Of a stretch of DNA of 64,000 nucleotides, positions 1 through 64,000 are shown one piece after another. A program made the translations under genes and the position numbers. Source of the DNA: an uncultured Candidatus Melainabacteria bacterium (lineage in GTDB: Bacteria; Cyanobacteriota; Vampirovibrionia; Gastranaerophilales; Gastranaerophilaceae); contig CANOTP010000002.1 in assembly GCA_947570135.1 (NCBI GenBank), forward strand, positions 124,001-188,000, written 5' to 3'. How positions within the stretch are numbered: the first letter of the stretch is position 1; each line of letters opens with the position of its first letter. A model generated the notes under the pieces. That model saw only the letters and a program-made list of their open reading frames with translations. It was not told the DNA's origin and did no database searches.

Positions 1-2
1 GG

Positions 3-452
3 TATTTTAATGCACCTGAAGTCAGGGGTAATTTAACCGTTAAAGGATTACTGGTTGATGAAGCGAAATATAAAGCAATAGAAGAGTGTGATATTTGTAT
101 TTGTCCGTCGGTAGATGATCCTAACCCTCAGGTTGTTATGGAAGCAATGATGATGAAAAAACCGTGTATTGTTACAAATATGGTTGGTCAATCTAATTAT
201 ATTACAAATTACAAAGACGGAATAGTTGTGAAGGCTTATGATACAAACGAATTGGCAAAGGTTATGGAATTTTTTGTAAAAAACAGAGATTTAATTAAGC
301 CAATGTCAGAAGGTTCTTATGAGCTTTATTTAAAATATTTCAGGTTCGAAAACTATATTGAAAACGTTAATAGCATAATTTTAAAGGAGTTAAAAAATGA
401 CAATATTGATTACGGGCGGAGCGGGGTTCATCGGCTCAACTCTTGCAGATAA
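3..452 (+). CDS. Glycosyltransferase, GT4/GT1-type C-terminal part (5' partial)
   Basis: An open frame enters from the left edge, so only about the last 149 codons are here. It reads as the C-terminal nucleotide-sugar-binding half of a GT-B glycosyltransferase: PSVDDPNPQVVMEAMMMKKP matches the usual donor-site loop (E-x7-E-like) followed by a helix. It presumably adds a sugar to a surface polysaccharide in the cytoplasm, since the next six genes make nucleotide sugars or transfer glycans. Its 3' end runs 56 bases into the next gene in another frame, so the last 19 residues are encoded in dual-use DNA. Acceptor and sugar cannot be told. The frame assignment is secure; the family is confident, the substrate unknown. 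Confidence 0.8.
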   Translation, partial: YFNAPEVRGNLTVKGLLVDEAKYKAIEECDICICPSVDDPNPQVVMEAMMMKKPCIVTNMVGQSNYITNYKDGIVVKAYDTNELAKVMEFFVKNRDLIKPMSEGSYELYLKYFRFENYIENVNSIILKELKNDNIDYGRSGVHRLNSCR

Positions 453-1380
453 ACTATTATCTATGGGTAAAAAAGTAGCAGTTGTAGATAATTTTAACGA
501 TTATTATGACTCTGAAATAAAAGAAAATAATGTTAAATCAAATCTTAATAACCTGCAATATAAGTTATACCGCGGAGATATTTGCAATAGAGAATTAATG
601 AGACAAATATTTTCGGAAAATAAAATATCAACAGTTGTTCATATTGCAGCAAGAGCAGGTGTAAGACCTTCATTAGAAGATCCGTTGGAATATGTGCGAT
701 CTAATATTGAAGGCAGCGTAAATATTTTAGAAAATATGAAAAACTTTGGTGTAAAAAAACTTGTATTTGCGTCTTCAAGTTCGGTTTACGGTAATTGCAG
801 CGCAGAAAAATTTAGTGAAAATTTAAAAGTAACCGAACCGATTTCACCTTATGCAGCTACAAAATCCGCTTGTGAACAATTTATATATACATATTCAAAA
901 CTATATGGCATAAATGCCGTATGCTTGAGATTTTTCACAGTTTACGGTCCAAAGCAGCGTCCTGACCTTGCTATTCGAAAATTTATCGAACTTATAAATA
1001 ACGATGAAGCAATACCTGTTTATGGGGACGGAACAACAATGCGTGATTATACGTATATTGATGATATAGTTGACGGAATTATTAAATCAATAAATTACAA
1101 CAAAACGCAGTATGAAATTATCAATCTTGGTGGAGGGAACCCTGTTACATTAAACGAAATGATTGAAACTATTGAACAAGTGTTGAATAAAAAAGCTAAA
1201 ATTAACAGATTACCGATGCAGGCAGGAGATGTTAATAAAACGGTCAGTGATATCTCAAAAGCAAAAAATTTACTTGGTTACAACCCGAAAATAAGCTTTA
1301 TGGAAGGGGTTCAAAAATTTGTCGATTGGAAAACTTGTGAGGATATGAAAATTGAAAATCAAATTTATAACAATGTTTAA
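397..1380 (+). CDS. NAD-dependent epimerase, UDP-glucuronate 4-epimerase-like
   Basis: Extended short-chain dehydrogenase/reductase of 327 residues. The NAD-binding motif GGAGFIG is at residues 7-13, a serine-rich SSSSVYG segment near 126, and the catalytic Y152-x3-K156 in YAATK. HIAARAGVRPSLEDP and the RFFTVYGPKQRPD segment are typical of UDP-glucuronate 4-epimerases (UDP-GlcA to UDP-GalA) more than of GalE, and a separate GalE lies downstream. The ATG at 397 has AAGGAG nine bases upstream, which decides this start despite the 56-base overlap with the preceding gene. With Ugd downstream it would give a UDP-Glc to UDP-GlcA to UDP-GalA route. The exact sugar specificity is inferred from context. 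Confidence 0.85.
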   Translation: MTILITGGAGFIGSTLADKLLSMGKKVAVVDNFNDYYDSEIKENNVKSNLNNLQYKLYRGDICNRELMRQIFSENKISTVVHIAARAGVRPSLEDPLEYVRSNIEGSVNILENMKNFGVKKLVFASSSSVYGNCSAEKFSENLKVTEPISPYAATKSACEQFIYTYSKLYGINAVCLRFFTVYGPKQRPDLAIRKFIELINNDEAIPVYGDGTTMRDYTYIDDIVDGIIKSINYNKTQYEIINLGGGNPVTLNEMIETIEQVLNKKAKINRLPMQAGDVNKTVSDISKAKNLLGYNPKISFMEGVQKFVDWKTCEDMKIENQIYNNV

Positions 1381-2572
1381 TAAAAATGTCGGTTCCGCAA
1401 GGATAAGAGTTTTTAATCTGGTTCCGATGTTAGAGAATTATTTTGAAAGTGTTGAGGTTATCCCTAATGAAGATGCGGTTATAGCTGATGATACCGATAT
1501 CGTTATTTTTCAAAAAACAGTTGATTATGAGCTTTTGTATGAATGCAGGAAAAAAGGGATTTATACCTGTTTTGATATTGATGATTTATTTCCTCAGTAT
1601 AAGAAAATGATTAAATACGTGGATTTAGTTATCGTTAGTACCGAGCATTTAAGAAAAAAATTATTAAAATATAACAAAAATATTATAGTAATTCCGAATA
1701 CTTTAGATGTTGAAGATATAAATATTAGAATCAAATCTCAAAAAGAAAATCCTGACAAAGAAGTGTCATTTGGCTGGTATGGTTGGGCAAGAAACAGCAA
1801 AGTACTCCAAAAAATCGGTATCAGGCAAGATGTTCGTGTCATAAGTGAATACGGTGATATTTTTTATGATTCCGAGACAATCGATGAGGATTTATTAAGG
1901 TTTGATTATATCGTAATTCCTCAAAATAAGACCGAGCATAATCTGTGTAAAACTCATTGCAGATTTCTTAAAGCCGTTTATTTAGGAATCCCGTGTATAG
2001 TATCTGATATGCCCGAATACGTAAAACTTGCGCAAGAGATTAATTATCCGAAGGAATATATAATAACGGATTTGGATGAATTTAAACCCTTGCTTGAAAA
2101 AATTAAAAACCATGAAATAACCTTACCTGAATTTGATTTTGAACAAGCAAGAAAGGTTATTATTCAAAATTACGGTCCTCAAAGTATTGCCGAGATTTTT
2201 TATAAGAAAATAACCGAGAATTATATATTGCGGAACTCTTTTGATGAAAAAATCAGGACAATCAGGCTGTTTAATTCTTATAAAAAACCTATTGAATATG
2301 TTTTTTCAATAAAAAATAAAACAGACGGTTCAAAATGCAGAAAAGTTATTACGTTTTTAGGTTTGAAATTAAAGTTCAGAAATAAAAAGAAAGAACAAGA
2401 ATTAAGAATACTAAAAATTGATCAAAAACTTAATAAAATAATGCTTACAAACAACGTATTACAAAGTTTAATTTTGTATTCGATAAATCAATCGACATTA
2501 CAATATAATCAAACGGTTTCAGAATCAGGTAAAAATTTTAATAAACAAAGAGAGGTTATATTATGCGAATAA
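1352..2572 (+). CDS. Glycosyltransferase-like protein, surface glycan cluster
   Basis: Soluble protein of 406 residues. The middle (about 130-260) looks like the C-terminal Rossmann half of a GT-B glycosyltransferase: VSFGWYGWARNS, then DYIVIPQNKTEHNL and KAVYLGIPCIVSDMPEYV, the donor-site region. The N-terminal MFNKNVGSARIRVFNLVPML resembles other capsule-type glycosyltransferases. The last ~110 residues are a basic, coiled-coil-prone tail. The start is taken as TTG at 1352 (GAGG nine bases upstream), overlapping the epimerase by 29 bases; an in-frame ATG at 1373 is the alternative and would remove only seven residues. It overlaps ugd by 10 bases, so it is translationally linked in the operon. 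Sugar and linkage unknown. Confidence 0.7.
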   Translation: MKIKFITMFNKNVGSARIRVFNLVPMLENYFESVEVIPNEDAVIADDTDIVIFQKTVDYELLYECRKKGIYTCFDIDDLFPQYKKMIKYVDLVIVSTEHLRKKLLKYNKNIIVIPNTLDVEDINIRIKSQKENPDKEVSFGWYGWARNSKVLQKIGIRQDVRVISEYGDIFYDSETIDEDLLRFDYIVIPQNKTEHNLCKTHCRFLKAVYLGIPCIVSDMPEYVKLAQEINYPKEYIITDLDEFKPLLEKIKNHEITLPEFDFEQARKVIIQNYGPQSIAEIFYKKITENYILRNSFDEKIRTIRLFNSYKKPIEYVFSIKNKTDGSKCRKVITFLGLKLKFRNKKKEQELRILKIDQKLNKIMLTNNVLQSLILYSINQSTLQYNQTVSESGKNFNKQREVILCE

Positions 2573-3885
2573 CAGTAGTAGGAACGGGATATGTAGGTTT
2601 GGTAGCAGGAACTTGTCTTGCTGATATGGGAAACGAAGTTATCTGTATTGATAATAATTTGCAAAAAATTGAAACTCTTAAAAAGGGTTTTGTGCCTATT
2701 TATGAACCCGGTTTGGAAGAACTTATTAGGGCAAATGTGAGCGAGGGCAGACTGTATTTTTCAACGGATTTAAAATCTGCTGTTGAAAAATCGGAAGTCT
2801 GTTTTATAGCTGTTGGTACCCCGCAGGGTGAAGACGGTTCTTGTGATTTGCAGTATGTTTTAAATGTAGCGCGTGATATTGCAAAGTATATGAACGGTTA
2901 TAAGGTAATAGTCGATAAATCAACCGTTCCTGTCGGAACTGCCGAAAAAGTTACAGAACTGATTAAATCAAATACGGTTCACCCGTTTGATGTTGTATCA
3001 AACCCCGAATTTTTGAAACAAGGGAATGCTGTTGATGATTTTTTGTCGCCTGACAGGGTTATTATCGGTTCAAATTCAGACAGGGCAACAAAGATTATGC
3101 AGGACATTTATTCACCGTTTTTCAGAACGGGTAATCGTGTAATTGTCATGGATGTAAAATCTGCCGAGATGACAAAATATGCAGCTAATTCGTTTTTGGC
3201 AACAAAAATTTCGTTTATGAACGAGGTTGCAAATCTTTGTGAGAAAGTCGGTGCTGATGCAGAAATGGTTAGGGTTGGAATTTCGACTGATTCAAGAATA
3301 GGTAACAAATTTTTGTTTCCGGGGCTTGGTTATGGCGGAAGCTGTTTCCCGAAAGACGTTAAGGCATTAATAAAAACAGGTGCCGAAAATAATTGCGAAA
3401 TGAGTATAATTTCAGCTGCAGACAGAGCAAATAAAAATCAAAGAGATTTATTTATTCAAAAAATTATAAACAGGTTCGGCACGGATTTGTCAGGCATGAC
3501 AACAGGTGTTTGGGGTTTGGCGTTTAAACCTAAGACTGATGATATGCGCGAAGCTCCTGCAATTACCGTTATAAATAAATTACTTGATATGGGAGCAAAG
3601 GTTAAAGCGTATGACCCGAAAGCGGTTGAAGCGGCAAGGTTTTATTTTGGTAACAGGATAACTTATACAAAATCTTCTTATGAAGCATTGGAAGGTGCTG
3701 ATTGCATGCTTTTATTAACCGAGTGGAATGAATTCAGAAGACCTGATTTTGAAAGAATTAAAAAACTTTTAAAAAATCCCGTTATATTTGACGGTAGAAA
3801 CCAATATGACTCGGAGCGTTTGACCGAGCGCGGATTTGAATATTATCAAATCGGATGTATGAATAAAAATTTGATTCATAAATAA
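2563..3885 (+). CDS. ugd: UDP-glucose 6-dehydrogenase
   Basis: Oxidises UDP-glucose to UDP-glucuronate with two NAD+ in the cytoplasm. The 440-residue length is usual for the family. The dinucleotide motif GTGYVGLVAG is at residues 7-16, the central STVPVGTA segment follows, and the catalytic cysteine is C261 in GGSCFPKD. The C-terminal UDP-binding domain has GLAFKPKTDDMREAPA. It follows a glycosyltransferase with a 10-base overlap. Together with the upstream epimerase-like gene it can supply UDP-GlcA and probably UDP-GalA for the polysaccharide. Identification is firm. Confidence 0.96.
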   Translation: MRITVVGTGYVGLVAGTCLADMGNEVICIDNNLQKIETLKKGFVPIYEPGLEELIRANVSEGRLYFSTDLKSAVEKSEVCFIAVGTPQGEDGSCDLQYVLNVARDIAKYMNGYKVIVDKSTVPVGTAEKVTELIKSNTVHPFDVVSNPEFLKQGNAVDDFLSPDRVIIGSNSDRATKIMQDIYSPFFRTGNRVIVMDVKSAEMTKYAANSFLATKISFMNEVANLCEKVGADAEMVRVGISTDSRIGNKFLFPGLGYGGSCFPKDVKALIKTGAENNCEMSIISAADRANKNQRDLFIQKIINRFGTDLSGMTTGVWGLAFKPKTDDMREAPAITVINKLLDMGAKVKAYDPKAVEAARFYFGNRITYTKSSYEALEGADCMLLLTEWNEFRRPDFERIKKLLKNPVIFDGRNQYDSERLTERGFEYYQIGCMNKNLIHK

Positions 3886-3951
3886 TTTAACCTGAGTTGT
3901 CTTTGTGTTAAATTAATAATTAAGGTTTGGTAAGATAAAAGAGGATGTTTT

Positions 3952-5766
3952 ATGTTGGATTTTCCTGTCGATATAGTTTATTTATGGTGTGATTCATCCG
4001 ATAATGTTTGGCGGGAAAAGAAGAATAAAGAACTTGCAAAATACGGAAAACCTTTGGATAAGGATTCTATCGGTGAATGTCGATTTATTGAAAACGATGA
4101 GTTGAAATATTCTTTAAGGTCATTGGAAAAATACGCGCCTTGGATTCGCAGGGTTTATATTATAACGGATAATCAAATACCGAAATGGCTTAATATAAAC
4201 AATCCAAAGGTTCATGTTGTTGATCATACGCAAATTTTGTCGCCTGAAGCTTTACCGACATTTAATTCATCTGCAATAGAAACCTCCGTTCATAAGATTC
4301 CGGGGTTATCCGAGCATTTTTTATTTGCTAATGATGATATGTTTTTCGGAAATTATGTTGATAAAGAGTTTTTCTTTGACGAAAACGGAGCACCCGTATT
4401 CAGGTTCGGTAAACGCCGTATTCTAAATAAAACTTATCGCGGATTATACGGTTATATGCTTAATAAAGCTTATAATATGGTTTTAAACAAATTCGGAAAA
4501 TCCTATGCACGTTATCCTCATCATAATATTGATGCGTATAGAATCTCAGATATTGAAAAATGTTATAACGAGTTTCGAGAAAGTTTTGAACAAACAAAAT
4601 TGCAAAAGTTCAGGGAAAAAGAATGTGTTCAGCGTTCGATTTTCGGTTATTATTCTGTTGCAAACTCAATTTCAAGTTATAAAATCACTGATGATTTTTT
4701 GGCTAGGGTTAAGGCTTTTTATAATAAAACACATTTAGATTCGATGTCTGCGATTTTGAAAAGCTCAAAATTAAAATATATTGAAAAACAAAATCCGTAT
4801 TTATTTTGTCTGAATGATTCGTTAAAAACAACGGATAAAGACAGGTTGGATATGAAAAAATTTTTAGAACGGAAGTTTCCAAATCATTCTTCTTTTGAAA
4901 AAGTGTTTAATAAAAAAGCAGAAATTTCTGTTTGTTACCATAAAAAATCAGATTTAATCGAAAACGAGATATTAAAACCTGTACAGGTTGGAGCTGAATT
5001 AAGTAATATTGATTTAGGGATAGCAAAAGATAATACGGGTGTAAATATTTCTAAGAAAAATAAAAATTACTGTGAATTGACTGCACTTTATCACATGTGG
5101 AAAAATTCCGATGCTGATATTGTCGGGTTGATGCATTACAGAAGAATTATGGATTTCGGGTGCGGGAAGAAAAGGTGGTTTAACAAGTTTACACCCGATA
5201 TAGCAAAAGAAATGTATTTGGATAAATCGTCTTTAGAATCTCTTTTTGAAGGTTATGATATTATTTTGCCGATGAAAAGAGTTATTCAGCAAAGTGACAC
5301 GGTTTATAACTATTATAAAAAAAGACATATAATTTCTGATTTAGACAAGGTTTTAGAAATTATTAATGATAAAACTCCCGAGATTTATGATACGGCAATT
5401 GATGTTTTGAAAAATAATCGTGAAATGTATTTATATAATATGTTTGTCACGTCGAAAGATTTTTTGAATGAATACGCTTCTTGGCTGTTTGATATTTTAG
5501 AAACGCTGGAATCAGAAATCCAATCTGATGTAGAGCAAAGAGATTCTTTTCAACAGCGTGTTTACGGGTTTTTATCCGAAAGATTATTAACTGTTTATGT
5601 TGAATATAAAAAACAAAAAGGATTTAAGATAAAAGAGGTCCCTGTTGTCTATTGTGAAACAAACAGGAAACGTTATAATATATTTCAGTTAAGAACAAAA
5701 GTTTATACTGTTCTGACAAAGTTTGGTATACGCAGACCACATTGGAGGGAGCAATATGGAGTTTAA
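3952..5766 (+). CDS. Stealth-family phosphotransferase fused to a DUF4422 domain
   Basis: 604 residues with two recognisable parts. Residues ~4-150 carry Stealth conserved regions 1 and 2 (DIVYLWCDSSDNVW; then DELKYSLRSLEKYAPWIRRV and FLFANDDMFFG); the family transfers hexose-1-phosphate to capsule-type glycans. Residues ~150-290 correspond to the later Stealth regions (HHNIDAYRI). From ~324 a second domain begins as ISVCYHKKSD and runs through NKNYCELTALYHMWKN and DIVGLMHYRR, characteristic of DUF4422, a presumed glycosyltransferase of capsule clusters. One polypeptide therefore probably makes a phosphodiester-linked sugar and extends it. It has SD-like AGAGG before ATG. The next gene starts inside its 3' end. 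Domain calls are by motif recognition; the reaction is inferred. Confidence 0.85.
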   Translation: MLDFPVDIVYLWCDSSDNVWREKKNKELAKYGKPLDKDSIGECRFIENDELKYSLRSLEKYAPWIRRVYIITDNQIPKWLNINNPKVHVVDHTQILSPEALPTFNSSAIETSVHKIPGLSEHFLFANDDMFFGNYVDKEFFFDENGAPVFRFGKRRILNKTYRGLYGYMLNKAYNMVLNKFGKSYARYPHHNIDAYRISDIEKCYNEFRESFEQTKLQKFREKECVQRSIFGYYSVANSISSYKITDDFLARVKAFYNKTHLDSMSAILKSSKLKYIEKQNPYLFCLNDSLKTTDKDRLDMKKFLERKFPNHSSFEKVFNKKAEISVCYHKKSDLIENEILKPVQVGAELSNIDLGIAKDNTGVNISKKNKNYCELTALYHMWKNSDADIVGLMHYRRIMDFGCGKKRWFNKFTPDIAKEMYLDKSSLESLFEGYDIILPMKRVIQQSDTVYNYYKKRHIISDLDKVLEIINDKTPEIYDTAIDVLKNNREMYLYNMFVTSKDFLNEYASWLFDILETLESEIQSDVEQRDSFQQRVYGFLSERLLTVYVEYKKQKGFKIKEVPVVYCETNRKRYNIFQLRTKVYTVLTKFGIRRPHWREQYGV

Positions 5767-6871
5767 TAATATTAATTTAGTAGTCGGTGCGGGATTTTCG
5801 GGTGCTGTAATTGCCAATTTACTTGCAAATTCAGGTGAAGAAGTTCTTGTTATCGATAAAAAAGACCATATTGCAGGGAATTGTTATGATTATGTTGATG
5901 AAAACGGTATAATGATCCACAAATACGGGTCGCATATTTTTCATACAAATTCCGATGATGTTTGGCAATTTATGAAACAATTTACCGATTTTAATACTTA
6001 TATGCACAAAGTTATCGGTGTAATTGACGGGATTGAAACGCACATTCCGTTTAACTTTAACACTTTATATGATGTTTTCCCGTATACATTTGCTCAAAGG
6101 TTAGAGAAAAAGTTATTGGATGTTTTTGAGATAAATACGAAGGTTCCTATCTTGGAGTTTCAAAAACAGGACGATGATGATCTAAAGTTTCTGGCAAATT
6201 ATGTTTATGAAAAGATTTTCTTGCACTATACGACAAAACAGTGGGGCGTCAAGCCCGAGGATGTTGATGGCGCGGTAACTGCAAGGGTTCCCGTGTATTT
6301 AAGTAAAGATAATCGTTATTTTCAGGACCAATACCAAGGAATTCCTTTGGACGGTTATACAAAAGTTGTAGAAAGGATGCTTGAGCATAAGAATATTAAG
6401 GTTAAACTCAAAACGGCATATCGTGACGTAAAAGACAAAACTTTTAAACGTATTTTTTATACGGGTTCAATTGATGAGTTTTTTGAGTACAAGTTTGGTC
6501 AACTGCCTTATCGCAGTGTAAAATTTAAACTTGAAACACATAATAAAGAGTATTACCAATCAAATGCTGTGGTAAATTATCCGTGTAACTATGATTTTAC
6601 AAGGATTCATGAGTACAAATATTATTTGGATGATAAATCGGATAAAACTGTTATCGCAAAAGAGTATTCAGAAAGCTTTGAGTTAGGCAAAAACGAAAGA
6701 TACTACCCGATTCCGCATGAAGATAACACAAATCTTTACCAACGCTACAGGCATGAGGCGTTAAATTTGGAAAACGTTTATTTCTTGGGCAGATTGGGTG
6801 ATTATAAATATTACGATATGGATAAAGCGATATTAAGAGCTTTAGAATTATTTAAGGAGATAAAAAGATGA
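5756..6871 (+). CDS. glf: UDP-galactopyranose mutase
   Basis: FAD enzyme converting UDP-galactopyranose to UDP-galactofuranose. The ATG at 5756 is chosen because GGAGGGA lies seven bases upstream; the frame is open further upstream to 5723 but that would bury the FAD motif. With this start the protein is 371 residues, the family length, with VVGAGFSGAVIA at ~9-20. Other family hallmarks are HKYGSHIFHT, THIPFNFNT, HYTTKQWG, RVPVYLSKDNRYF and the C-terminal LGRLGDYKYYDMD. It overlaps the Stealth gene by 11 bases and galE by four (ATGA), so the three are translationally coupled. Galactofuranose is thus probably part of this surface glycan. Confidence 0.96.
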   Translation: MEFNNINLVVGAGFSGAVIANLLANSGEEVLVIDKKDHIAGNCYDYVDENGIMIHKYGSHIFHTNSDDVWQFMKQFTDFNTYMHKVIGVIDGIETHIPFNFNTLYDVFPYTFAQRLEKKLLDVFEINTKVPILEFQKQDDDDLKFLANYVYEKIFLHYTTKQWGVKPEDVDGAVTARVPVYLSKDNRYFQDQYQGIPLDGYTKVVERMLEHKNIKVKLKTAYRDVKDKTFKRIFYTGSIDEFFEYKFGQLPYRSVKFKLETHNKEYYQSNAVVNYPCNYDFTRIHEYKYYLDDKSDKTVIAKEYSESFELGKNERYYPIPHEDNTNLYQRYRHEALNLENVYFLGRLGDYKYYDMDKAILRALELFKEIKR

Positions 6872-7866
6872 TACTTGTAACAGGCGGTGCGGGATATATC
6901 GGAAGTCATAATGTTCTTGCTTTAATTGAAAAAGGTTATGATGTTGTAATTTTTGATAATTTGGAATTAGGGCATATTGAAACCGTTGGAACTTTGAAAA
7001 ATATTGATTCAAAAGGCAAGGTTGTTGATTTTATTCAGGGTGACTTACAAAATTTTGACGATATAAATTCAGTTTTCAAAAAGTATAAAATTGATGCGGT
7101 AATCCATTTTGCAGCGTATTCTCAAGTCGGGGAATCCGTTAAAGACCCTCAGAAATATTATTTTAATAATGTATACGGGACTTTGAATTTATTACGTGCG
7201 ATGCTTGAAAACGATGTAAAACGTATTGTATTTTCATCTACTGCTGCAACATACGGGGAGCCTGTTTATGTTCCCATAGATGAAAAACATCCGCAAAACC
7301 CTATAAATACTTACGGCAGAACAAAATTGATGATAGAAAACATTTTAGATGATTACGACAGGGCTTACGGATTAAAATCTGTAAGGTTGAGGTATTTTAA
7401 TGTCGCAGGAGCCGATAGTAAAACAAGAGTCGGTGAGTGGCATGAACCCGAAACCCATTTGATTCCGAATATTTTAAAATCAACATTCGGTGGTAGTAAA
7501 AAGTTCCAAATGTTTGGTACTGATTACGATACAAAAGACGGCACATGTGTGAGAGATTATATTAATGTTGAAGATTTGGCAAAGGCGCATATTTTTGCAC
7601 TTGATTACCTTGAAAAAGGCGGAGAAACAAATTACTTTAATCTTGGAACAACCGAAGGTAACAGTGTTAAAGAAGTGTTTAAGGCTTGTGAAGATGTAAC
7701 GGGAAAAGAAATTCCTGTTGATATAATGCCAAGGCGTGAGGGTGATCCTGCAACTTTGATTGCCGATAACACCAAGGCAAAAAATGAGTTAGGCTGGACA
7801 CCAGAGAAAACATTGAGCGACAGCGTTAAAACCGCTTACGCTTGGGAATCTATAAGAAGTATATAA
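6868..7866 (+). CDS. galE: UDP-glucose 4-epimerase
   Basis: Short-chain dehydrogenase/reductase epimerase of 332 residues interconverting UDP-glucose and UDP-galactose. The NAD motif GGAGYIG is at residues 6-12, SSTAATYG precedes the catalytic pair Y149/K153 (YGRTK), and RYFNVAGAD, HLIPNIL and GTDYDTKDGTCVRDYIHV-like sequence (here CVRDYINVEDLA) are GalE signatures. Start ATG overlaps the stop of glf (ATGA) and has AAGGAG upstream. It supplies UDP-Gal for Glf in the same operon. It is the last gene of the glycan operon; no strong terminator is visible directly after it. Confidence 0.96.
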   Translation: MILVTGGAGYIGSHNVLALIEKGYDVVIFDNLELGHIETVGTLKNIDSKGKVVDFIQGDLQNFDDINSVFKKYKIDAVIHFAAYSQVGESVKDPQKYYFNNVYGTLNLLRAMLENDVKRIVFSSTAATYGEPVYVPIDEKHPQNPINTYGRTKLMIENILDDYDRAYGLKSVRLRYFNVAGADSKTRVGEWHEPETHLIPNILKSTFGGSKKFQMFGTDYDTKDGTCVRDYINVEDLAKAHIFALDYLEKGGETNYFNLGTTEGNSVKEVFKACEDVTGKEIPVDIMPRREGDPATLIADNTKAKNELGWTPEKTLSDSVKTAYAWESIRSI

Positions 7867-7903
7867 TGTATTAAAATCTTTTAAGCAAATAATTGTTGTA
7901 CAA

Positions 7904-7932
7904 TTGACAATTATTATCTGTTATATTAACAT
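7904..7932 (+). promoter_or_regulatory. Promoter for the Met-rich peptide gene
   Basis: A perfect -35 TTGACA (7904-7909), 17-base spacer and -10 TAACAT (7927-7932). It lies after galE and reads into the short peptide gene at 7958, which has its own terminator, so the peptide is probably its own transcription unit. The overlapping TATATT at 7922 is too close to the -35 to be its partner. Confidence 0.6.
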
Positions 7933-7957
7933 GAGCTTGGAAAAAGGAATAAAATAA

Positions 7958-8047
7958 ATGTTCAAACCACAAACAATGATAATGCAAATGATGATGATGC
8001 AAGGCAGCAAGTCGGGCGGTCATTGTTGTGTGATGCGAATGTGCTAA
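7958..8047 (+). CDS. Met/Cys-rich 29-residue peptide (unrecognised)
   Basis: Small open frame ATG to TAA of 29 codons, preceded by AAAAAGGAAT about seven bases upstream as ribosome site, with its own promoter and a strong terminator 20 bases after the stop. Nine of 29 residues are Met, in the pattern MIMQMMMMQ, followed by a GSKSGGHCCVMRMC end with three Cys and one His. I do not recognise the family. Met-, Cys- and His-rich composition suggests soft-metal (copper/silver) binding, or a precursor peptide, but neither is shown. Isolated, self-contained expression signals are the main argument that it is real. Confidence 0.6.
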   Translation: MFKPQTMIMQMMMMQGSKSGGHCCVMRMC

Positions 8048-8067
8048 TCAATAAACAACAAATTTCA

Positions 8068-8094
8068 AAGACCGCCAAGCAGGCGGTCTTTTTT
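8068..8094 (+). terminator. Intrinsic terminator
   Basis: AAGACCGCC (8068-8076), five-base loop, GGCGGTCTT (8082-8090), then T-rich tail. Perfect 9-bp stem, ends the peptide transcript. Confidence 0.85.
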
Positions 8095-8129
8095 AGTGTA
8101 ACAGATTAGTACAAAAAGGAAAAGAAAAA

Positions 8130-9470
8130 ATGATTTCAAAAATAAATAATAATACCTCAATTACCTCAAAAATTAATGTAAAAACCCCTCAAAATCCAAG
8201 TTTTCAAGGTGCGAGTTCTGTAAAATTTTTAGATGCGTTTATAAAATCACAGGAAAATCTTTCATCAACAAGATTTATACAAGGGACGATGACAAACTGG
8301 TTTCCAAAAGCCGTCCTGTCAAGAAGTTTGGTTGATTTTTGCGAGTTTTCGTTTTTGGAACTTTTGGAATCAGGATTATTTTACTTTGCAGCACCGTTTT
8401 TTGGCGAACATTTGTATAAAAACAAGCTTTTTAAAGCCGTCCAGCCTAAACTTTTGAAAAACGAGATAACAAAAAATGTTTCAAAAAGTGTTCGCGATAT
8501 CAAAAAATCCAACCTTGATAAAACACTTCAAAACAGACTTATAACAGCAAAAGGTGGAATTCTTCTGGGATGTCTTGCCGTTCCTGCTTTAGAATATTCT
8601 ATCGGGTTTGCCAAAAACCTTTTCACCTTAAAGGTTTTTAAGGTAAGTAATTTTGATAATGTTGCAAACCTAAACCACGATAAAAAAGAAGATTCAGCCC
8701 AGCAGAAACGCGTTGAATCTCATTCCAAAAAAGTGCTGCTAAAAACAGGACTTTTAATCCCGACAGCAATCGCAGGCGGTCTTGCTCTTGCAAGATTCGG
8801 ACATAAATCACCGATTGCAGTGAAACTTTCTCATGCACTGCTTGAACCGGGGGAAGCTATTTCAAAAGTTTTCAATATAAAATCTAAAAAAGCAAACAAA
8901 TTCTTAAAAGAATATTTGAAACTGGATTTTGTCGATAATAACGGAAAACTCTCACTAAGTAAAGGTCAGCTTGCTGCAACTTGTATTACAGGGTTGTTCG
9001 GTTATTCTTCTGCGTCAAAAGACAGAGGAAAACTTGATTTTTATGAAACCTGGACAAGAGTTCCGCTTGTTGTGTTGTATACGATTTTCGGCTCATCAAT
9101 TTTAGATAGCGGATTTAAAAAGATTCTTGCAAATAAAGGTAAGTTTCCTGAATTAATTAAGCGCAACGCGGAAGGTGCAATCGCAGATATTCCGACAAGA
9201 AAAGAGCTGCCTGCAATAGCTGAGCGCCTTGCAAAAATTAATAAAAGCGCAAAAGATGTTGAACTTGCAAAACTTATTAAACAAAAAGCCGTAATAACTG
9301 GTGTTCCGTACGCGTTTAGCTTGCTTGCAATGGGATTTACATTAAGTGCGGTTTCCCGTGCCTGGACAAAATACAGATACAATCATCAGTCAAAAACCCA
9401 AAACGCGCCTCAAAGTTTACCTGTAAAATTCAGTCCCGTATTTGAGGGTTTCAGGACAAAGAACGTATAA
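8130..9470 (+). CDS. Lineage-specific membrane-associated protein, unknown function
   Basis: 446 residues, not assigned to a known family. The N-terminus is Ser/Asn/Thr-rich and contains NPSFQG at about 22-27, a short motif of the type also seen near the start of other unknown proteins in this window. Hydrophobic helices occur near 85-100 (FLELLESGLFYFAAPFF), 150-165, 210-225, 320-335 and 390-410, separated by basic stretches, suggesting a multi-spanning or membrane-binding protein without a classical signal peptide. SD AAAGGA is before ATG. Its last 20 bases overlap the convergent SGNH hydrolase gene. It resembles the gene at 57646 in general plan (basic, multi-helix, similar N-terminal motif). 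Confidence 0.7.
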   Translation: MISKINNNTSITSKINVKTPQNPSFQGASSVKFLDAFIKSQENLSSTRFIQGTMTNWFPKAVLSRSLVDFCEFSFLELLESGLFYFAAPFFGEHLYKNKLFKAVQPKLLKNEITKNVSKSVRDIKKSNLDKTLQNRLITAKGGILLGCLAVPALEYSIGFAKNLFTLKVFKVSNFDNVANLNHDKKEDSAQQKRVESHSKKVLLKTGLLIPTAIAGGLALARFGHKSPIAVKLSHALLEPGEAISKVFNIKSKKANKFLKEYLKLDFVDNNGKLSLSKGQLAATCITGLFGYSSASKDRGKLDFYETWTRVPLVVLYTIFGSSILDSGFKKILANKGKFPELIKRNAEGAIADIPTRKELPAIAERLAKINKSAKDVELAKLIKQKAVITGVPYAFSLLAMGFTLSAVSRAWTKYRYNHQSKTQNAPQSLPVKFSPVFEGFRTKNV

Positions 9471-10071
9471 ATTGTGCAATGTTTTCGGCAATTATTTTAT
9501 GTGATTCCCTGCTGTAGTGAAGCCCGTCTGTTGTTGACGGTTCGACAAATTCGTTAAAATCAAAATACAAACAGTTATTTTCTTTTGCAGTTTGTTCAAA
9601 TACGTTAAAAACTTGTTGAATAGTTTCAATAGATTTTTGATTAAACATCATGGAAAACATACTGTTTAAAATATTTTGAGTGATTTTAACAGGCGGAATG
9701 ATAATTATTTTTGTATTCGGGTTAGCTTTTTTAACTGAATTTATAAGGTTTTCGATTCCCTTTTTGCAGTTTTGTTCGTTGAGTCTATAGAAAAACTGAG
9801 CATCGTTAGTTCCGAGAGCTAACATACAAATATCAATATCTTTACGGTTTTGCAGATAAATTGATAAATACTCTCCTCCGCTTTGTTTAAGCCCTTCGGG
9901 GTTTTTAAAAAATCCTGTGCGGTTGTTCATTCCTTCTTCAATAATTTCAAAATCTTCGTCCAAAAGCTCGCTTAAAATTCCGCTCCAACGGGAATTTTTA
10001 TCATATCTGCCGCAGGTTTGCGGGATAAAGCCGTAAGTATTTGAATCACCGTAACAAAGAATCTTTTTCAT
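9451..10071 (-). CDS. SGNH/GDSL-family hydrolase (esterase/lipase-like)
   Basis: 206-residue cytoplasmic-looking esterase. SGNH blocks are all visible: GDSN with nucleophile S10, the block II/III glycine and GTND at 87-90, and the D182-x2-H185 pair in TDGLHYS. NSRWSGILSELL and GMNNRTGFF are like the arylesterase/TesA-type acyl hydrolases. Substrate unknown. No signal peptide. On the minus strand TATAAT ends six bases before the ATG and there is no Shine-Dalgarno, so it may be translated from a leaderless mRNA. Its 3' end overlaps the preceding convergent gene by 20 bases. Confidence 0.88.
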   Translation of the reverse strand: MKKILCYGDSNTYGFIPQTCGRYDKNSRWSGILSELLDEDFEIIEEGMNNRTGFFKNPEGLKQSGGEYLSIYLQNRKDIDICMLALGTNDAQFFYRLNEQNCKKGIENLINSVKKANPNTKIIIIPPVKITQNILNSMFSMMFNQKSIETIQQVFNVFEQTAKENNCLYFDFNEFVEPSTTDGLHYSRESHKIIAENIAQFIRSLS

Positions 10072-10074
10072 ATT

Positions 10075-10467
10075 TTAATTATAATACGTAATTCCGTTTC
10101 GTGTATAAGATTTTTGGGTAGGAATGGTGTAATTTTTGCTGAATCTTGAAACCTCAACGGGTGCAGGTTTTTTCTGAACAACAATCGGAGAATATCCGTA
10201 ACGCTGCATTCTTTCGGCTCTTGTCATTGCAGGGCCAACGAAGTTGTTGTGGCAAGGTCTTGCGGGTCTTCTGTGTGCACGTACGTATCTTCTTTGGTGT
10301 ATGCGTATGCGGTGTTCGTAAACATTTTGGCTCATCGGTCTGCTTACCCCGGGTGCCACTGAAACCACTGCCCCTGCTCTGTTATAATACACGGAAGTTG
10401 AAGCGTTAGCTGCACAATTAGTTAAAATAAATACAAAAAATACCGCAAGTAATTTTTTCATATACAC
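10075..10467 (-). CDS. Small secreted basic protein, unknown function
   Basis: 130 residues with a classical signal peptide (KK, then LLAVFFVFIL, probable cleavage after ANA near residue 22). NC in the LTNCAAN segment is a poor lipobox, so it is more likely periplasmic than a lipoprotein. The mature part is rich in Arg, His, Tyr and Pro (RIRIHQRRYVRAHRRPARP). I do not recognise a family. Start chosen at MYMKK because AAAGGA lies seven bases upstream; the second ATG two codons later is the alternative. Only three bases separate it from the SGNH gene downstream on the same strand. Confidence 0.7.
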   Translation of the reverse strand: MYMKKLLAVFFVFILTNCAANASTSVYYNRAGAVVSVAPGVSRPMSQNVYEHRIRIHQRRYVRAHRRPARPCHNNFVGPAMTRAERMQRYGYSPIVVQKKPAPVEVSRFSKNYTIPTQKSYTRNGITYYN

Positions 10468-10560
10468 AAATCCTTTACCTTCTAACCTATGTATTTATTT
10501 AACGACTCTCAAAGAAAAAAGTGTTAAATTTGTAGTAAAAATTTTACTTATCTTAATAAA

Positions 10561-10944
10561 TCAATTTAAAATTAATATACCAAGATTAAGATAAATCGCG
10601 AAAATAACCTGCAGTAAATACGGAATCATCAAGTATCCTGCGGCTTTTGAAACTTTGAAAAAGTAATACATTGTGATTACAAGTATTAAAAATAAAAATA
10701 CAACATCAATCATGCCAAGTAGCGGTGATTTCATTTTAAAAAATACATAGTACCACATAAAATTTAAAATCAATTGAAATAAAAATAAACCGATTGCTTT
10801 TAATTTATCATCTGAATCAGTTTTTGATAAGACAATAAAAAATGCGATTGCCATAAGGGTATATAAAATTCCCCACGCAATCGGAAAGTAATTGTTTGGC
10901 GGAGTTAGGGGCGGTTTGATAAGACTTTTATACCAAGTGTTCAT
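10561..10944 (-). CDS. tspO: TspO/MBR family membrane protein
   Basis: 127 residues, five predicted hydrophobic helices, the TspO size. Signatures: WYKSLIKPPLTPPNNYFPIAW at the N-terminus, LYTLMAIAFF, QLILNFMWYYVFF in helix 3 and a final PYLLQVIFAIYLN. In many relatives the last motif has Trp where this one has Gln. TspO proteins bind tetrapyrroles and modulate porphyrin or stress responses in the membrane; the role here is unknown. It stands between two small genes on the same strand, without obvious shared function. Confidence 0.9.
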   Translation of the reverse strand: MNTWYKSLIKPPLTPPNNYFPIAWGILYTLMAIAFFIVLSKTDSDDKLKAIGLFLFQLILNFMWYYVFFKMKSPLLGMIDVVFLFLILVITMYYFFKVSKAAGYLMIPYLLQVIFAIYLNLGILILN

Positions 10945-10989
10945 AAACCTATTTTTTATTATTAATAAATTATTTCATCCTGCTTTTGT

Positions 10990-11196
10990 TTAATCAATAA
11001 GGGTAAATCTTAGAGTTTTATCGTCATTAACTGTTTCGTTCCACATCACAGCAGGTCTTATCCATACTTGCCCGTCTTTTACGGATTGGTAAACAATCAT
11101 TTCTTCAAGGGTTTCGGAATTTTTACCGATTGCAATTATTTTATAAATATTTCCTTTGTAATGTTTGTAGGTTTTGCCGATTTCTATTTTTTGCAT
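10990..11196 (-). CDS. DUF1653 family protein
   Basis: 68 residues matching the DUF1653 pattern: G-x-Y-x-H-Y-K-G-N near 8-16, SETLEEMIVYQS at 28-39, then WIRPAVMWNE. The function of the family is unknown. AGGAT lies upstream of the ATG as ribosome site. It begins just four bases after the stop of the upstream pgeF, so the two are probably cotranscribed. Confidence 0.85.
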   Translation of the reverse strand: MQKIEIGKTYKHYKGNIYKIIAIGKNSETLEEMIVYQSVKDGQVWIRPAVMWNETVNDDKTLRFTLID

Positions 11197-11200
11197 AATT

Positions 11201-12073
11201 TTATCCTAATTTTAATACTGCGCTGTGACGGCTTGTTGTAGCATTTTCATTTCTGTATGAAAAGAATTTGTCGTTATCACAAACCGTGCAATACGGACAA
11301 ACATCAATCTCTTTAATTCCGACTTCTTCCAGTTGGCGCTTGTTTATGTTTTTTAAATCAACAAAAATTTCCCCTTCTCGAATTTCAGAAAGCCCGTCAA
11401 AATTTTCTACAGTTTCGGCTAATTTATTGTAAACTTCTTCCCCAACATTATAACAACAAAAACCTATGGCAGGACCGATTACGGCAACTATATCTTTAGG
11501 TTTTGAACCAAATTCAACTCCCATTTTTTGTACGGTTTTTGGGGCAATTTTTTGTGCGGTTCCGCGCCAACCTGCATGTGCGACTGCTCCGATATTTAGT
11601 TTTTTATCATACAAAATTACAGGGGTGCAGTCAGCAAAATTTAAGAAAATTCCTATATTTTTTTTCGTCAAAATTAACGCATCCGTTTCAGGGTATTCTG
11701 TGCGCGATTCTATTGCTATATCAATATTTGCGCTGTGGGTTTGAGTCGGCGAAATCAGATTTTTTTCGCTAATTTTTAAATAATCTGCAAGGATTTTTTT
11801 GTTGTTTAGTATATCTTCCTTCTCTGGATGAGGAGCGGATTTAGGCAAGAATGAGCAAAGCGATACTCGTTTTGGCGAGAGCTGCGTTGAGGCGGTCGAG
11901 CAGCCAGTAATCCAAGGCAGGATTGTGGATGGGGTGTTACCCTTATCGCAAATGCAAATATCTCGAGTTGTAAAAAACGCCTCCGCGCCTTTTATCAAAT
12001 CTGATTTTAGAATTGTTCTGTCATTCTGAACTTGATTCGGAATCTGATAATTTATTTTTTTATAATAGAACAT
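11201..12073 (-). CDS. pgeF: PgeF/YfiH family purine nucleoside phosphorylase (laccase-domain), with insertion
   Basis: 290 residues. The family (formerly multicopper polyphenol oxidase YfiH) acts on purine nucleosides with a Zn site formed by His and Cys. Visible: TQTHSANI, ADCTPVILYD, VAHAGWRGTAQ, GPAIGFCCYNVG and a C-terminal YRNENATTSRHSAV. Between FFTTRDI (33-39) and DILNNKKILADYL (from 87) there are about 47 unusual residues (CICDKGNTPST... to ...SAPHPEKE) not expected in the family, encoded by GC-richer DNA; the start MFYYKKINYQIPNQVQND also contains repeat-derived sequence. TATAAT ends six bases before the ATG with no Shine-Dalgarno. Activity of this version is uncertain. Confidence 0.88.
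   Translation of the reverse strand: MFYYKKINYQIPNQVQNDRTILKSDLIKGAEAFFTTRDICICDKGNTPSTILPWITGCSTASTQLSPKRVSLCSFLPKSAPHPEKEDILNNKKILADYLKISEKNLISPTQTHSANIDIAIESRTEYPETDALILTKKNIGIFLNFADCTPVILYDKKLNIGAVAHAGWRGTAQKIAPKTVQKMGVEFGSKPKDIVAVIGPAIGFCCYNVGEEVYNKLAETVENFDGLSEIREGEIFVDLKNINKRQLEEVGIKEIDVCPYCTVCDNDKFFSYRNENATTSRHSAVLKLG
11815..11956 (-). repeat. In-frame insertion inside pgeF
   Basis: A GC-richer segment of about 140 bases, corresponding to residues ~40-86 of the pgeF product, interrupts an otherwise normal family alignment while keeping the frame. It translates to a Ser/Pro/Thr/Cys-rich stretch without resemblance to the enzyme. It is probably a mobile palindromic-type repeat that tolerates translation. 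Borders are approximate. Confidence 0.5.
12020..12047 (+). repeat. GTCATTC...GAATCT hairpin repeat, copy 1
   Basis: Imperfect inverted repeat ATTCTGAA-CTTGA-TTCGGAAT framed by GTC and CTG, inside the pgeF N-terminal codons (giving IPNQVQND). Two related copies lie at 43879 and 43950 inside a pilin gene. Confidence 0.6.
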
Positions 12074-12096
12074 AAAATAATTATATCAAAAAAGAT

Positions 12097-12184
12097 TGTA
12101 ACGAAATGTAAATGTGAATTTTAAATAGTCTCAAATGCAGGTATAATGCCCTATATGATATGATGGAATAGGTGTAGAGCAATT
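12097..12184 (+). repeat. Dispersed promoter-like repeat, copy A
   Basis: Begins TGTAACGAAATGTAAAT, contains TATAAT at 12142-12147, then GCCCTATATGATATGATGG. It is one of four related copies (22928, 24179, 26515). It stands 50 bases upstream of the small membrane protein gene at 12237 and so probably carries its promoter; the -35 region reads only TTTTAA. Confidence 0.75.
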
Positions 12185-12236
12185 ATTTTTTCTAAAATTT
12201 TTTCTATCTATGTAAGGGAAAAGAAAGGAAAACATT

Positions 12237-12639
12237 ATGAGTATTGGAAAAATTTTGGGAAGTACTATTGGAAGCGGTTTTGTTAAAAGTGCGGTAAAGT
12301 TTGTAAAGAAAAATCCTCTATTAGTCGCAGGTGGTGCCGGAGTTGTAGGATTAATTGGCTATAAAGCTGCAACGTCTTCACGTAAACAGCAAACAGAAAC
12401 TATGAATAAACTTTTAATTTTACAAAACCCGTTCGTAAATCCTTTGGGCTGGGCTTCAGCATCTTATTAATCCATATAATAATGAGCCAAATGCTTTAGA
12501 TGGACCAATTGTTAAATATTTGGTTGATAGAAATAATGAACAAGCTCAAAAATATTATGATAATTTAACTCCTCAGGAAAAAGTTAGAGAATATTATAAA
12601 AATGGCGGTAAGGGTGTAAATTTTGAAATGGTATCTTAG
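12237..12639 (+). pseudogene. Small glycine-zipper membrane protein gene, frameshifted
   Basis: ATG with GAAAGGAAAA upstream encodes 77 residues ending at TAA 12468-12470: a GSTIGSGFVK start, a Gly-rich hydrophobic helix (LLVAGGAGVVGLIGY) and NPFVNPLGWASASY. Directly after the stop the +1 frame continues as NPYNNEPNALDGPIVKYLV... to a TAG at 12637-12639, with normal-looking coding content (YYDNLTPQEKVREYYKNGG) and no start codon of its own with a ribosome site. A single extra T at SerTyr|TAA would explain it, giving an original protein of ~133 residues. It could be a real lesion, programmed +1 frameshifting, or a sequencing error. No known family. Preceded by repeat copy A. Confidence 0.6.
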
Positions 12640-12658
12640 TTTGAATATTTGATTATAC

Positions 12659-12692
12659 AAGGGTTTTGGCTAAATCGCCAAAACCCTTTATT
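12659..12692 (+). terminator. Intrinsic terminator
   Basis: Perfect 12-bp stem AAGGGTTTTGGC (12659-12670) / GCCAAAACCCTT (12677-12688), then TTATTTAT. It lies 20 bases after the TAG at 12639, which supports the longer, frameshifted reading frame as the original gene end. Confidence 0.8.
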
Positions 12693-12833
12693 TATGCAAT
12701 GTTTATTTTGCCGAAGTTAAGGGGCTTGACACTCAAACCCGTTCAAATTCAAACTTTCTGCCAGCTATATTTACTACTGTAAATTTTTGTTAAGAAAAAT
12801 GATAAAATTTCTCAAAAAACATGCCATATTTGC

Positions 12834-12861
12834 TTGACTATGAAAATTGAAGTACTATGAT
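12834..12861 (+). promoter_or_regulatory. Probable rpoB operon promoter
   Basis: TTGACT (12834-12839), 16-base spacer, TATGAT (12856-12861). Transcription from about 12868 would give a ~190-base leader before the rpoB start at 13060. In the whole 12693-13059 gap I see no gene; the leader has no clear terminator and no riboswitch I recognise. Confidence 0.55.
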
Positions 12862-13059
12862 AAGATAACATGCAAATGTAAAGTAGGGTAAACTGTGCCT
12901 GTTTAACAAAAATCATTGGAAGTTTGATTATACGTGCGTTTCACCAACTTTGCATACCCATGAAAATTGCAGTATTTGCCGATTATTAGGCAGAGGGTTT
13001 ACAGCCTTAAGTTAGAAAAAAGTTTATAGTAGTACACCATTATTAAATGAGGTGAATTA

Positions 13060-16000
13060 ATGTCTGAGACAAAATATGCAAAAAGAGTAACGCCAATGGG
13101 TATTCCTCATACTCGTTTGGACGATTTACCGGACCTTATTGAAGTGCAAAAAAAATCGTTTGAATGGTTCTTAAAAGAAGGCTTGAAAGAAGAATTACTT
13201 TCATTCTCTCCTATTAAAGACTATACAGGCAGATTAGAATTACACTTCTTACCAAATTATACTTTCGATAACGCAAAGTATACAGTAGAAGAAGCAAGAA
13301 TCCATGACGCAACTTATGCAAAACAATTACGCGTTATGATCAGATTAGTTAACCGTGACAGCGGTGAAATCAAAGAACAGGAAGTTTACATCGGTGATAT
13401 CCCTACAATGACGGATAAAGGTACTTTCATTGTAAACGGTGCGGAACGTGTTATCGTATCACAAATCGTTCGTTCTCCGGGTGTTTACTTCAAGTGCGAC
13501 CCGTCACCTACAGGAAAACGTTTATATAACGCAACAATGATTCCTAACCGCGGTGCTTGGTTGAAAATAGAAACAGATTCTAACGATATTATCCACGTTA
13601 AAATCGACAAAAACAGAAAAATCTTAGCTACAACTTTATTAAAAGCTATGGGTATCACTGTTTCTGAGATGGAATCAAAATTCACTCACTTTGAATTTTT
13701 GAAGAAAACTTTAGAAAAAGACCCTACTGAAACAACAGATGAAGCTTTGGTAGAATTGTACAAAAAATTAAGACCTGGTGATCCTGCTTCACCTCAAGGC
13801 GGGCGTCAAATCCTTGAATCAAGATTCTTTGATGAAAAGAAATATGATATCGGTCGTGTAGGTCGTTATAAATTAAACAAAAAATTAAACTTAAATATAC
13901 CGAACAACCAAAGAACATTAACTGTTGAAGATATCGTTTCAACAATTGAATACCTTATCAACTTAACTTATGATGAAGGTCAATTGGATGATATCGACCA
14001 CTTAGGAAACAGAAGAATCCGTTCAGTCGGTGAATTATTACAAAACCAATTCAGAGTCGGTCTTTCAAGAATCGAAAGAATCGTTAAAGAAAGAATGACT
14101 TTACAAGATTCTGAAACATTAACTCCGTTGAACTTATTGAACACTAAACCTTTAGTTGCTTCATTAAAAGAATTCTTCGGTTCTTCACAGTTATCACAGT
14201 TCATGGACCAAACAAACCCTCTTGCTGAATTGACTCACAAACGTCGTATTTCAGCTTTAGGACCCGGTGGTTTGCAAAGAGAAAGAGCAGGATTCGCTGT
14301 TCGTGACATCCACCCTTCTCACTACGGACGTATTTGTCCGATTGAAACTCCTGAAGGACCTAACGCAGGTTTGATAGGTTCATTGGCTACTCACGCTAAA
14401 GTTAACGACTACGGTTTTGTTGAATCTCCGTTCTTCGTTGTTAAAGACGGCGTTGTAACCGATGAAGTTGTTTATATGACTGCAGACGCTGACGAAAATT
14501 ATCGTTGTGCTCCTGCTGACGTTAAATTAACTAAAGAAAGAACTTTTGTAGAAAATATGGTTCCTGCAAGATATCGTTCTGAATTCATCATGACAGAAGC
14601 ATCAAAAGTCGACTATGTCGGTGTATGTCCAATTCAGATTATCTCTGTTGCGACATCAATGATTCCGTTCATTGAACACGATGATGCTAACCGTGCATTG
14701 ATGGGTTCAAACATGCAACGTCAAGCAGTACCTCTTCTAATCACTCAAAGACCGAGAGTAGGTACGGGTCTTGAATCTCGTGTAGCTAAAGACTCAGGTA
14801 TGGTTATCGTTTCAGATGTAGACGGTACCGTTGAAAGAGTTGTCGGTGAAGAAATTGTTATCAGAGATATTCAAGGTAAACCGCATATTTATACATTGAT
14901 GAAATATGTAAGATCTAACCAAGACACTTGTATTAACCAAAAACCTATCGTTCATGAGGGCGATAAAGTTAAAGCGGGCGATGTAATCGCTGACGGTGCT
15001 TCAACTTGCGGCGGTGAACTTTCATTAGGTAAAAACATTTTGGTTGCTTATATGCCTTGGGAAGGTTATAACTTCGAGGATGCTATCTTGCTTTCTGAAA
15101 GATGCGTTCACGATGATGTATTTACATCATTACACATTGAAAAATTAGAAATTGAAGCTCGTCAAACTAAATTGGGACCTGAAGAAATTACCCGTGAAAT
15201 TCCTAACGTATCTGAAGATGCGCTAAGACACTTAGATGAACGCGGTATTGTTCGTATCGGTGCTCGTGTTTACGCTGACGATATTCTGGTAGGTAAAGTT
15301 ACACCGAAAGGTGAATCTGAACACCCGCCTGAAGAAAAATTATTAAGAGCAATCTTTGCAGAAAAAGCAAGAGATGTTAAAGATAATTCATTAAGAGTTC
15401 CTCACGGTGAAGGCGGTAGAGTACTCGACGTTAAGGTATTTGACAGAGAAAAAGGTGATGAATTACCACCTGGAGCAAATACAGTAATCAGAGTTTACAT
15501 CGCTCAAAAACGTAAGGTTTCTGTTGGTGATAAACTTTCAGGACGTCACGGTAACAAAGGTATCGTATCAAGAATCCTTCCGAAAGAAGATATGCCGTTC
15601 TTGCCTGATGGTACTCCTGTAGATATCGTGTTGAACCCACTTGGTGTACCTTCTCGTATGAACGTTGGTCAAACTTACGAATTATTGCTTGGCTTGGCTG
15701 CATACTTGACGGGTGATCACTACGAAGCACCTTCGTTTGACGAAATGTACGGTGAAAACCAATCAGAAATCGCAACAAAAGCCGAGTTAATCAGAGGTAT
15801 TAAAGAATCAGGCTACGATTGGGTAGGTGAAGATGGTAAAGTTATGCTTATTGACGGCAGAACAGGTGAACCGTTTGACAGACCTGTAGCTGTAGGTTTA
15901 ACTTACTTCTTGAAACTTGTCCACTTGGTTGACGACAAAATCCACGCTCGTTCAACAGGTCCTTACTCATTAGTAACTCAACAACCGTTGGGTGGTAAGG

Positions 16001-16377
16001 CACAATTCGGCGGACAAAGATTCGGTGAAATGGAAGTTTGGGCATTGGAAGCTTACGGTGCTGCTTATACTCTTCAAGAAATGTTAACAATCAAATCCGA
16101 TGATGTTAACGGACGTAACAGAGCTTATGAAGCAATCGTTAAGGGCGACAATATCCCAAGACCTGGTATTCCTGAATCATTCAAGGTACTTGTAAGAGAA
16201 TTACAAAGTATCGGTTTAGATATAACAGTAGCGAAGAAAGACGGTCAGGAAGTAGACCTTATGACAGATATGGACGACTTGAGAAAAGCTGCTCCAAAAC
16301 GTACTCTGTCAGATGTCGATTCAGAGTTGTTGAATATCAACTTCTTTGAAACACCGACCACTTTCGGAGATCTATAA
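13060..16377 (+). CDS. rpoB: RNA polymerase subunit beta
   Basis: 1105 residues, complete, SD GAGGTGAATTA before ATG. The catalytic core subunit of RNA polymerase. Clear hallmarks: rifampicin region ([20 protein letters not shown], then [16 protein letters not shown]), [31 protein letters not shown]-like segment (here [19 protein letters not shown]), [17 protein letters not shown] and the C-terminal [20 protein letters not shown]. The length is compact, like cyanobacterial RpoB, lacking the large insertions of Proteobacteria. It leads the rpoB-rpoC1-rpoC2 operon; rplJ/rplL are not adjacent on the left as in many bacteria. Confidence 0.98.
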
Positions 16378-16449
16378 TAAGTAATGCGTGAATGGCGGAA
16401 GATTCATTCTTTCGCCACATTCACCAAATTGAAAAGGAGAACATTTTAA

Positions 16450-18159
16450 ATGTCAACAAGTATTGATTATTTTGATTATATACGAATAAGTATTGCCTCT
16501 CCGGAAAGAATACTTCAATGGTCTCACGGCGAAGTTACAAAACCGGAAACAATTAACTATCGTACTTTAAAACCTGAACGCGACGGTTTATTCTGCGAAA
16601 GAATTTTCGGACCTACAAAGGACTGGGAATGCTATTGCGGTAAGTACAAAAGAGTAAGACATAAAGGTATTATCTGTGAACGCTGCGGAGTTGAAGTTAC
16701 AGACTCTAAAGTTCGTCGTCACAGAATGGGACACATTAAACTTGCAGCACCTGTTTCTCATATCTGGTTCCTGAAAGGTATCCCTTCATATTTAGGCTTA
16801 CTTTTAGATATGACTTTGAAAGATCTTGAACAAGTTATCTATTTCAACAGCTATGTTGTAATAGACGGCGGTGACAGTGATTTCAAAAAACTTCAATTAT
16901 TAACAGAAGAAGAATACGAAGATTATATGGCTGAAAACGAAGAATCAACTTTAAAAGTTGGTATTGGTGCTGAAGCTATTAAAGAACTTCTGTCAGAAGT
17001 TGATATTAAAACATTAGCAGAAGAAATCAGAACAGAACTTGCAGGAAACGTAACTTCCGTTCAGAAAAAATCTAAATTAATTAAGAGATTAAGATTATTG
17101 GATTCTTTAATCTCATCAGATACAAATCCAACTTGGATGATTATGGATGTGTTACCTGTAACACCGCCTGATTTAAGACCAATGGTTCAATTAGACGGCG
17201 GACGTTTTGCAACATCAGACTTAAATGATTTGTACAGACGTGTAATCAACAGAAACAACCGTTTACAAAGACTTTTGGAAATGGGTGCTCCTGAAATCAT
17301 CGTAAGAAACGAAAAAAGAATGTTACAAGAAGCGGTAGATGCTTTGATTGATAACGGAAGACGCGGAAGAACAGTTGTCGGACCAAACAACAGAGCATTA
17401 AAATCACTATCTAACATTATTGAAGGTAAACAAGGTCGTTTCCGTCAAAACTTGTTAGGTAAACGTGTTGACTACTCAGGCCGTTCAGTAATCGTAGTTG
17501 GTCCTTCATTACAATTGAACCAATGCGGTTTACCGAAAGAAATGGCTATTGAACTATTCAAACCGTTTGTTGTTAATAAACTTATTGAACGCGGATATGT
17601 TCAAAACATCAAATCTGCTAAGAAGAAAATCGAAAGATCTGAACACATCGTTTGGGATATCTTGGAAGAGGTAATCGACGGACACCCTGTTATGTTGAAC
17701 CGTGCTCCAACCCTTCACAGACTTGGTATTCAGGCATTCGAACCAAAATTGGTAGAAGGTCGTGCAATCCAACTTCACCCATTAGCTTGTACAGCGTTCA
17801 ACGCTGACTTTGATGGTGACCAAATGGCTGTTCACGTACCTTTATCAATCGAAGCTCAGGCAGAAGCAAGAATGTTAATGTTAGCAACCAACAACCTGTT
17901 GGCTCCTGCTAACGGTAAACCGATTGTAACACCTTCTCAGGATATGGTTTTGGGTATGTATTACCTTACAACTGTTAAAGATCCTAACCAAGAAGTTAAA
18001 GGTTACTTCTACAACTTCCAGGATGCAATCTCTGCTCTTGAAGTCGGTGTAATCAAGCTTCACGATAAGATTATCGTAAGGGATGAAAAAGGTGAAAGAT
18101 TAGAAACTACAGTCGGTAGAATCATCTTCAACGAAGAAGTAAGAAAAGCACTTGTGTAA
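16450..18159 (+). CDS. rpoC1: RNA polymerase subunit gamma (N-terminal beta')
   Basis: 569 residues covering the N-terminal part of beta'. The zinc ribbon [13 protein letters not shown]...CERCGVEV is at residues ~58-80, the RNA-exit/lid and rudder region follow, [15 protein letters not shown] is present, and the catalytic magnesium triad is in [15 protein letters not shown]. The frame ends with a true stop and a new ribosome site precedes rpoC2, so this is a gene split rather than a frameshift. Splitting of rpoC at this point is a hallmark of Cyanobacteria and their non-photosynthetic relatives. AAAAGGAG precedes the start; 72 bases from rpoB. Confidence 0.97.
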
Positions 18160-18202
18160 GTGTAAATTCAGTGTAAAAATAACTAATTGAAGGAAAATTA
18201 GA

Positions 18203-21200
18203 ATGGAAAGAACATATACAAATACAAAAAAATCGCCTGATTTCATTAATAAACAAATGGACAAAGGTTCTTTGAAGAAATTGCTAGGTCAGATGTATTT
18301 GGAATACGGCGGAGCTAAAGCGGCAGCTTTAGCGAATGCCCTTAAAAACTTAGGGTATAAATACGCTACTGTTTCAGGTACAACAATTTCTATTGCTGAC
18401 TTATCTGTTCCAGAGTCTAAAAAAGAATTATTAAAATCAGCCGAAAAAGAAATTGAAAAATCAACAAACAGATACCTTAAAGGTGAAATTACAGAGGTAG
18501 AAAGATATACAAAAGTTATCGATACCTGGTCAGAAACAACAGCAAAATTGACCGAACAGGTTGTTGAAAACTTTGATAAATTAAACCCTGTATATATGAT
18601 GGCATTCTCAGGTGCCCGTGGTAATTTATCACAGGTTTCACAGTTGGTTGGTATGAGAGGTTTGATGGCAGACGCACAAGGTCAAATCATCGACTTACCG
18701 ATTAAATCAAACTTTAAAGAAGGTTTGTCAGTAACAGAATACATCATTTCATCATACGGTGCTCGTAAAGGTCTTGTAGATACAGCGTTGAAAACAGCTG
18801 ACTCAGGATACTTAACAAGACGTTTGGTTGACGTTGCTCAAGACGTTATTATCAGAGCTGATGATTGTCATACAACTAAATACATCGATCTTAAATCTAT
18901 TATGGATGGCGATGTGGTTATCGTTCCGTTAATCGACAGATTATTGGGAAGAACTGTTGCTCAAGATATTTGCGATGCAGAAGGTAATGTTCTTGTTGCT
19001 AACGGTACAACAATGGATCGTGATGATATCAAGAAAATTTCAAATCTTGATTTACACGAATTAAGAGTCCGTTCAGGCTTAACTTGCGGTTTGGAATACG
19101 GTGTATGCCAAAAATGTTACGGTTGGGCAATGACAACTCAGAAACTTGTTGATATCGGTGAAGCAATCGGTATTATCGCTGCTCAATCAATCGGGGAACC
19201 TGGTACACAGCTTACAATGAGAACCTTCCACACAGGTGGTGCGGTTGGCGTTAAAGAAGCTAAGAAAGAAATCTTAGCACGTGAAGCAGGTACTGTTGTT
19301 TCAAAAATTAAAGCAAGAGAATTAAGAACCCGTCACGGGGATATTGTTCAAGTTTCAATGTATGAAGCTGATATCGAAGTTAAGGGCGAAAAAAGAACAA
19401 CTAAATATCACATTCCTGCGGGTGCTACATTATTTATCACTGATGGAATGGAAGTTGCTAAAGGCTTTAAAATGGCTGAACACGCACCTTCATCTCAAGG
19501 TGACAGCTCACGTTTGACAGAAAAAGCGACAAAAGATATTACAACAGATATCTCAGGTGAAATCGTATTTGAAGATTTCAAAGCTGACGAGAAAAAAGAC
19601 AGACAAGGTAATGTTTCAAGAACAACTAATAAACAGGGTGTAATCTGGGTATTAGGCGGTGATGTTTACACATTACCTGGCGGTTCTAAAGTTCTTGTTA
19701 AAGACGGTCAAAAAATCATAGCAGGTGAAAAATTAGCTGAAACTTTAACAATTTCAGAACACGGCGGCGAAGTAAGAGTCGGAAGTGATTTAGAAATTGA
19801 AGAAGCTAAATTTGACGGCAAAAAGATTAAAAAGATTGTTCACGGTAAAGAATTAACAATTGTTATCGCGTCTTTACAACCTGAAAATGCTTCTTTTGAA
19901 CAAACTAAAAAAGAACAACTTTGGACAGTTGATAATACAGGCGAAAAATATATCGTTAAAGCTCCTGTTGATACTACAGTAGAAAACGGTATGATTATCG
20001 CTGAACTTATTGATGATGAATGCTCAGTTTCTTCATCAGGTGAAATCAGATACGTTGACGTTGAAGTTGACGAAAATCAGATTATCACTAAACCAGGTAA
20101 GGTTGTATTCATTCCTGAAGAAATTCACCAAATCAATAAAGATTCAACACTTAAAATGGTTGAAAACGGAACAACGGTTACAGCAGGTACTGAAATCGTT
20201 AAAGATGTTTACTGCCACATCGACGGTGTTGTTGAATTTAAGGAATACAACGACGTAATCCACGAAATTACCGTAAGACCTGGTGAAGTTCACACATTGT
20301 CAAGCATTTCAGAATTGAAAGTTGACGAAGGTGAAGTTGTTAAAAAAGGTACTGTAATTGCTGACGGTATCAAAGCTAAAGAAACTTCAATCGTTACGAT
20401 TATGGATTCTTCGGTAGATGAATTACCGTTGGATGATTTGGATGAAGAATTAGATACAACATTATCTTTAGATGATGATTCTATCGCTAATCAGCCTGTT
20501 CAAATCTTAGTCAGACCTGTTCAGGTATTGGAAGTTAATCAGAAAGACGTATCAATTCAATTCAATACAACTGATGAGTTAATTGATATTATCCCTGTAA
20601 CTCAATTACAATACAAAGATGGAGCAAGAGTAAGAAACGTTGACGGTGCTACAATCACAAGAACATCTTTAGTTCTTCAAATGCAAGGATATCTGTCACA
20701 CTTAAAAGGTATGGTAGAACTTGATGCTCAAGGTTCATTGAGAATCGTTGTACTTGAAAACTTAATCGTTCGTCGTGAAATGGAAGGTTCATCAAAAGCA
20801 TCATCTCTTCAAACAGAATTGCTTGTAAAAGACGGTGAAACAATTGAACCGAAAACACCTGTTGCAAAAACTCAGGTTCTTGCAATGCATGATGCTGTAG
20901 CTTCTATCAAGACTGAAGAAGAAGACGCAAGAAGACTTCTTTTAATTTCTCAAAGTTCTGAAACAACAGTTTCTGTTAAAGGAAAAGCAGTTGTTAAAAA
21001 AGGTGACTTTGTAAAATCTGATAAAGTATTGGCAGAAAGCGGTGAAACATCTCCTGTTTCAGGTGTTGTAACAGCAATCAACAAAGGCGAAATTTCAATC
21101 AGAAACGGTCGTCCGTACTTGATTAGCCCTGGTACAATGCTTCAAATCGACTCAGGTGCTTTGGTACTTAGAGGCGACTTGTTGGCAACATTGGTATTCG

Positions 21201-22057
21201 AAAGAGAAAAAACAGGCGATATCGTTCAAGGTCTACCAAAAGTTGAAGAGCTTTTAGAAGGCAGAAAACCAAAAGATTGTGCAATCTTAGCAGAATACGA
21301 CGGTACTGCAAAAATCGAAATTGATGACGATGGTTTACCAAGATTGTTCTTAGTAGATGAAGACGGTTCATCAGTTGAGATTAAGTATGCTATTGACTCT
21401 AATGTAATCGTTTCAAACGGACAAAAAATTACAAAAGGTCAAGCGTTAACATCAGGTCCTATGAACCCTCATGATGTTATGAGATTATGCGGTCCTGAGG
21501 CTGCTCAACAATACTTAGTAGACGAAGTACAACGTGTATATCGTTCACAAGGTGTTGAAATCGCTGATAAACACATCGAAATTATCGTTCGTCAAATGAC
21601 TAAGAAAGTTAAGGTTATTGACGCAGGTGATACAAACTTGTTACCTGGTGAATTGATTGAAATGCAAACATTCGAAAAAGAAAACAAATTGGCTGAAGAA
21701 GCAGGAAAAGCTCCTGCAACTTGTGAATACATGTTATTAGGTATTACAAAAGCTTCATTGAATACCGAATCATTCATTTCAGCTGCATCATTCCAGGAAA
21801 CAACAAGAATCCTAACAGAAGCAGCCGTAGACGGTAAGAAAGACTTATTAAGAGGTTTGAAAGAAAACGTTATTATCGGTCGTCTTATCCCTGCAGGTAC
21901 AGGATTCCACCACCTGATAAATGCTGATGAAGAACGCGACAGAGAAGAAAGAAAACGCGCTGTAGCTCAAAGAAATCAAGCTCGTAAGCCTTCTGCGATT
22001 TTGGAAGAAATCGAAGGAATGTTCGGAGCTCCTGATTTTAATCTTGACGAAGAGTAA
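18203..22057 (+). CDS. rpoC2: RNA polymerase subunit beta' (C-terminal part)
   Basis: 1284 residues. [18 protein letters not shown] (bridge-helix region) is near 136-153, the second zinc site (CHTTKY.. C222, [11 protein letters not shown] 295-305) follows, and the trigger loop begins [15 protein letters not shown] at 332-346. There the domain is interrupted by about 650 residues of beta-rich, repetitive sequence (~347-995) built from sandwich-barrel-hybrid-like units (for example [20 protein letters not shown]), before the core resumes with [19 protein letters not shown]. This is the cyanobacterial-type SI3 insertion. The C-terminus has [19 protein letters not shown] and ends in an acidic tail. 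AAGGAAAATTAG precedes ATG; 43 bases from rpoC1. Confidence 0.97.
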
Positions 22058-22081
22058 TTTTCTTAATTCCATAAAAAGAAG

Positions 22082-22112
22082 AAGACCCTCGAAATTTTCG
22101 GGGGTCTTGCTT
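22082..22112 (+). terminator. Terminator of the rpoBC operon
   Basis: AAGACCCTCGAA (22082-22093) pairs with TTCGGGGGTCTT (22097-22108), followed by GCTTTTG. It stands 25 bases after the rpoC2 stop. Confidence 0.8.
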
Positions 22113-22184
22113 TTGTACTTTATAACATTATGAAATCATAACAGAAAAGTTACACCAATAATATGGCAAAATACTTAAAAGTAA

Positions 22185-22213
22185 GGCGGGATTTTTCAAA
22201 TCCCGCCCAATTT
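22185..22213. terminator. Hairpin between rpoC2 and the HEPN/MNT pair
   Basis: GGCGGGATTT / AAATCCCGCC stem (22185-22207) with AATTTTT after it on the + strand. It can end + transcripts and lies directly at the 3' end of the - strand nucleotidyltransferase gene; T-richness on the - side is poorer. Confidence 0.65.
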
Positions 22214-22501
22214 TTATATTTCTGTTAAATCATTTATTATGTGTGTTTTGAAAGTCGTAGAAATTGTGTTCAAATCAACCACATCTACCTCATAAGGAAG
22301 TGTAGAATTTTCAAAATCGTTTTTAATTTTTAAAAGAATATTATCATTTAAATTTTGGCAATCTAAAGCAATATCAATATCTGAATATTTTTTTGCTGTA
22401 TTTTTTACTCTTGAGCCAAATAGATAAATTTTGCAATTTTGCAGGTAATTTTCGATAATTTCTTTGATAAAATCAATATATTTTTCATCTAAATCAATCA
22501 T
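22214..22501 (-). CDS. MNT-type minimal nucleotidyltransferase (type VII antitoxin-like)
   Basis: 95 residues. The minimal nucleotidyltransferase signature is complete: YLFGSRVKNTAKKYSDIDIAL gives GSR...DxD at about 29-44, and a third Asp is in EVDVVDL. In HEPN/MNT (type VII) modules such proteins transfer AMP to the HEPN partner and neutralise it. It overlaps the HEPN gene by four bases and follows it, the classical order. Target and activity are inferred from the family. Confidence 0.85.
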   Translation of the reverse strand: MIDLDEKYIDFIKEIIENYLQNCKIYLFGSRVKNTAKKYSDIDIALDCQNLNDNILLKIKNDFENSTLPYEVDVVDLNTISTTFKTHIINDLTEI

Positions 22502-22890
22502 AAATGTTCTTTCAATGCTTGCAATAAAAAATGTACATCTTTTTGGAAATCTTTAACCACACTAACAACTGTGTTTGCGATTGATTCTTCATAAGTATGA
22601 GAAGTCATGTTTCTTTTTTGTCTGTAATCCGTCCATTTTTCAAGGTTAGATAGTAAAAGTCCCAGTTGGTTAGCTTTTCTTATTGTTTCGTTAAATGTTA
22701 ATGAGTCAGGTAAATCTGTTGCCTGACTTTGTAAAAATCGTACCAACATTTTAATTGCAAGTGAATATGTATATTCAAATCTTTGAATGACAGCATCACG
22801 TATAGCATTATCGTAATGTTCTTTGTCATATCGGATAATGATTTCATCTAATGTATTTATAGCATTTGCAAAAGGTGTTAAATCTATCAT
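22498..22890 (-). CDS. HEPN-like protein, HI0074 nucleotidyltransferase-partner family (type VII toxin-like)
   Basis: 130-residue all-helical protein with the HI0074 family signatures RDAVIQRFEYTYSLAIKML and W-x5-KRNMTSHTYEE. The RNMTSH segment is the HEPN R-x4-H RNase-type motif. In type VII toxin-antitoxin pairs the HEPN protein is a tRNA or mRNA nuclease kept in check by the adjacent MNT enzyme. TATAAT ends six bases before the ATG and no Shine-Dalgarno is present, suggesting a leaderless transcript. Whether it still acts as a toxin cannot be told. Confidence 0.82.
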   Translation of the reverse strand: MIDLTPFANAINTLDEIIIRYDKEHYDNAIRDAVIQRFEYTYSLAIKMLVRFLQSQATDLPDSLTFNETIRKANQLGLLLSNLEKWTDYRQKRNMTSHTYEESIANTVVSVVKDFQKDVHFLLQALKEHL

Positions 22891-22927
22891 AGGTTGATTA
22901 TATCATAAATGAGGATGTTAAATAATT

Positions 22928-23010
22928 TGTAACGAAATGTAAATATGGATTTCAAAATGGCTCAACCCCAGATATAATGCCCTATATGATGGGATGGGTG
23001 AATAGCAAAA
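22928..23010 (+). repeat. Dispersed promoter-like repeat, copy B
   Basis: TGTAACGAAATGTAAAT start, TATAAT at 22973-22978, GCCCTATATGATGGGATGGGTGAATAGCAA end. Unlike the other copies no open frame follows; instead a terminator hairpin begins 28 bases later. Confidence 0.75.
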
Positions 23011-23038
23011 ATTTTAGCCGTAATCTTTTTATATTAAA

Positions 23039-23070
23039 ACGGGGGCTGTAATTCAGCCCCCGTCCTCTTT
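23039..23070. terminator. Terminator downstream of thrC (bidirectional)
   Basis: ACGGGGGCTG / CAGCCCCCGT (23039-23048 and 23054-23063). On the - strand it is followed by TTTTAATAT and ends thrC; on the + strand CCTCTTTATTTTT follows and could end a transcript from repeat copy B. Confidence 0.8.
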
Positions 23071-23082
23071 ATTTTTAATTTA

Positions 23083-24135
23083 TTAAATATTCATAACTTT
23101 TAGGATATCATTTAATTCTGCGGATGTTTTCTTAACATCTGCATTTGAGTATTTTATAGCGTTATCAGGGTCTTTTAAGCCGTTTCCTGTCAGGATACAA
23201 ACGATTTTAGAACCTTCTTTGACTTGGTCTTTAACCTTGATAAGCCCTGCAACAGATGCGGCTGATGCGGGTTCCGCCAGAACCCCTTCACATGATGCGA
23301 TAAGCTTATATGCAGTTACAATTTCTTCATCCGTAACGCAGTTAATCATACCCTTGCTTTCGTCACGGGCTGCTTCTGCTTGTTTCCAGCTTGCAGGATT
23401 ACCGATACGGATAGCCGTTGCAAGTGTTTCAGGGTTCATAATTCTTTCACCGCGAACGATTGCGGCTGATCCTTCTGCTTCAAACCCCATCATTTTTGAC
23501 AGTGCAGGAATTTTGCCTAAAGAATACCACTCTTTGTAGCCTTTCCAATAAGCTGTGATATTGCCTGCGTTTCCTACAGGTATGAAATGGTAATCTGGAG
23601 CTGAACCTAGTGCTTCACAGATTTCAAAGGCTCCTGTTTTTTGACCTTCAATACGATAAGGATTAACCGAGTTAACTAAAGTTATTGGATATTTTTCAGA
23701 GATTTCGCGAACCATTTCAAGCGCGCGGTCAAAGTTTCCCTGAATCGCGATAATTTCAGCTCCGTACATCATTGCTTGGGATAGCTTGCCTAGTGCGATG
23801 TATCCGTCAGGAATCAGGACGTATGTTTTTAACCCTGCTTTAGCGCCATACGCAGCAGCAGAAGCTGAAGTGTTTCCTGTTGATGCGCAAATTATAGCAC
23901 CTGAGCCGGATTCTTTAGCTTTTGTAACAGCCATAGTCATTCCGCGGTCTTTGAAACTTCCTGTCGGGTTACATCCTTCAAATTTTAAGTAAATTTCTGC
24001 ATCTAATCTGATTTTTTTTGCTAAATTATCAGCTTTGATTAGTGGAGTATTCCCTTCATTTAGGGTTACAACAGGTGTTGAATCGTTTACGGGTAAAAAC
24101 TCTCTGTATTTATTTATTAATCCTTGATAGTACAT
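23083..24135 (-). CDS. thrC: Threonine synthase
   Basis: PLP enzyme making threonine from O-phosphohomoserine. 350 residues, the short bacterial type. [15 protein letters not shown], the PLP-lysine in [11 protein letters not shown] (about 57-67), [18 protein letters not shown], and [13 protein letters not shown] are all family motifs. GAGGAT before ATG. It lies on the same strand as hom but separated from it by about 730 bases that hold a + strand gene and repeat copy C. Confidence 0.97.
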
Positions 24136-24178
24136 AAAATATCCTCATTTTCATACATATCGTATATAATACTATAAA

Positions 24179-24270
24179 TGTAACGGAATGTAAATAGAAA
24201 CTTCAAATAGTCTCAAATATAGATATAATACACTATACGATATGACATGACGCAGTGGATGGAGCAATTT
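24179..24270 (+). repeat. Dispersed promoter-like repeat, copy C
   Basis: TGTAACGGAATGTAAAT, TATAAT near 24223-24228, then ACACTATACGATATGACATGA. It is the most divergent copy. It lies between thrC (divergent) and the small EF-hand-like gene. Confidence 0.7.
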
Positions 24271-24345
24271 TTTTATCAGAAAATACTTTACATGTATAAT
24301 GAGCAATGTGTGCTCGAGAATATTGATATAAAAGGAGATTTGATT

Positions 24346-24831
24346 ATGGTAAGTTTTGATTTTGGTTTGAATGGGACAAACAGTGCGTCTTCTGTTAATA
24401 AGACTGACTCTACTTTATCCCCTCGATCTCAAAAAATTCTTAATGAAATACGATTAGCAGAAGCGACAAAGGAATCATTTAGAGAAAATAAAGATGGTTC
24501 AATAACCAAAGTTGTGCAAAATGCTAATAATGGTCAAATTTTACGTGAAGTAAATTTTGTTGTAGATGATAAAGGAAAAGAAGTTATTAGGTCTGTGACT
24601 AAATATTCTGTTCAAACAGATGCAAAGGGTGAAAATCCAAGACAAGTTAGAACAACTTTTATTGATTCAGATGGCGATGGATTTTCGGATCAAGAAATTA
24701 AGGAATTTCTTCAAGATGGACATTGGGCAGGAGATGCAATTATACAACCTTCATTAAATGAGAATTCTATGCCTTGGGAAGTTGAGAATAGAAAAATGTC
24801 AAATCTTGAAAAGGGATTTGTAATTTATTAA
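24346..24831 (+). CDS. Small protein with one EF-hand-like loop, unknown function
   Basis: Start at ATG 24346 chosen for AAAGGAGATTTG upstream; the frame is open back to 24247 but that part lies in the repeat. 161 residues, no signal peptide or membrane helix. The loop DSDGDGFSDQEI (about 108-119) has the Asp spacing of a calcium-binding EF-hand or dockerin loop. The N-terminus is Ser/Asn/Thr-rich, the rest charged. Family not recognised. It faces away from thrC and toward hom (convergent), sharing a terminator. Confidence 0.7.
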   Translation: MVSFDFGLNGTNSASSVNKTDSTLSPRSQKILNEIRLAEATKESFRENKDGSITKVVQNANNGQILREVNFVVDDKGKEVIRSVTKYSVQTDAKGENPRQVRTTFIDSDGDGFSDQEIKEFLQDGHWAGDAIIQPSLNENSMPWEVENRKMSNLEKGFVIY

Positions 24832-24837
24832 TAATTA

Positions 24838-24865
24838 AAAAGACAGGGAATTTGCCCTGTCTTTT
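24838..24865. terminator. Bidirectional terminator
   Basis: AAAAGACAGGG / CCCTGTCTTTT (24838-24848 and 24855-24865), a perfect 11-bp stem between two convergent genes, with A- and T-runs on both sides. Confidence 0.85.
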
Positions 24866-26138
24866 ATAATTGAACTCTTATAAGACTGTTTATTTTAGTT
24901 ATTGCAGGGTCATTGTTAAAGATGTCAATTACCTTTTGCATATCATTTTCTTTTGCAATTTCTGTGATAACGGTGATTTTTGCGGCGTTACCTGATGGAA
25001 CTTCTTTCTGAACGATACTTGCCAAGCTTATATTGTTATCTTCGCAGGCTTTACCGATACGACCGATTACACCTTTGCTGTTTTGAGCTGTAATTGAAAT
25101 ATAATATTTATTTTCGGTTTCTGAAATATCCATCATCTGAGCATTTTCGCTATGATGACATCTCATCATAGGAAGTAGGTAGTCAGTTTTACCGATTTCA
25201 GAAACTATGGCTAATATATCACCAACAACAGAACTTGCTGTTGGGAATTCTCCGGCACCGGGACCTGAAAGAGTTACATCACCTACCGGGTGACCTGATA
25301 AGCTTACTGCATTTGTCACATAGTCAATATGAGCAAGTGTTTTTGACTGCGGAACAAGCATCGGATGAACTCTGACATCTGCTCTGCCATCTTGGTTTAA
25401 TTCAGCTGAAGCGATAAGTTTAATCTTGTAACCAAGCTCATTTGCGGCTTTCATATCATCAGGGCTGATTTTTGTGATACCTTCTCGGTAAACATTATCA
25501 ATTTTAATTCTTTTACCAAAAGCAATTGTTGCAAGAGTCGTAATTTTGTACGCTGCATCAAATCCTTCAACATCTCCTGTTGGGTCAGCTTCGGCGTAAC
25601 CAAGTTCTTGTGATTCTTTTAAAACATCAGCATAAGATGCGTTTTGAACATCCATTTTGGTTAGAATATAATTTGTTGTGCCGTTGAGAATTGCTTTAAT
25701 TTTGTTAATTTTGTTTCCTGCAAGAATTGTTTTAATCGGCATTATTAAAGGGATTCCGCCTGCGATGGCTGCTTCATAAAGTACAACTTTATTATTTGCT
25801 TCTGCAAAGTTAAATAATTCTTCCCCATGTTTTGCCAATAATTCTTTGTTTGCGGTAACTATATGTTTACCGTTTTTTATAGCGGTTTTGATAAGGTCAA
25901 AAGCAGGCTCAATACCGCCAACCAGTTCTGCGACAATCTGAATCTCGGGGTCATTAACCACTTCATAAGGATTGTCTGTAATGATACTTTCATCCAAACC
26001 TTCAATATTACGTTTTTTATTCTTGTTACGAACCGCAATTTTTACAACTTCTACATTATCAAAGTTTTTAAGCGTCTTGAATACACCGCTGCCGACTGTT
26101 CCCAGTCCGATAAGTCCGATTTTAATTTTATTTTCCAT
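24864..26138 (-). CDS. hom: Homoserine dehydrogenase
   Basis: 424 residues. Reduces aspartate semialdehyde to homoserine. N-terminal NAD(P) fold with GLIGLGTVGSGV at 8-19, VTANKELLAKHG, ILNGTTNYILTKM, the catalytic region YAEADPTGDVEGFDAAYK, and a C-terminal ACT domain (YYISITAQNSKGVIGRIG... from ~350), the usual threonine-feedback module. The - strand -10 TATACT stands seven bases before ATG without a Shine-Dalgarno, so it may be leaderless. It supplies the branch leading to thrC. Confidence 0.97.
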   Translation of the reverse strand: MENKIKIGLIGLGTVGSGVFKTLKNFDNVEVVKIAVRNKNKKRNIEGLDESIITDNPYEVVNDPEIQIVAELVGGIEPAFDLIKTAIKNGKHIVTANKELLAKHGEELFNFAEANNKVVLYEAAIAGGIPLIMPIKTILAGNKINKIKAILNGTTNYILTKMDVQNASYADVLKESQELGYAEADPTGDVEGFDAAYKITTLATIAFGKRIKIDNVYREGITKISPDDMKAANELGYKIKLIASAELNQDGRADVRVHPMLVPQSKTLAHIDYVTNAVSLSGHPVGDVTLSGPGAGEFPTASSVVGDILAIVSEIGKTDYLLPMMRCHHSENAQMMDISETENKYYISITAQNSKGVIGRIGKACEDNNISLASIVQKEVPSGNAAKITVITEIAKENDMQKVIDIFNNDPAITKINSLIRVQL

Positions 26139-26190
26139 AAAACTTAGTATAGCATAAAGGGATAAATATTACTACATTTTAACATGTCCC

Positions 26191-26218
26191 TTGCAAAAAT
26201 GTATTTTTGGGTTATTAT
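26191..26218 (+). promoter_or_regulatory. Promoter of rpmB
   Basis: TTGCAA (26191-26196), 16-base spacer, TATTAT (26213-26218), 45 bases before the gene. Confidence 0.5.
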
Positions 26219-26263
26219 GGTAGTACTGAAGTAAGAAAACTAGCTAGAAAAGGAAAATAAATT

Positions 26264-26455
26264 ATGGCAAAACATTGTGAAATCTGTGGAAAAGCTCCAA
26301 TTAAAGCAGCTAAATTAACTTTCTCTCATAAACAAATCGTTCATACTCAAGAACCAAACCTTCAAACAGTAAAAGCTGTTGTTAATGGTACAACAAAAAG
26401 AATTAAAGTATGTACTTCTTGTTTAAAAGCAGGAAAAGTTCAAAAAGCTGTATAA
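26264..26455 (+). CDS. rpmB: 50S ribosomal protein L28
   Basis: 63 residues, zinc-type L28: HCEICGK near 4-10 and VCTSCLKAGKV near 49-59 supply the four cysteines. RRWKPNLQ-like segment reads EPNLQTVKAVVNGTTKRIKV. AAAGGAAAAT before ATG. Single-gene unit with its own promoter and terminator. Confidence 0.95.
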   Translation: MAKHCEICGKAPIKAAKLTFSHKQIVHTQEPNLQTVKAVVNGTTKRIKVCTSCLKAGKVQKAV

Positions 26456-26482
26456 TTGCAGCTTATAAATTAAAAGGATTAA

Positions 26483-26511
26483 AAAAGGACACCTTGTTAG
26501 GTGTTCTTTTT
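26483..26511 (+). terminator. Terminator of rpmB
   Basis: AAAAGGACACC, loop TTGTTA, GGTGTTCTTTTT (about 26483-26511). Confidence 0.8.
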
Positions 26512-26514
26512 GTT

Positions 26515-26609
26515 TGTAACGAAATGTAAATGCGAATTTCAAGATGGCTAAAACTCAAATATAATGCCCTATATGATATGATATGATATGATGGGATGGG
26601 TGAATAGCA
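26515..26609 (+). repeat. Dispersed promoter-like repeat, copy D, with pentamer expansion
   Basis: TGTAACGAAATGTAAAT start, TATAAT at ~26560-26565, then GCCCTATATG and four successive ATATG units before ATGGGATGGGTGAATAGCAA. The same site has two units in copy A and one in copy B. It precedes the small membrane protein gene at 26675. Confidence 0.75.
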
Positions 26610-26674
26610 AAAAAATTTTCCGAAAGTTTTTATAAATATGTGGGTCGCAGAAAGTAAAAAAGAAAGGAAAATTT

Positions 26675-27049
26675 ATGACAAATGTAGATTGTACGCAATA
26701 TGGAATTCCGTATCAAAAAACATCATCTGGTAAAAAAGTAGGATTTACAGCAGGAGCCGTAGCAGGTGGAGTTGCAGGATACAAATTTATGCAAGAGATG
26801 CTACAAAATGATATTTTTGTAAATAAGCTTGCCGACAGATTAATTGATAAGGCAGGTCCAAATGTAAATCCAGAAATATTTTATAGAGGTTTTAATAAAC
26901 TGTTTAAAAACCTTCCAAAATGTTCGCTTGTTGCGGGTGCTACTGTAATTGGCGGTATAGGTTTAGCTATAGGAGCACTTGTTGATAAAATTAAAAATAA
27001 CGCAAGAGAAAAAGCTGTAAATTTCACTGCAATTAATAATAGGCAGTAG
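26675..27049 (+). CDS. Small glycine-rich membrane protein, unknown function
   Basis: 124 residues. Two Gly/Ala-rich hydrophobic helices (VGFTAGAVAGGVAGYKFM at ~22-39; LVAGATVIGGIGLAIGALV at ~85-104) with GxxxG spacing, separated by a charged loop. Not a known family; it resembles in plan the frameshifted protein at 12237, which stands behind another copy of the same upstream repeat. AAGAAAGGAAAA precedes ATG. Confidence 0.65.
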   Translation: MTNVDCTQYGIPYQKTSSGKKVGFTAGAVAGGVAGYKFMQEMLQNDIFVNKLADRLIDKAGPNVNPEIFYRGFNKLFKNLPKCSLVAGATVIGGIGLAIGALVDKIKNNAREKAVNFTAINNRQ

Positions 27050-27075
27050 AATTTAAAACCAATATAATTTTATAG

Positions 27076-27104
27076 ACGAGGCAGGATAAGTTATCTTGCC
27101 TCGT
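27076..27104 (+). terminator. Hairpin terminator, weak T-tract
   Basis: ACGAGGCA (27076-27083) pairs with TGCCTCGT (27097-27104), with further G-T-containing pairing inside. Only TACTCTTAA follows. Confidence 0.55.
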
Positions 27105-27201
27105 TACTCTTAATATTTCTTCATGTTTTCCAAAAATCGTTTGTTTATTTTTTTAGAATGTAATAGAATGATATTGGGAATGTTTTTTAAGGGATAGGTA
27201 G

Positions 27202-27723
27202 ATGATAAAAGACAGATTGAACGAGAGAACTTTAACACCTCAAGAGGTGCGCACTATTTTAAAAGCAGATAATAAAGAAATAGTTGATTTATGCAGAAAA
27301 GCAGCAATCAGACCTAGAAAAAATGCTAAAGGTCACACTTATTTTTCTTATGATGAAGTTAAAAACTTAAGAAAAATTCAGGCTAAAGTTAAAGATGCCG
27401 TGTCAACTGCGGTTGGTGTACCTGCAAATGTAGGTGGCGGCAGTATTCAAGGTAATTCTGCTGCTGTTAGAAGTATTTTAACTTCATTGCAGGACTTAGA
27501 AACAAGATTAAGCAACAAGATTGCATCTGTTATTGATGAAAAACTTGAAGGTATGGATGATGTTGTTGTTGAACTTATTCGTTGCAAGACTGATAATGAA
27601 ACTTTGAAACAAAAAATTGTTGACTTGAACAAAGAAGTTTATCAGCTTAAGAATGAGCTTAGCAGCTACAAGTCAGTAGGTTTAGGTTTTTATAAGAAAA
27701 AAGAAGTTTACGTTTGGGAATAA
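27202..27723 (+). CDS. MerR-like DNA-binding protein with coiled coil
   Basis: 173 residues. Residues ~10-60 form a winged-helix of MerR type (LTPQEVRTILKADNKEIVDL, then YFSYDEVKNLRKI), a Gly/Ser linker follows, then a long heptad region (~95-155, LQDLETRLSNKIASVIDEKL and NETLKQKIVDLNKEVYQLKN) likely to dimerise. No ligand domain. It ends 15 bases before recA and probably shares its transcript, but a direct regulatory role is only a guess. Confidence 0.7.
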   Translation: MIKDRLNERTLTPQEVRTILKADNKEIVDLCRKAAIRPRKNAKGHTYFSYDEVKNLRKIQAKVKDAVSTAVGVPANVGGGSIQGNSAAVRSILTSLQDLETRLSNKIASVIDEKLEGMDDVVVELIRCKTDNETLKQKIVDLNKEVYQLKNELSSYKSVGLGFYKKKEVYVWE

Positions 27724-27738
27724 TAAGAGGAAATAATA

Positions 27739-28758
27739 ATGGCGGCAAAAGAAGCACCGACAGTAAATGTTAGCGAAGAAAGAAGTAAAGCGCTAAAACT
27801 AGCTATTGAAAAAATTGAAAAAGATTTTGGTAAAGGTTCAATTATGAAACTTGGCGATAAAACTACCGTCAATGTTGATGCTATCCCGACAGGTGCTTTA
27901 TCTTTAGACGTTGCATTAGGTATCGGTGGTATTCCACGTGGTCGTATTATTGAAATTTACGGACCTGAATCATCAGGTAAAACAACATTAGCTCAACATA
28001 TTGTTGCAGAATGCCAGAAAAAAGGCGGAATTGCGGCGTTTGTTGATGCTGAGCACGCTTTAGATCCTGAATATGCAAGAGCATTAGGTGTTCAAGTTGA
28101 CGATTTACTTATCTCTCAACCTGATACAGGAGAACAAGCACTTGATATTACAGAAGAACTTGTTCGCTCTGGTGCTGTTGATATCGTTGTTGTTGACTCT
28201 GTTGCGGCTCTTGTTCCGAAAGCTGAAATCGAAGGTTCTATGGAAGATCAGCAAATGGGATTGCAGGCTCGTTTGATGTCAAAAGCACTCAGAAAACTAA
28301 CGGGTATTATTGGTAAAACCAATACTACGGTTATTTTTATCAACCAATTAAGAATGAAAATCGGTGTTATGTATGGTAATCCTGAAACAACAACTGGCGG
28401 TAATGCTTTGAAATATTACGCGTCAGTTCGTATGGAAATCAGACGTACCGAAGGCTTAAAAGGTGATGACGGAGATGTCGGTAACCACGTTAGAGTAAGA
28501 GTTTTGAAAAATAAAGTTGCTCCACCGTTTAGAACTGCCGAGTTTGATATTATTTTCGGTAAAGGTATTTCTAAAATCGGTAATATTTTAGATGTAGCCG
28601 TTAACCTTGATATTGTTAAAAAAGCAGGGGCTTGGTTTAGCTATAACGAAGAAAAATTAGGACAAGGTCGTGAAAAAGCTAAGGAATTTTTAGAACAAAA
28701 TCCTGAAATCTTAGCTGAAGTTGAAACACTTGTTCGCGAAAAGTTAGCTGAATCGTAA
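27739..28758 (+). CDS. recA: Recombinase RecA
   Basis: 339 residues, full length. DNA-strand exchange ATPase and SOS coprotease. Walker [10 protein letters not shown] at 75-83, [27 protein letters not shown], Walker [18 protein letters not shown], the L2-region [20 protein letters not shown], and a C-terminal domain. AAGAGGAAA before ATG. No SOS-box of a type I recognise was seen upstream. Confidence 0.98.
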
Positions 28759-28843
28759 TCTTTTTTAATGTTATTGTTATTTGGTAGCAAGTTTATTTTT
28801 GTTCGGGTTTAATGTAAGTGATTGTACATAAAAGGAGACAAAA

Positions 28844-29782
28844 ATGAGAATTTGTTCAATTAACAGTTATAATTGTAATACCCCTAAAAGAAATCTTTCG
28901 GCTAAAAAAGCTGTTGTAAATTTTGTGGGAAATGATGGTAATAAGTCTTCACTCAGCAAAACAAAAGGTGCTGTTATCGGTTTGTGTTTATTCCCGTTAG
29001 CAGGCGGTATGATGACAGGTTGTGATGAGCCTGTATCTGCAAATGCTGAAACCTGGGTTACCCCTGGTGATTCGATTCAGCATGGGGATACGATAATTGA
29101 TCGTTGGGAACACACTGATACTATTAAAAAATGGGAAAATGAATTTGTCAGACCAATTCCTTTAGATTCTATTTTCAAAAACTTTGGAAACTGGGGATTT
29201 GTTGACGGTGATATGAATGACCCGAAATCTGACAGAAACATTATTCACTATGATATTACACGTGAATGGGAAGAAAATGTCCGCGAAATCGGCGATATGA
29301 ATTATATTCAATCTGCAAGAGATAAAAAAGTTCTGGTTTATGATACGGAAATAAAAGATTACAAAGGACAGCATAAATATTACGGAAAATCAGTAATAAG
29401 AATCCCTGATGAAAGTTATACCGTTACAACAAAAGACGGAAGAGTTTTACACTCACCAAAAGGCTTTTTTGTAGAAAGCTGGAGAAGCAATAATGACAGA
29501 AAAGGCGCTGATTTTACATCTTGCACACCTTTAACAAGAGATTTTTGTGTAACAGTCGGTGACAGTTTGAAAGTTGCAAAACAAACAGGTGTTAACGAAT
29601 TTGAATTAACAGGAACTGTCGGAAAAGGTTATTTGGATGATAAATCAATTCTTTTACACAACTTAATCGGTATTTATTCAACTGATGACCATTTGAGAAA
29701 TGTTAAAGTTGAAGCAGTGAATGATGAAAAATTAAAAAATAAGTATGTTGAAGCTAAAAAAGATGAAAAGTACGGTAAATAA
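28844..29782 (+). CDS. Lineage-specific protein with internal hydrophobic segment
   Basis: 312 residues, no known family. A hydrophobic stretch (KGAVIGLCLFPLAGGMMTGC, ~46-65) is preceded by ~45 polar residues including VNFVGND. The stretch ends in a lipobox-like MTGC, but its depth from the N-terminus makes lipoprotein processing doubtful. The rest is charged and looks soluble, with alternating WEHTDTIKKWE and a later GKSVIRIPDESYTVTTKDGR beta-rich part. AAAGGAGAC before ATG. Ends at a bidirectional terminator shared with mrnC. Confidence 0.6.
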   Translation: MRICSINSYNCNTPKRNLSAKKAVVNFVGNDGNKSSLSKTKGAVIGLCLFPLAGGMMTGCDEPVSANAETWVTPGDSIQHGDTIIDRWEHTDTIKKWENEFVRPIPLDSIFKNFGNWGFVDGDMNDPKSDRNIIHYDITREWEENVREIGDMNYIQSARDKKVLVYDTEIKDYKGQHKYYGKSVIRIPDESYTVTTKDGRVLHSPKGFFVESWRSNNDRKGADFTSCTPLTRDFCVTVGDSLKVAKQTGVNEFELTGTVGKGYLDDKSILLHNLIGIYSTDDHLRNVKVEAVNDEKLKNKYVEAKKDEKYGK

Positions 29783-29810
29783 GTTGGCAATAATTAAATA
29801 AACGTTGAGA

Positions 29811-29838
29811 AAAAGACCTCTTATTTAAGAGGTCTTTT
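29811..29838. terminator. Bidirectional terminator
   Basis: AAAAGACCTCTTA / TAAGAGGTCTTTT, perfect 13-bp stem with two-base loop, between convergent genes. Confidence 0.85.
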
Positions 29839-30197
29839 TATGAAAGTTTTTCTTCTAATATTTCAAGTATATTTTCCAGACGGAGTTTATCGTGGGTATA
29901 CCACCAACCTATAAGTGTTTCGAATGCTGTTGCCTGACGGTATTCGTTTTGGATATTGCGTCTGCCGACAGGTATCGGAAGATTACGGGCGCGGCGAGTT
30001 AGGTCTTTTTCTTCTTCTGTAAGTTTATCTTCAAGAAAGTGTAGAAGTTCGCTTTGGAATTGCGTTTTTACCATTTCTGTTGTCATTAGGTGTAATTTTT
30101 TTGCATTGTTTGTCAGGTGGATTGTTTTTTGTCTTATGTGTAATTCCCAAACAGCATCACCTAAGTAGGCATAATTTCTTAAATTAATATCTTCCAT
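29838..30197 (-). CDS. mrnC: Mini-ribonuclease 3
   Basis: 119 residues: only the RNase III catalytic domain, no dsRNA-binding domain. NYAYLGDAVWELHIR has the conserved Asp, RRARN and YRQATAFETLIGWWY the second acidic/hydrophobic block. The family matures 23S rRNA. -35 TTGTTG and -10 TAAAAT with a 17-base spacer lie directly upstream on this strand, and the -10 ends six bases before ATG, without Shine-Dalgarno: probably leaderless. Confidence 0.93.
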   Translation of the reverse strand: MEDINLRNYAYLGDAVWELHIRQKTIHLTNNAKKLHLMTTEMVKTQFQSELLHFLEDKLTEEEKDLTRRARNLPIPVGRRNIQNEYRQATAFETLIGWWYTHDKLRLENILEILEEKLS

Positions 30198-30203
30198 ATT
30201 GTG

Positions 30204-30232
30204 ATTTTACTACAAAAAATACACAACAACAA
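30204..30232 (-). promoter_or_regulatory. mrnC promoter (leaderless start)
   Basis: On the - strand TTGTTG (30232-30227), 17-base spacer, TAAAAT (30209-30204), then six bases to ATG. Confidence 0.6.
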
Positions 30233-30238
30233 AATACT

Positions 30239-30272
30239 CTGCGGGGCACCCCCAATCGGGGGTGCCCCGCAG
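30239..30272. repeat. Perfect GC-rich palindrome
   Basis: CTGCGGGGCACCCCC, loop AATC, GGGGGTGCCCCGCAG: a perfect 15-bp stem of nearly pure GC in very AT-rich DNA, just upstream of the mrnC -35 box and between divergent genes. No T-run follows on + strand. It looks like an inserted REP-type element. Confidence 0.8.
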
Positions 30273-30333
30273 GAATATGACCTATTTAAAAATTTTTATG
30301 TTGGTAGCAATATATATTAAAAGGAGCTTTTTT

Positions 30334-30885
30334 ATGGTGAGAAAAATATTTTTTACGCTCATTATTTTTTGTGTAAGTAGTAATTTATCTTTTGCCTCAG
30401 GCGCTATGCAAGAGGGTATAATAAAATGTAACAGGTATAGCTGTCCTGAGGAGATTAAAAGTTATAGGGAGTATATTGATTGGATTCAGGCTGAGCGCGC
30501 TATTGTTTATAATGCGTTAAATCTGTCAGACGAGCAGATTGAAATATATGAACAGATGATGAAGGAAAGTGTTCCATGTTATGAGAATGAGTATAACAAG
30601 CTTTTAAAAGAGTGTTATAAGCTAAAAGCAATGCAAACGGCAAAAGCAAATGAATGCGATATTTTAAGACAGAAAAGGGTTGTTCAAAGGTTAAAAAACA
30701 GTCTTGAAAAATCTTTTGAAAAAAGTACAAAATCATTTAGGAAATGTTTGACTATGCAGCAACGAGCCAAGTATTCAATGATAAAAAAACTTGCGCATGA
30801 TGATGTTAAAAAGGCTTCACACAAAAAGGACTATTATAAGAAAAATCCTCAAATGCGCCCGTTCGGGAACCCTGATTGTCAATAA
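30334..30885 (+). CDS. Secreted LTxxQ-like helical protein, unknown function
   Basis: Start at ATG 30334 (AAAAGGAG seven bases upstream); the open frame further upstream runs through the palindrome and is unlikely coding. 183 residues with a signal peptide (KIFFTLIIFCVSS, cleavage near FAS-G). The mature part is all-helical, with two LTxxQ/LSDEQ-like turns (LNLSDEQIEIYEQMM; LTMQQRAKYSMI) reminiscent of Spy/CpxP-type periplasmic chaperones, and five to six cysteines. Resemblance is weak; function not assigned. Confidence 0.65.
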   Translation: MVRKIFFTLIIFCVSSNLSFASGAMQEGIIKCNRYSCPEEIKSYREYIDWIQAERAIVYNALNLSDEQIEIYEQMMKESVPCYENEYNKLLKECYKLKAMQTAKANECDILRQKRVVQRLKNSLEKSFEKSTKSFRKCLTMQQRAKYSMIKKLAHDDVKKASHKKDYYKKNPQMRPFGNPDCQ

Positions 30886-30927
30886 TTTATAGGATGTCTT
30901 TTTAAAAATAATTATTATAATTAGAGT

Positions 30928-31557
30928 ATGAGAAAATTAGCGCTGATTTTCATATTACTGCTTGCGGCGGGTTCTTGTGTATTTGCAAAAGACCGTCCCG
31001 ACAGTTTTGACGGGAAGGGTTATGTCGGAACTTTGCCTGATTTAACCAGGAGTTTTGAACCCGTGCCTGAGAAAAAAACATCGCCTGAGGTTAATATTTC
31101 AAAGGATTTTAACTCAGCAAGCGAGATTAAGCCCGTTCCGCGCGATAACCCTGCTTTTGTAAATATTATTTTAAAAAGCGAAAAAACTTCTCAATACGTT
31201 AATGATTTGAACGAGTTTATTCCGCTTTTGGAAGGGATTTATGACCTGATTGAAGATGAAAGTAATGTTCAGATATTCAATGCAAAAGTTTATTATTTTA
31301 ACAAAAGTGCTGATTATTTTCGTGATAAATATTCAACTAAACCAGAAAGTCAGTTTGTGTCTTATAAACGTTTAATGGAACTAAGTATGCATGCTCGCTC
31401 GATTGCGCTTTTGCGAAGCGAGGCTGAGCGTTATAATCCTTACTTGGCTTACGGAAGTTCGGGATATATTTATAATCCGAATAATATCACAGAGCAGTTG
31501 GGGTATTTGAAGACAGAAATTGAGCAGACAATTTTAATCCTGAAAGAATCAAATTAA
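30928..31557 (+). CDS. Secreted protein, unknown function
   Basis: 209 residues with a signal peptide (LALIFILLLAAGSCVFA, cleavage about residue 20). Mature part polar and helical (NDLNEFIPLLEGIYDLIEDE, KVYYFNKSADYFRDKY). No known family. TATAAT ends six bases before the ATG with no Shine-Dalgarno, so it may have its own leaderless mRNA although it lies only 42 bases behind another secreted protein gene. Its end overlaps the convergent gene by nine bases. Confidence 0.6.
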   Translation: MRKLALIFILLLAAGSCVFAKDRPDSFDGKGYVGTLPDLTRSFEPVPEKKTSPEVNISKDFNSASEIKPVPRDNPAFVNIILKSEKTSQYVNDLNEFIPLLEGIYDLIEDESNVQIFNAKVYYFNKSADYFRDKYSTKPESQFVSYKRLMELSMHARSIALLRSEAERYNPYLAYGSSGYIYNPNNITEQLGYLKTEIEQTILILKESN

Positions 31558-31992
31558 AGTTACTTTAATTAACCCTTTTTTCTCAATTTTTTGGGCGTAT
31601 TCGGTAACTTTTCGCGAGTTCCCGACACCGGGGCAATAGGAAATTAAATAATCGCTATTTTGTATCATATAACGGTTTGCTTGAGCAATAGCGTATCGTT
31701 TTGGCACAAACTCTAAGCCTTCGGGGTAAGAAGTGCCGTCAAAATCCTGTGGAGTTTCTGCTTTTTTATCCAGAGCGTACGGTTCAAGTAAATATAATTT
31801 TATATTCGGGTGACGATTTTTTGCCTCTTTTATTACACCTATTACAATTCTGTCAAAATTCCCGTAATGTCCGACGGTAAAAATAATGACGCCGTATTCA
31901 GTGATTTGTTTTTCAACAGCTTCTGTGAGCTGAGGTTTAATACTACCAGAGGCGTATCTGCTCCCTATAAAAAAACATGTTTTGTTTGTCAT
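31549..31992 (-). CDS. SLOG-like (DUF1273/YpsA-type) nucleotide-binding protein
   Basis: 147 residues, Rossmann-like. Begins TCFFIGSRYASGSIKPQL, like the C-x-F-x-G-H-R start of DUF1273 proteins; later GVIIFTVGHYGNFDRIVIGV and YLISYCPGVGNSRK supply the phosphate-binding loops typical of SLOG-superfamily proteins. These bind ADP-ribose-type nucleotides; function here unknown. AAAAAGGTT before ATG. Confidence 0.7.
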   Translation of the reverse strand: MTNKTCFFIGSRYASGSIKPQLTEAVEKQITEYGVIIFTVGHYGNFDRIVIGVIKEAKNRHPNIKLYLLEPYALDKKAETPQDFDGTSYPEGLEFVPKRYAIAQANRYMIQNSDYLISYCPGVGNSRKVTEYAQKIEKKGLIKVTLI

Positions 31993-32096
31993 AACCTTTT
32001 TGTGCTTCCTTATACCTTGTATAATAATTAAGTATAGTATAAATATGTCTATATAATTAGTTTTAATTTATTTGAGAATAAGTGACAATCATAGTT

Positions 32097-32408
32097 ATGA
32101 GTTACAAAGAATTAATAACTAATGGTATTAAACGTTTACGTACAGAACAGAAGCTTACACAAGAACAGTTTGCAGAAAAGATAAGCATGAGTGTTCAAGG
32201 TTATAGAAACATTGAACATAACAGGTATTTGCCAACTGCCGAAACCATAGATAAAATCTGTGAAGTATTTAAGATTCAACCTGTTGAATTGTTGTTGCCT
32301 GAACCACAAGCAAATCTGGACAAAGTAAGAGAACTAATTAATAATAAGTTATGTAATTGTGATTTAGATAAGTTAATCAGAATTAACAACATGATAGACT
32401 TAATGTAG
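32097..32408 (+). CDS. XRE-family helix-turn-helix regulator
   Basis: About 103 residues. HTH of Cro/cI type: GIKRLRTEQKLTQEQFAEKISMSVQGYRNIEHNRYLPTAETI..., then an ICEVFKIQPVELL end typical of XRE proteins. The last 30 residues may form a dimerisation helix. ATG at 32097 is chosen because the HTH begins soon after; a GTG at 32082 is also in frame. No Shine-Dalgarno before either. It precedes a second small regulator. Confidence 0.82.
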   Translation: MSYKELITNGIKRLRTEQKLTQEQFAEKISMSVQGYRNIEHNRYLPTAETIDKICEVFKIQPVELLLPEPQANLDKVRELINNKLCNCDLDKLIRINNMIDLM

Positions 32409-32440
32409 GATTATAATTAAGAAAATTTATAATTATAACA

Positions 32441-32662
32441 ATGGACTTAAGATGTGAAATAAAATATTTGATATCAAAAAGAGGAAAAACTTTGAAGGAT
32501 GTTTGTGAAAGCATATCAAAGTGTACAAATAATGCAAAGTTTACCAGTAATAATATATCTACAAAATTTTCACGAAAAACTATAAGATATGAAGAATTAG
32601 CACTTATCCTTTCAGAAATAGGTTACCATATAGAGTTTGTTGAAGATAAAAGAAAGTCCTAA
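32441..32662 (+). CDS. Small phage-repressor-like HTH protein
   Basis: 73 residues. ISKRGKTLKDVCESIS, then FTSNNISTKFSRKTIRYEEL and LALILSEIGYHIEFV fit a short XRE-type family in which (N)LS-KFSRxTIRYxE is the recognition helix. The ATG is preceded by TATAAT at 32428-32433 with seven bases between and no Shine-Dalgarno. It lies 32 bases after the previous XRE gene, so the two may act as a pair. Confidence 0.7.
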   Translation: MDLRCEIKYLISKRGKTLKDVCESISKCTNNAKFTSNNISTKFSRKTIRYEELALILSEIGYHIEFVEDKRKS

Positions 32663-32824
32663 AATTTAAGATTTGCGCAAAAACTTTTTTTAGATTAAAA
32701 TTGGGTTATGTTTAAACAATGTTTCAAGTGTGTGAAAGAGAACTTTACCAAGGGCGGCAAGTGTTATGCGCTTACGGAGTTTTTTTGTAACTTATATAAT
32801 ACCCTTAATTATAAATATAATAAT

Positions 32825-33913
32825 ATGAAAATTCTTGACAAATACATCCTTGGGCAGGTTATTGCCATGTTTTTAATGGGTGTGTTTGTATTTTCAACAA
32901 TTATTTTCGCATCAGATGTTTTTATGACATTGATTAAACAGATTGCAAAATTCGGGATACCGTTTAAAATTGCATTTATTATGATTTTACTTAATATCCC
33001 GTCTGTTATAGTTTTAACTATTCCTATGGGTGTCTTATTATCAACCGTTATGACGTTGAACAAATTGAGTTTATCATCTGAAATCACGGTTATGCGAGCT
33101 TGCGGTATCGGGTTAAATCGAATTGCAAAACCTATTTTTGTATTTGCCATTGTTATGGCACTATCAAGCTTTTTTATTAACGAAAGCGTGGTTCCTGTTA
33201 TGACAAAACAGTCAAAAGACTTGGCATTATGGGCGTTAGGGCAAAAAAATATTCCTAACGGGAAACAAAACTTTATTTTTAAAGAATTAAATGATAATAA
33301 TGTTTTAAAAAGATTATTTTATGTTGGTTCTTGTGAAAAGAAAACTCTTTATAATATAACTGTTTTAGATAATTCAAAACCTGATACAATTCAGATATTG
33401 CAGGCAAGAGAAGGTAAAACTTCTCCTGACGGGTGGCATTTCAAAAGGGGTGCTGTGTATACTGTAGGGAACGAATTAAATACATCTTTATTTGAAACAA
33501 TGGATGTAAAATTCGGTTTAGATTTATCAAAAGAGTTAAATAAAAATATCGCAAAAGAAATGAATTTTGTGAAACTGTTCAAATACCTGGCTAAAAACGG
33601 CAAAAGTTTAGAAAATCCTCAAACCTATGTGATTGAACTTTTTGACAAGATTGCATTACCTTTAACAACAATTGTATTTGTACTTGTTGGGGTTCCGCTT
33701 GCTATAACGCCGCCAAGAGTGAGATATAACAGAGGATTTTTGTTCAGTATTTTGTTAATTTTTGCATATTACGTAATAAGAGCACTGTCTATATCATTTG
33801 GCGAACATTCTACAAATATGTTGATTGTAGCACTGGCAGCCTGGGTTCCGAATATTGTGTTAACTGTTTGGGGCGTTTGGCTTTATTACAAAAAAGTCTA
33901 TACAATCAGTTAA
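32825..33913 (+). CDS. LptF/LptG-family permease (YjgP/YjgQ)
   Basis: Start at ATG 32825 (MKILDKYILGQVIAMFLMG), matching the family N-terminus; an in-frame extension back to 32708 (Cys-rich, polar) is probably not coding. 362 residues with about three N-terminal membrane helices, a periplasmic domain (~190-290), and three C-terminal helices (LPLTTIVFVLVGVPLAITPP). Family signatures: MGVLLSTVMTLNKLSLSSEITVMRACG, the coupling-helix region. LptF/G export lipopolysaccharide with LptB, so this organism is diderm. Which of the two it is cannot be told; the partner is not in the window. Confidence 0.88.
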   Translation: MKILDKYILGQVIAMFLMGVFVFSTIIFASDVFMTLIKQIAKFGIPFKIAFIMILLNIPSVIVLTIPMGVLLSTVMTLNKLSLSSEITVMRACGIGLNRIAKPIFVFAIVMALSSFFINESVVPVMTKQSKDLALWALGQKNIPNGKQNFIFKELNDNNVLKRLFYVGSCEKKTLYNITVLDNSKPDTIQILQAREGKTSPDGWHFKRGAVYTVGNELNTSLFETMDVKFGLDLSKELNKNIAKEMNFVKLFKYLAKNGKSLENPQTYVIELFDKIALPLTTIVFVLVGVPLAITPPRVRYNRGFLFSILLIFAYYVIRALSISFGEHSTNMLIVALAAWVPNIVLTVWGVWLYYKKVYTIS

Positions 33914-33975
33914 AATTTTGTAAAATCATACTTTTAATGGTCAAAAAATTTGTTTTCTTGTTTTAAAATATAAGT

Positions 33976-34689
33976 ATGGATGGTAGAAGGCAAAATAGTG
34001 AAGTTACAGGAAATATTTTTTCACAGAAGTTTGGATTTACTGATGTGAATAATCCTTTTGGTACGGGTTTTGAAGCTCCAAAACCTCAGGAAAAAACTGC
34101 GCCTGTTACTAACCCTCACTCGCATTCAAGACGTCTTAACGGTTATGATTGTGCGATATTAAACCAAACAAATTTTGAAGGTAATCCGCAAGAAACCGAA
34201 GAAGTCAGTATAGAATACAGGATTAAAGATAAAGAATCTCAGGTTAAGGATTTGGATGCAAGAATTAAGGTGGCGGATAACTACGGAACCCAAAATGAAG
34301 CATTAGGCTTAAAGGCTAAGCGCCAAAGACTTTTGCAGGAACTGGATACTTTAAGAAAGCAGCAAATGTATGGTGGACGTGTTTTGGGCGAGAAAAATAA
34401 ACAAGGTTATCATGAAACATTTAAGAAAAGAATGCCTATTATATATAGAATCCAAGCGTTTATTTCAAGACAGATTTTAGCAAGATTATCAAAGAAAATT
34501 AATTCGGTTGTAACCCTGAGCGATTCTTTGGAACAATTGTCTCAAATTAGCAGAAGTGTCGATGAGCTTGTAGATATGAATGTTCCGTACGGTGAAAAGG
34601 TTGAAAATTACGAAAAACTGACAGAATACTTGAATCAGGCAAATATTATTCATTCTAAGATTTCAAAGTCTTTGGGTCGGAATGTTTAA
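33976..34689 (+). CDS. Coiled-coil protein, unknown function
   Basis: 237 residues, no signal peptide. N-terminal ~80 residues polar and low-complexity (FGFTDVNNPFGTGFEAP, NQTNFEG); then a long charged heptad region (~75-125, YRIKDKESQVKDLDARIK, LLQELDTLRKQQ), and an amphipathic C-terminal half. No family recognised. TAAAAT at 33964-33969 is six bases from ATG, no Shine-Dalgarno. Overlaps the convergent next gene by 35 bases. Confidence 0.6.
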   Translation: MDGRRQNSEVTGNIFSQKFGFTDVNNPFGTGFEAPKPQEKTAPVTNPHSHSRRLNGYDCAILNQTNFEGNPQETEEVSIEYRIKDKESQVKDLDARIKVADNYGTQNEALGLKAKRQRLLQELDTLRKQQMYGGRVLGEKNKQGYHETFKKRMPIIYRIQAFISRQILARLSKKINSVVTLSDSLEQLSQISRSVDELVDMNVPYGEKVENYEKLTEYLNQANIIHSKISKSLGRNV

Positions 34690-35551
34690 GGTTTTGTGCA
34701 ATTTTATCTTTGACTTTATTTGCCGTCCAAACAGATATTCCTGCAATTAAAGGTAATGCCCAATAACTTACAAGTGAATGCATGTGAGATTTTGTCAGTA
34801 ATTTTAAATCCGCGTGAGCGTATTTTTTAGCAAGAAATTGTCCTTTGAGGTTTGCAGAAGTCTCACAGACCATCATTGGTAAAAATCCTAGTGTAGCAAG
34901 TATTCCGCAATGTTTTTTTACAAAAGAATTAATTTTATCGGTTATGGTTTTATTTTCTTTATTTGCAGGGGTAACAAGTGCAGTTAGCAAAGTCGCAAAA
35001 ATAGGAAATCTTAATAATTTTTTATTTTTGTTATATTTGAAAAGCTTTTCAAGGAAAGGGTTTGTGTAGTCAATAGCATGACCTGCTTCATGGAAAAATG
35101 CATGAGGAATTTTTTTCATATTAACTATGATTTTTTTTAAAAAATTGATATAACAACCGTTAGTGCCTTCCAGTAGTTCATTTTCAATTTTTGTATTTCT
35201 TTTTTGTTTACTGTAAACATATAAAAGTTTTAGTTTTTTTATCGGATTTTTGGTTGAAACTATTTTCCTTTTAATAGAAAATAATTTTTTATTATTATTT
35301 TTATTACATGCTTCTATGTATTGAGGATTTGAAGTATCAACAAATCTGATATTTATCTTATCAAGTTGTTCGTTTTTAATAAGTTCATTTATAGATTGTC
35401 TTAACGGTTCAACTCTGTTTTCGGGTATTTTTGGACGCAGTGGAGATAGTACTGTTTTTACGGTTCTAAATCCTAAGTGTTTTGTCAGGTAATATGTTCC
35501 AATACCTGTTCCTATACTTATTGAATTGTTTCTGATTGTTTTTTTATCCAT
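34655..35551 (-). CDS. Membrane-associated HExxH protein (putative zinc metallopeptidase)
   Basis: 298 residues. HAFFHEAGHAIDY (H154, E155, H158) is a zinc-protease motif, and MVCETSANLKGQFLA with E230 is a fair third ligand in the gluzincin style. Hydrophobic segments at ~11-25 (SIGTGIGTYYL), ~182-196, ~212-228 and ~265-280 suggest membrane association with the active site near the bilayer. No family name recognised. It is divergent from a second HExxH gene (35672), and its 3' end overlaps the gene at 33976. Confidence 0.65.
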   Translation of the reverse strand: MDKKTIRNNSISIGTGIGTYYLTKHLGFRTVKTVLSPLRPKIPENRVEPLRQSINELIKNEQLDKINIRFVDTSNPQYIEACNKNNNKKLFSIKRKIVSTKNPIKKLKLLYVYSKQKRNTKIENELLEGTNGCYINFLKKIIVNMKKIPHAFFHEAGHAIDYTNPFLEKLFKYNKNKKLLRFPIFATLLTALVTPANKENKTITDKINSFVKKHCGILATLGFLPMMVCETSANLKGQFLAKKYAHADLKLLTKSHMHSLVSYWALPLIAGISVWTANKVKDKIAQNLKHSDPKTLKS

Positions 35552-35671
35552 TAAATTTTTCTAACCTTAGTTATAATAAAACAGAAAATATATCATCTTG
35601 TTATTAAGTATAACAAAAAATTTCTTGTTGAAGTATTATATTATAAGTCAATGAAATTTTAGGAGTATTCA

Positions 35672-36796
35672 GTGTCCGCGATACCTAAAATACATAATGC
35701 AAAGTCTTATATATTACGTGTAAGAACAGGAATCCACCCAATCAGAGATTTTTGTATGAACGATTGTGAGGTGCCGAAGGATGCGGTTGCATTTAGTTAT
35801 GTGAATGTCGGGAAAAAATCGGATAGTACTTTTTCAAAAGAAGTTAATGCATTTTTTAATAAAACAGGACAAATTATTGAACATGTTTTCAAAACAAATA
35901 ATATTATTAAGAGAAAACATACTTATGAATATCCAAAGCAAGGTGTACGTATAATAAACTATTTTGCAGATGTTGGGTATAAAATATCTTCCGAAGTTCA
36001 AAAAATAAGGAAAAAAGTCGTTAACGGAGTTGAGTATCCTGTACAATTATTGACTAAACGAATAAATTATCTTAAAGATAAAGAAAACAATCCTGTATTA
36101 GAAATAATTTTTACACATTTTCCTCATATTAAAGAATCGAAGTCACATTCTAAAAGAGTTGCACGAGCTGTCGTTGTAGAGCGTAAGGGACAAAAAGTTC
36201 TTACTGATTTCCAAAAATCAGGTTTTAATGGAAGTTTTGATATTTCAAAACATGATAAATTTCTTTTATTCAGACTTTTGGGACTTGATACTGATGAGGG
36301 GTTGAAAGCCCTGACAGAATGGTTTTTAAAAACAAAACATATATTCAGGCTTAATTTACTAGTAATACCTCGTTCGTTAGCTGTTGCAAAAAATTCGGAA
36401 GGAGAATTTTCTGTTGTGGAAAGAAAAATTTCTTATAGTCCGATATTGAACGAAAAATCACCGCTGCATATAGTTAATGCGGTGGCTCATGAGGTTGAAC
36501 ATGCATATCAATATTCTCAAATAGGACGACTCGGCAGAGGTAGAAGTTCTTATGAAACAGAAGCTTACAGGCAATTAGGTGATTTAAAGCTTGATGAAAT
36601 CTCTGAAGCTACAAAGTATGCTGAGGCAAGGTTTAATTATCCGATAATAAAACCCGGTGAAGATTTGAGTAAAAATCAGGCTTATTTAACTAACTATCTG
36701 GAAGTAAAAGCAAGAGAAGCAGCTAAAAAAGCCGAAGAAAAATATATGCATTCAAATATTCAAAACTATTTGTTTTTTGACCTTGCATATTCTTAA
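35672..36796 (+). CDS. HExxH protein (putative zinc metallopeptidase), unknown family
   Basis: 374 residues, GTG start with AGGAGT seven bases upstream. No signal peptide. The motif is NAVAHEVEHAYQYSQ (H273, E274, H277), followed by NYLEVKAREAAKKAE, where E344 (E-V-K-A-R) is a likely third zinc ligand, as in NPxExEA-type peptidases. The N-terminal ~250 residues are beta/alpha mixed with no recognised domain. It is divergently transcribed from another HExxH gene 120 bases away, suggesting paired function. Substrate unknown. Confidence 0.65.
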   Translation: MSAIPKIHNAKSYILRVRTGIHPIRDFCMNDCEVPKDAVAFSYVNVGKKSDSTFSKEVNAFFNKTGQIIEHVFKTNNIIKRKHTYEYPKQGVRIINYFADVGYKISSEVQKIRKKVVNGVEYPVQLLTKRINYLKDKENNPVLEIIFTHFPHIKESKSHSKRVARAVVVERKGQKVLTDFQKSGFNGSFDISKHDKFLLFRLLGLDTDEGLKALTEWFLKTKHIFRLNLLVIPRSLAVAKNSEGEFSVVERKISYSPILNEKSPLHIVNAVAHEVEHAYQYSQIGRLGRGRSSYETEAYRQLGDLKLDEISEATKYAEARFNYPIIKPGEDLSKNQAYLTNYLEVKAREAAKKAEEKYMHSNIQNYLFFDLAYS

Positions 36797-36801
36797 ACAC
36801 C

Positions 36802-36830
36802 TTGCTTGTATAGTATGTTTGTCATACAAT
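36802..36830 (+). promoter_or_regulatory. gatA promoter
   Basis: TTGCTT (36802-36807), 17-base spacer, TACAAT (36825-36830). Confidence 0.6.
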
Positions 36831-36863
36831 TTTCCTTGAGAATTGGCTTTTTAAGGAGAAATT

Positions 36864-38327
36864 ATGAACGAACTGTTAAGAAAATCAGCGGCTGAGCAAT
36901 CTAAAGCGCTGAAAAATAAAGAGATTTCAGCAGTTGAATTAACAAATGCTGCATTTGAAAGAATTGATTCGATTGAAGAAAAAATCGGAGCATTTAATTC
37001 GTTAACAAAAGATACGGCGTTAGAAACCGCTAAAAAAGTAGATGAAAAGATTGCAAAAGGCGAAGAATTACCGCTGTTAGCAGGTATACCTTTGGCTTTA
37101 AAAGATAATATGAACCTTGTAGGTTCAAGAACAACGGCGTCTTCTAAAATTTTAGAAAACTTCGTTTCACCGTTTAATGCAACAGTAACGGAAAAGCTTT
37201 TGGGTAACTTAGTTCCGATTGTAGGTAAAGCTAACCTTGACGAATTTGCAATGGGTTCATCTAATGAAAACTCAGCATTCAATAAAGTTCATAATCCTTG
37301 GGATTTGAATAAAGTTCCCGGGGGATCTTCAGGCGGTTCTGCTGCAAGTGTATCATCATGTGAAGCAACTCTTGCATTAGGTTCAGATACAGGCGGTTCA
37401 ATTCGTCTTCCTGCAAGTTTTTGCGGTATTGTCGGCATGAAACCGACATACGGAAGAGTTTCTCGTTACGGTTTAATCGCATTCGCGTCTTCTTTAGACC
37501 AAATCGGTCCGTTTGCAAGAACTGTTGAAGATGCTGCTAATTTGTTAGAAGTAATCTCAGGTCATGACCCTAAGGATTCAACATCTTTAAACTTGCCTGT
37601 AGAACATTACGCTGACAGTCTTAACGGTGATTTGAAAGGTAAAAAAGTCGGCGTTATTAAAGAACTTATGGAAGAAGGCTTGATGCCTGAAGTTCAGCAA
37701 GCACTTCAAAATGCAATTGATACTTATAAAAAACTCGGTTGCGAAATTGTTGAAATTTCGTTGAAAAAACTGAAATATTCAATCGGAATTTACTATATTT
37801 TGGCAACTGCCGAATGTTCATCAAACCTTGCAAGATTTGACGGTGTAAAATACGGTTACAGAACGAAAGATGCACAAAATCTTCTTGAAATGTATACAAA
37901 AACAAGAGCAGAAGGTTTCGGCCCTGAAGTAAAACGTCGTATAATGCTTGGAACTTACGCACTGTCATCAGGTTATTATGACGCTTATTATAAAAAAGCT
38001 CAACAGATGAGAGCATTAGTTACAGAAGAATTTAAAGAAGCATTTAAACAAGTTGATGTACTTATTTCACCGACTTGTCCGAACACTGCGTTCGAACTCG
38101 GTGCAAAATCATCTGACCCGCTTGCAATGTATTTAACTGATATTGCAACTATCAGTTGTAACTTAGCAGGTTTGCCTGGTATAAGCGTTCCTGCAGGTTT
38201 TGATAATACAGGCATGCCGATAGGTTTACAAATTCTTGCTCCACAACTTCAAGAAGCAAGATTATTTAACTTTGCTTATAAGTTTGAACAAGCTAACGAT
38301 TTTTATAAAAAGTTGGCAAATATCTAA
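36864..38327 (+). CDS. gatA: Glutamyl-tRNA(Gln)/aspartyl-tRNA(Asn) amidotransferase subunit A
   Basis: 487 residues, amidase-signature protein. Ser-cisSer-Lys triad: K80 in PLALKDNMN, the Gly/Ser loop KVPGGSSGGSAASV, and the nucleophile region GSDTGGSIRLPASFCG. C-terminal NLAGLPGISVPAG and MPIGLQILAP are GatA hallmarks. It releases ammonia from glutamine for transamidation of Glu-tRNA(Gln). gatB and gatC are not adjacent, so the complex is encoded from dispersed genes. TTAAGGAGAAATT before ATG; own promoter and terminator. Confidence 0.96.
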   Translation: MNELLRKSAAEQSKALKNKEISAVELTNAAFERIDSIEEKIGAFNSLTKDTALETAKKVDEKIAKGEELPLLAGIPLALKDNMNLVGSRTTASSKILENFVSPFNATVTEKLLGNLVPIVGKANLDEFAMGSSNENSAFNKVHNPWDLNKVPGGSSGGSAASVSSCEATLALGSDTGGSIRLPASFCGIVGMKPTYGRVSRYGLIAFASSLDQIGPFARTVEDAANLLEVISGHDPKDSTSLNLPVEHYADSLNGDLKGKKVGVIKELMEEGLMPEVQQALQNAIDTYKKLGCEIVEISLKKLKYSIGIYYILATAECSSNLARFDGVKYGYRTKDAQNLLEMYTKTRAEGFGPEVKRRIMLGTYALSSGYYDAYYKKAQQMRALVTEEFKEAFKQVDVLISPTCPNTAFELGAKSSDPLAMYLTDIATISCNLAGLPGISVPAGFDNTGMPIGLQILAPQLQEARLFNFAYKFEQANDFYKKLANI

Positions 38328-38330
38328 ATT

Positions 38331-38360
38331 AAAAAAGGAACCGATTAAGGTTCCTTTTTT
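38331..38360. terminator. Bidirectional terminator
   Basis: AAAAAAGGAACC / GGTTCCTTTTTT with loop GATTAA, between gatA and a convergent gene. Confidence 0.85.
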
Positions 38361-38366
38361 TTATGC

Positions 38367-38843
38367 TTATTTTTTCAAATATTTTTGAGCTAAATCAGCA
38401 TTGTCACCTATAAATTTTGTTATCCAGCCGCCAAAGCATTCATGCGTAATTCCTTCTGTGTTTTGTATTAATTGTTCAACAGAATATTTTGAAACACATC
38501 CCCAAGTGGCATTTTCAAGTTCTGTGCGGTTAAATCTTCCTTTTAGCTGGCTTGTATATATTAAAACTCCGCTTTTTTGAAATTTTTCGGAAATTAATTC
38601 TTCGCTTAAAGAATTGAAAAATTCTGATGAGAATTCGTCATAAAATTCTTTTTTATCTTCGGCAGTATACTCCAGTTGTGTATTTTGCTTATAACTTGCG
38701 GACGGGTTATCGTTTGTTGCGCTGCTTATTCCGTAACTCGGTGCAGACGGCATGTTAATGGTAGCCGCAAATGCCTTACTGACTGTCATTATTACTATGT
38801 TTACACAAGCAAGTATACTAAGTATTATTAAAATCTTTTTCAT
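38367..38843 (-). CDS. Secreted protein, unknown function
   Basis: 158 residues with an N-terminal signal peptide (ILIILSILACVNIVIM, cleavage near AFA-A at ~26). The mature part has a Ser/Asn/Pro-rich linker, then a helical region (KKEFYDEFSSEFFNSLSEEL) and two cysteines (WGCVSK, HECFGGW) that may bond. No family recognised. Confidence 0.6.
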   Translation of the reverse strand: MKKILIILSILACVNIVIMTVSKAFAATINMPSAPSYGISSATNDNPSASYKQNTQLEYTAEDKKEFYDEFSSEFFNSLSEELISEKFQKSGVLIYTSQLKGRFNRTELENATWGCVSKYSVEQLIQNTEGITHECFGGWITKFIGDNADLAQKYLKK

Positions 38844-38900
38844 AACTTTATTATTGTAAAATAGGGAAACAACTTTTTAATCATCTGTTTAAAGGAATTA

Positions 38901-38938
38901 AAGGCGCTTTGTGAAAATTTTCACAAAGCGCCTTTTTA
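38901..38938. terminator. Terminator at the pckA 3' end
   Basis: AAGGCGCTTTGTGAAAA / TTTTCACAAAGCGCCTT, a near-perfect 17-bp stem. T-rich on both strands, so it may end pckA (- strand). Confidence 0.8.
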
Positions 38939-38959
38939 TAATTATCTGAATAAATTAAC

Positions 38960-40558
38960 TTATACAGAAGCCTTAGCTCTAGGACCTGCGTTAACGATTT
39001 CAGACGGCATGTTCGGATATTTAGAAGCAAAGTTATCAGCAAACATTTGAGCAAGTTTGTTAGCTTGTTCGTCGTAAGCTGCTTTATCTTCCCACATACC
39101 GCGAGCGTCAAGCATTTCAGCAGGAACGTTAGGGCAAGATGTAGGATAATCTACATTGAATACATCGTGGTGTTTGAATTCAACAGAATCAAATGAACCG
39201 TTTAATGCTGCAGTTACCATAGCTCTTGTGTAAGCCAATTTCATACGTTTAGCACCCATAGAAGCGCTTCCGCCTGCCCAACCTGTGTTTACTAAGTAAA
39301 CTTTTGTTCCGTATTGGTCAAGTTTTTCACCTAACATTTCAGCATAAACTGAAGCGTCCATTGGCATGAACGGTTCGCCAAATAATGTTGAGAATGTAGG
39401 TTGTGGTTCTGTAACTCCGCGTTCTGTACCTGCAAGTTTAGAAGTGAAACCTGTTACAAAGTGGTACATAGCAGCGTTTTTGTCTAATCTTGAGATTGGA
39501 GGCAATACGCCGAACGCGTCAGCTGTTAAGAATACAACAACTTTAGGGATTCCGCCTTTTGAAGGAATTTGAGCATTGTTAATGTAATCGATAGGGTAAC
39601 CTACACGAGTATTTTCAGTTAATGAACCGTCATTGAAGTCAAATTCTCTTGTTTCAGGATCCATAACAACGTTTTCAACCAATGAACCGAATTTGATAGC
39701 ATTGTAGATATCAGGTTCGTTTTCTTCTGAAAGGTTAATGCATTTAGCATAGCATCCGCCTTCGAAGTTGAATACACCGTCAGGTGACCAACCGTGTTCA
39801 TCGTCACCAATTAATTTTCTTGAAGGGTCAGCTGATAAAGTTGTTTTACCTGTTCCTGAAAGACCGAAGAATACTGCTGTTTCACCTGTTTCAGGATCCA
39901 TATTAGCTGAACAGTGCATTGGAAGTACGTTTTTCTTAGTCATAACGTAGTTCATTGTAGCGAATACTGATTTTTTGATTTCACCTGAGTATTGAGAACC
40001 GCAGATGATAATTTCGTGAGCTTCGTAGTCAATAGCGATACAAGCTTCTGAATTTACGCCGTCAACTTCAGGATCACATTTGAATCCTGGAGCACAAAGA
40101 ATTGTGTAATCAGGTTCACCGTAGCTTGCTAATTCTTCTGCTGTCGGTCTGATTAACAATTGGTGAATGAACAAGTTTTGGCTTGCCATTTCGTTAATTA
40201 CTCTGAATTTTTGAGTGTAAGTTTTGTCAGCACCAGCGAAACCGTCGAAAATGAAGATTTCTCTGTTTTGTAAGTAAGCAGCGATTTTTCCTTTAATTGA
40301 GTTGAAAGCTTCTCTGCTTATCGGTCTGTTAACTTTACCCCATGCGATTTCGTTGTGAATACCGTCTGTGTCAACGATGAATTTGTCTTTAGGAGAACGG
40401 CCTGTGTATTTGCCTGTAGTAACAACCAAAGCACCTTTGTTGCTTAATTTGCCTTCGCCAAGACGTAATGCAGCTTCTGTTAATTGAGCAGGGCCCAAGT
40501 TACGGTAAACTGCTTTTGGTCCGATAATACCAAATTTTTCAATACCATAAGTTTCCAT
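38960..40558 (-). CDS. pckA: Phosphoenolpyruvate carboxykinase (ATP)
   Basis: 532 residues. Interconverts oxaloacetate and PEP with ATP/ADP. TTGKYTGRSPKDKF near the N-terminus, the kinase-1a loop FFGLSGTGKTTLS (~230-242), the metal-binding DDEHGW, and WAGGSASMGAKRM are all ATP-type PckA signatures. Full length. AAAGGAGGAAG lies before ATG. In a fermentative gut organism it probably fixes CO2 from PEP toward C4 acids, but direction is not shown. Confidence 0.97.
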   Translation of the reverse strand: METYGIEKFGIIGPKAVYRNLGPAQLTEAALRLGEGKLSNKGALVVTTGKYTGRSPKDKFIVDTDGIHNEIAWGKVNRPISREAFNSIKGKIAAYLQNREIFIFDGFAGADKTYTQKFRVINEMASQNLFIHQLLIRPTAEELASYGEPDYTILCAPGFKCDPEVDGVNSEACIAIDYEAHEIIICGSQYSGEIKKSVFATMNYVMTKKNVLPMHCSANMDPETGETAVFFGLSGTGKTTLSADPSRKLIGDDEHGWSPDGVFNFEGGCYAKCINLSEENEPDIYNAIKFGSLVENVVMDPETREFDFNDGSLTENTRVGYPIDYINNAQIPSKGGIPKVVVFLTADAFGVLPPISRLDKNAAMYHFVTGFTSKLAGTERGVTEPQPTFSTLFGEPFMPMDASVYAEMLGEKLDQYGTKVYLVNTGWAGGSASMGAKRMKLAYTRAMVTAALNGSFDSVEFKHHDVFNVDYPTSCPNVPAEMLDARGMWEDKAAYDEQANKLAQMFADNFASKYPNMPSEIVNAGPRAKASV

Positions 40559-40636
40559 TTATAACTTCCTCCTTTTGAAAGTGAATGTTTCCATACACCG
40601 ACAGTTTATTACAAATAGAGCTAAAATGCAACATTA

Positions 40637-41221
40637 TCAATACTGAATTTTACGTGGATAATCGTTAGGAATTTTCCACCCGTTATTTTTGATTATAGCC
40701 GTGCAATATTCGCCTGATGTTTTGCAATTGTATAAACCTTTTGAGTATAATCCCTGTTTGCTCCCGTCCCAGTAATGTAAGTATACTTCCAGTCCTTTGC
40801 CATAATGGTATTTCCATTTTGGTTCAGGACCCATCGGATAAAATATAAAAGAAAATTCACAAATTCCCTTACGATTGGTACGTGCCATGCATTTTTCGGC
40901 ATCTTTCGGATAAAAGAATACGTCACGAATAAAGGATTTACTAAAGGCAAAAGCACTTCCGTCCGGCAGTACATATAATATTTTATCTTTTAATTTTTTC
41001 TTATGCATAATTTTCATGTAAGGCTCTAAATATTTACCAAAACATGTTTCTATATTATTAGAATAGTCTCCACCAATAACGGTGTTACCTGTAATCCAAT
41101 ATTCATTCCAGCCTTCGGGTTTACCGTTTTCGACAGTGGATAGCCGTATTGCCTGATTAAACATTGAATAGAATTTTTCCAGTCTTGTTTCGGTGATTTT
41201 CTTATTGTAACTGTTAATGTT
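40637..41221 (-). pseudogene. Type IV pilin-like gene lacking its 5' end (pair 1)
   Basis: An open frame of 175 codons from ATG 41164 reads as the globular part of the pilin-like proteins in this window (GLEVYLHYWDGSKQGLY, a late-Cys pair, DGSAFAFSKS). The same frame extends upstream through NINSYNKKITETRLEKFYS to an in-frame TAG near 41224; this is the pilin stalk that normally follows FTLAEVLITLGIIGVVAAMTIPTL. So the signal/helix-coding 5' end is missing. A truncated XRE gene lies divergently ~120 bases away. The ATG at 41164 is internal and has no ribosome site, so a functional product is unlikely. Confidence 0.75.
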
Positions 41222-41346
41222 CTACCGTGCGATTATGTATATATGCAATATAAAAGTCATAAAACTTTACATTAAATAAAGAGTTTGGGCGTGTAATAAA
41301 CAGGTTTCGGGTCGGTAAAGATAAGAAAAAGTCACGGTTGTAGTTT

Positions 41347-41520
41347 TGTTATGAATATGATTTGGACGCGGGAAATTTGTCACGGATAGAAAACGGATTG
41401 ATTGATCCTAAGTTATCCATGCTTTGGAGAATTTCTGAGGAGCTTGAGATTCCGCTTTCAGAGATTTTTAAAACACTTGAAAAAGATTTGGGTCAAAATT
41501 TTAATTTGTTAGATAAATGA
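41347..41520 (+). pseudogene. XRE regulator remnant lacking its 5' end (pair 1)
   Basis: The frame reads YEYDLDAGNLSRIENGLIDP then KLSMLWRISEELEIPLSEIF to a TGA at 41518-41520, the recognition helix and C-terminus of an XRE protein. An in-frame TAG occurs at about 41342, only a few codons upstream, so HTH helices 1-2 are absent. Too short for start-to-stop calling. It faces away from the pilin fragment, as in the intact pairs. Confidence 0.7.
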
Positions 41521-41567
41521 TTTTATGCTAAGATGGTTTCAGATTAACTGAAAAGAGGGGAGTTCTT

Positions 41568-41972
41568 ATGGAAGGTTTGAATAAGTTTAAGGTTTTAACA
41601 GTAATAGTTGTATTTATGTTTCTGTTTGTAGTTGCTGCTATTTACACAAATACTAAAGATGCTTCTCAGGGAAAAGTTGAGGTGAAAAATCAAGCTCAAG
41701 CCGAAAAATTTAAAGAAGACATCAAAGCTGATGTTGCTAATTCTTCTGCAAATTCAGAGGATGTGCAAAATGTAAATGTTGAAGTACACAATCTTAATAT
41801 GCGTATAGATTCATTGAGTGCAAGAATTGACCAAATTGAAGCGGGTACAAAACCAAGCTGTTATGTTTACGGGGTTATGGGAGATAACGGGGTTGAACAA
41901 TTGTCTGCAGAGTCTGCAATCTCGGAAGCTCGTGATAATAACAGAGAACTTGTTATGAATTGTTCTTTCTAG
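41568..41972 (+). CDS. Small bitopic membrane protein, unknown function
   Basis: 134 residues: one N-terminal membrane helix (VLTVIVVFMFLFVVAAIY, ~9-26) followed by a coiled-coil-prone outside part (VEVHNLNMRIDSLSARIDQIE) and a Cys-containing end (CYVYGVMG, MNCSF). Strong SD GAGGGGAG before ATG. Family not known. Ends at a bidirectional terminator shared with the ferredoxin. Confidence 0.6.
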   Translation: MEGLNKFKVLTVIVVFMFLFVVAAIYTNTKDASQGKVEVKNQAQAEKFKEDIKADVANSSANSEDVQNVNVEVHNLNMRIDSLSARIDQIEAGTKPSCYVYGVMGDNGVEQLSAESAISEARDNNRELVMNCSF

Positions 41973-41988
41973 TAATAAAAATAAGTTT

Positions 41989-42026
41989 AAAGGCGGCGGT
42001 TGAAAATTTCAACCGCCGCCTTTTTT
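41989..42026. terminator. Bidirectional terminator
   Basis: AAAGGCGGCGGTTGAAA / TTTCAACCGCCGCCTTT, GC-rich 17-bp stem with T-run on the + side, between convergent genes. Confidence 0.85.
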
Positions 42027-42042
42027 AAAGTTTTCGTTTTAA

Positions 42043-42219
42043 TTATTCAACTTCAATTGCGCTTACAGGACAAGCATCAGCAGCTTCTTTAACTGCATCA
42101 ATGTTATCAGCAACTGCTGATTCGTTAACTACTGCTTTGTCTTCGATAGAGAATACAGCATCGCAAATTGATTCGCAAGCGCCGCATCCAATACAACTGT
42201 CATTAACTTTAACTGTCAT
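42043..42219 (-). CDS. Ferredoxin, single [4Fe-4S] type
   Basis: 58 residues. CIGCGAC at 9-15 plus C19 (CESIC) and CPVSAIEVE with C50-P51 give the CxxCxxC...CP cluster-binding pattern of small 4Fe-4S ferredoxins; C19 belongs to the usual C-x2-C-x2-C-x3-C arrangement while the distal C50 is the paired motif's proline-linked cysteine. The protein is acidic, as ferredoxins are. AAGGAG lies eight bases before ATG. It is an electron carrier for pyruvate oxidation or hydrogen metabolism, partner unknown. Confidence 0.9.
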   Translation of the reverse strand: MTVKVNDSCIGCGACESICDAVFSIEDKAVVNESAVADNIDAVKEAADACPVSAIEVE

Positions 42220-42294
42220 TTTTACGTTCTCCTTATTTTACATTACGTGTGAATTTGTTTCACACAAAAATTATATACTAAAAGTTTAAAATTT

Positions 42295-43470
42295 TCAAAC
42301 CCAATCTCTGATAAATCCTGCAATCGTATCAAATCCCGTAAGTTCTCCAAGGTTTCCTTTTGGCGGAAGAGATTTGGAAAAGACAAGCATTGGGACTTTT
42401 TCACGGGTATGATCTGTTCCGTCTACTGTCGGGTCGCATCCGTGGTCTGCTGTGATGATAAGCATGTCATTTTCTTCCATTGAATTAATTATTGGTTCTA
42501 TGTAGGTGTCGATTTCTTCAATTGCCCTGCCGTAACCTTGCGGGTCGTTTCTGTGACCGTAAAGCATGTCTGTATCTACAAGGTTTGTGAAAATTATTTC
42601 CTTTTCATTGTAGGTTTTTCCTTTTTCGTAGGCTAAGTTTTCAAGTTCAAGCTCGCGGCGAACGGCTTTTAGAGTTAACTCAAGCCCTTCTTTGTTTGAA
42701 CCAGTGTGGATAGCGTGAGTTATTCCTGATTTTGAGAAAATATCTTCGATTTTTCCGATACCTATTACTTTTCCGCCATTATCTTTAATCTCGTTTAAAA
42801 CAGTCGGAGCAATCGGTTCGATTGAATAATCACGTCGGTCTTTAGAGATTCTTGTCGGTTTGCCGTCTATTATTTTGTAAGGACGTGCGATTACACGTGA
42901 TACATAATAATCATCTTCCGTAAGAATTTTTCTTGCTGTTTCGCACCACTTGTAAAGCGTTTCCAACGGAATTAAATCCGTATCAACCGCGATTTGGAAG
43001 ACGCTGTCGGCTGATGTGTAAACAATCGGAAACTTTGTTGCATGATGTTCATCGTTTAGTTCTTCAATAATTGCTGTTCCGCTTGCGGGACGGTTTGCAA
43101 GTATTCCGCCGCAATTTGTTTCTTGGATAAATTTTTCAACAAGTTCTATCGGAAACCCGTCAGGAAATGTTGAAAATGCTCTGTCTAATGTTATTCCCGC
43201 GATTTCCCAGTGACCTGTTGTTGTATCTTTTCCTTTTGATTTTTCAACAAGTGTTGCGTAAGTTGCAGTTGGAGTTTCGATTTCTTTTATTCCTTCAAAG
43301 TTTTGGATGTTTCCCAGTCCCATTTTTTCAAGGTTTGGAACATTTAATCCTTTATTAAATTCGCAAACATGTTTTAGCGTATTGCATTCAGGGATATCTC
43401 CAAACTCCCTGCAATCAGGCATGGCGCCTATTCCCATTGAATCAATTACCATTATTATTGCTCTTGTCAT
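42295..43470 (-). CDS. deoB: Phosphopentomutase
   Basis: 391 residues with start ATG at 43470, chosen for AAAGGGGGAATTT directly before it; the frame is open further upstream but there encodes pilin-type sequence from a decayed neighbour. Alkaline-phosphatase-superfamily enzyme moving phosphate between C1 and C5 of (deoxy)ribose. MVIDSMGIGAMPD (metal-site Asp), KDTTTGHWEIAG (phospho-Thr), LADGCDPT-type DHGCDPTVDGTDHTRE and YTSADSVFQIA are family motifs. Confidence 0.95.
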   Translation of the reverse strand: MTRAIIMVIDSMGIGAMPDCREFGDIPECNTLKHVCEFNKGLNVPNLEKMGLGNIQNFEGIKEIETPTATYATLVEKSKGKDTTTGHWEIAGITLDRAFSTFPDGFPIELVEKFIQETNCGGILANRPASGTAIIEELNDEHHATKFPIVYTSADSVFQIAVDTDLIPLETLYKWCETARKILTEDDYYVSRVIARPYKIIDGKPTRISKDRRDYSIEPIAPTVLNEIKDNGGKVIGIGKIEDIFSKSGITHAIHTGSNKEGLELTLKAVRRELELENLAYEKGKTYNEKEIIFTNLVDTDMLYGHRNDPQGYGRAIEEIDTYIEPIINSMEENDMLIITADHGCDPTVDGTDHTREKVPMLVFSKSLPPKGNLGELTGFDTIAGFIRDWV

Positions 43471-43878
43471 AAATTCCCCCTTTTGTTGTTTAAATTTTAT
43501 CATATTAAAAGGGTTTTGTAAAAATTTATTTGGCAGATTTAAACTGTTTACGTCAATGAATCCGTAACAATTTGCCATAAATGTTGAACCTGTTAGTGTA
43601 CCGTTTAGAATTGCACAAACGGATTGCATTGTTTCAGGGTGTTCTGTCCCGTCGTTTGCGTTGCATTTTTATGTAATTCAATTTCCGCATAATCATATCC
43701 GTATTGAGCTTGTGACATTCTCGCGGTTTGAGAAAGGGTTGAAATTGTTTTTTAAATTTTGAACGATATTTGCGAAGAACGTGTGTTTGCATTAAGAGTC
43801 GGGATTGTCATTGCATCAACCACGCCGATAATCCCGAGGGTGATTAATACCTCCGCCAGGGTAAATGCGGGTTTTTTT

Positions 43879-43906
43879 GTCATTCCGTGCCACGACACGG
43901 AATCTG
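43879..43906 (+). repeat. GTCATTC...GAATCTG hairpin repeat, copy 2
   Basis: ATTCCGTG-CCACGA-CACGGAAT, perfect 8-bp arms, inside the leader of the decayed pilin. Related copies at 12020 and 43950. Confidence 0.65.
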
Positions 43907-43949
43907 TTAATGTTGATTCATCCCGTAAGGGGCTTTTATCGGCATTGAT

Positions 43950-43975
43950 AGACCCTGAATCAAGTTCAGGGTGAC
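43950..43975 (+). repeat. GTCA(CC)CTGAA...-type hairpin repeat, copy 3
   Basis: ACCCTGAA-TCAAG-TTCAGGGT, perfect 8-bp arms, then GAC. Reads on the other strand as GTCACCCTGAACTTGATTC, matching copy 1 in 14 of the central bases. It gives the translated HPELDSGS in the pilin leader. Confidence 0.65.
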
Positions 43976-44047
43976 TATAATATGGTTTGTTGTCTTGTGT
44001 TTTATCTCTTAACTTTAATTTAGAAAACATCAAATTTCTCCTTTTAT

Positions 44048-44063
44048 AATAACTATAGTTATT
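44048..44063. promoter_or_regulatory. Perfect palindrome, possible XRE operator (pair 2)
   Basis: AATAACTATAGTTATT, 16 bp perfect palindrome between the decayed pilin start and the XRE remnant; it overlaps the -10 region expected for the pilin promoter. Confidence 0.5.
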
Positions 44064-44077
44064 AAACATAAATATGT

Positions 44078-44170
44078 GAGCGCGGGTTGAAGTGCCCGAC
44101 GGTGTTTCAGTTTTTGAAGATTGCAAAGGTATTGGATTTGGATTTGAACGAGTTTTTTAAAGAGTTTTAA
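44078..44170 (+). pseudogene. XRE regulator remnant lacking its 5' end (pair 2)
   Basis: Frame ERGLKCPTVFQFLKIAKVLD... to TAA at 44168-44170 is the C-terminal third of an XRE protein (from the E-x-G turn on); a stop lies three codons upstream, so the HTH is lost. It is divergent from the decayed pilin. Confidence 0.7.
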
Positions 44171-44199
44171 TTGCTTTAAATCTTGAATTATCATATAAT
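44171..44199 (+). promoter_or_regulatory. Promoter of the sensor kinase gene
   Basis: TTGCTT (44171-44176), 17-base spacer, TATAAT (44194-44199), then TTTATT and ATG; there is no Shine-Dalgarno, so it is probably leaderless. The -35 begins directly at the end of the XRE remnant. Confidence 0.65.
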
Positions 44200-44205
44200 T
44201 TTATT

Positions 44206-45864
44206 ATGAAGAAGTTTGATTTCTTTAATCAGTATAGGGATCCTGTAATTGTTGTAAAGGGGTATGAGCAGGTTGTGTTTAAAAACAACACTTTTTGCCA
44301 TGTTTTTAAACATTTTGAGGATTTGAGAAAGTTCGCGCATCAGATGAACTTTGATATGTGTCCTATGGATAGTGAAAATGTTGATTTATTTTCGCCGATT
44401 TTTCAGGCCGTTGTGTCAAAAGAAAACTTCTTTGCAAGGGTTTCGTATTCTTCTGCTAACAATAAAACTGTTTTTTATGATTTTACTGCGGTCAAGCGCG
44501 GTGATTATACGATAATGTTTTTTGTTGACGTAAGTTCTGATGTTTTATTAAAAGATAACCAAAAAGAGCGCGAAATTTATAAAAATAAACTTTCAAAACT
44601 GGAAGAAGAAAACGACGAACTTCAAAAAATTCGTCAAAAAGCTCAATCACAGGCTATCAGGATTGCATTAATCAACAAGGTTTCAAATATAATAAGAGAA
44701 TCAATGGATATTTCTGTTATTTTAAACTCTGCATTAAAAGAATTAGCGATAATGTTCGGGTGTTTTCGTTCTTATTACGCATCTTCTGTTGAGTCAGGGT
44801 TTTGCGTAAGAGAAGTTTACGGTGAGCGCAGTTTAGCAAAAAATACCCAAATTCAGTTTGACACTTACACTATGAAACAGCTTAAGAATAACAGAATTTC
44901 AATCAGTTATTCGCTTATGGAATACGTGAATGCAGAAGCGTTTAAACAATCGGTTTTACGTGTTATTGTCCCAGTATTTCATTTGCAAAAAATGGTCGGG
45001 GTGCTTGTACTTTTGAGTTACCAGAAGCGCGAACTTAACGAAGAAATAGAAATTCTTGAAGCTGTATCTTCTCAGTTAGGGAACGCAATTATCAGAGCCG
45101 AGCTTTATCAAAAAAACGCTAAAAACGTTAAAGAATTAAAAGCTGCGTTGGATGAACTTAAAGAAACCCAGCTTCAACTTATAAATTCCGAAAAAATGGC
45201 ATCTTTAGGTCAGCTTGTGGCAGGAGTTGCACATGAAATAAACACCCCTGTTGCCTCAATTAAGTCAAATAATTCGATAATTTCAAAACTTATCTCAAAA
45301 ATTGAGCAAGAAGACCTGCGCGAGATGTTTACACAAATTAATTCACTGGATTCTGAGGCAATTCAGCGAATAAGTAATATCGTTGTGTCGTTAAAGAAAT
45401 TTGTTCGTCTTGATGAATCAGAGTTGCAGGAAGCCGATATCAACAAAGAGCTTAATTTAACGCTTGATTTAATCAGGCATGAAACCAAAAACAGGATTGA
45501 AATCGAGAGAAATTACGGGGATTTGCCGCTTGTAAAATGTTATCCGAATATGCTTAATCAGGTTTTTACAAACATTTTGGTTAACGCCTGCCAGGCAATC
45601 GAAGGAAGCGGCAAGATAATTATAACTACAGCGTTTCAAGATGATAATTTGATTGTTAAATTCAAAGACAACGGTAAAGGAATATCAAAAGAAAATTTAA
45701 ATAAAATTTTTACCGTCGGTTATACAACAAAAGGAGTAGGTGTCGGGACAGGTTTAGGGCTTGCGATAAGTCAAAAGATAATAGATAAGCATAACGGAAA
45801 AATCAAGGTCCTGAGCGAAGTTGGCGTTGGTACGGAGTTTATTATTACTATCAAATGTAAGTAG
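44206..45864 (+). CDS. Soluble sensor histidine kinase (PAS-like, GAF-like)
   Basis: 552 residues, no membrane helix. N-terminal ~110 residues resemble a PAS sensor, a coiled coil (~125-150) follows, ~155-300 is GAF-like (IVPVFHLQKMVGVLVLLSYQ), then the kinase: H-box VAGVAHEINTPVAS with phospho-acceptor H343, N-box NILVNACQAIE, G1 FKDNGKGIS, F FTVGYTTK and G2 GTGLGLAISQ. No response regulator is adjacent, so it is an orphan kinase. The signal is cytoplasmic and unknown. Confidence 0.92.
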   Translation: MKKFDFFNQYRDPVIVVKGYEQVVFKNNTFCHVFKHFEDLRKFAHQMNFDMCPMDSENVDLFSPIFQAVVSKENFFARVSYSSANNKTVFYDFTAVKRGDYTIMFFVDVSSDVLLKDNQKEREIYKNKLSKLEEENDELQKIRQKAQSQAIRIALINKVSNIIRESMDISVILNSALKELAIMFGCFRSYYASSVESGFCVREVYGERSLAKNTQIQFDTYTMKQLKNNRISISYSLMEYVNAEAFKQSVLRVIVPVFHLQKMVGVLVLLSYQKRELNEEIEILEAVSSQLGNAIIRAELYQKNAKNVKELKAALDELKETQLQLINSEKMASLGQLVAGVAHEINTPVASIKSNNSIISKLISKIEQEDLREMFTQINSLDSEAIQRISNIVVSLKKFVRLDESELQEADINKELNLTLDLIRHETKNRIEIERNYGDLPLVKCYPNMLNQVFTNILVNACQAIEGSGKIIITTAFQDDNLIVKFKDNGKGISKENLNKIFTVGYTTKGVGVGTGLGLAISQKIIDKHNGKIKVLSEVGVGTEFIITIKCK

Positions 45865-45986
45865 TAAATAATTAAGAAATGTTACAAACTCCATGTTGAT
45901 ATTTGTAAATTAGAACTAATATTAAAAAAACAATTATAATTATTTTTAAAATTCTTTATATAATTGCTGAATAAATCTGAAAAAGG

Positions 45987-45995
45987 TGTTATAAT
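45987..45995 (+). promoter_or_regulatory. Extended -10 promoter of the HEAT-repeat gene
   Basis: TGTTATAAT (TGn-TATAAT) in the 330-base gap 45865-46195. It would give a ~195-base leader. Nothing else is recognisable in the gap, which is >75% AT. Confidence 0.5.
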
Positions 45996-46195
45996 AGTAG
46001 TACAAGATAAATAAGTGTCAGTGTTACCCTTAATAAATTTTCTGAACTTATCAAGTAGTAGGAATCCAAAAATAATATATGAATTGTAAACAAAAATTAA
46101 TATATAGAAGATAAACAAGCAATAATTTTTGAAAGAAATACTTTATATAGAAGTAGATGTGATAAAAAATTATTGTGTAGTGTCGGAGGAAAATA

Positions 46196-47053
46196 ATGAC
46201 AATTAGTGTGAACAGTAAGAAAAAACAAGTTAAGAAAACATTTGACGAGCTATTAACTGACTTAAGAACAAGCAATTCTGAAAAAGTCAGATACAATGCA
46301 GCTCGTATTTTAGGTGAAATGGGCGACTCTAAAGCCGTTGAGCCTTTAATTGATGTTTTAAAACACGATAAAAACGGTTCAGTAAGATTGTATGCAGCAA
46401 GAGCTTTGGGTGAATTAGGCGATTCATCTGCTACAATTCATTTGATTGAATCTTTACGTGAAGACCGCAACGTTGACGTTAGAGTTCGTGCAGCTCGTGC
46501 GTTAGGTCGTTTGGGCGGTGCTATCGTTGTTGAACCGCTTGTTGAATCTTTAAACGATGAAAACCCTCAAGTTTGTATCACTGCAACCGATGCTTTAATC
46601 GAAATTGGTGATGTTGCAACTGATGCTTTGATTGAGTCTTTAGATCATGAAAAAGTTAACGTAAGATGTGATGCAACTCGTGCTTTGGGTGAAATCGGTA
46701 ACAAAAAAGCTGTTGATAAGATTATTAATATGCTTTACGATGAATGGGTTAACGTTAGAATCTATGCAGTAACTTCATTAGGTAAACTTAATGATACAAA
46801 AGCCGTTCCTGCGTTGATTGATGTTATGAAAAACCGTTCTGAAAACGAATTGGTTCGTGCAGGTGCTGCTGCTGCTTTAGGCGTTTTACGCGATCAAAGA
46901 GCTTTGATGCCGCTTCGTGAATTGATTATGGAAGCTGAAGAATTAGGTGAACTTGAAGATACAGCTTTGAAATCATTCAAGAAAATTATGGCAGCAAACT
47001 GGCAGTCAATCCCGGGGGCTACTCCTCAGAAAAAACCTGCAGGTACTTTTTAA
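46196..47053 (+). CDS. HEAT-repeat protein (PBS-lyase-like repeats)
   Basis: 285 residues of about seven ~31-residue HEAT repeats with consensus V-R-x-x-A-A-R-A-L-G-x-L-G-D-x-x-A-(V)-x-P-L-I-x-x-L (for example RLYAARALGELGDSSAT). Such repeats form a scaffold for protein contacts; the cyanobacterial relatives are phycobilin lyase-like or regulatory. No enzyme motif is visible. GGAGGAAAAT before ATG. Partner not known. Ends with a terminator. Confidence 0.88.
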   Translation: MTISVNSKKKQVKKTFDELLTDLRTSNSEKVRYNAARILGEMGDSKAVEPLIDVLKHDKNGSVRLYAARALGELGDSSATIHLIESLREDRNVDVRVRAARALGRLGGAIVVEPLVESLNDENPQVCITATDALIEIGDVATDALIESLDHEKVNVRCDATRALGEIGNKKAVDKIINMLYDEWVNVRIYAVTSLGKLNDTKAVPALIDVMKNRSENELVRAGAAAALGVLRDQRALMPLRELIMEAEELGELEDTALKSFKKIMAANWQSIPGATPQKKPAGTF

Positions 47054-47086
47054 TTAGCTAATGGTTGTTTATTTATAATACACTTG

Positions 47087-47112
47087 AGCGGAACTGAAAG
47101 GTTCCGCTTTAT
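47087..47112 (+). terminator. Terminator of the HEAT-repeat gene
   Basis: AGCGGAAC, loop TGAAAG, GTTCCGCT (47087-47108), then TTATTTAT. Confidence 0.8.
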
Positions 47113-47137
47113 TTATATATGAGATTGCAAAAAATAA

Positions 47138-47163
47138 AAACCACTATATATTTGTAGTGGTTT
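47138..47163 (-). terminator. Terminator of hpf
   Basis: AAACCACTA / TAGTGGTTT, on the - strand followed by TTATTTTTTGC. Confidence 0.75.
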
Positions 47164-47190
47164 AATAATTATCGATTTATAAATTTAAAA

Positions 47191-47571
47191 CTAGTCTTCG
47201 ATAGCTTTTACTTCAACAACTTCTTCATCTGCAACTTCTTCTTGTAAGTCTGTGCGAATTGAAGCTTTGTCTGAAGCAATATTCTTATCTTTTAATTTTG
47301 TAATTTGTCTTGCTAATTTGTCAGCTAACAAATCAATACTTGCGTACATTGATTCAGCAGCTTCTTCACATCTGATACTGCCTGTGTTTGTTTTACAGGT
47401 AACTTCTGCAATATGTTTGCCTTCAGCTGCAGGGTTTTTAATTACCGATAAAACAACATCAATACCTTGAATTTGGTCATAACGAGTTGTTACTTTGCCG
47501 ATTTTTTCTTTAACGTAGGCTTTGATAGCTTCTGTAATTTCGATGTTTCTTCCGTTTACGTGAATGTGCAT
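47191..47571 (-). CDS. hpf: Ribosome hibernation promoting factor (short form)
   Basis: 126 residues. HIHVNGRNIEITEAIKAYVKEKI, then AEVTCKTNTGSIRCEEAAESMYASIDLLADKLARQI, match the N-terminal domain of HPF/RaiA proteins; the last 25 residues are an acidic tail and there is no long-form dimerisation domain. It binds the 30S decoding region and inactivates ribosomes in stationary phase. AGGAGGTT-like sequence (GGAGGTTATAAA) before ATG. Confidence 0.93.
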   Translation of the reverse strand: MHIHVNGRNIEITEAIKAYVKEKIGKVTTRYDQIQGIDVVLSVIKNPAAEGKHIAEVTCKTNTGSIRCEEAAESMYASIDLLADKLARQITKLKDKNIASDKASIRTDLQEEVADEEVVEVKAIED

Positions 47572-47647
47572 TTATAACCTCCAATTTCTATACTCTGCTT
47601 TGTAAGTATAACACACTTTGAATAATTTTTAAAGCCCTAAGGGGTAA

Positions 47648-47869
47648 TTATTCGTCAGCTAAAAACTGAGGTAATTCAACGTCAGGAGTTCCGATAACTC
47701 TTACTAGTTCTAAAACTGATGCTTTCATTTGGCATTTTTGAGATGAACCGCTAAAGAAATCTCTATAAAAACAACCTTCGCAATTGCATCCGCGTTTATA
47801 ACATTCCAATGCTGTCGTAGTCCATCTTCTGACGGCAACAGCTCTTCCCATATCCCTACTTCTAAACAA
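47648..47869 (-). CDS. Small conserved Cys-rich protein, unknown function
   Basis: 73 residues. The core WTTTALECYKRGCNCEGCFY plus SQKCQMKASVLELVR has five cysteines, in a pattern (C-x4-C-x-C-x2-C...C) that could bind a metal or FeS centre. I have a vague memory of similar sequences in Firmicutes but cannot name a family. Start is TTG with GGAG ten bases upstream; an in-frame ATG six codons later (GTAGGGAT before it) is the alternative. Confidence 0.65.
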   Translation of the reverse strand: MFRSRDMGRAVAVRRWTTTALECYKRGCNCEGCFYRDFFSGSSQKCQMKASVLELVRVIGTPDVELPQFLADE

Positions 47870-48083
47870 TTTATATAATCTCCAATTTACTATCTATCCA
47901 AAATCGATATCCGAAAGATATCGAACATCTCCCCTAAAGCCGTTGTAGCTTTGCGTTCCGACTTCATATTTTAATTATAGAAAATAAGATTTTTTTTTCA
48001 AGGGCAGAACATGTTGTTATGAAGTTTTGTAACGAACCCCTCTAGCTGCGCTATATTCGGCTTTTTTATGTGTCAAATATCCT

Positions 48084-48149
48084 AAAACCATGATATATCA
48101 TGCTTTTGAGTGCATAATATAATGCAAAAGCATGTCAAATCATGGTTTT
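48084..48149. repeat. Nested palindrome, large stem-loop
   Basis: Outer arms AAAACCATGAT (48084-48094) / ATCATGGTTTT (48139-48149) and inner arms CATGCTTTTG (48099-48108) / CAAAAGCATG (48125-48134), both perfect. It sits in a gene-free stretch 47870-48369 that also holds the hairpins at 48189. Confidence 0.75.
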
Positions 48150-48188
48150 GCTCTGTTTTTATCAGTGTTAATTTTTGTAAAATATTTT

Positions 48189-48226
48189 AAAACGGAACAG
48201 ATTTTTCATATAATCTGCTCCGTTTT
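48189..48226. terminator. Hairpin in a gene-free region
   Basis: AAAACGGAACAGATT / AATCTGCTCCGTTTT, one mismatch, followed on the + strand by ATCGCC (poor T-run) and preceded on the - strand side by T-rich DNA. Further hairpins follow (ACTCTTTT/AAAAGAGT; ATCGGT/ACCGAT). Could be a terminator or part of a structured RNA. Confidence 0.5.
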
Positions 48227-48369
48227 ATCGCCGGTAATGACTCTTTTATAAACTCAAAAGAGTAATCGGTTCATGCTGTACCGATATTTGCCGGACTTAT
48301 GTGTACCCCTCACCGCGACACTTGCATGCCCCAAAATCTCAGGGGAGAAGTCGGTCTTGGATACAACTT

Positions 48370-48855
48370 TTATTCTTTATCTTTGATTGTTAATTTTTTA
48401 GGTTCTTTTGTTTCGATTTTTTGTTTTGGAATTGTTATGGTTAACACTCCGTTTTTATATTCAGCTTCGGCTTCGTCAGATTTTATTGGCTGGTCAAAAG
48501 AGATTGTTCTTTGGTATTTGCCGTAACGAAATTCAGAAGTGTGATAGCGCTTGTTATGTTCTTCTTCTTTCTTTTCTTCTTTTTCTTCGTGGGTTTCTGC
48601 GCTTATTGTCATAAAATCGTTGTCTATTTCAACTTCGATATTGTCTTTTTTTACCCCCGGAAGCTGGACTTTTACTTTGTAATTGTCTTTACATTGTATA
48701 ACTTCAACGGCAGGGCGCAGGATTGAATTTTTTATTATATTAAGCGGATGACCGAATGAATGCATGAAAAACGTATCACGTAAAAAATTATCGAGTTCCT
48801 GGTGGATACTGTCAAAATACAGTTCAGGTTCTCTGACTATCAAATCGTGTTTCAT
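48370..48855 (-). CDS. Small heat shock protein, Hsp20/alpha-crystallin family
   Basis: 161 residues with ATG at 48855 chosen for AAAGGAG; an upstream in-frame GTG is five codons earlier. The alpha-crystallin domain runs from ~50 to ~145 (RPAVEVIQCKDNYKVKVQLPG, ISAETHEEKEE, EYKNGVLTITIPK), with the usual GVLTI-x-PK end. An acidic EEKEEKKEEEH insert lies in the L57 loop. ATP-independent holdase chaperone. No CIRCE element is seen upstream. Confidence 0.93.
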   Translation of the reverse strand: MKHDLIVREPELYFDSIHQELDNFLRDTFFMHSFGHPLNIIKNSILRPAVEVIQCKDNYKVKVQLPGVKKDNIEVEIDNDFMTISAETHEEKEEKKEEEHNKRYHTSEFRYGKYQRTISFDQPIKSDEAEAEYKNGVLTITIPKQKIETKEPKKLTIKDKE

Positions 48856-49002
48856 AGTAACTCCTTTCACTATTTAAGATAATTGTTTTTTCGTTGTTAA
48901 ACATTAGATAAACGGTTAATTTTTTTAATTTAAAACCTAATACTTTAAGGGAATGGTTTTTTATTTTGGTGCAAAAAATAATTTATCAAAAAGGAGAGAA
49001 AA

Positions 49003-50013
49003 ATGTCTTGCAAAATGTTATTTTTTGATTACAGAGAATCAGAAGAAAAATTTTTTGAAAACAATAAGTTTGAAAATTTTGATATAAAGTTTTTTAGGGA
49101 AAGTTTAACGGAAGAAACTTTAAACTTACTGTCAGAAGAGGATTTTGACCAAACTTTAGTTATAAGTATTTTTATTAATTCAAGTATTAATGATAATATT
49201 ATAAACAGATTTAAGAACTTAAGAGTTATATCTACACGTTCGACGGGTTATGATCATATTGATTTAAATGCTTGTCTATGCAAAAACATTGCGCTTATAA
49301 ATGTTGAATCTTACGGGAGCATATCGGTTGCGGAGTTTACATTTGCAATGATGTTAATGCTTGTGAGAAATTTATTTACCGCTGTTACCACTCAAAAAAA
49401 TCAGATAATCAGTACGGCGGATTTAACGGGTAAGACATTGAATAAAATGACATTAGGTATTTTAGGAACGGGAATGATCGGTGCTGGGGTTTGTAAGATT
49501 GCACATGGATTCGGGATGAGGATTTTGGCGTATGATGTAAGACAAAATAAAGAGCTTGAAAATACTTGTGGTATTGAGTATGTAAGCCTTGAAACATTGG
49601 TAAAAAATTCTGATATTGTAACTTTGCATATACCGTTTTTAAAAGAAAATTATCACATGTTTTCTTATGACAAATTTGATATGATGAAGGAGGGTTCTTA
49701 TTTTATAAATGTAGCCAGAGGTGAGTTGGTTGATAACGAGGCGTTATTAAAAACACTTAAATCAGGCAAATTAAAAGGTGCTGCATTAGATGTTGTAGCT
49801 TGTCATCAGGATAGTAAAGCCGGGCAAGATAAGTCTTCACTTTATTGTATAGAAACATCCAGCGCGGTAAAGGAAATGGCAACTTTGCCAAATGTTCTTA
49901 TAACTCCGCACATGGCATACGATACTCAAGAAGCTGTTGATTATATTTTAGAAAAAACATTTGAAGCGCTGTCAGATTATATGCAAGGCGGCAGGTCTCA
50001 TAGAGTTGTGTAA
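49003..50013 (+). CDS. D-isomer-specific 2-hydroxyacid dehydrogenase, D-lactate dehydrogenase-like
   Basis: 336 residues. NAD motif GILGTGMIGAGVCKIAHGFG, substrate-site NVARGELVDNEAL (Arg), and the catalytic His in TPHMAYDTQEAV near the C-terminus. STRSTGYDHIDL and NVESYGSISVAEFTFAMML are D-LDH-family traits. It would reduce pyruvate to D-lactate during fermentation; substrate by similarity only. AAAAGGAGAG before ATG. Confidence 0.88.
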   Translation: MSCKMLFFDYRESEEKFFENNKFENFDIKFFRESLTEETLNLLSEEDFDQTLVISIFINSSINDNIINRFKNLRVISTRSTGYDHIDLNACLCKNIALINVESYGSISVAEFTFAMMLMLVRNLFTAVTTQKNQIISTADLTGKTLNKMTLGILGTGMIGAGVCKIAHGFGMRILAYDVRQNKELENTCGIEYVSLETLVKNSDIVTLHIPFLKENYHMFSYDKFDMMKEGSYFINVARGELVDNEALLKTLKSGKLKGAALDVVACHQDSKAGQDKSSLYCIETSSAVKEMATLPNVLITPHMAYDTQEAVDYILEKTFEALSDYMQGGRSHRVV

Positions 50014-50014
50014 G

Positions 50015-50683
50015 TTATTTTTGCATGATCTGAGCTGATATTGCGCCAAACAGATAATTACATTTTTTAACCAATTTGAACCCGTGACTTTCAAATTCTT
50101 TGATAAGTTCATCAGGTTCGGGGAAAGTTTCTTTAGAAATTAAAAGATAACTGTAATGCTCGGGATTTGTCCTGCAAATTTTTGCAAAAATCGGTACGAT
50201 GAAGTTAAAAATTTTTGAAACCTTGTTGTGATATCCAAAGTCCAACTGTAAGAATTTCCCGCTGTCAGTGAGCACTCTGTAAATTTCTTTTATTGCTTTT
50301 TGCCTGTCTTGAATGTTTCTCAAGCCAAAACCCATTGTTATACAGTCAATTTCTCCATTCTTGAACGGAAGATTTGTGCAATCACCTTGCATAAAGACTC
50401 CGTTTTTGTTTTTTAATTTTGAAATTTTTAGCATCTCAGGTGAAAAATCAAGCCCAATAATTTTTGAACGGGGGTAAAGTTTTGACATTATTTTGGTGAA
50501 ATCTCCCGTTCCGCAGCAAAGGTCAAGAACAATGGTTCGCGGTTTTATTTCAAGTTCTTTTATTACAAGGTATTTAATTATATAATGTGTGCCAAGCGAG
50601 ATAAGATTATTCATCAAATCGTAGTATGTTGAAATCTCGTTAAACAGATTCATAATTTTTTGTGGATTCTTGTCAGGTTGCAT
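50015..50683 (-). CDS. menG: Demethylmenaquinone methyltransferase-like protein
   Basis: 222 residues. Class I methyltransferase with the SAM loop VLDLCCGTGDFTKI near ~50-63, IGLDFSPEMLKISK, and MGFGLRNIQDRQKAIKEIYRVL, the UbiE/MenG family signature. It would complete menaquinone. The length is a bit short of typical (~230-250). GCAAAGGAATTTA before ATG. Two bases from the convergent D-LDH gene. Confidence 0.88.
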   Translation of the reverse strand: MQPDKNPQKIMNLFNEISTYYDLMNNLISLGTHYIIKYLVIKELEIKPRTIVLDLCCGTGDFTKIMSKLYPRSKIIGLDFSPEMLKISKLKNKNGVFMQGDCTNLPFKNGEIDCITMGFGLRNIQDRQKAIKEIYRVLTDSGKFLQLDFGYHNKVSKIFNFIVPIFAKICRTNPEHYSYLLISKETFPEPDELIKEFESHGFKLVKKCNYLFGAISAQIMQK

Positions 50684-50696
50684 AATGTAAATTCCT

Positions 50697-50724
50697 TTGC
50701 CTTAAATCTATTTTAGCATACAAT
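50697..50724 (+). promoter_or_regulatory. DUF4127 gene promoter
   Basis: TTGCCT (50697-50702), 16-base spacer, TACAAT (50719-50724), seven bases before ATG 50732; no Shine-Dalgarno. Confidence 0.5.
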
Positions 50725-50731
50725 GGTAATT

Positions 50732-52054
50732 ATGAGAGTAGCATTTTTACCGATAGATAACAGACCTGTGTGTTATACTTTGCCAAAGTTGATTGCGCAA
50801 ACAGATGACGGGATTGAGTTTTTTATCCCTGAGCGCGGATTGCTTGGCGGATTAACAAAAAATGCCGATATAGAAGGTTTGTTTGATTGGATGCGAGGAC
50901 TGCCTGAACTGGATGCTATGGTTTTATCGCTTGATACGATAGCTTATGGGGGATTGATTCCGTCGCGAAGATGTCCTGAAACCTTTGAACAGATTAAAGC
51001 TCGTGTAGAAAAGTTAAAAGAGATTTTAATAGAGAAAAAATGTAAGATTTATGCTTTTTCAAGTATTATGCGAATCTCGAATAACAATTATAATATCGAA
51101 GAAAAAGAATATTGGGCTGATTGGGGAGAAAAAATCTTTAAATATTCTTATGAAGGCGGGAGTGATTCAGGTGATATCCCGCAAGAAATTCTTGATGATT
51201 ATCTTAAAACCAGAAAACGTAATTTTGAGATAAACAAACTTTATTTGGTATGGCAAAAAGAGGGTTTGTTTGAAACATTAATTTTCTCAAAAGATGATTG
51301 TGCGCAGTTTGGGTTTAATGTGGAAGAAGCAAAAACTCTTGAGCTTTTGGGTGGGTTTACAAAAACAGGCGCGGATGAGATTCCGCTAAGTCTGCTTTCT
51401 CGTGCAGTAGAAGATGAGATAAAGATTTGCCCTATATTTTTAGAGCCTGAATGTAAACATTTAATCTCAAATTACGAAGATATTTCAATAGAAGACTCTG
51501 TTCGGGGGCAGATTGAACTTGCGGGTTGCAGGGTTGTAGCTAAAGAATCGGCTGATATGCTTTTGTATGTGAATAATTTCTGTGAGCGTCAGGGCGAAAT
51601 TGTCATGGGGGTTAATACCGAGCCGTTTAACGCAAGTTTTGAGGTTCCCGATATGCCGTATATGATAGCGGATGTTCGGTTTGCAAACGGTGCGGATAAT
51701 AATTTTGTTGAAGAACTTTTCAAAAATAAGTTTGATGATAATTTTTACGGATACTCTGCTTGGAATACTTCTGCAAACACTCTTGGCAGCTTGATATGCG
51801 GAGCTAAAGCCAAATTTTTGGCTAAAAAATATAATAAAGATGCGTTTATTCGTTTGCAAGTAACAAGGTTTTTAGATGATTGGGCGTATCAGGCAAATGT
51901 TCGACAAGCTTTGAAAACTCCTGACACAACAGTGCTAACAACAGGCATGAAAAGTTTTGAACAACGAGTTGCACAAAAACTAAATACAGAGGTTAATGTA
52001 AAATATTCTTACCCCTGGGAAAGGTTGTTTGAGGTAGAAGTTGAATTTAATTGA
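50732..52054 (+). CDS. DUF4127 family protein
   Basis: 440 residues. Start at 50732 (MRVAFLPIDNRPVCY) fits the family, whose N-terminus is M-x-hydrophobic-PLDxRPV; an ATG three codons earlier overlaps the -10. Motifs include ERGLLGGLTKNADIE, AMVLSLDTIAYGGLIPSR, and GYSAWNTSANTLGSLI with R at RFLDDWAYQ. Family function unknown. It overlaps the MntP-like gene by 14 bases. Confidence 0.88.
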   Translation: MRVAFLPIDNRPVCYTLPKLIAQTDDGIEFFIPERGLLGGLTKNADIEGLFDWMRGLPELDAMVLSLDTIAYGGLIPSRRCPETFEQIKARVEKLKEILIEKKCKIYAFSSIMRISNNNYNIEEKEYWADWGEKIFKYSYEGGSDSGDIPQEILDDYLKTRKRNFEINKLYLVWQKEGLFETLIFSKDDCAQFGFNVEEAKTLELLGGFTKTGADEIPLSLLSRAVEDEIKICPIFLEPECKHLISNYEDISIEDSVRGQIELAGCRVVAKESADMLLYVNNFCERQGEIVMGVNTEPFNASFEVPDMPYMIADVRFANGADNNFVEELFKNKFDDNFYGYSAWNTSANTLGSLICGAKAKFLAKKYNKDAFIRLQVTRFLDDWAYQANVRQALKTPDTTVLTTGMKSFEQRVAQKLNTEVNVKYSYPWERLFEVEVEFN

Positions 52055-52580
52055 TATAGTTTTACTTGGAATAGCTTTAGGTATAGATTGTCTTGTGGTG
52101 TCTTTTTCGCAAGGATTGATATTTAACTGTAATCGAATGAAAAATTCAATCAAACTTGCAATAGTTATGGGTTTGTTTCAAGGTTTGATGCCTGTAATCG
52201 GGTATGTTGGAACAAATTCGTTGTATGATTTTTTAGTTCCGTTTAGTAAATGGATAGTTTTTGGGATATTTTTTATCCTCGGTGCAAAATTTATCGCAGA
52301 AGCCTTTAATCCAAAAGAAGAGAGCATTCAGTGTATCGGATTAAAGTGTCTTATCGGACTTGGGGTTGCAACAAGTATTGACGCGCTTGTTTCAGGTGCA
52401 ACATTAAGGCTTACGGGTACGAATCTTTTAATTGCCTGTATCATAATTGGGATTGCGTCTTTTGTAATGTCTGTTATCGGTTTTTGGAGCGGAAATTTTG
52501 TTAAAAATATGCCTTCAAAATACCTTGAAATCACAGGCGGAGTGATTTTAATCCTGCTTGCCGTTAAAGCTGTTATTTAA
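52041..52580 (+). CDS. mntP: MntP-type putative manganese efflux pump
   Basis: 179 residues, six predicted helices. LGIALGIDCLVVSFSQGL and GVATSIDALVSGATL are the two paired Asp-containing motifs of the MntP/DUF204 family, in both halves of the inverted-repeat fold. TTG start with GAGGT upstream, overlapping the DUF4127 gene by 14 bases (translational coupling). It exports Mn2+ by family analogy. Its 3' end overlaps the pilin gene by eight bases. Confidence 0.88.
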   Translation: MNLIDIVLLGIALGIDCLVVSFSQGLIFNCNRMKNSIKLAIVMGLFQGLMPVIGYVGTNSLYDFLVPFSKWIVFGIFFILGAKFIAEAFNPKEESIQCIGLKCLIGLGVATSIDALVSGATLRLTGTNLLIACIIIGIASFVMSVIGFWSGNFVKNMPSKYLEITGGVILILLAVKAVI

Positions 52581-53238
52581 CGTTTTTTACAACCCATTTG
52601 AAATAATCTGTTTCGGTTTTGGCTTTATGCGCGCAGGCTATTCCGTTAAGTGTGTCGTTGGACTTTATGTTGCAGTATTTTTCTATATCTGTAAATACTG
52701 TATTTCGGCTTCCCATAGTTGTCAGAATGCCTTCTTCATACTGGAATGTAAACAGGTCATATCCGAATTTGTTTGGCGGATTATTGTATCCGTTTAAATA
52801 AATGGAAATCCAAGTTTTATTGGTAACATCTTCCAAAAATATTAAACTGCCATCAGGCAATAATATTTGACCGTCATCAAGAATTCTGGAACCTTGCCAA
52901 GTAAGAGATGAATCTGCACCTGAAAAAGTTTTATATAAATCAATTATTGACTTATTAAAACACTTACTGCCGTTTGTTCCACAATAAGTTGCTCCGTTAA
53001 AATATCCCATAATTGTTTTATAGTTGGTTCTGGTAGATTTCATATCTAAAAGTACCCCGTCATCTTCCATTTGACGAAAAGCCTGTTGGATTACAGAATA
53101 AGATTTCAAAAACTGTGAACGCAGACGGTGGGCTTTTTGAGTCATGATTAAATTTGGAATAGTAATCGCTGCAACTATACCTATTATGCCAAGGGTGATT
53201 AATACCTCAGCTAATGTGAAACCTACTTTATGTGTCAA
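52573..53238 (-). CDS. Type IV pilin-like protein (pair 3)
   Basis: 221 residues. VGFTLAEVLITLGIIGIVAA at 5-24 is a prepilin signal: G6 would be the last leader residue, cleaved before F7, leaving the N-terminal helix with Glu5 of the mature protein (E11). ITIPNLI and SQFLKSYSVIQQAFRQ follow. The globular part has PDGSLIFLEDV, ISIYLNGYNNPPNKFGYDLF and paired cysteines. TTG start (53238-53236) with weak AAGAG upstream; no ATG fits. The gene lies divergently from an XRE regulator with operators between. Probably a minor pilin or pseudopilin; assembly partners may be the Pil genes at the window's right edge. Confidence 0.88.
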   Translation of the reverse strand: MTHKVGFTLAEVLITLGIIGIVAAITIPNLIMTQKAHRLRSQFLKSYSVIQQAFRQMEDDGVLLDMKSTRTNYKTIMGYFNGATYCGTNGSKCFNKSIIDLYKTFSGADSSLTWQGSRILDDGQILLPDGSLIFLEDVTNKTWISIYLNGYNNPPNKFGYDLFTFQYEEGILTTMGSRNTVFTDIEKYCNIKSNDTLNGIACAHKAKTETDYFKWVVKNVK

Positions 53239-53280
53239 AATTTTGCTCTTTTTTCTTAAAAAATGACAAATTTTTGCTTA

Positions 53281-53309
53281 TATTATGGCATAATTTTGCA
53301 TTATGTCAA
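53281..53309 (-). promoter_or_regulatory. Pilin promoter with operator in the spacer (pair 3)
   Basis: On the - strand TTGACA (53309-53304), 17-base spacer, ATAATA (53286-53281). The inverted repeat CATAAT-TTTGC-ATTATG (53289-53305) fills the spacer. Direct repeats GACAAATTTTTGC at 53265 and 53318, and a looser GTCAAAATTTTGC at 53234, lie around it. Confidence 0.6.
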
Positions 53310-53377
53310 ATTAATAAGACAAATTTTTGCCTTAAAAAATATAATAAAACATTATACTCTTTAGAAGAGGTGAATGT

Positions 53378-53617
53378 ATGGGTATAAAAACGGCGTTAGG
53401 GTTAAAGATTAAAGAACTTAGAAAGAGAGAAAAGATTTCTCAGGAGAAGTTTTCCGAGATGGTTGAAATGAATCCGCGCCAAATTGTAAGAATTGAGAAC
53501 GGGGAAAGTTTTCCGACTGCTGAAAATTTGGAGAAAATCGCATCAGCACTTAATGTCACACCTCAGGAATTATTTTATAACGAAACTTATAAATCGGATG
53601 AATTTCTAAAAAACTAG
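53378..53617 (+). CDS. XRE-family regulator paired with pilin (pair 3)
   Basis: 79 residues. HTH: GLKIKELRKREKISQEKFSE, MNPRQIVRIENGESFPTAENLEKI, then ALNVTPQELF. Nothing beyond the HTH except a short tail, so no ligand domain. GAGGTGAATGT before ATG. -10 TATAAT at 53340-53345 with an AAGACA-like -35, overlapped by one direct repeat. It probably binds the intergenic repeats and controls itself and the pilin. Confidence 0.88.
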   Translation: MGIKTALGLKIKELRKREKISQEKFSEMVEMNPRQIVRIENGESFPTAENLEKIASALNVTPQELFYNETYKSDEFLKN

Positions 53618-53690
53618 ATTAAAAAGTCATTAGATTCTTTAAAAAGTAAAGAATTGAGAATGATTTTTGCGGTAATAAAAAATTTATAGG

Positions 53691-54644
53691 TTAGTTGTTT
53701 AAAAAGCACGCGCTTTGGTGGTTTTCGGTTATATTTTTGAGCGGTGGAACGAGCTGTTTGCAAACTCCCATACAGTGTTTGCAACGGGGGTTAAACTTGC
53801 ATCCGTCAATTTTTTGAGATAATGTCGGAGGTTGACCTTGGATTGTTTCTAAGGTTTCATCGCGGTTTGAAGGTATTGATTTTAAAAGTGCTTGTGAATA
53901 CGGGTGGTTCGGGTTCTTGAAAAATTCTTCATTTGAAGCATGTTCAACGATTCTTCCCGCGTACATTACTGCAATTTCATCGGAATTTTCACGAACAAGT
54001 GCAAGGTCGTGAGTTATCAAAAGAATTGATGTTCCGTTGTTTTTAATTTCGCGCAGCAGGTTCATTATTTGAGCCTGGATTGTCACGTCTAAGGCTGTAG
54101 TCGGTTCATCCGCGATTAGAACTTCAGCCTTGCAGGCAAGTGCCATTGCTATAATTGCGCGCTGCTTCATTCCGCCTGAAAATTCGTGCGGGTAATTTTT
54201 TAGTCTTGATTTTGCAGCAGGAATTTGAACCGCGTTAAATGCTTCGATTGCCTTTTCTTCGGCTTGTTTACCTTGCAGTCCCTGATGAATTTTTATAATC
54301 TCTAATAATTGGTCGCCGACCGTGTATAAAGGATTAAGAGATGTCATCGGGTCTTGCGGAATAAGCGCAATTTTTCCGCCACGAATGTTTCTCATATCTT
54401 TTAGGGGTTTATCAAGAAGGTTTTCGCCGTTAAAATATATTTCGCCGCTTGTAATTTGTGCGGTTTTCGGAATTAGGCGCAGGATGCTCATCGCGCTCAT
54501 TGTCTTCCCGCAGCCTGATTCTCCGACAAGTGATAGCATTTGCCCTTTTTCAAGCGAAAACGACACGTCAAACAATGCCTGGCGAAACGCGTTTTCACAA
54601 TGGAATCCCAAATTAAGGTCTTTTACCTCTAAAATTTTCATCAC
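53691..54644 (-). CDS. Oligopeptide/dipeptide-type ABC transporter ATPase
   Basis: 317 residues. Walker [10 protein letters not shown]-loop, signature [14 protein letters not shown], Walker [14 protein letters not shown]-loop [10 protein letters not shown], and the OppD/DppD C-terminal extension with four cysteines ([14 protein letters not shown]). The start may be the second ATG. No permease or binding protein gene is adjacent, so it is an orphan here; partner genes lie elsewhere. Confidence 0.92.
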
Positions 54645-54695
54645 AAATGATTATATTATTTTTTTATGATGAAGTAAATAGTCCTGCTATGGTAT

Positions 54696-55067
54696 TTAAG
54701 GTGTTGTCGGACGTAAGTGGTTTGCAATCCAAACAAACGGTTTTTTGATAATATTAAATACACTTCCTGCAAAGTTTTTTATAGCTGTTACATTTAGCTT
54801 ACCTTTTTGGATAAGTGCCACTGTTCCAAGTGCCGCACCAATTCCCAACAGAGTGTTAAAAGTTTTACGTTTCCAACTTTTCGGTCTTGCTATGTTGCCG
54901 TTGTAGGTATCAAATTCTTTTGGCAGCGGACCGTTTAATGTCGGCAGGGTATCAAACCCCGGGCGACCTATGTATCTCGGGTTTTGACCAAGTATTGCTG
55001 CGGGAGCGTCATAATTAACGATTCCTGCTGCTGCACACATATCCATTGCCGTAACCCAATCTACCAT
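54696..55067 (-). CDS. Small protein with one Gly-rich hydrophobic helix, unknown function
   Basis: 123 residues. N-terminal AAAGIVNYDAPAAILGQNPR polar part, then LLGIGAALGTVALIQKG (~75-91) and a second weaker hydrophobic segment. AAAGGAGTTTTCC upstream of ATG. Similar general plan to the glycine-rich membrane proteins at 12237 and 26675 (RKTFNTLLGIGAALG), but without the dispersed repeat. Confidence 0.55.
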   Translation of the reverse strand: MVDWVTAMDMCAAAGIVNYDAPAAILGQNPRYIGRPGFDTLPTLNGPLPKEFDTYNGNIARPKSWKRKTFNTLLGIGAALGTVALIQKGKLNVTAIKNFAGSVFNIIKKPFVWIANHLRPTTP

Positions 55068-55137
55068 GGAAAACTCCTTTACATATTTTACCTACAAATA
55101 TATAAAGTATTTTTCTCTGGAAAAATTGCGTGTTTTG

Positions 55138-55878
55138 TTAAAAAATTTGTTCACACATTCCTTGGTCAACATGTTTTTCTATGATATTCATTTGTTTAAA
55201 ATCTATATCTTTGTTATTTGTGCATTTGAAAGAGCTTGCTCCATTTTGGTATTTGGTTACATAACAACTTGTATCAGCATATTCACAAACATATTTTTTA
55301 GCTTTTGGGTTTGGTTCATTAGGATTTTTACATACTGTGTGACTGAAGGTTAACATCAAGTTATCATAAGAACTCATTTTGCTTGTGTCAAAAGAAAAAC
55401 TTACATTTCCGTTTTCAACTTTTGCCGGCGGATTTTTGCTATCGTGTTTTTGGTATGCTTCATATAGAGCTTTTCGTTCACTTTCACTGAATTTGCATAC
55501 CATTTCATCTTTTTCTTTTTTACCTTGCTCAATCATTTGTTCTTGTGTTGGAATATCAGCATTTGTTATTTGTTTTGATTTATCCTTTTCCATATCGTTT
55601 GCCATTTGGGTAAATGATTTTGTCATGATTTGAAAACCCTCATAAACTTTAGGGTCTGCGAAATTTGTATAGCTACTTATATAAACTTCACAGCGTCCGT
55701 TTGGAAGTTTACCTTTGATTGTGTATTCCTCAACGGCAGCGCCACTTTGTTTGAATGTGCTTTTTGTGCAGGTTTTTAAATTGTTTATATATTGAACAGG
55801 CGGTTCAATACCTAATGTGACCGCGTATACAGCCGTACCGATAATCAATGTTGTTGCTGTTAAGATTTTCTTCTTCAT
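55138..55878 (-). CDS. Secreted protein, unknown function
   Basis: 246 residues with a short signal peptide (ILTATTLIIGTAVYA, cleavage about residue 19). The mature part has eight cysteines, likely disulfide-bonded, a polar linker (DIPTQEQMIEQGKKEKDEM) and an SFDTSKMSSYDNLML beta-like section. Family not recognised. Confidence 0.6.
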   Translation of the reverse strand: MKKKILTATTLIIGTAVYAVTLGIEPPVQYINNLKTCTKSTFKQSGAAVEEYTIKGKLPNGRCEVYISSYTNFADPKVYEGFQIMTKSFTQMANDMEKDKSKQITNADIPTQEQMIEQGKKEKDEMVCKFSESERKALYEAYQKHDSKNPPAKVENGNVSFSFDTSKMSSYDNLMLTFSHTVCKNPNEPNPKAKKYVCEYADTSCYVTKYQNGASSFKCTNNKDIDFKQMNIIEKHVDQGMCEQIF

Positions 55879-55941
55879 TATTTAAACTCCCGTGTTTATG
55901 TTATTATTATAGCATAAAATACTTAAAAGAGGGAAATATAA

Positions 55942-57516
55942 ATGGATAAATATTATTTAACAACAGCTATAGATTATGTGAACGGTGCTCCGCATATCGG
56001 ACACGCTTATGAAAAGATTTTGACAGATATTATTGCAAGACACTACGCTCAAAGAACCGATAATATGTTTTTCCTGACAGGAACGGATGAACACGGGATT
56101 AAAATCCAAAAAACATCTGCAGCTCAAGGTAAAACACCGAAAGAACTTTGTGATGAAAATGCTCAAAAGTTTAAAGATGCTTGGTCTGCTCTTGATGTTA
56201 AATATAACAGATTTATCAGAACAACTGACGAAGATCACGAAAAAGTCGTTCAAAGAATATTTAAAAAACTTGTTGAAAAAGGCGACATTTATAAACACGA
56301 GTATGAAGGTTTATACTGTTCAGGCTGTGAGTGCTTCCTAAATCCTAAAGATTTAACAGAAGACGGACTTTGTCCTGATCACTTGAAAAAACCTGAAGTA
56401 GTTAAAGAGGAAAATTATTTCTTCAAATTATCAAAATACAAAGAAGCGATAATTAAGCACATCAAAGAAAATCCTGAATTTATTATTCCTTCTTTCAGAG
56501 CAAATGAGGTTCTGAACCAGTTAGAAGATATTCAGGATATTTCGGTTTCACGTAACAAAGCAAACGTAGGCTGGGGGATTGATGTATTGGATGATCCCGA
56601 ACAATCAATTTACGTTTGGATTGATGCCCTTTCAAACTATATAACAGCAATTGGTTATGATACGGAAAATCCGTCTGAACAGTTTAAGACATTATGGCCT
56701 GTTGATGTTCATGTTATTGGTAAAGATATTTTGAAATTCCACAGTATTTATTGGATTGGAATTTTAATGGCATTAGAATTACCGTTGCCAAAACACATCT
56801 TTGCTCACGGTTGGATTACTATTGATGAAACAAAAATGTCTAAATCTTTAGGCAACGTAGTTTCACCGACTTCCGTATTGGAAAGTTTTGAACTAGCTCA
56901 TCCTGATGCTTTCAGATATTATATGGCAACATCTGCTCCTTGCGGACGTGACGGAAATTATTCAGACCAGGATTTCAAAGAAAAAGTTAATGCTCATCTT
57001 GCAAACAGTATGGGTAACTTACTTAACAGAAGTCTTTCAATGCTTGTTAAATATTTTGACGGTGAAATCAGGGAAGAATTTTTGGTTAATCGTTCAAAAG
57101 AAGCCGAAAGTCTTTTAAAAACAGCTCTTGGAACTGTGAAAATTGTTGAAAATCATTTTAATCACTTTGAAATACAAGAAGCTGCACAAGAAATCATTTC
57201 ACTTGTTGATGCTGCAAACAAATTTGTAACGGACAATGCACCGTGGACACTTGCTAAAGAAGAAAAAATGACAGAATGCGGACAAGTTCTTGCAACGGTG
57301 TTAGAAATGATGTGTGTAATTTCATCATTAATCTACCCGTATTGTCCAAATATCGCTGCTGATATGGCAAGTCAATTGTCTTACGACATCACAACAAAAC
57401 TTGATGATATCGCATTAGGTAATATCAAAGCAGGAAAACTTATTTCAAAAGAAGAAATACACCCTGTTTTCTTGCGTGTAGACAGCGAACTTGCAGATAA
57501 ATCGAAAAAACAATAA
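55942..57516 (+). CDS. metG: Methionyl-tRNA synthetase
   Basis: 524 residues. Class I signatures HIGH at 18-21 and KMSKS at ~298-302. Zinc-knuckle-like CSGCECFLNP...CPDH near 125-145. YVWIDALSNYITAIG and HFWPVDVHVIGKDILKFH-type segment (here WPVDVHVIGKDILKFHSIYW) are typical. No C-terminal EMAP tRNA-binding domain, unlike E. coli. AAGAGGGAAATAT before ATG. Confidence 0.97.
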   Translation: MDKYYLTTAIDYVNGAPHIGHAYEKILTDIIARHYAQRTDNMFFLTGTDEHGIKIQKTSAAQGKTPKELCDENAQKFKDAWSALDVKYNRFIRTTDEDHEKVVQRIFKKLVEKGDIYKHEYEGLYCSGCECFLNPKDLTEDGLCPDHLKKPEVVKEENYFFKLSKYKEAIIKHIKENPEFIIPSFRANEVLNQLEDIQDISVSRNKANVGWGIDVLDDPEQSIYVWIDALSNYITAIGYDTENPSEQFKTLWPVDVHVIGKDILKFHSIYWIGILMALELPLPKHIFAHGWITIDETKMSKSLGNVVSPTSVLESFELAHPDAFRYYMATSAPCGRDGNYSDQDFKEKVNAHLANSMGNLLNRSLSMLVKYFDGEIREEFLVNRSKEAESLLKTALGTVKIVENHFNHFEIQEAAQEIISLVDAANKFVTDNAPWTLAKEEKMTECGQVLATVLEMMCVISSLIYPYCPNIAADMASQLSYDITTKLDDIALGNIKAGKLISKEEIHPVFLRVDSELADKSKKQ

Positions 57517-57566
57517 GATATACTGTTATATATGTAACAATACATTGCGAGGATATCTTGAAACGA

Positions 57567-57595
57567 TTGAAAAACGACAATGTTTAATATATAAT
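57567..57595 (+). promoter_or_regulatory. Promoter of the 57646 gene
   Basis: TTGAAA (57567-57572), 17-base spacer, TATAAT (57590-57595): one of the best sigma70-type matches in the window. Confidence 0.65.
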
Positions 57596-57645
57596 CGGCT
57601 TAAGTGATTATTGATTAGTTGCCAAGTTGTAGAACAGGAGAATAG

Positions 57646-58575
57646 ATGAAGGTTACCTCAGTAAATTATGCCCCGAATTTCAAAGCTTTTGACGGCACAA
57701 TTAATTTTGATGCCTCACCAAGTTTGACCGCTAAAAACAATGAAAAAAAGAAATACAAAGACCCGTTAACCAATTGGCCGTTAAGAGGTCTTGGCTATAC
57801 TAATGATATCGGTATTGCAATAAACGAGCTTGCTCCTGCAACGGCAAGACTATTCTGGGTTCCTGCCCTGATGTATTTTGGTGCTGATATTTATGATAAG
57901 TACAAAAATAAAGGCGATAAGTATAAACCGAATGCCGCAAGAGCGTTTAACCAAGCTATTTTTCAGGCTTGTGCAAGTATTATGTTTCCTGCAATTTTCG
58001 GGCACATGGGTATGAGTTTATTCTCAACCATTGATAAGCACAGAGGAGAAAAGCTTTCAACCAACGCGAAAGAACAAACCCTTCGTTTTATAAAAGGTCA
58101 CTCGGCATTACATGAGGTGTTAGAGGCCGGTAAAGATAAAAATGAGGTATTAGATAAATTTACCGAAAACTTTGCAAAATTCTATAAATTAAAGAAAAAA
58201 GATTACTCCCGTAAGAATATTTTTGTAAAAGTTTATGATAAACTTCTTGCTAACTGTCACCATGGTGCTGTTGCAAACTCTAATGAAACAAGGATTAAGG
58301 ATTATGCTAAACGTCAGTTTCTTGAAGTTCTTGATACTTGTCAAAATGCTGAAATTGCAGAAAAAGTTCTTGATAAAAAGATTTTCAAACTTAAAGCCTG
58401 GAAGTCAGCCGGTGCGTTTACCGCTATTATTTTGACAGCAAGCGCGGTTGATAAGTTCGTTGAAAAAGTTATAATTAAGAAGTTTGTTAAACCTATTCAA
58501 AGCAGTTTGCAATCTCAAAAAATGTCTTTTAACGACTTTAATGAAAAAAGAGCTAAAAAAACAGAGCAAAAATAG
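57646..58575 (+). CDS. Lineage-specific membrane-associated protein, unknown function
   Basis: 309 residues. The N-terminus has APNFKAFDG, similar in style to NPSFQG of the gene at 8130. Hydrophobic segments: ATARLFWVPALMYFGADIY (~65-83), CASIMFPAIFGHMGMSLF (~108-125), and AGAFTAIILTASAVDKFV near 260. Between them is a basic, helical region of ~100 residues. No known family. ACAGGAGAAT before ATG. Confidence 0.65.
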   Translation: MKVTSVNYAPNFKAFDGTINFDASPSLTAKNNEKKKYKDPLTNWPLRGLGYTNDIGIAINELAPATARLFWVPALMYFGADIYDKYKNKGDKYKPNAARAFNQAIFQACASIMFPAIFGHMGMSLFSTIDKHRGEKLSTNAKEQTLRFIKGHSALHEVLEAGKDKNEVLDKFTENFAKFYKLKKKDYSRKNIFVKVYDKLLANCHHGAVANSNETRIKDYAKRQFLEVLDTCQNAEIAEKVLDKKIFKLKAWKSAGAFTAIILTASAVDKFVEKVIIKKFVKPIQSSLQSQKMSFNDFNEKRAKKTEQK

Positions 58576-58576
58576 T

Positions 58577-58801
58577 TTATTTTTCTAATTCTGTAAATGT
58601 TGAAAAGAATTCTGCAATTGAAATCCCAAAACCTTTGCAGATAGCCTCAACGGTAGATAATCTTATATCTCGTTGAGCTTTTTCGGCATATGTAATACAG
58701 CTTTTCGATAAATCCGAATACCAGGCAAGTTTTTCTGCTGTCAGGTGCTTTTGTGTTCTTAACTCTTTAATTCTTGCCGATATTTTTTCATTAATATTCA
58801 T
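58577..58801 (-). CDS. XRE-family regulator paired with pilin (pair 4)
   Basis: 74 residues. HTH: ISARIKELRTQKHLTAEKLA, WYSDLSKSCITYAEKAQRDI, then STVEAICKGFGISIAEFF. Only the HTH is present. GAGGTATC lies before ATG, and one of the TTGATAC half-sites overlaps that ribosome site, suggesting self-regulation. Divergent from the pilin gene at 58900. It ends two bases after the convergent neighbour. Confidence 0.88.
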   Translation of the reverse strand: MNINEKISARIKELRTQKHLTAEKLAWYSDLSKSCITYAEKAQRDIRLSTVEAICKGFGISIAEFFSTFTELEK

Positions 58802-58805
58802 TATG

Positions 58806-58882
58806 TTGATACCTCTATGTTAATACCTTGACTTTAGTATCAATATTAAGTATATTAATTAACAATGTTAGTATTAACATTG
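58806..58882. promoter_or_regulatory. Operator region of pair 4 with pilin promoter
   Basis: Half-sites TTGATAC (58806-58812), TTAATAC (58820-58826), GTATCAA (58837-58843) and GTATTAA (58871-58877), two each way; the last is part of a perfect palindrome CAATGTTA-GTAT-TAACATTG (58863-58882). The + strand promoter TTGACT (58828-58833), N17, TATATT (58851-58856) carries one half-site in its spacer and one directly upstream of its -35, so binding should affect pilin transcription. Confidence 0.65.
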
Positions 58883-58899
58883 TGAACATGGAGGCTTGA

Positions 58900-59574
58900 A
58901 TGACCGAAAAGATTTTTACTCGCACCTTGAAGGGTTTTACTCTTGCAGAGGTATTGATTACGCTTGGAATTATAGGTGTTGTTGCTGCAGTAACAATCCC
59001 TAACTTAATACAAAAGAATTTTGAAAGACGTGTTATCTCAACGTTAAAAGAAACTCAGTCAATACTTGCTCAAGCTTTCAGGTTATCCCAAGAAGAATAC
59101 GGTGAAGTTGAAGGTTGGGGACTTGTTCAATATTCAGGTGAATCAGCATCGCTTATTGCTAATAATTTAAGACCGTTTATGAAAATCTCATTGGATTGCG
59201 GGCTTAATGATACAAATAGAAGATGTGTTCAAGGTACGTATTTAATGTTAAACGGAGAAAAGTATAATATTGATTATGCAACTGCTAGTAATTATTATAA
59301 AATTGCACTATTAAACGGAAGTTCAATATGGTGGAGAGCAGCTCAAGAAAATGATGCTTTAATCTATTTTTGGATATATATAAACGGCAAACAGCTTCCA
59401 AATACTTTTGGTAAAGATTTGTTTATGTTTTCATATTCAAACGGCAATGTTGTACCAAATGGTTCGCCATTTTCATCACATGATGCAAGACAACATTGTA
59501 TAAAAGGTAAAAGTACAGGCTGGGGTTGTGCTTATTACGTTATTGTTCAAGGTAATATGAATTATTTACATTAA
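58900..59574 (+). CDS. Type IV pilin-like protein (pair 4)
   Basis: 224 residues. KGFTLAEVLITLGIIGVVAA at 11-30: prepilin peptidase cleavage after G12. VTIPNLIQK and LAQAFRLSQEEYGEVEGWG follow. Globular part: RCVQGTYLMLNGEKYNIDYA, PNTFGKDLFMF and cysteines near 64, 72, 204-214. ATG with GGAGGC seven bases upstream. Divergently paired with the XRE gene at 58577. Shares the (P)N-x-FG-x-D-(L/V)-F motif with the pair 3 pilin. Confidence 0.9.
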   Translation: MTEKIFTRTLKGFTLAEVLITLGIIGVVAAVTIPNLIQKNFERRVISTLKETQSILAQAFRLSQEEYGEVEGWGLVQYSGESASLIANNLRPFMKISLDCGLNDTNRRCVQGTYLMLNGEKYNIDYATASNYYKIALLNGSSIWWRAAQENDALIYFWIYINGKQLPNTFGKDLFMFSYSNGNVVPNGSPFSSHDARQHCIKGKSTGWGCAYYVIVQGNMNYLH

Positions 59575-59628
59575 AATGCCTGACAAATTTAAATATGATA
59601 TAATATATTTAAATATTTGGAGGATATT

Positions 59629-60243
59629 ATGAAATTACCTGAAAACATTTCGCCAAAAGCAAGACAAGAACTTGAAAAATTGTTGTGCGGTAATAAAAAC
59701 TTTATGAATGGTACACCTACTGCTAAAAATATGTGCCTTTCAACACTGCAAAAACTTGCACTGTATCAAGAACCTTATGCTTGTGTTTTAAGCTGTTCAG
59801 ATTCGCGTGTTGTTCCTGAGATAATTTTTGATTGCGGAATAGGTGAGCTTTTTGTTGTCAGGGTTGCGGGGATTGCTGTTGGTCCTAATGTTTTGGAAAG
59901 TATTGAGTATGCCGTAAAGAAATTACATGTACCATTGTTGGTTTTGTTAGGTCATGATGATTGCGGGGTTATGACGTACGCTAATGAGCATTACCCTGAA
60001 ATGACCGAGAATTTTCAATCAATATTAAAATGCGTTTACCCTGTGATTGACCATGCGGGACAGTTAGATTGCAATAACAAATTTGCAAGAAAACATACCC
60101 TCTGGGTTGAGGATTATTTGACGAAAAATTCATCAATAATTAATTCTGCAGTTACAGAGGGTAGTTTATATATTGCTAAATGTCATTTTGACCACGATAG
60201 CGGTGAAGTTTATTTAATTGATAATGACTTACACAGAATTTAA
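59629..60243 (+). CDS. Beta-class carbonic anhydrase
   Basis: 204 residues; start ATG 59629 has TGGAGGATATT directly before. Zinc ligands and dyad: C56 (CSDSR, with D58/R60), and H109-x2-C112 in GHDDCG. LFVVRVAGIAVGP and ESIEYAVKKLHVPLLVLLGH are family motifs. Interconverts CO2 and bicarbonate; bicarbonate may feed PckA-type carboxylations. An extended -10 (TGATATAAT, 59596-59604) lies upstream. Overlaps the thioredoxin-like gene by four bases (convergent). Confidence 0.93.
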   Translation: MKLPENISPKARQELEKLLCGNKNFMNGTPTAKNMCLSTLQKLALYQEPYACVLSCSDSRVVPEIIFDCGIGELFVVRVAGIAVGPNVLESIEYAVKKLHVPLLVLLGHDDCGVMTYANEHYPEMTENFQSILKCVYPVIDHAGQLDCNNKFARKHTLWVEDYLTKNSSIINSAVTEGSLYIAKCHFDHDSGEVYLIDNDLHRI

Positions 60244-60545
60244 GCTATGTATTTCATAAGTTTATTTAATAATTGTGCTTTTTGGTGGAACCCTGCAAAT
60301 TCAGCAATTTTTTCACCGTCTTTTAAAAGCACAAATGTTGGGAATCCTTTTATTCTGTATTTTTGTGCAATTTTTGGGCTTTCTTCGCAATCAACGATTC
60401 CAATCCACATATCAGAGTCTTTTAATTCTTCAAGTTCGATACGCTGTTTTGTACAGTATGAACACCAGGTTGTATAAAATTCAACAAGTTTTAAACCGTT
60501 TTTTGTTTCGTTATCAAAATTTGTTTCATCTAATTCTACTATCAT
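60240..60545 (-). CDS. Thioredoxin-like protein
   Basis: 101 residues; start at MIVELDETNF because AAAGGAG lies seven bases upstream; the longer frame to 60596 is less likely. Thioredoxin fold: LVEFYTTWCSYCTKQ with C28-S-Y-C31 (instead of CGPC), cis-Pro in KGFPTFVLLKDG. A disulfide reductase or oxidase by family; the CSYC site is unusual for TrxA. TATAAT on the - strand lies inside a palindrome at 60561. Confidence 0.87.
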   Translation of the reverse strand: MIVELDETNFDNETKNGLKLVEFYTTWCSYCTKQRIELEELKDSDMWIGIVDCEESPKIAQKYRIKGFPTFVLLKDGEKIAEFAGFHQKAQLLNKLMKYIA

Positions 60546-60560
60546 AAAATCTCCTTTCAT

Positions 60561-60579
60561 TTTTGGTATTATACCAAAA
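60561..60579. promoter_or_regulatory. Palindrome overlapping the thioredoxin-like gene's -10
   Basis: TTTTGGTAT-T-ATACCAAAA: perfect 9-bp arms. On the - strand it contains TATAAT at 60573-60568, about 23 bases before ATG 60545. Good candidate operator for an unknown regulator. Confidence 0.5.
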
Positions 60580-60607
60580 GGGAAGGAGTCTTGCATGGTT
60601 AAGTCAG

Positions 60608-61519
60608 CTAATACCTCAAAGGAATTTTTGAGCGGAAAACTTCTTTATCCTGATATCCAAAGTTTCTTAACATCCTGTTTGTGCTTGTGTAGAAAATGTT
60701 TTCATCAAATGTCGGTCCGATATTTATTGAAGATACAGCGTCTTTTGAGAATTTGTATTCAAGATACGGAACAAAAAGTCCATTTTTTTCAACAATTCCC
60801 GTTGCTTTAGAGCCGTCTGCTCCAAATACGTTTACGATAACTATTCTGTACTCGTGTTCGTTTTTAAATTGAGGGTTTTTGAAGAAAATACTGACAATAC
60901 TTAATACATCAATCAACTCAAGCAAAATATTAAATAGCTTAACCTCGTTTGATTTTTTACAATTTAAGGCTCGTTCAAAAAGCATATTCCATTTTTTGAA
61001 AATTGCATGGATAATTTTTACCTGTTTTTGTTTATCGTAAATTACGCTTCCGTAAATAGGTAAATAATCGTTATCGGTCATTTCTTTAATTAATGTTTTT
61101 TTATCAAAACCGATATTATAACCTGTGTAGTTTTTACCTTTGGCGTAATTATTCCAAAGTGTCAGATTATCGGGGTCTGTAGAAAAAGATGTTGTGAAGT
61201 ATTCAAGCTTATTTTCAAAATCGTTATCCCCGTCAACGATATGCTTGTATTTATTGGTGAAGTGGTTTTTAATCTTGTCAAACAAATCAGGGTTTAATCC
61301 GTCTGTTTCGTTTATAAGATGAACGATAAGCCTGTATGAATATGCGATTTCTTCTTTGTCATTCAGATAAAGTGCGTTAGAAAATCTTATGGCTCCGCAA
61401 GATAAGATATTTAAAAGCTTTTCTGGTTTTGTATAATGATAGATTGTGTAATTTGTATCATTATCAAGAATCTTTTTTATCTTGGGAATTTTTTCCAACA
61501 AATTATCATAATAAGACAT
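60608..61519 (-). CDS. DUF2971 family protein
   Basis: 303 residues. The N-terminal YHYTKPEKLLNILSCGAIRFSN, then LYLNDKEEIAYS and later FKNEHEYRIVIV fit DUF2971, a family often in defence or toxin-like contexts but of unknown function. GAGAGGTTTCTTGA before ATG. A stand-alone gene here. Confidence 0.85.
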   Translation of the reverse strand: MSYYDNLLEKIPKIKKILDNDTNYTIYHYTKPEKLLNILSCGAIRFSNALYLNDKEEIAYSYRLIVHLINETDGLNPDLFDKIKNHFTNKYKHIVDGDNDFENKLEYFTTSFSTDPDNLTLWNNYAKGKNYTGYNIGFDKKTLIKEMTDNDYLPIYGSVIYDKQKQVKIIHAIFKKWNMLFERALNCKKSNEVKLFNILLELIDVLSIVSIFFKNPQFKNEHEYRIVIVNVFGADGSKATGIVEKNGLFVPYLEYKFSKDAVSSINIGPTFDENIFYTSTNRMLRNFGYQDKEVFRSKIPLRY

Positions 61520-61559
61520 TCAAGAAACCTCTCAGACTATATCTTTATTATAACATATT

Positions 61560-61718
61560 TTAATGTTTAATTGAAGAGTCCAGACGTTTTTTTATTTGTT
61601 GAATTTCTTCTTTTGTCAGATATTTTGCAAATTGAGCAAATTCTTCCATAATGTCCCAAGATGAATAGTTTCCGCATTCAACTTTTTTAATCCAATCATT
61701 AACTTCTTTTGTAATCAT
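61560..61718 (-). CDS. Small 52-residue protein, unknown function
   Basis: ATG with TAGGAGTTAT upstream, stop at 61560. Charged, helical sequence (KEVNDWIKKVECGNYSSWDI; YLTKEEIQQIKKRLDSS). No family recognised. It lies between the DUF2971 gene and the pil genes, all on the same strand, after the pil terminator. Confidence 0.65.
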   Translation of the reverse strand: MITKEVNDWIKKVECGNYSSWDIMEEFAQFAKYLTKEEIQQIKKRLDSSIKH

Positions 61719-61746
61719 ATAACTCCTAACTCCATTATTAAATATT

Positions 61747-61771
61747 CAGGTCAGGCTTTTCACCTGACCTG
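61747..61771 (-). terminator. Terminator behind pilO
   Basis: CAGGTCAGG / CCTGACCTG with seven-base loop; on the - strand followed by AATATTTAATAA (weak T-run). Confidence 0.6.
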
Positions 61772-61781
61772 TATGACCTTT

Positions 61782-62369
61782 TTATTTTTTTGCGTATAAT
61801 TTGACTTTAAAGTTTATTAAAAGTATTTTTTTGTTTTTCTTATACGGAACGATTTCAACGGATTGAATATCAAGGAAGTGTTCGTGTTTGTACATTTCTT
61901 TTAAGAAATTATCGTAATCAGAATAGTTACTTATCATTTCCATATTCAACCTTGCAACGTTATATTTTTCACCTGCACCTTGTACAAAGTTATCGTCTTT
62001 AGGGTCATAGTCGTACTTGATTGAGCGAACTTTGATTTTATTTGCACGAACCAATTGCAAAACTTCAGCAAATTCGCCTGCAATAACCGCTTCGGTATCC
62101 ATTCCCGATTCAATCGGTTTATAGAACGGTTTATTGGAAATTTCGCTTTCTTTTTCTTTCGCTTTTTCTTCCGCTTCTTTTTTCTTATATTCTTCTAAGG
62201 TAGCTTGTTTTTGTTGCACAGTAGCATTTTTGGATTCTATTTCTGCTTGAAGGCTGTTTAAATTATTGTTATTTTCAACAATTTTTTGAATCCCGAAAAT
62301 ACATCCGCCTATTACTGCTACTAATAGAAGAATTGATAAATAAAATTGTTTTAGTTTTTCTGTATCCAT
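61782..62369 (-). CDS. pilO: PilO-like type IV pilus alignment protein
   Basis: 195 residues. One N-terminal membrane helix (LSILLLVAVIGGCIFGI, ~12-28), a coiled coil (NNLNSLQAEIESKNATVQQK to ~75), and a C-terminal ferredoxin-like part with SNYSDYDNFLKEMYKHEHFLD and VEIVPYKKNKKILLINF. That is the PilO plan. It follows the PilMN gene by 20 bases, in the canonical order M-N-O. AAAGGATAAATC before ATG. Homology is by plan and context rather than strong motifs. Confidence 0.75.
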   Translation of the reverse strand: MDTEKLKQFYLSILLLVAVIGGCIFGIQKIVENNNNLNSLQAEIESKNATVQQKQATLEEYKKKEAEEKAKEKESEISNKPFYKPIESGMDTEAVIAGEFAEVLQLVRANKIKVRSIKYDYDPKDDNFVQGAGEKYNVARLNMEMISNYSDYDNFLKEMYKHEHFLDIQSVEIVPYKKNKKILLINFKVKLYAKK

Positions 62370-62389
62370 GATTTATCCTTTAAAAACGA

Positions 62390-64000
62390 TTAGTTAGTCG
62401 GTTCTGTTACTTCATTATTATTGTTTGTTTGAGCAGGTTGGCTATTATTATTATCCTTGTTATCTTTATTGTTTTTGTTATCGGAAGCTTTTCCTGATAA
62501 TTTATCCATAAATGATTTTAATTGATTATCATCCATGTTAGTTATTTCAAAAATGTATGGAGCATTATCAACGGTTGAAGCAGTGCTGCTGATAATGGTA
62601 TCTAAAGTTCCTGATTTCAAGTCAAGTTTACTTATTCTCAGTTTTGATTCAAGAAGTGATTCTTTTAAATTTTTAAAGAACACATAAACATCTTCAACTG
62701 TATCCGCACAGCCTTTAATATTAATCATACCGTCATTACCTGTCATAAAGTATGTTAAATAAAGATCTTTTGGAATAGATTCTCCTAATGCTGCAAATAC
62801 TTTAATTTTTGTAGTGTTATTTTGTAATACTCGTTCAATTTCAGCTAAAGCATCAAATCCTGAGTCACCGTTTTTGGATTCAAATGCTTTAATCTCTGAA
62901 TCCAGTTGAGTGATTTGATTATCAAGTTCTGTGATTTGGTTTTGAGCTTTTGTGCATTGGTTTTCTGTATATTTAAATGCTCCAAATACTGTACCGCCAA
63001 ATATTGCGCCTATAACACCAATAATTATTAAAGCTTTAGTCGGAGTAAGCTCAAATACTTTACCTCCGCCAAGATCAATAGGGATTACGACTTCTTCGAC
63101 AACAGCTTTGCTTTTACCGCCTTCTGCGATAAAGTTTACACAGATAGGGATTAAACCGTCCGGGGCAATACAACCGATTGAGTGTAATGATACTTTAATC
63201 TGATCTTCTTGTAGAATGTTTAAGCTCATTTCGGTAAGCGGTTCTTTTCTGAATTGGTTATCTTCAATGAAAAGAGTTTCACCGCTGAATTGTAATCTGC
63301 TTGCCATAATTTCTGCAGAAACCAGGTCGGTTTCAGATATAATCATCAAAGAGCTTGAAGGTGTACTCATCAAAGCGATTTGAGCTGCGTTTTCAATAGC
63401 AGAATAGATTTCTTCGCCTTCGTAAGATTTAATAGGCAGTGGTTCTTCATAGTACTCAAGGATTTTTTTGCCAAGCATACCTAATAATTGGAATCCGCTG
63501 TTATTTATTATCATCAAACTCCAAGAGTGACCTTCCTGCATTTGTTCTGCGGCAATATTTGTATAAGCAAGAGCTTTTAAATCAGCAAATAAAGAGCATT
63601 CAACACTTACTAAAGTTGCTCCTAAAGCTGTTATAATTTCCTTAATTTGTTCAATCGATTCTTTTTGAACTGCACTGTAAAATACGCTTCTTGAATCGGT
63701 ATTTGTAGATGCTGTTGCCTCAAACCAAACAGGCATCGGGTCTTTTCTTTTAAATATATATGTTTGTTCAAGTTCACCTAACACAATGTTATCAATTGCA
63801 GTATCATCTACAAGTAGAGGAATACCTTCTTTTAATCCAAACCAAACTGTTGGAATACTTAAATGAATATGTGCTTTTGCAGGGTTAATATTCCTCATTT
63901 GGAACAATGTTTCTAAAGCTGTTTTAAACTCATTATAATCGGCAATTTCTCTTTGGGCTTCATTATAAGTCAAGGCTGTATGTGCGTAAGACTTAATGTT
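62390..64000 (-). CDS. PilM-PilN-like fusion protein (N-terminus beyond window)
   Basis: The frame has no stop up to the right edge (NIKSYAHTALTYNEAQREIA precedes the TTG at 63973), so the true start is outside. At least 537 residues. First ~300: actin-like PilM-type ATPase fold elements (MIINNSGFQLLGMLGKKILEYY; SLMIISETDLVSAEIMASRL). Then a membrane helix (ALIIIGVIGAIFGGTVFGAF), a coiled coil (ITELDNQITQLDSEI) and a PilN-type domain (LAEIERVLQ, YLTYFMTGNDGMINIKG, VYVFFKNLKES), then an Asn/Asp-rich tail. In most bacteria PilM and PilN are separate. Directly upstream of pilO, same operon. Confidence 0.75.
   Translation of the reverse strand, partial: NIKSYAHTALTYNEAQREIADYNEFKTALETLFQMRNINPAKAHIHLSIPTVWFGLKEGIPLLVDDTAIDNIVLGELEQTYIFKRKDPMPVWFEATASTNTDSRSVFYSAVQKESIEQIKEIITALGATLVSVECSLFADLKALAYTNIAAEQMQEGHSWSLMIINNSGFQLLGMLGKKILEYYEEPLPIKSYEGEEIYSAIENAAQIALMSTPSSSLMIISETDLVSAEIMASRLQFSGETLFIEDNQFRKEPLTEMSLNILQEDQIKVSLHSIGCIAPDGLIPICVNFIAEGGKSKAVVEEVVIPIDLGGGKVFELTPTKALIIIGVIGAIFGGTVFGAFKYTENQCTKAQNQITELDNQITQLDSEIKAFESKNGDSGFDALAEIERVLQNNTTKIKVFAALGESIPKDLYLTYFMTGNDGMINIKGCADTVEDVYVFFKNLKESLLESKLRISKLDLKSGTLDTIISSTASTVDNAPYIFEITNMDDNQLKSFMDKLSGKASDNKNNKDNKDNNNSQPAQTNNNNEVTEPTN

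Follow-up and report, generated by a model that had tools for sequence, protein, structure and literature searches.

A conserved half-site array between divergent genes for a small XRE regulator and a type IV pilin-like protein in Gastranaerophilales

Described systems and the XRE/pilin locus

The closest described systems are the controller (C) proteins of restriction-modification systems, which bind dyads in which a 4-bp alternating spacer is flanked by 3-bp boxes, at three operators that differ greatly in affinity (PMC3758141). The XRE regulator analysed here, encoded in a 64-kb stretch of DNA that we call the window, shares fold and size with the controller proteins C.Esp1396I, C.BclI and C.AhdI, and in both cases several operators, putative ones here, lie at the promoters under control and differ in symmetry. 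Two of the sites in the window, S3 (TTA-GTAT-CAA) and S4 (TTA-GTAT-TAA), are near-perfect ten-base dyads that fit the 3-4-3 geometry of C-protein operators in the form TTR-RTAY-YAA, whereas S1 and S2 fit it on one side only, having the left half without a good right half. Nevertheless, the window sites carry TTR/YAA boxes and follow a 14-bp step, in contrast to the GAC/GTC of C-protein sites, and C proteins are encoded together with restriction and methylation genes, whereas the XRE of the window has no such neighbours and its putative target is a pilin. We judged that this XRE would work like a controller protein, but did not class it as one because no restriction or methylation gene adjoins.

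A second comparison is offered by the XRE-DUF397 systems of Streptomyces (whiJ/bldB-type), for which many paralogous pairs of an XRE and a partner per genome are described (PMC6262351, PMC10364602, PMC10294661). Many paralogous pairs are likewise found in the genome of the window. The Streptomyces partner is a small DUF397 protein encoded downstream of the XRE, unlike the divergent surface protein found here, and the function lies in antibiotic production and development, unlike that of pilin cassettes.

Streptococcal Rgg-SHP systems also come as several paralogous pairs, each of a helix-turn-helix regulator and a small target gene beside it, as here, but Rgg has a large peptide-binding domain and its target is a pheromone, whereas the window XRE consists of the HTH domain only. 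Phage repressors and immunity-type XRE proteins are small autoregulated HTH proteins with overlapping divergent promoters and several operators, an arrangement that we also propose for this locus; such switches differ in their output, which here would be a pilin.

The features of the locus, in window positions, are the following.

58576-59628: cassette of XRE gene, gap and pilin gene, between the gene of a 309-aa protein and a carbonic-anhydrase-like gene
58577-58801, minus strand: XRE/HTH_3 regulator of 74 aa (HTH_3, 34.6 bits; orthologs 53-93% identical)
58806-58813, plus strand: S1, TTGATACC, containing half-site 1, TTGATAC (58806-58812); one-sided putative operator half, TTRRTACC kept in 23 gaps
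58812-58815, minus strand: XRE Shine-Dalgarno sequence, GAGG, its edge overlapped by S1
58820-58827, plus strand: S2, TTAATACC, containing half-site 2, TTAATAC (58820-58826); abuts the pilin -35, TTRRTACC kept in 23 gaps with fixed spacing
58828-58833, plus strand: pilin promoter -35, TTGACT, with TTGAC nearly invariant in 23 gaps
58834-58843, minus strand: S3, TTAGTATCAA, containing half-site 3, GTATCAA (58837-58843); near-perfect 10-bp dyad in the -35/-10 spacer, conserved as TTARTAYYAA
58849-58877, minus strand: candidate XRE promoter, TTAATA-N17-TATACT (9/12 consensus match, a weak call)
58851-58856, plus strand: pilin promoter -10, TATATT, after a 17-bp spacer; T, A and final T invariant in 23 gaps
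58859-58865 and 58880-58886: outer arms TTMACAA and TTGTKAA, inverted and symmetric about S4 (conserved columns 58859-58863 and 58880-58887)
58868-58877, minus strand: S4, TTAGTATTAA, containing half-site 4, GTATTAA (58871-58877); 10-bp dyad at the predicted pilin transcript start
58900-59574, plus strand: type IV pilin-like protein of 224 aa with the N-terminal methylation motif GFTLAEVLITLG (N_methyl 23.4 bits, TIGR02532 23.4 bits)

The best PDB match of an AlphaFold2 model of the XRE, computed as a monomer (pLDDT 88), was C.Esp1396I (TM 0.84, 32% identity). C.Esp1396I, C.BclI and C.AhdI were the nearest proteins by both fold and sequence, and by these best matches the monomer model has the single-domain HTH fold of the C-protein type. 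A type II toxin-antitoxin reading (HipB/Y4mF) was rejected, as the XRE scored far under the cut-offs of the curated antitoxin families (28.1 of 71.65 bits for TIGR03070 and 12.1 of 79 for HipB). In the divergent protein, the prepilin cleavage/methylation motif was present, with PF07963 and TIGR02532 both above cut-off; its model shows a long N-terminal helix and a beta domain, and gave no significant PDB match in a fold search.

The genes flanking the cassette encode the 309-aa protein, which has no assigned family, and the carbonic-anhydrase-like protein; no endonuclease or methyltransferase and no phage gene was found among the immediate neighbours. At the same site the cassette is also present in two other loci (L114 and L116) and absent from three (L153, L156 and L161), where the flanking genes are adjacent, and no obvious direct repeats mark the empty sites as insertion footprints. 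The earlier note on this DNA had labelled the locus pair 4. An XRE/pilin pair does lie at 58801/58900, but the numbering could not be matched, the window containing two clear divergent pairs (53238/53378 and 58801/58900) and one decayed. The other clear pair (52573-53238, minus strand, and 53378-53617, plus strand) has a gap that repeats GCAAAAATTTGTC and overlaps promoter-like sequence, and a pilin fragment at 40637-41466, together with the partial XRE match that it faces (G000:C2:165377-165466), appears to be what is left of a decayed cassette.

Half-sites and promoters in the gap

The intergenic gap (58802-58899) comprises 98 bp. The four TTRATAC half-sites that the earlier note had reported within 72 bases are all present, at 58806-58877. 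This is the sole 72-base stretch of the 64-kb window with four copies, the runner-up, with three, being a sub-window of the same cluster, while the motif in total is not enriched in the window (35 found vs 28.7 expected). Without a preset motif, 0.4% of dinucleotide-shuffled gaps and about 1% of randomly drawn 98-base windows contained some 7-mer with one degenerate position in four non-overlapping copies. Single-sequence statistics for the cluster are therefore only moderate, and the strong evidence is its cross-species conservation.

The predicted pilin promoter, TTGACT-N17-TATATT, is near consensus (10 of 12 positions, 17-bp spacer). The earlier description of two half-sites at or inside this promoter was right, because S2 ends 1-2 bases before the -35 and S3 lies within the spacer. 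As to the half-site said to cover the ribosome site of the XRE gene, S1 follows the start codon of that gene (58799-58801) in window coordinates, before the Shine-Dalgarno sequence, and overlaps the edge of the latter. TTAATA-N17-TATACT is the only minus-strand promoter candidate in the gap, and it overlaps the pilin promoter; its TTAATA is supplied by S4 and ranks best among candidates for the XRE -35. The starts of S1, S2 and S3 (58806, 58820 and 58834) follow the 14-bp step, which is tight for neighbouring dimers, so that all four sites may not fill together.

Conservation of the array and recurrence of the cassette

A genome scan yielded 26 loci with relatives of the XRE, most of them in records named Gastranaerophilales or Melainabacteria, and three close XRE orthologs were taken from genomes of the same genus. 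Using the window as identity reference, 23 orthologous gaps from Gastranaerophilales genomes were aligned. The four sites and their spacing were kept in this alignment, and the gaps were 71-93% identical to the window with the exception of L140 (66%), where the array ends after S3. In the corresponding XRE genes, identity at fourfold synonymous sites was mostly 20-60% (7-71% overall, with few sites each). In most of these genomes another pilin stands opposite, with 21-37% identity once the conserved N-terminus is set aside, and it is sometimes truncated. The array is also kept opposite a gene for a 63-aa LuxR-type protein (L145) and opposite another gene without Pfam match (L148), and in L151, where the XRE is 53% identical, all four sites are kept, no pilin was found and a PilT-like gene lies further on. 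Because orthologous XREs keep the array while the opposite pilin is unrelated, broken or replaced, the array of putative operators follows the XRE and not the pilin. In two distant homologs (L117 and L118), neither a pilin nor a matching array was seen in the gaps. As a side observation, both XRE orthologs without an adjoining pilin, L151 and L140, lie near a PilT-like ATPase gene (Pfam T2SSE for that of L151).

The S1-S2 tandem has a single exact occurrence in the genome of the window, and near-matches are no commoner than those of a reversed control. TTRATAC as a regulon-wide motif was thus ruled out, being unenriched in the window and its S1-S2 tandem unique in the genome.

Site 4 had also been placed in a perfect 8+8 palindrome. 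This palindrome, CAATGTTA-GTAT-TAACATTG (58863-58882, 4-nt spacer), is present in the window, but as a conserved feature it failed: its right half-site is nearly invariant in the orthologs and its left arm is variable. The palindrome was rejected as a functional unit because the left arm is not conserved in orthologous gaps; by the alignment, the conserved feature is the half-site array. The outer arms, centred on 58872.5, make up, in the window, a compound dyad of 28 bp (58859-58886).

Family searches of the 1.9-Mb genome gave 79 HTH_3 and 119 N_methyl matches, and the pairing statistics rest on the coordinates of these matches. Forty-five of the 79 XREs are divergent from a pilin match within 300 bases, against a mean of 1.4 and a maximum of 8 under random placement (1000 trials), and no tandem or convergent XRE/pilin pair within 1 kb was found in this genome. 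A short or broken pilin frame is present in 12 of the 45 cassettes, three of which have a shortened XRE too. Among the matches listed, XREs facing a pilin numbered 26 of 60 and 17 of 42 in two other genomes of the genus, and 0 of 28 and 0 of 11 in two genomes of the order that belong to other families.

Within the genome of the window the converse was seen: the five closest paralogs of the window's pilin (41-53% identical beyond residue 45) face XREs only 25-32% identical to that of the window, and over 496 cassette pairs the XRE and pilin identities are uncorrelated (rho 0.02, P 0.64). The 40 usable cassette gaps contain 340 internal 7-mer repeat pairs vs 163 +/- 20 in shuffles, with a within-gap rate about twice the between-gap rate, and upstream of 28 pilin genes that lack an XRE the count was 85 pairs vs 67 +/- 12 shuffled, not clearly in excess. 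In a second cassette, whose XRE (at C1:152162) is unrelated in sequence, four TACGTA sites recur with constant spacing across 10 orthologous gaps, and the pilins again change. As repeats are individually significant in only 14 of the 40 gaps, private putative operators are shown for the cassette set and for two cassettes, and not for each singly.

Two further observations concern other pilin genes of this genome. In one cassette gap (C9:72175, L026), a long palindrome around AATACCTCCTTGTTCTAATATTAGAACAAGGAGGTATT would bury the pilin ribosome-binding site. In 11 of 28 sampled XRE-less pilins, located outside the window (L092, L105, L038, L033, L037, L049, L046, L042, L041, L039 and L100), a G7-G9 tract follows a conserved leader (ATGAAAAA...GCGGGGGGGGTAACT) and the frame runs into a stop; the tract occurs in none of the 45 XRE cassettes. 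A search with the leader pattern found 27 tracts of 7 to 9 G in this genome, 15 in G055, 2 in G001 and 1 in G060, the 27 copies all being on the contig forward strand and several of them at contig ends. These poly-G pilins without XRE look like phase-variable pilins.

Proposed switch, alternatives and biological meaning

The overall best explanation, to which we give a probability of roughly 0.7, is that the gap serves the adjacent XRE, a controller-protein- or phage-repressor-like regulator, as a compact operator region, and that the cassette is one of about 45. XRE dimers would bind the four sites, with S3 and S4 as strong dyads and S1 and S2 as weaker one-sided sites, and the bound sites would span two overlapping divergent promoters. 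Occupancy of S3 and S4 would shut RNA polymerase out of the pilin promoter, and S4, S3 and S1 would keep in check the promoter and ribosome site of the XRE gene itself, making the regulator self-limiting. Pilin would thus stay low until some signal or a drop in regulator releases repression. The earlier note's proposal that the XRE controls both itself and the pilin stands as a prediction, and is the most likely reading given the conservation of the array with the XRE, the overlapping promoters and the controller-type fold. Repression is the more probable sign of pilin control, because the pilin promoter is near consensus and covered by S3. The notion of an isolated, self-contained switch did not hold, since about 45 such cassettes, this one included, are found in the genome, and in most of them the regulators are unrelated and the repeats differ.

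An unlikely alternative is that, in the two-stage manner of restriction-modification controller proteins, the XRE activates the pilin gene at low level, when bound to S2 behind the -35, and represses it only at high level. In every ortholog S2 abuts the -35 and S3 overlaps the promoter core, and the nearest solved relatives are controller proteins that both activate and repress (PMC3115060); nevertheless, a promoter so close to consensus should need no activator. We regard as improbable that the gap is conserved for its promoters and for another DNA-binding factor, the XRE not being the main binder. The outer arms would suit such a factor, as they are conserved to the same degree as the sites and do not match the half-site motif, but the array tracks XRE orthology even where the pilin is missing and the XRE has diverged as far as in L151, it has no second copy in the genome, and another XRE has, in the equivalent position, an array of another kind. 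That the palindrome acts as a hairpin in the pilin mRNA leader controlling translation is very improbable: in the window it does precede the pilin ribosome site GGAGG and lie close to the predicted start of transcription, yet the outer left arm is partly before that start, and it is the right half-site, not the left arm, that the orthologs preserve.

What carries the operator reading is the conservation across species together with the recurrence of the architecture, and we infer binding by the XRE, repression as the sign of control, autoregulation, the independence of the switches and their biological purpose. On this operator reading, evolution would preserve the regulator-plus-operator unit, with the pilin behind it exchangeable. 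The cassettes appear mostly to have their own unrelated regulator and repeats; therefore, single pilins could in principle be switched independently.

Our literature search found no description of a divergent XRE/pilin expansion (tens of cassettes with regulator and operator kept and the surface protein swapped), and nothing relevant on pilins or XRE regulators of Gastranaerophilales. A single autoregulated XRE switch is, by contrast, ordinary. We suggest tentatively, at not quite even odds, that one gut Gastranaerophilales genus may carry dozens of independent regulator-operator switches in front of exchangeable pilins, which would allow cells to display combinations of pilins, with further XRE-less pilins bearing phase-variable-looking poly-G tracts. 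The cassettes would amount to a naturally occurring set of small repressors with their operators, perhaps orthogonal to one another, and they provide a testable idea about surface variation in an uncultured gut bacterium that is a non-photosynthetic relative of the cyanobacteria.
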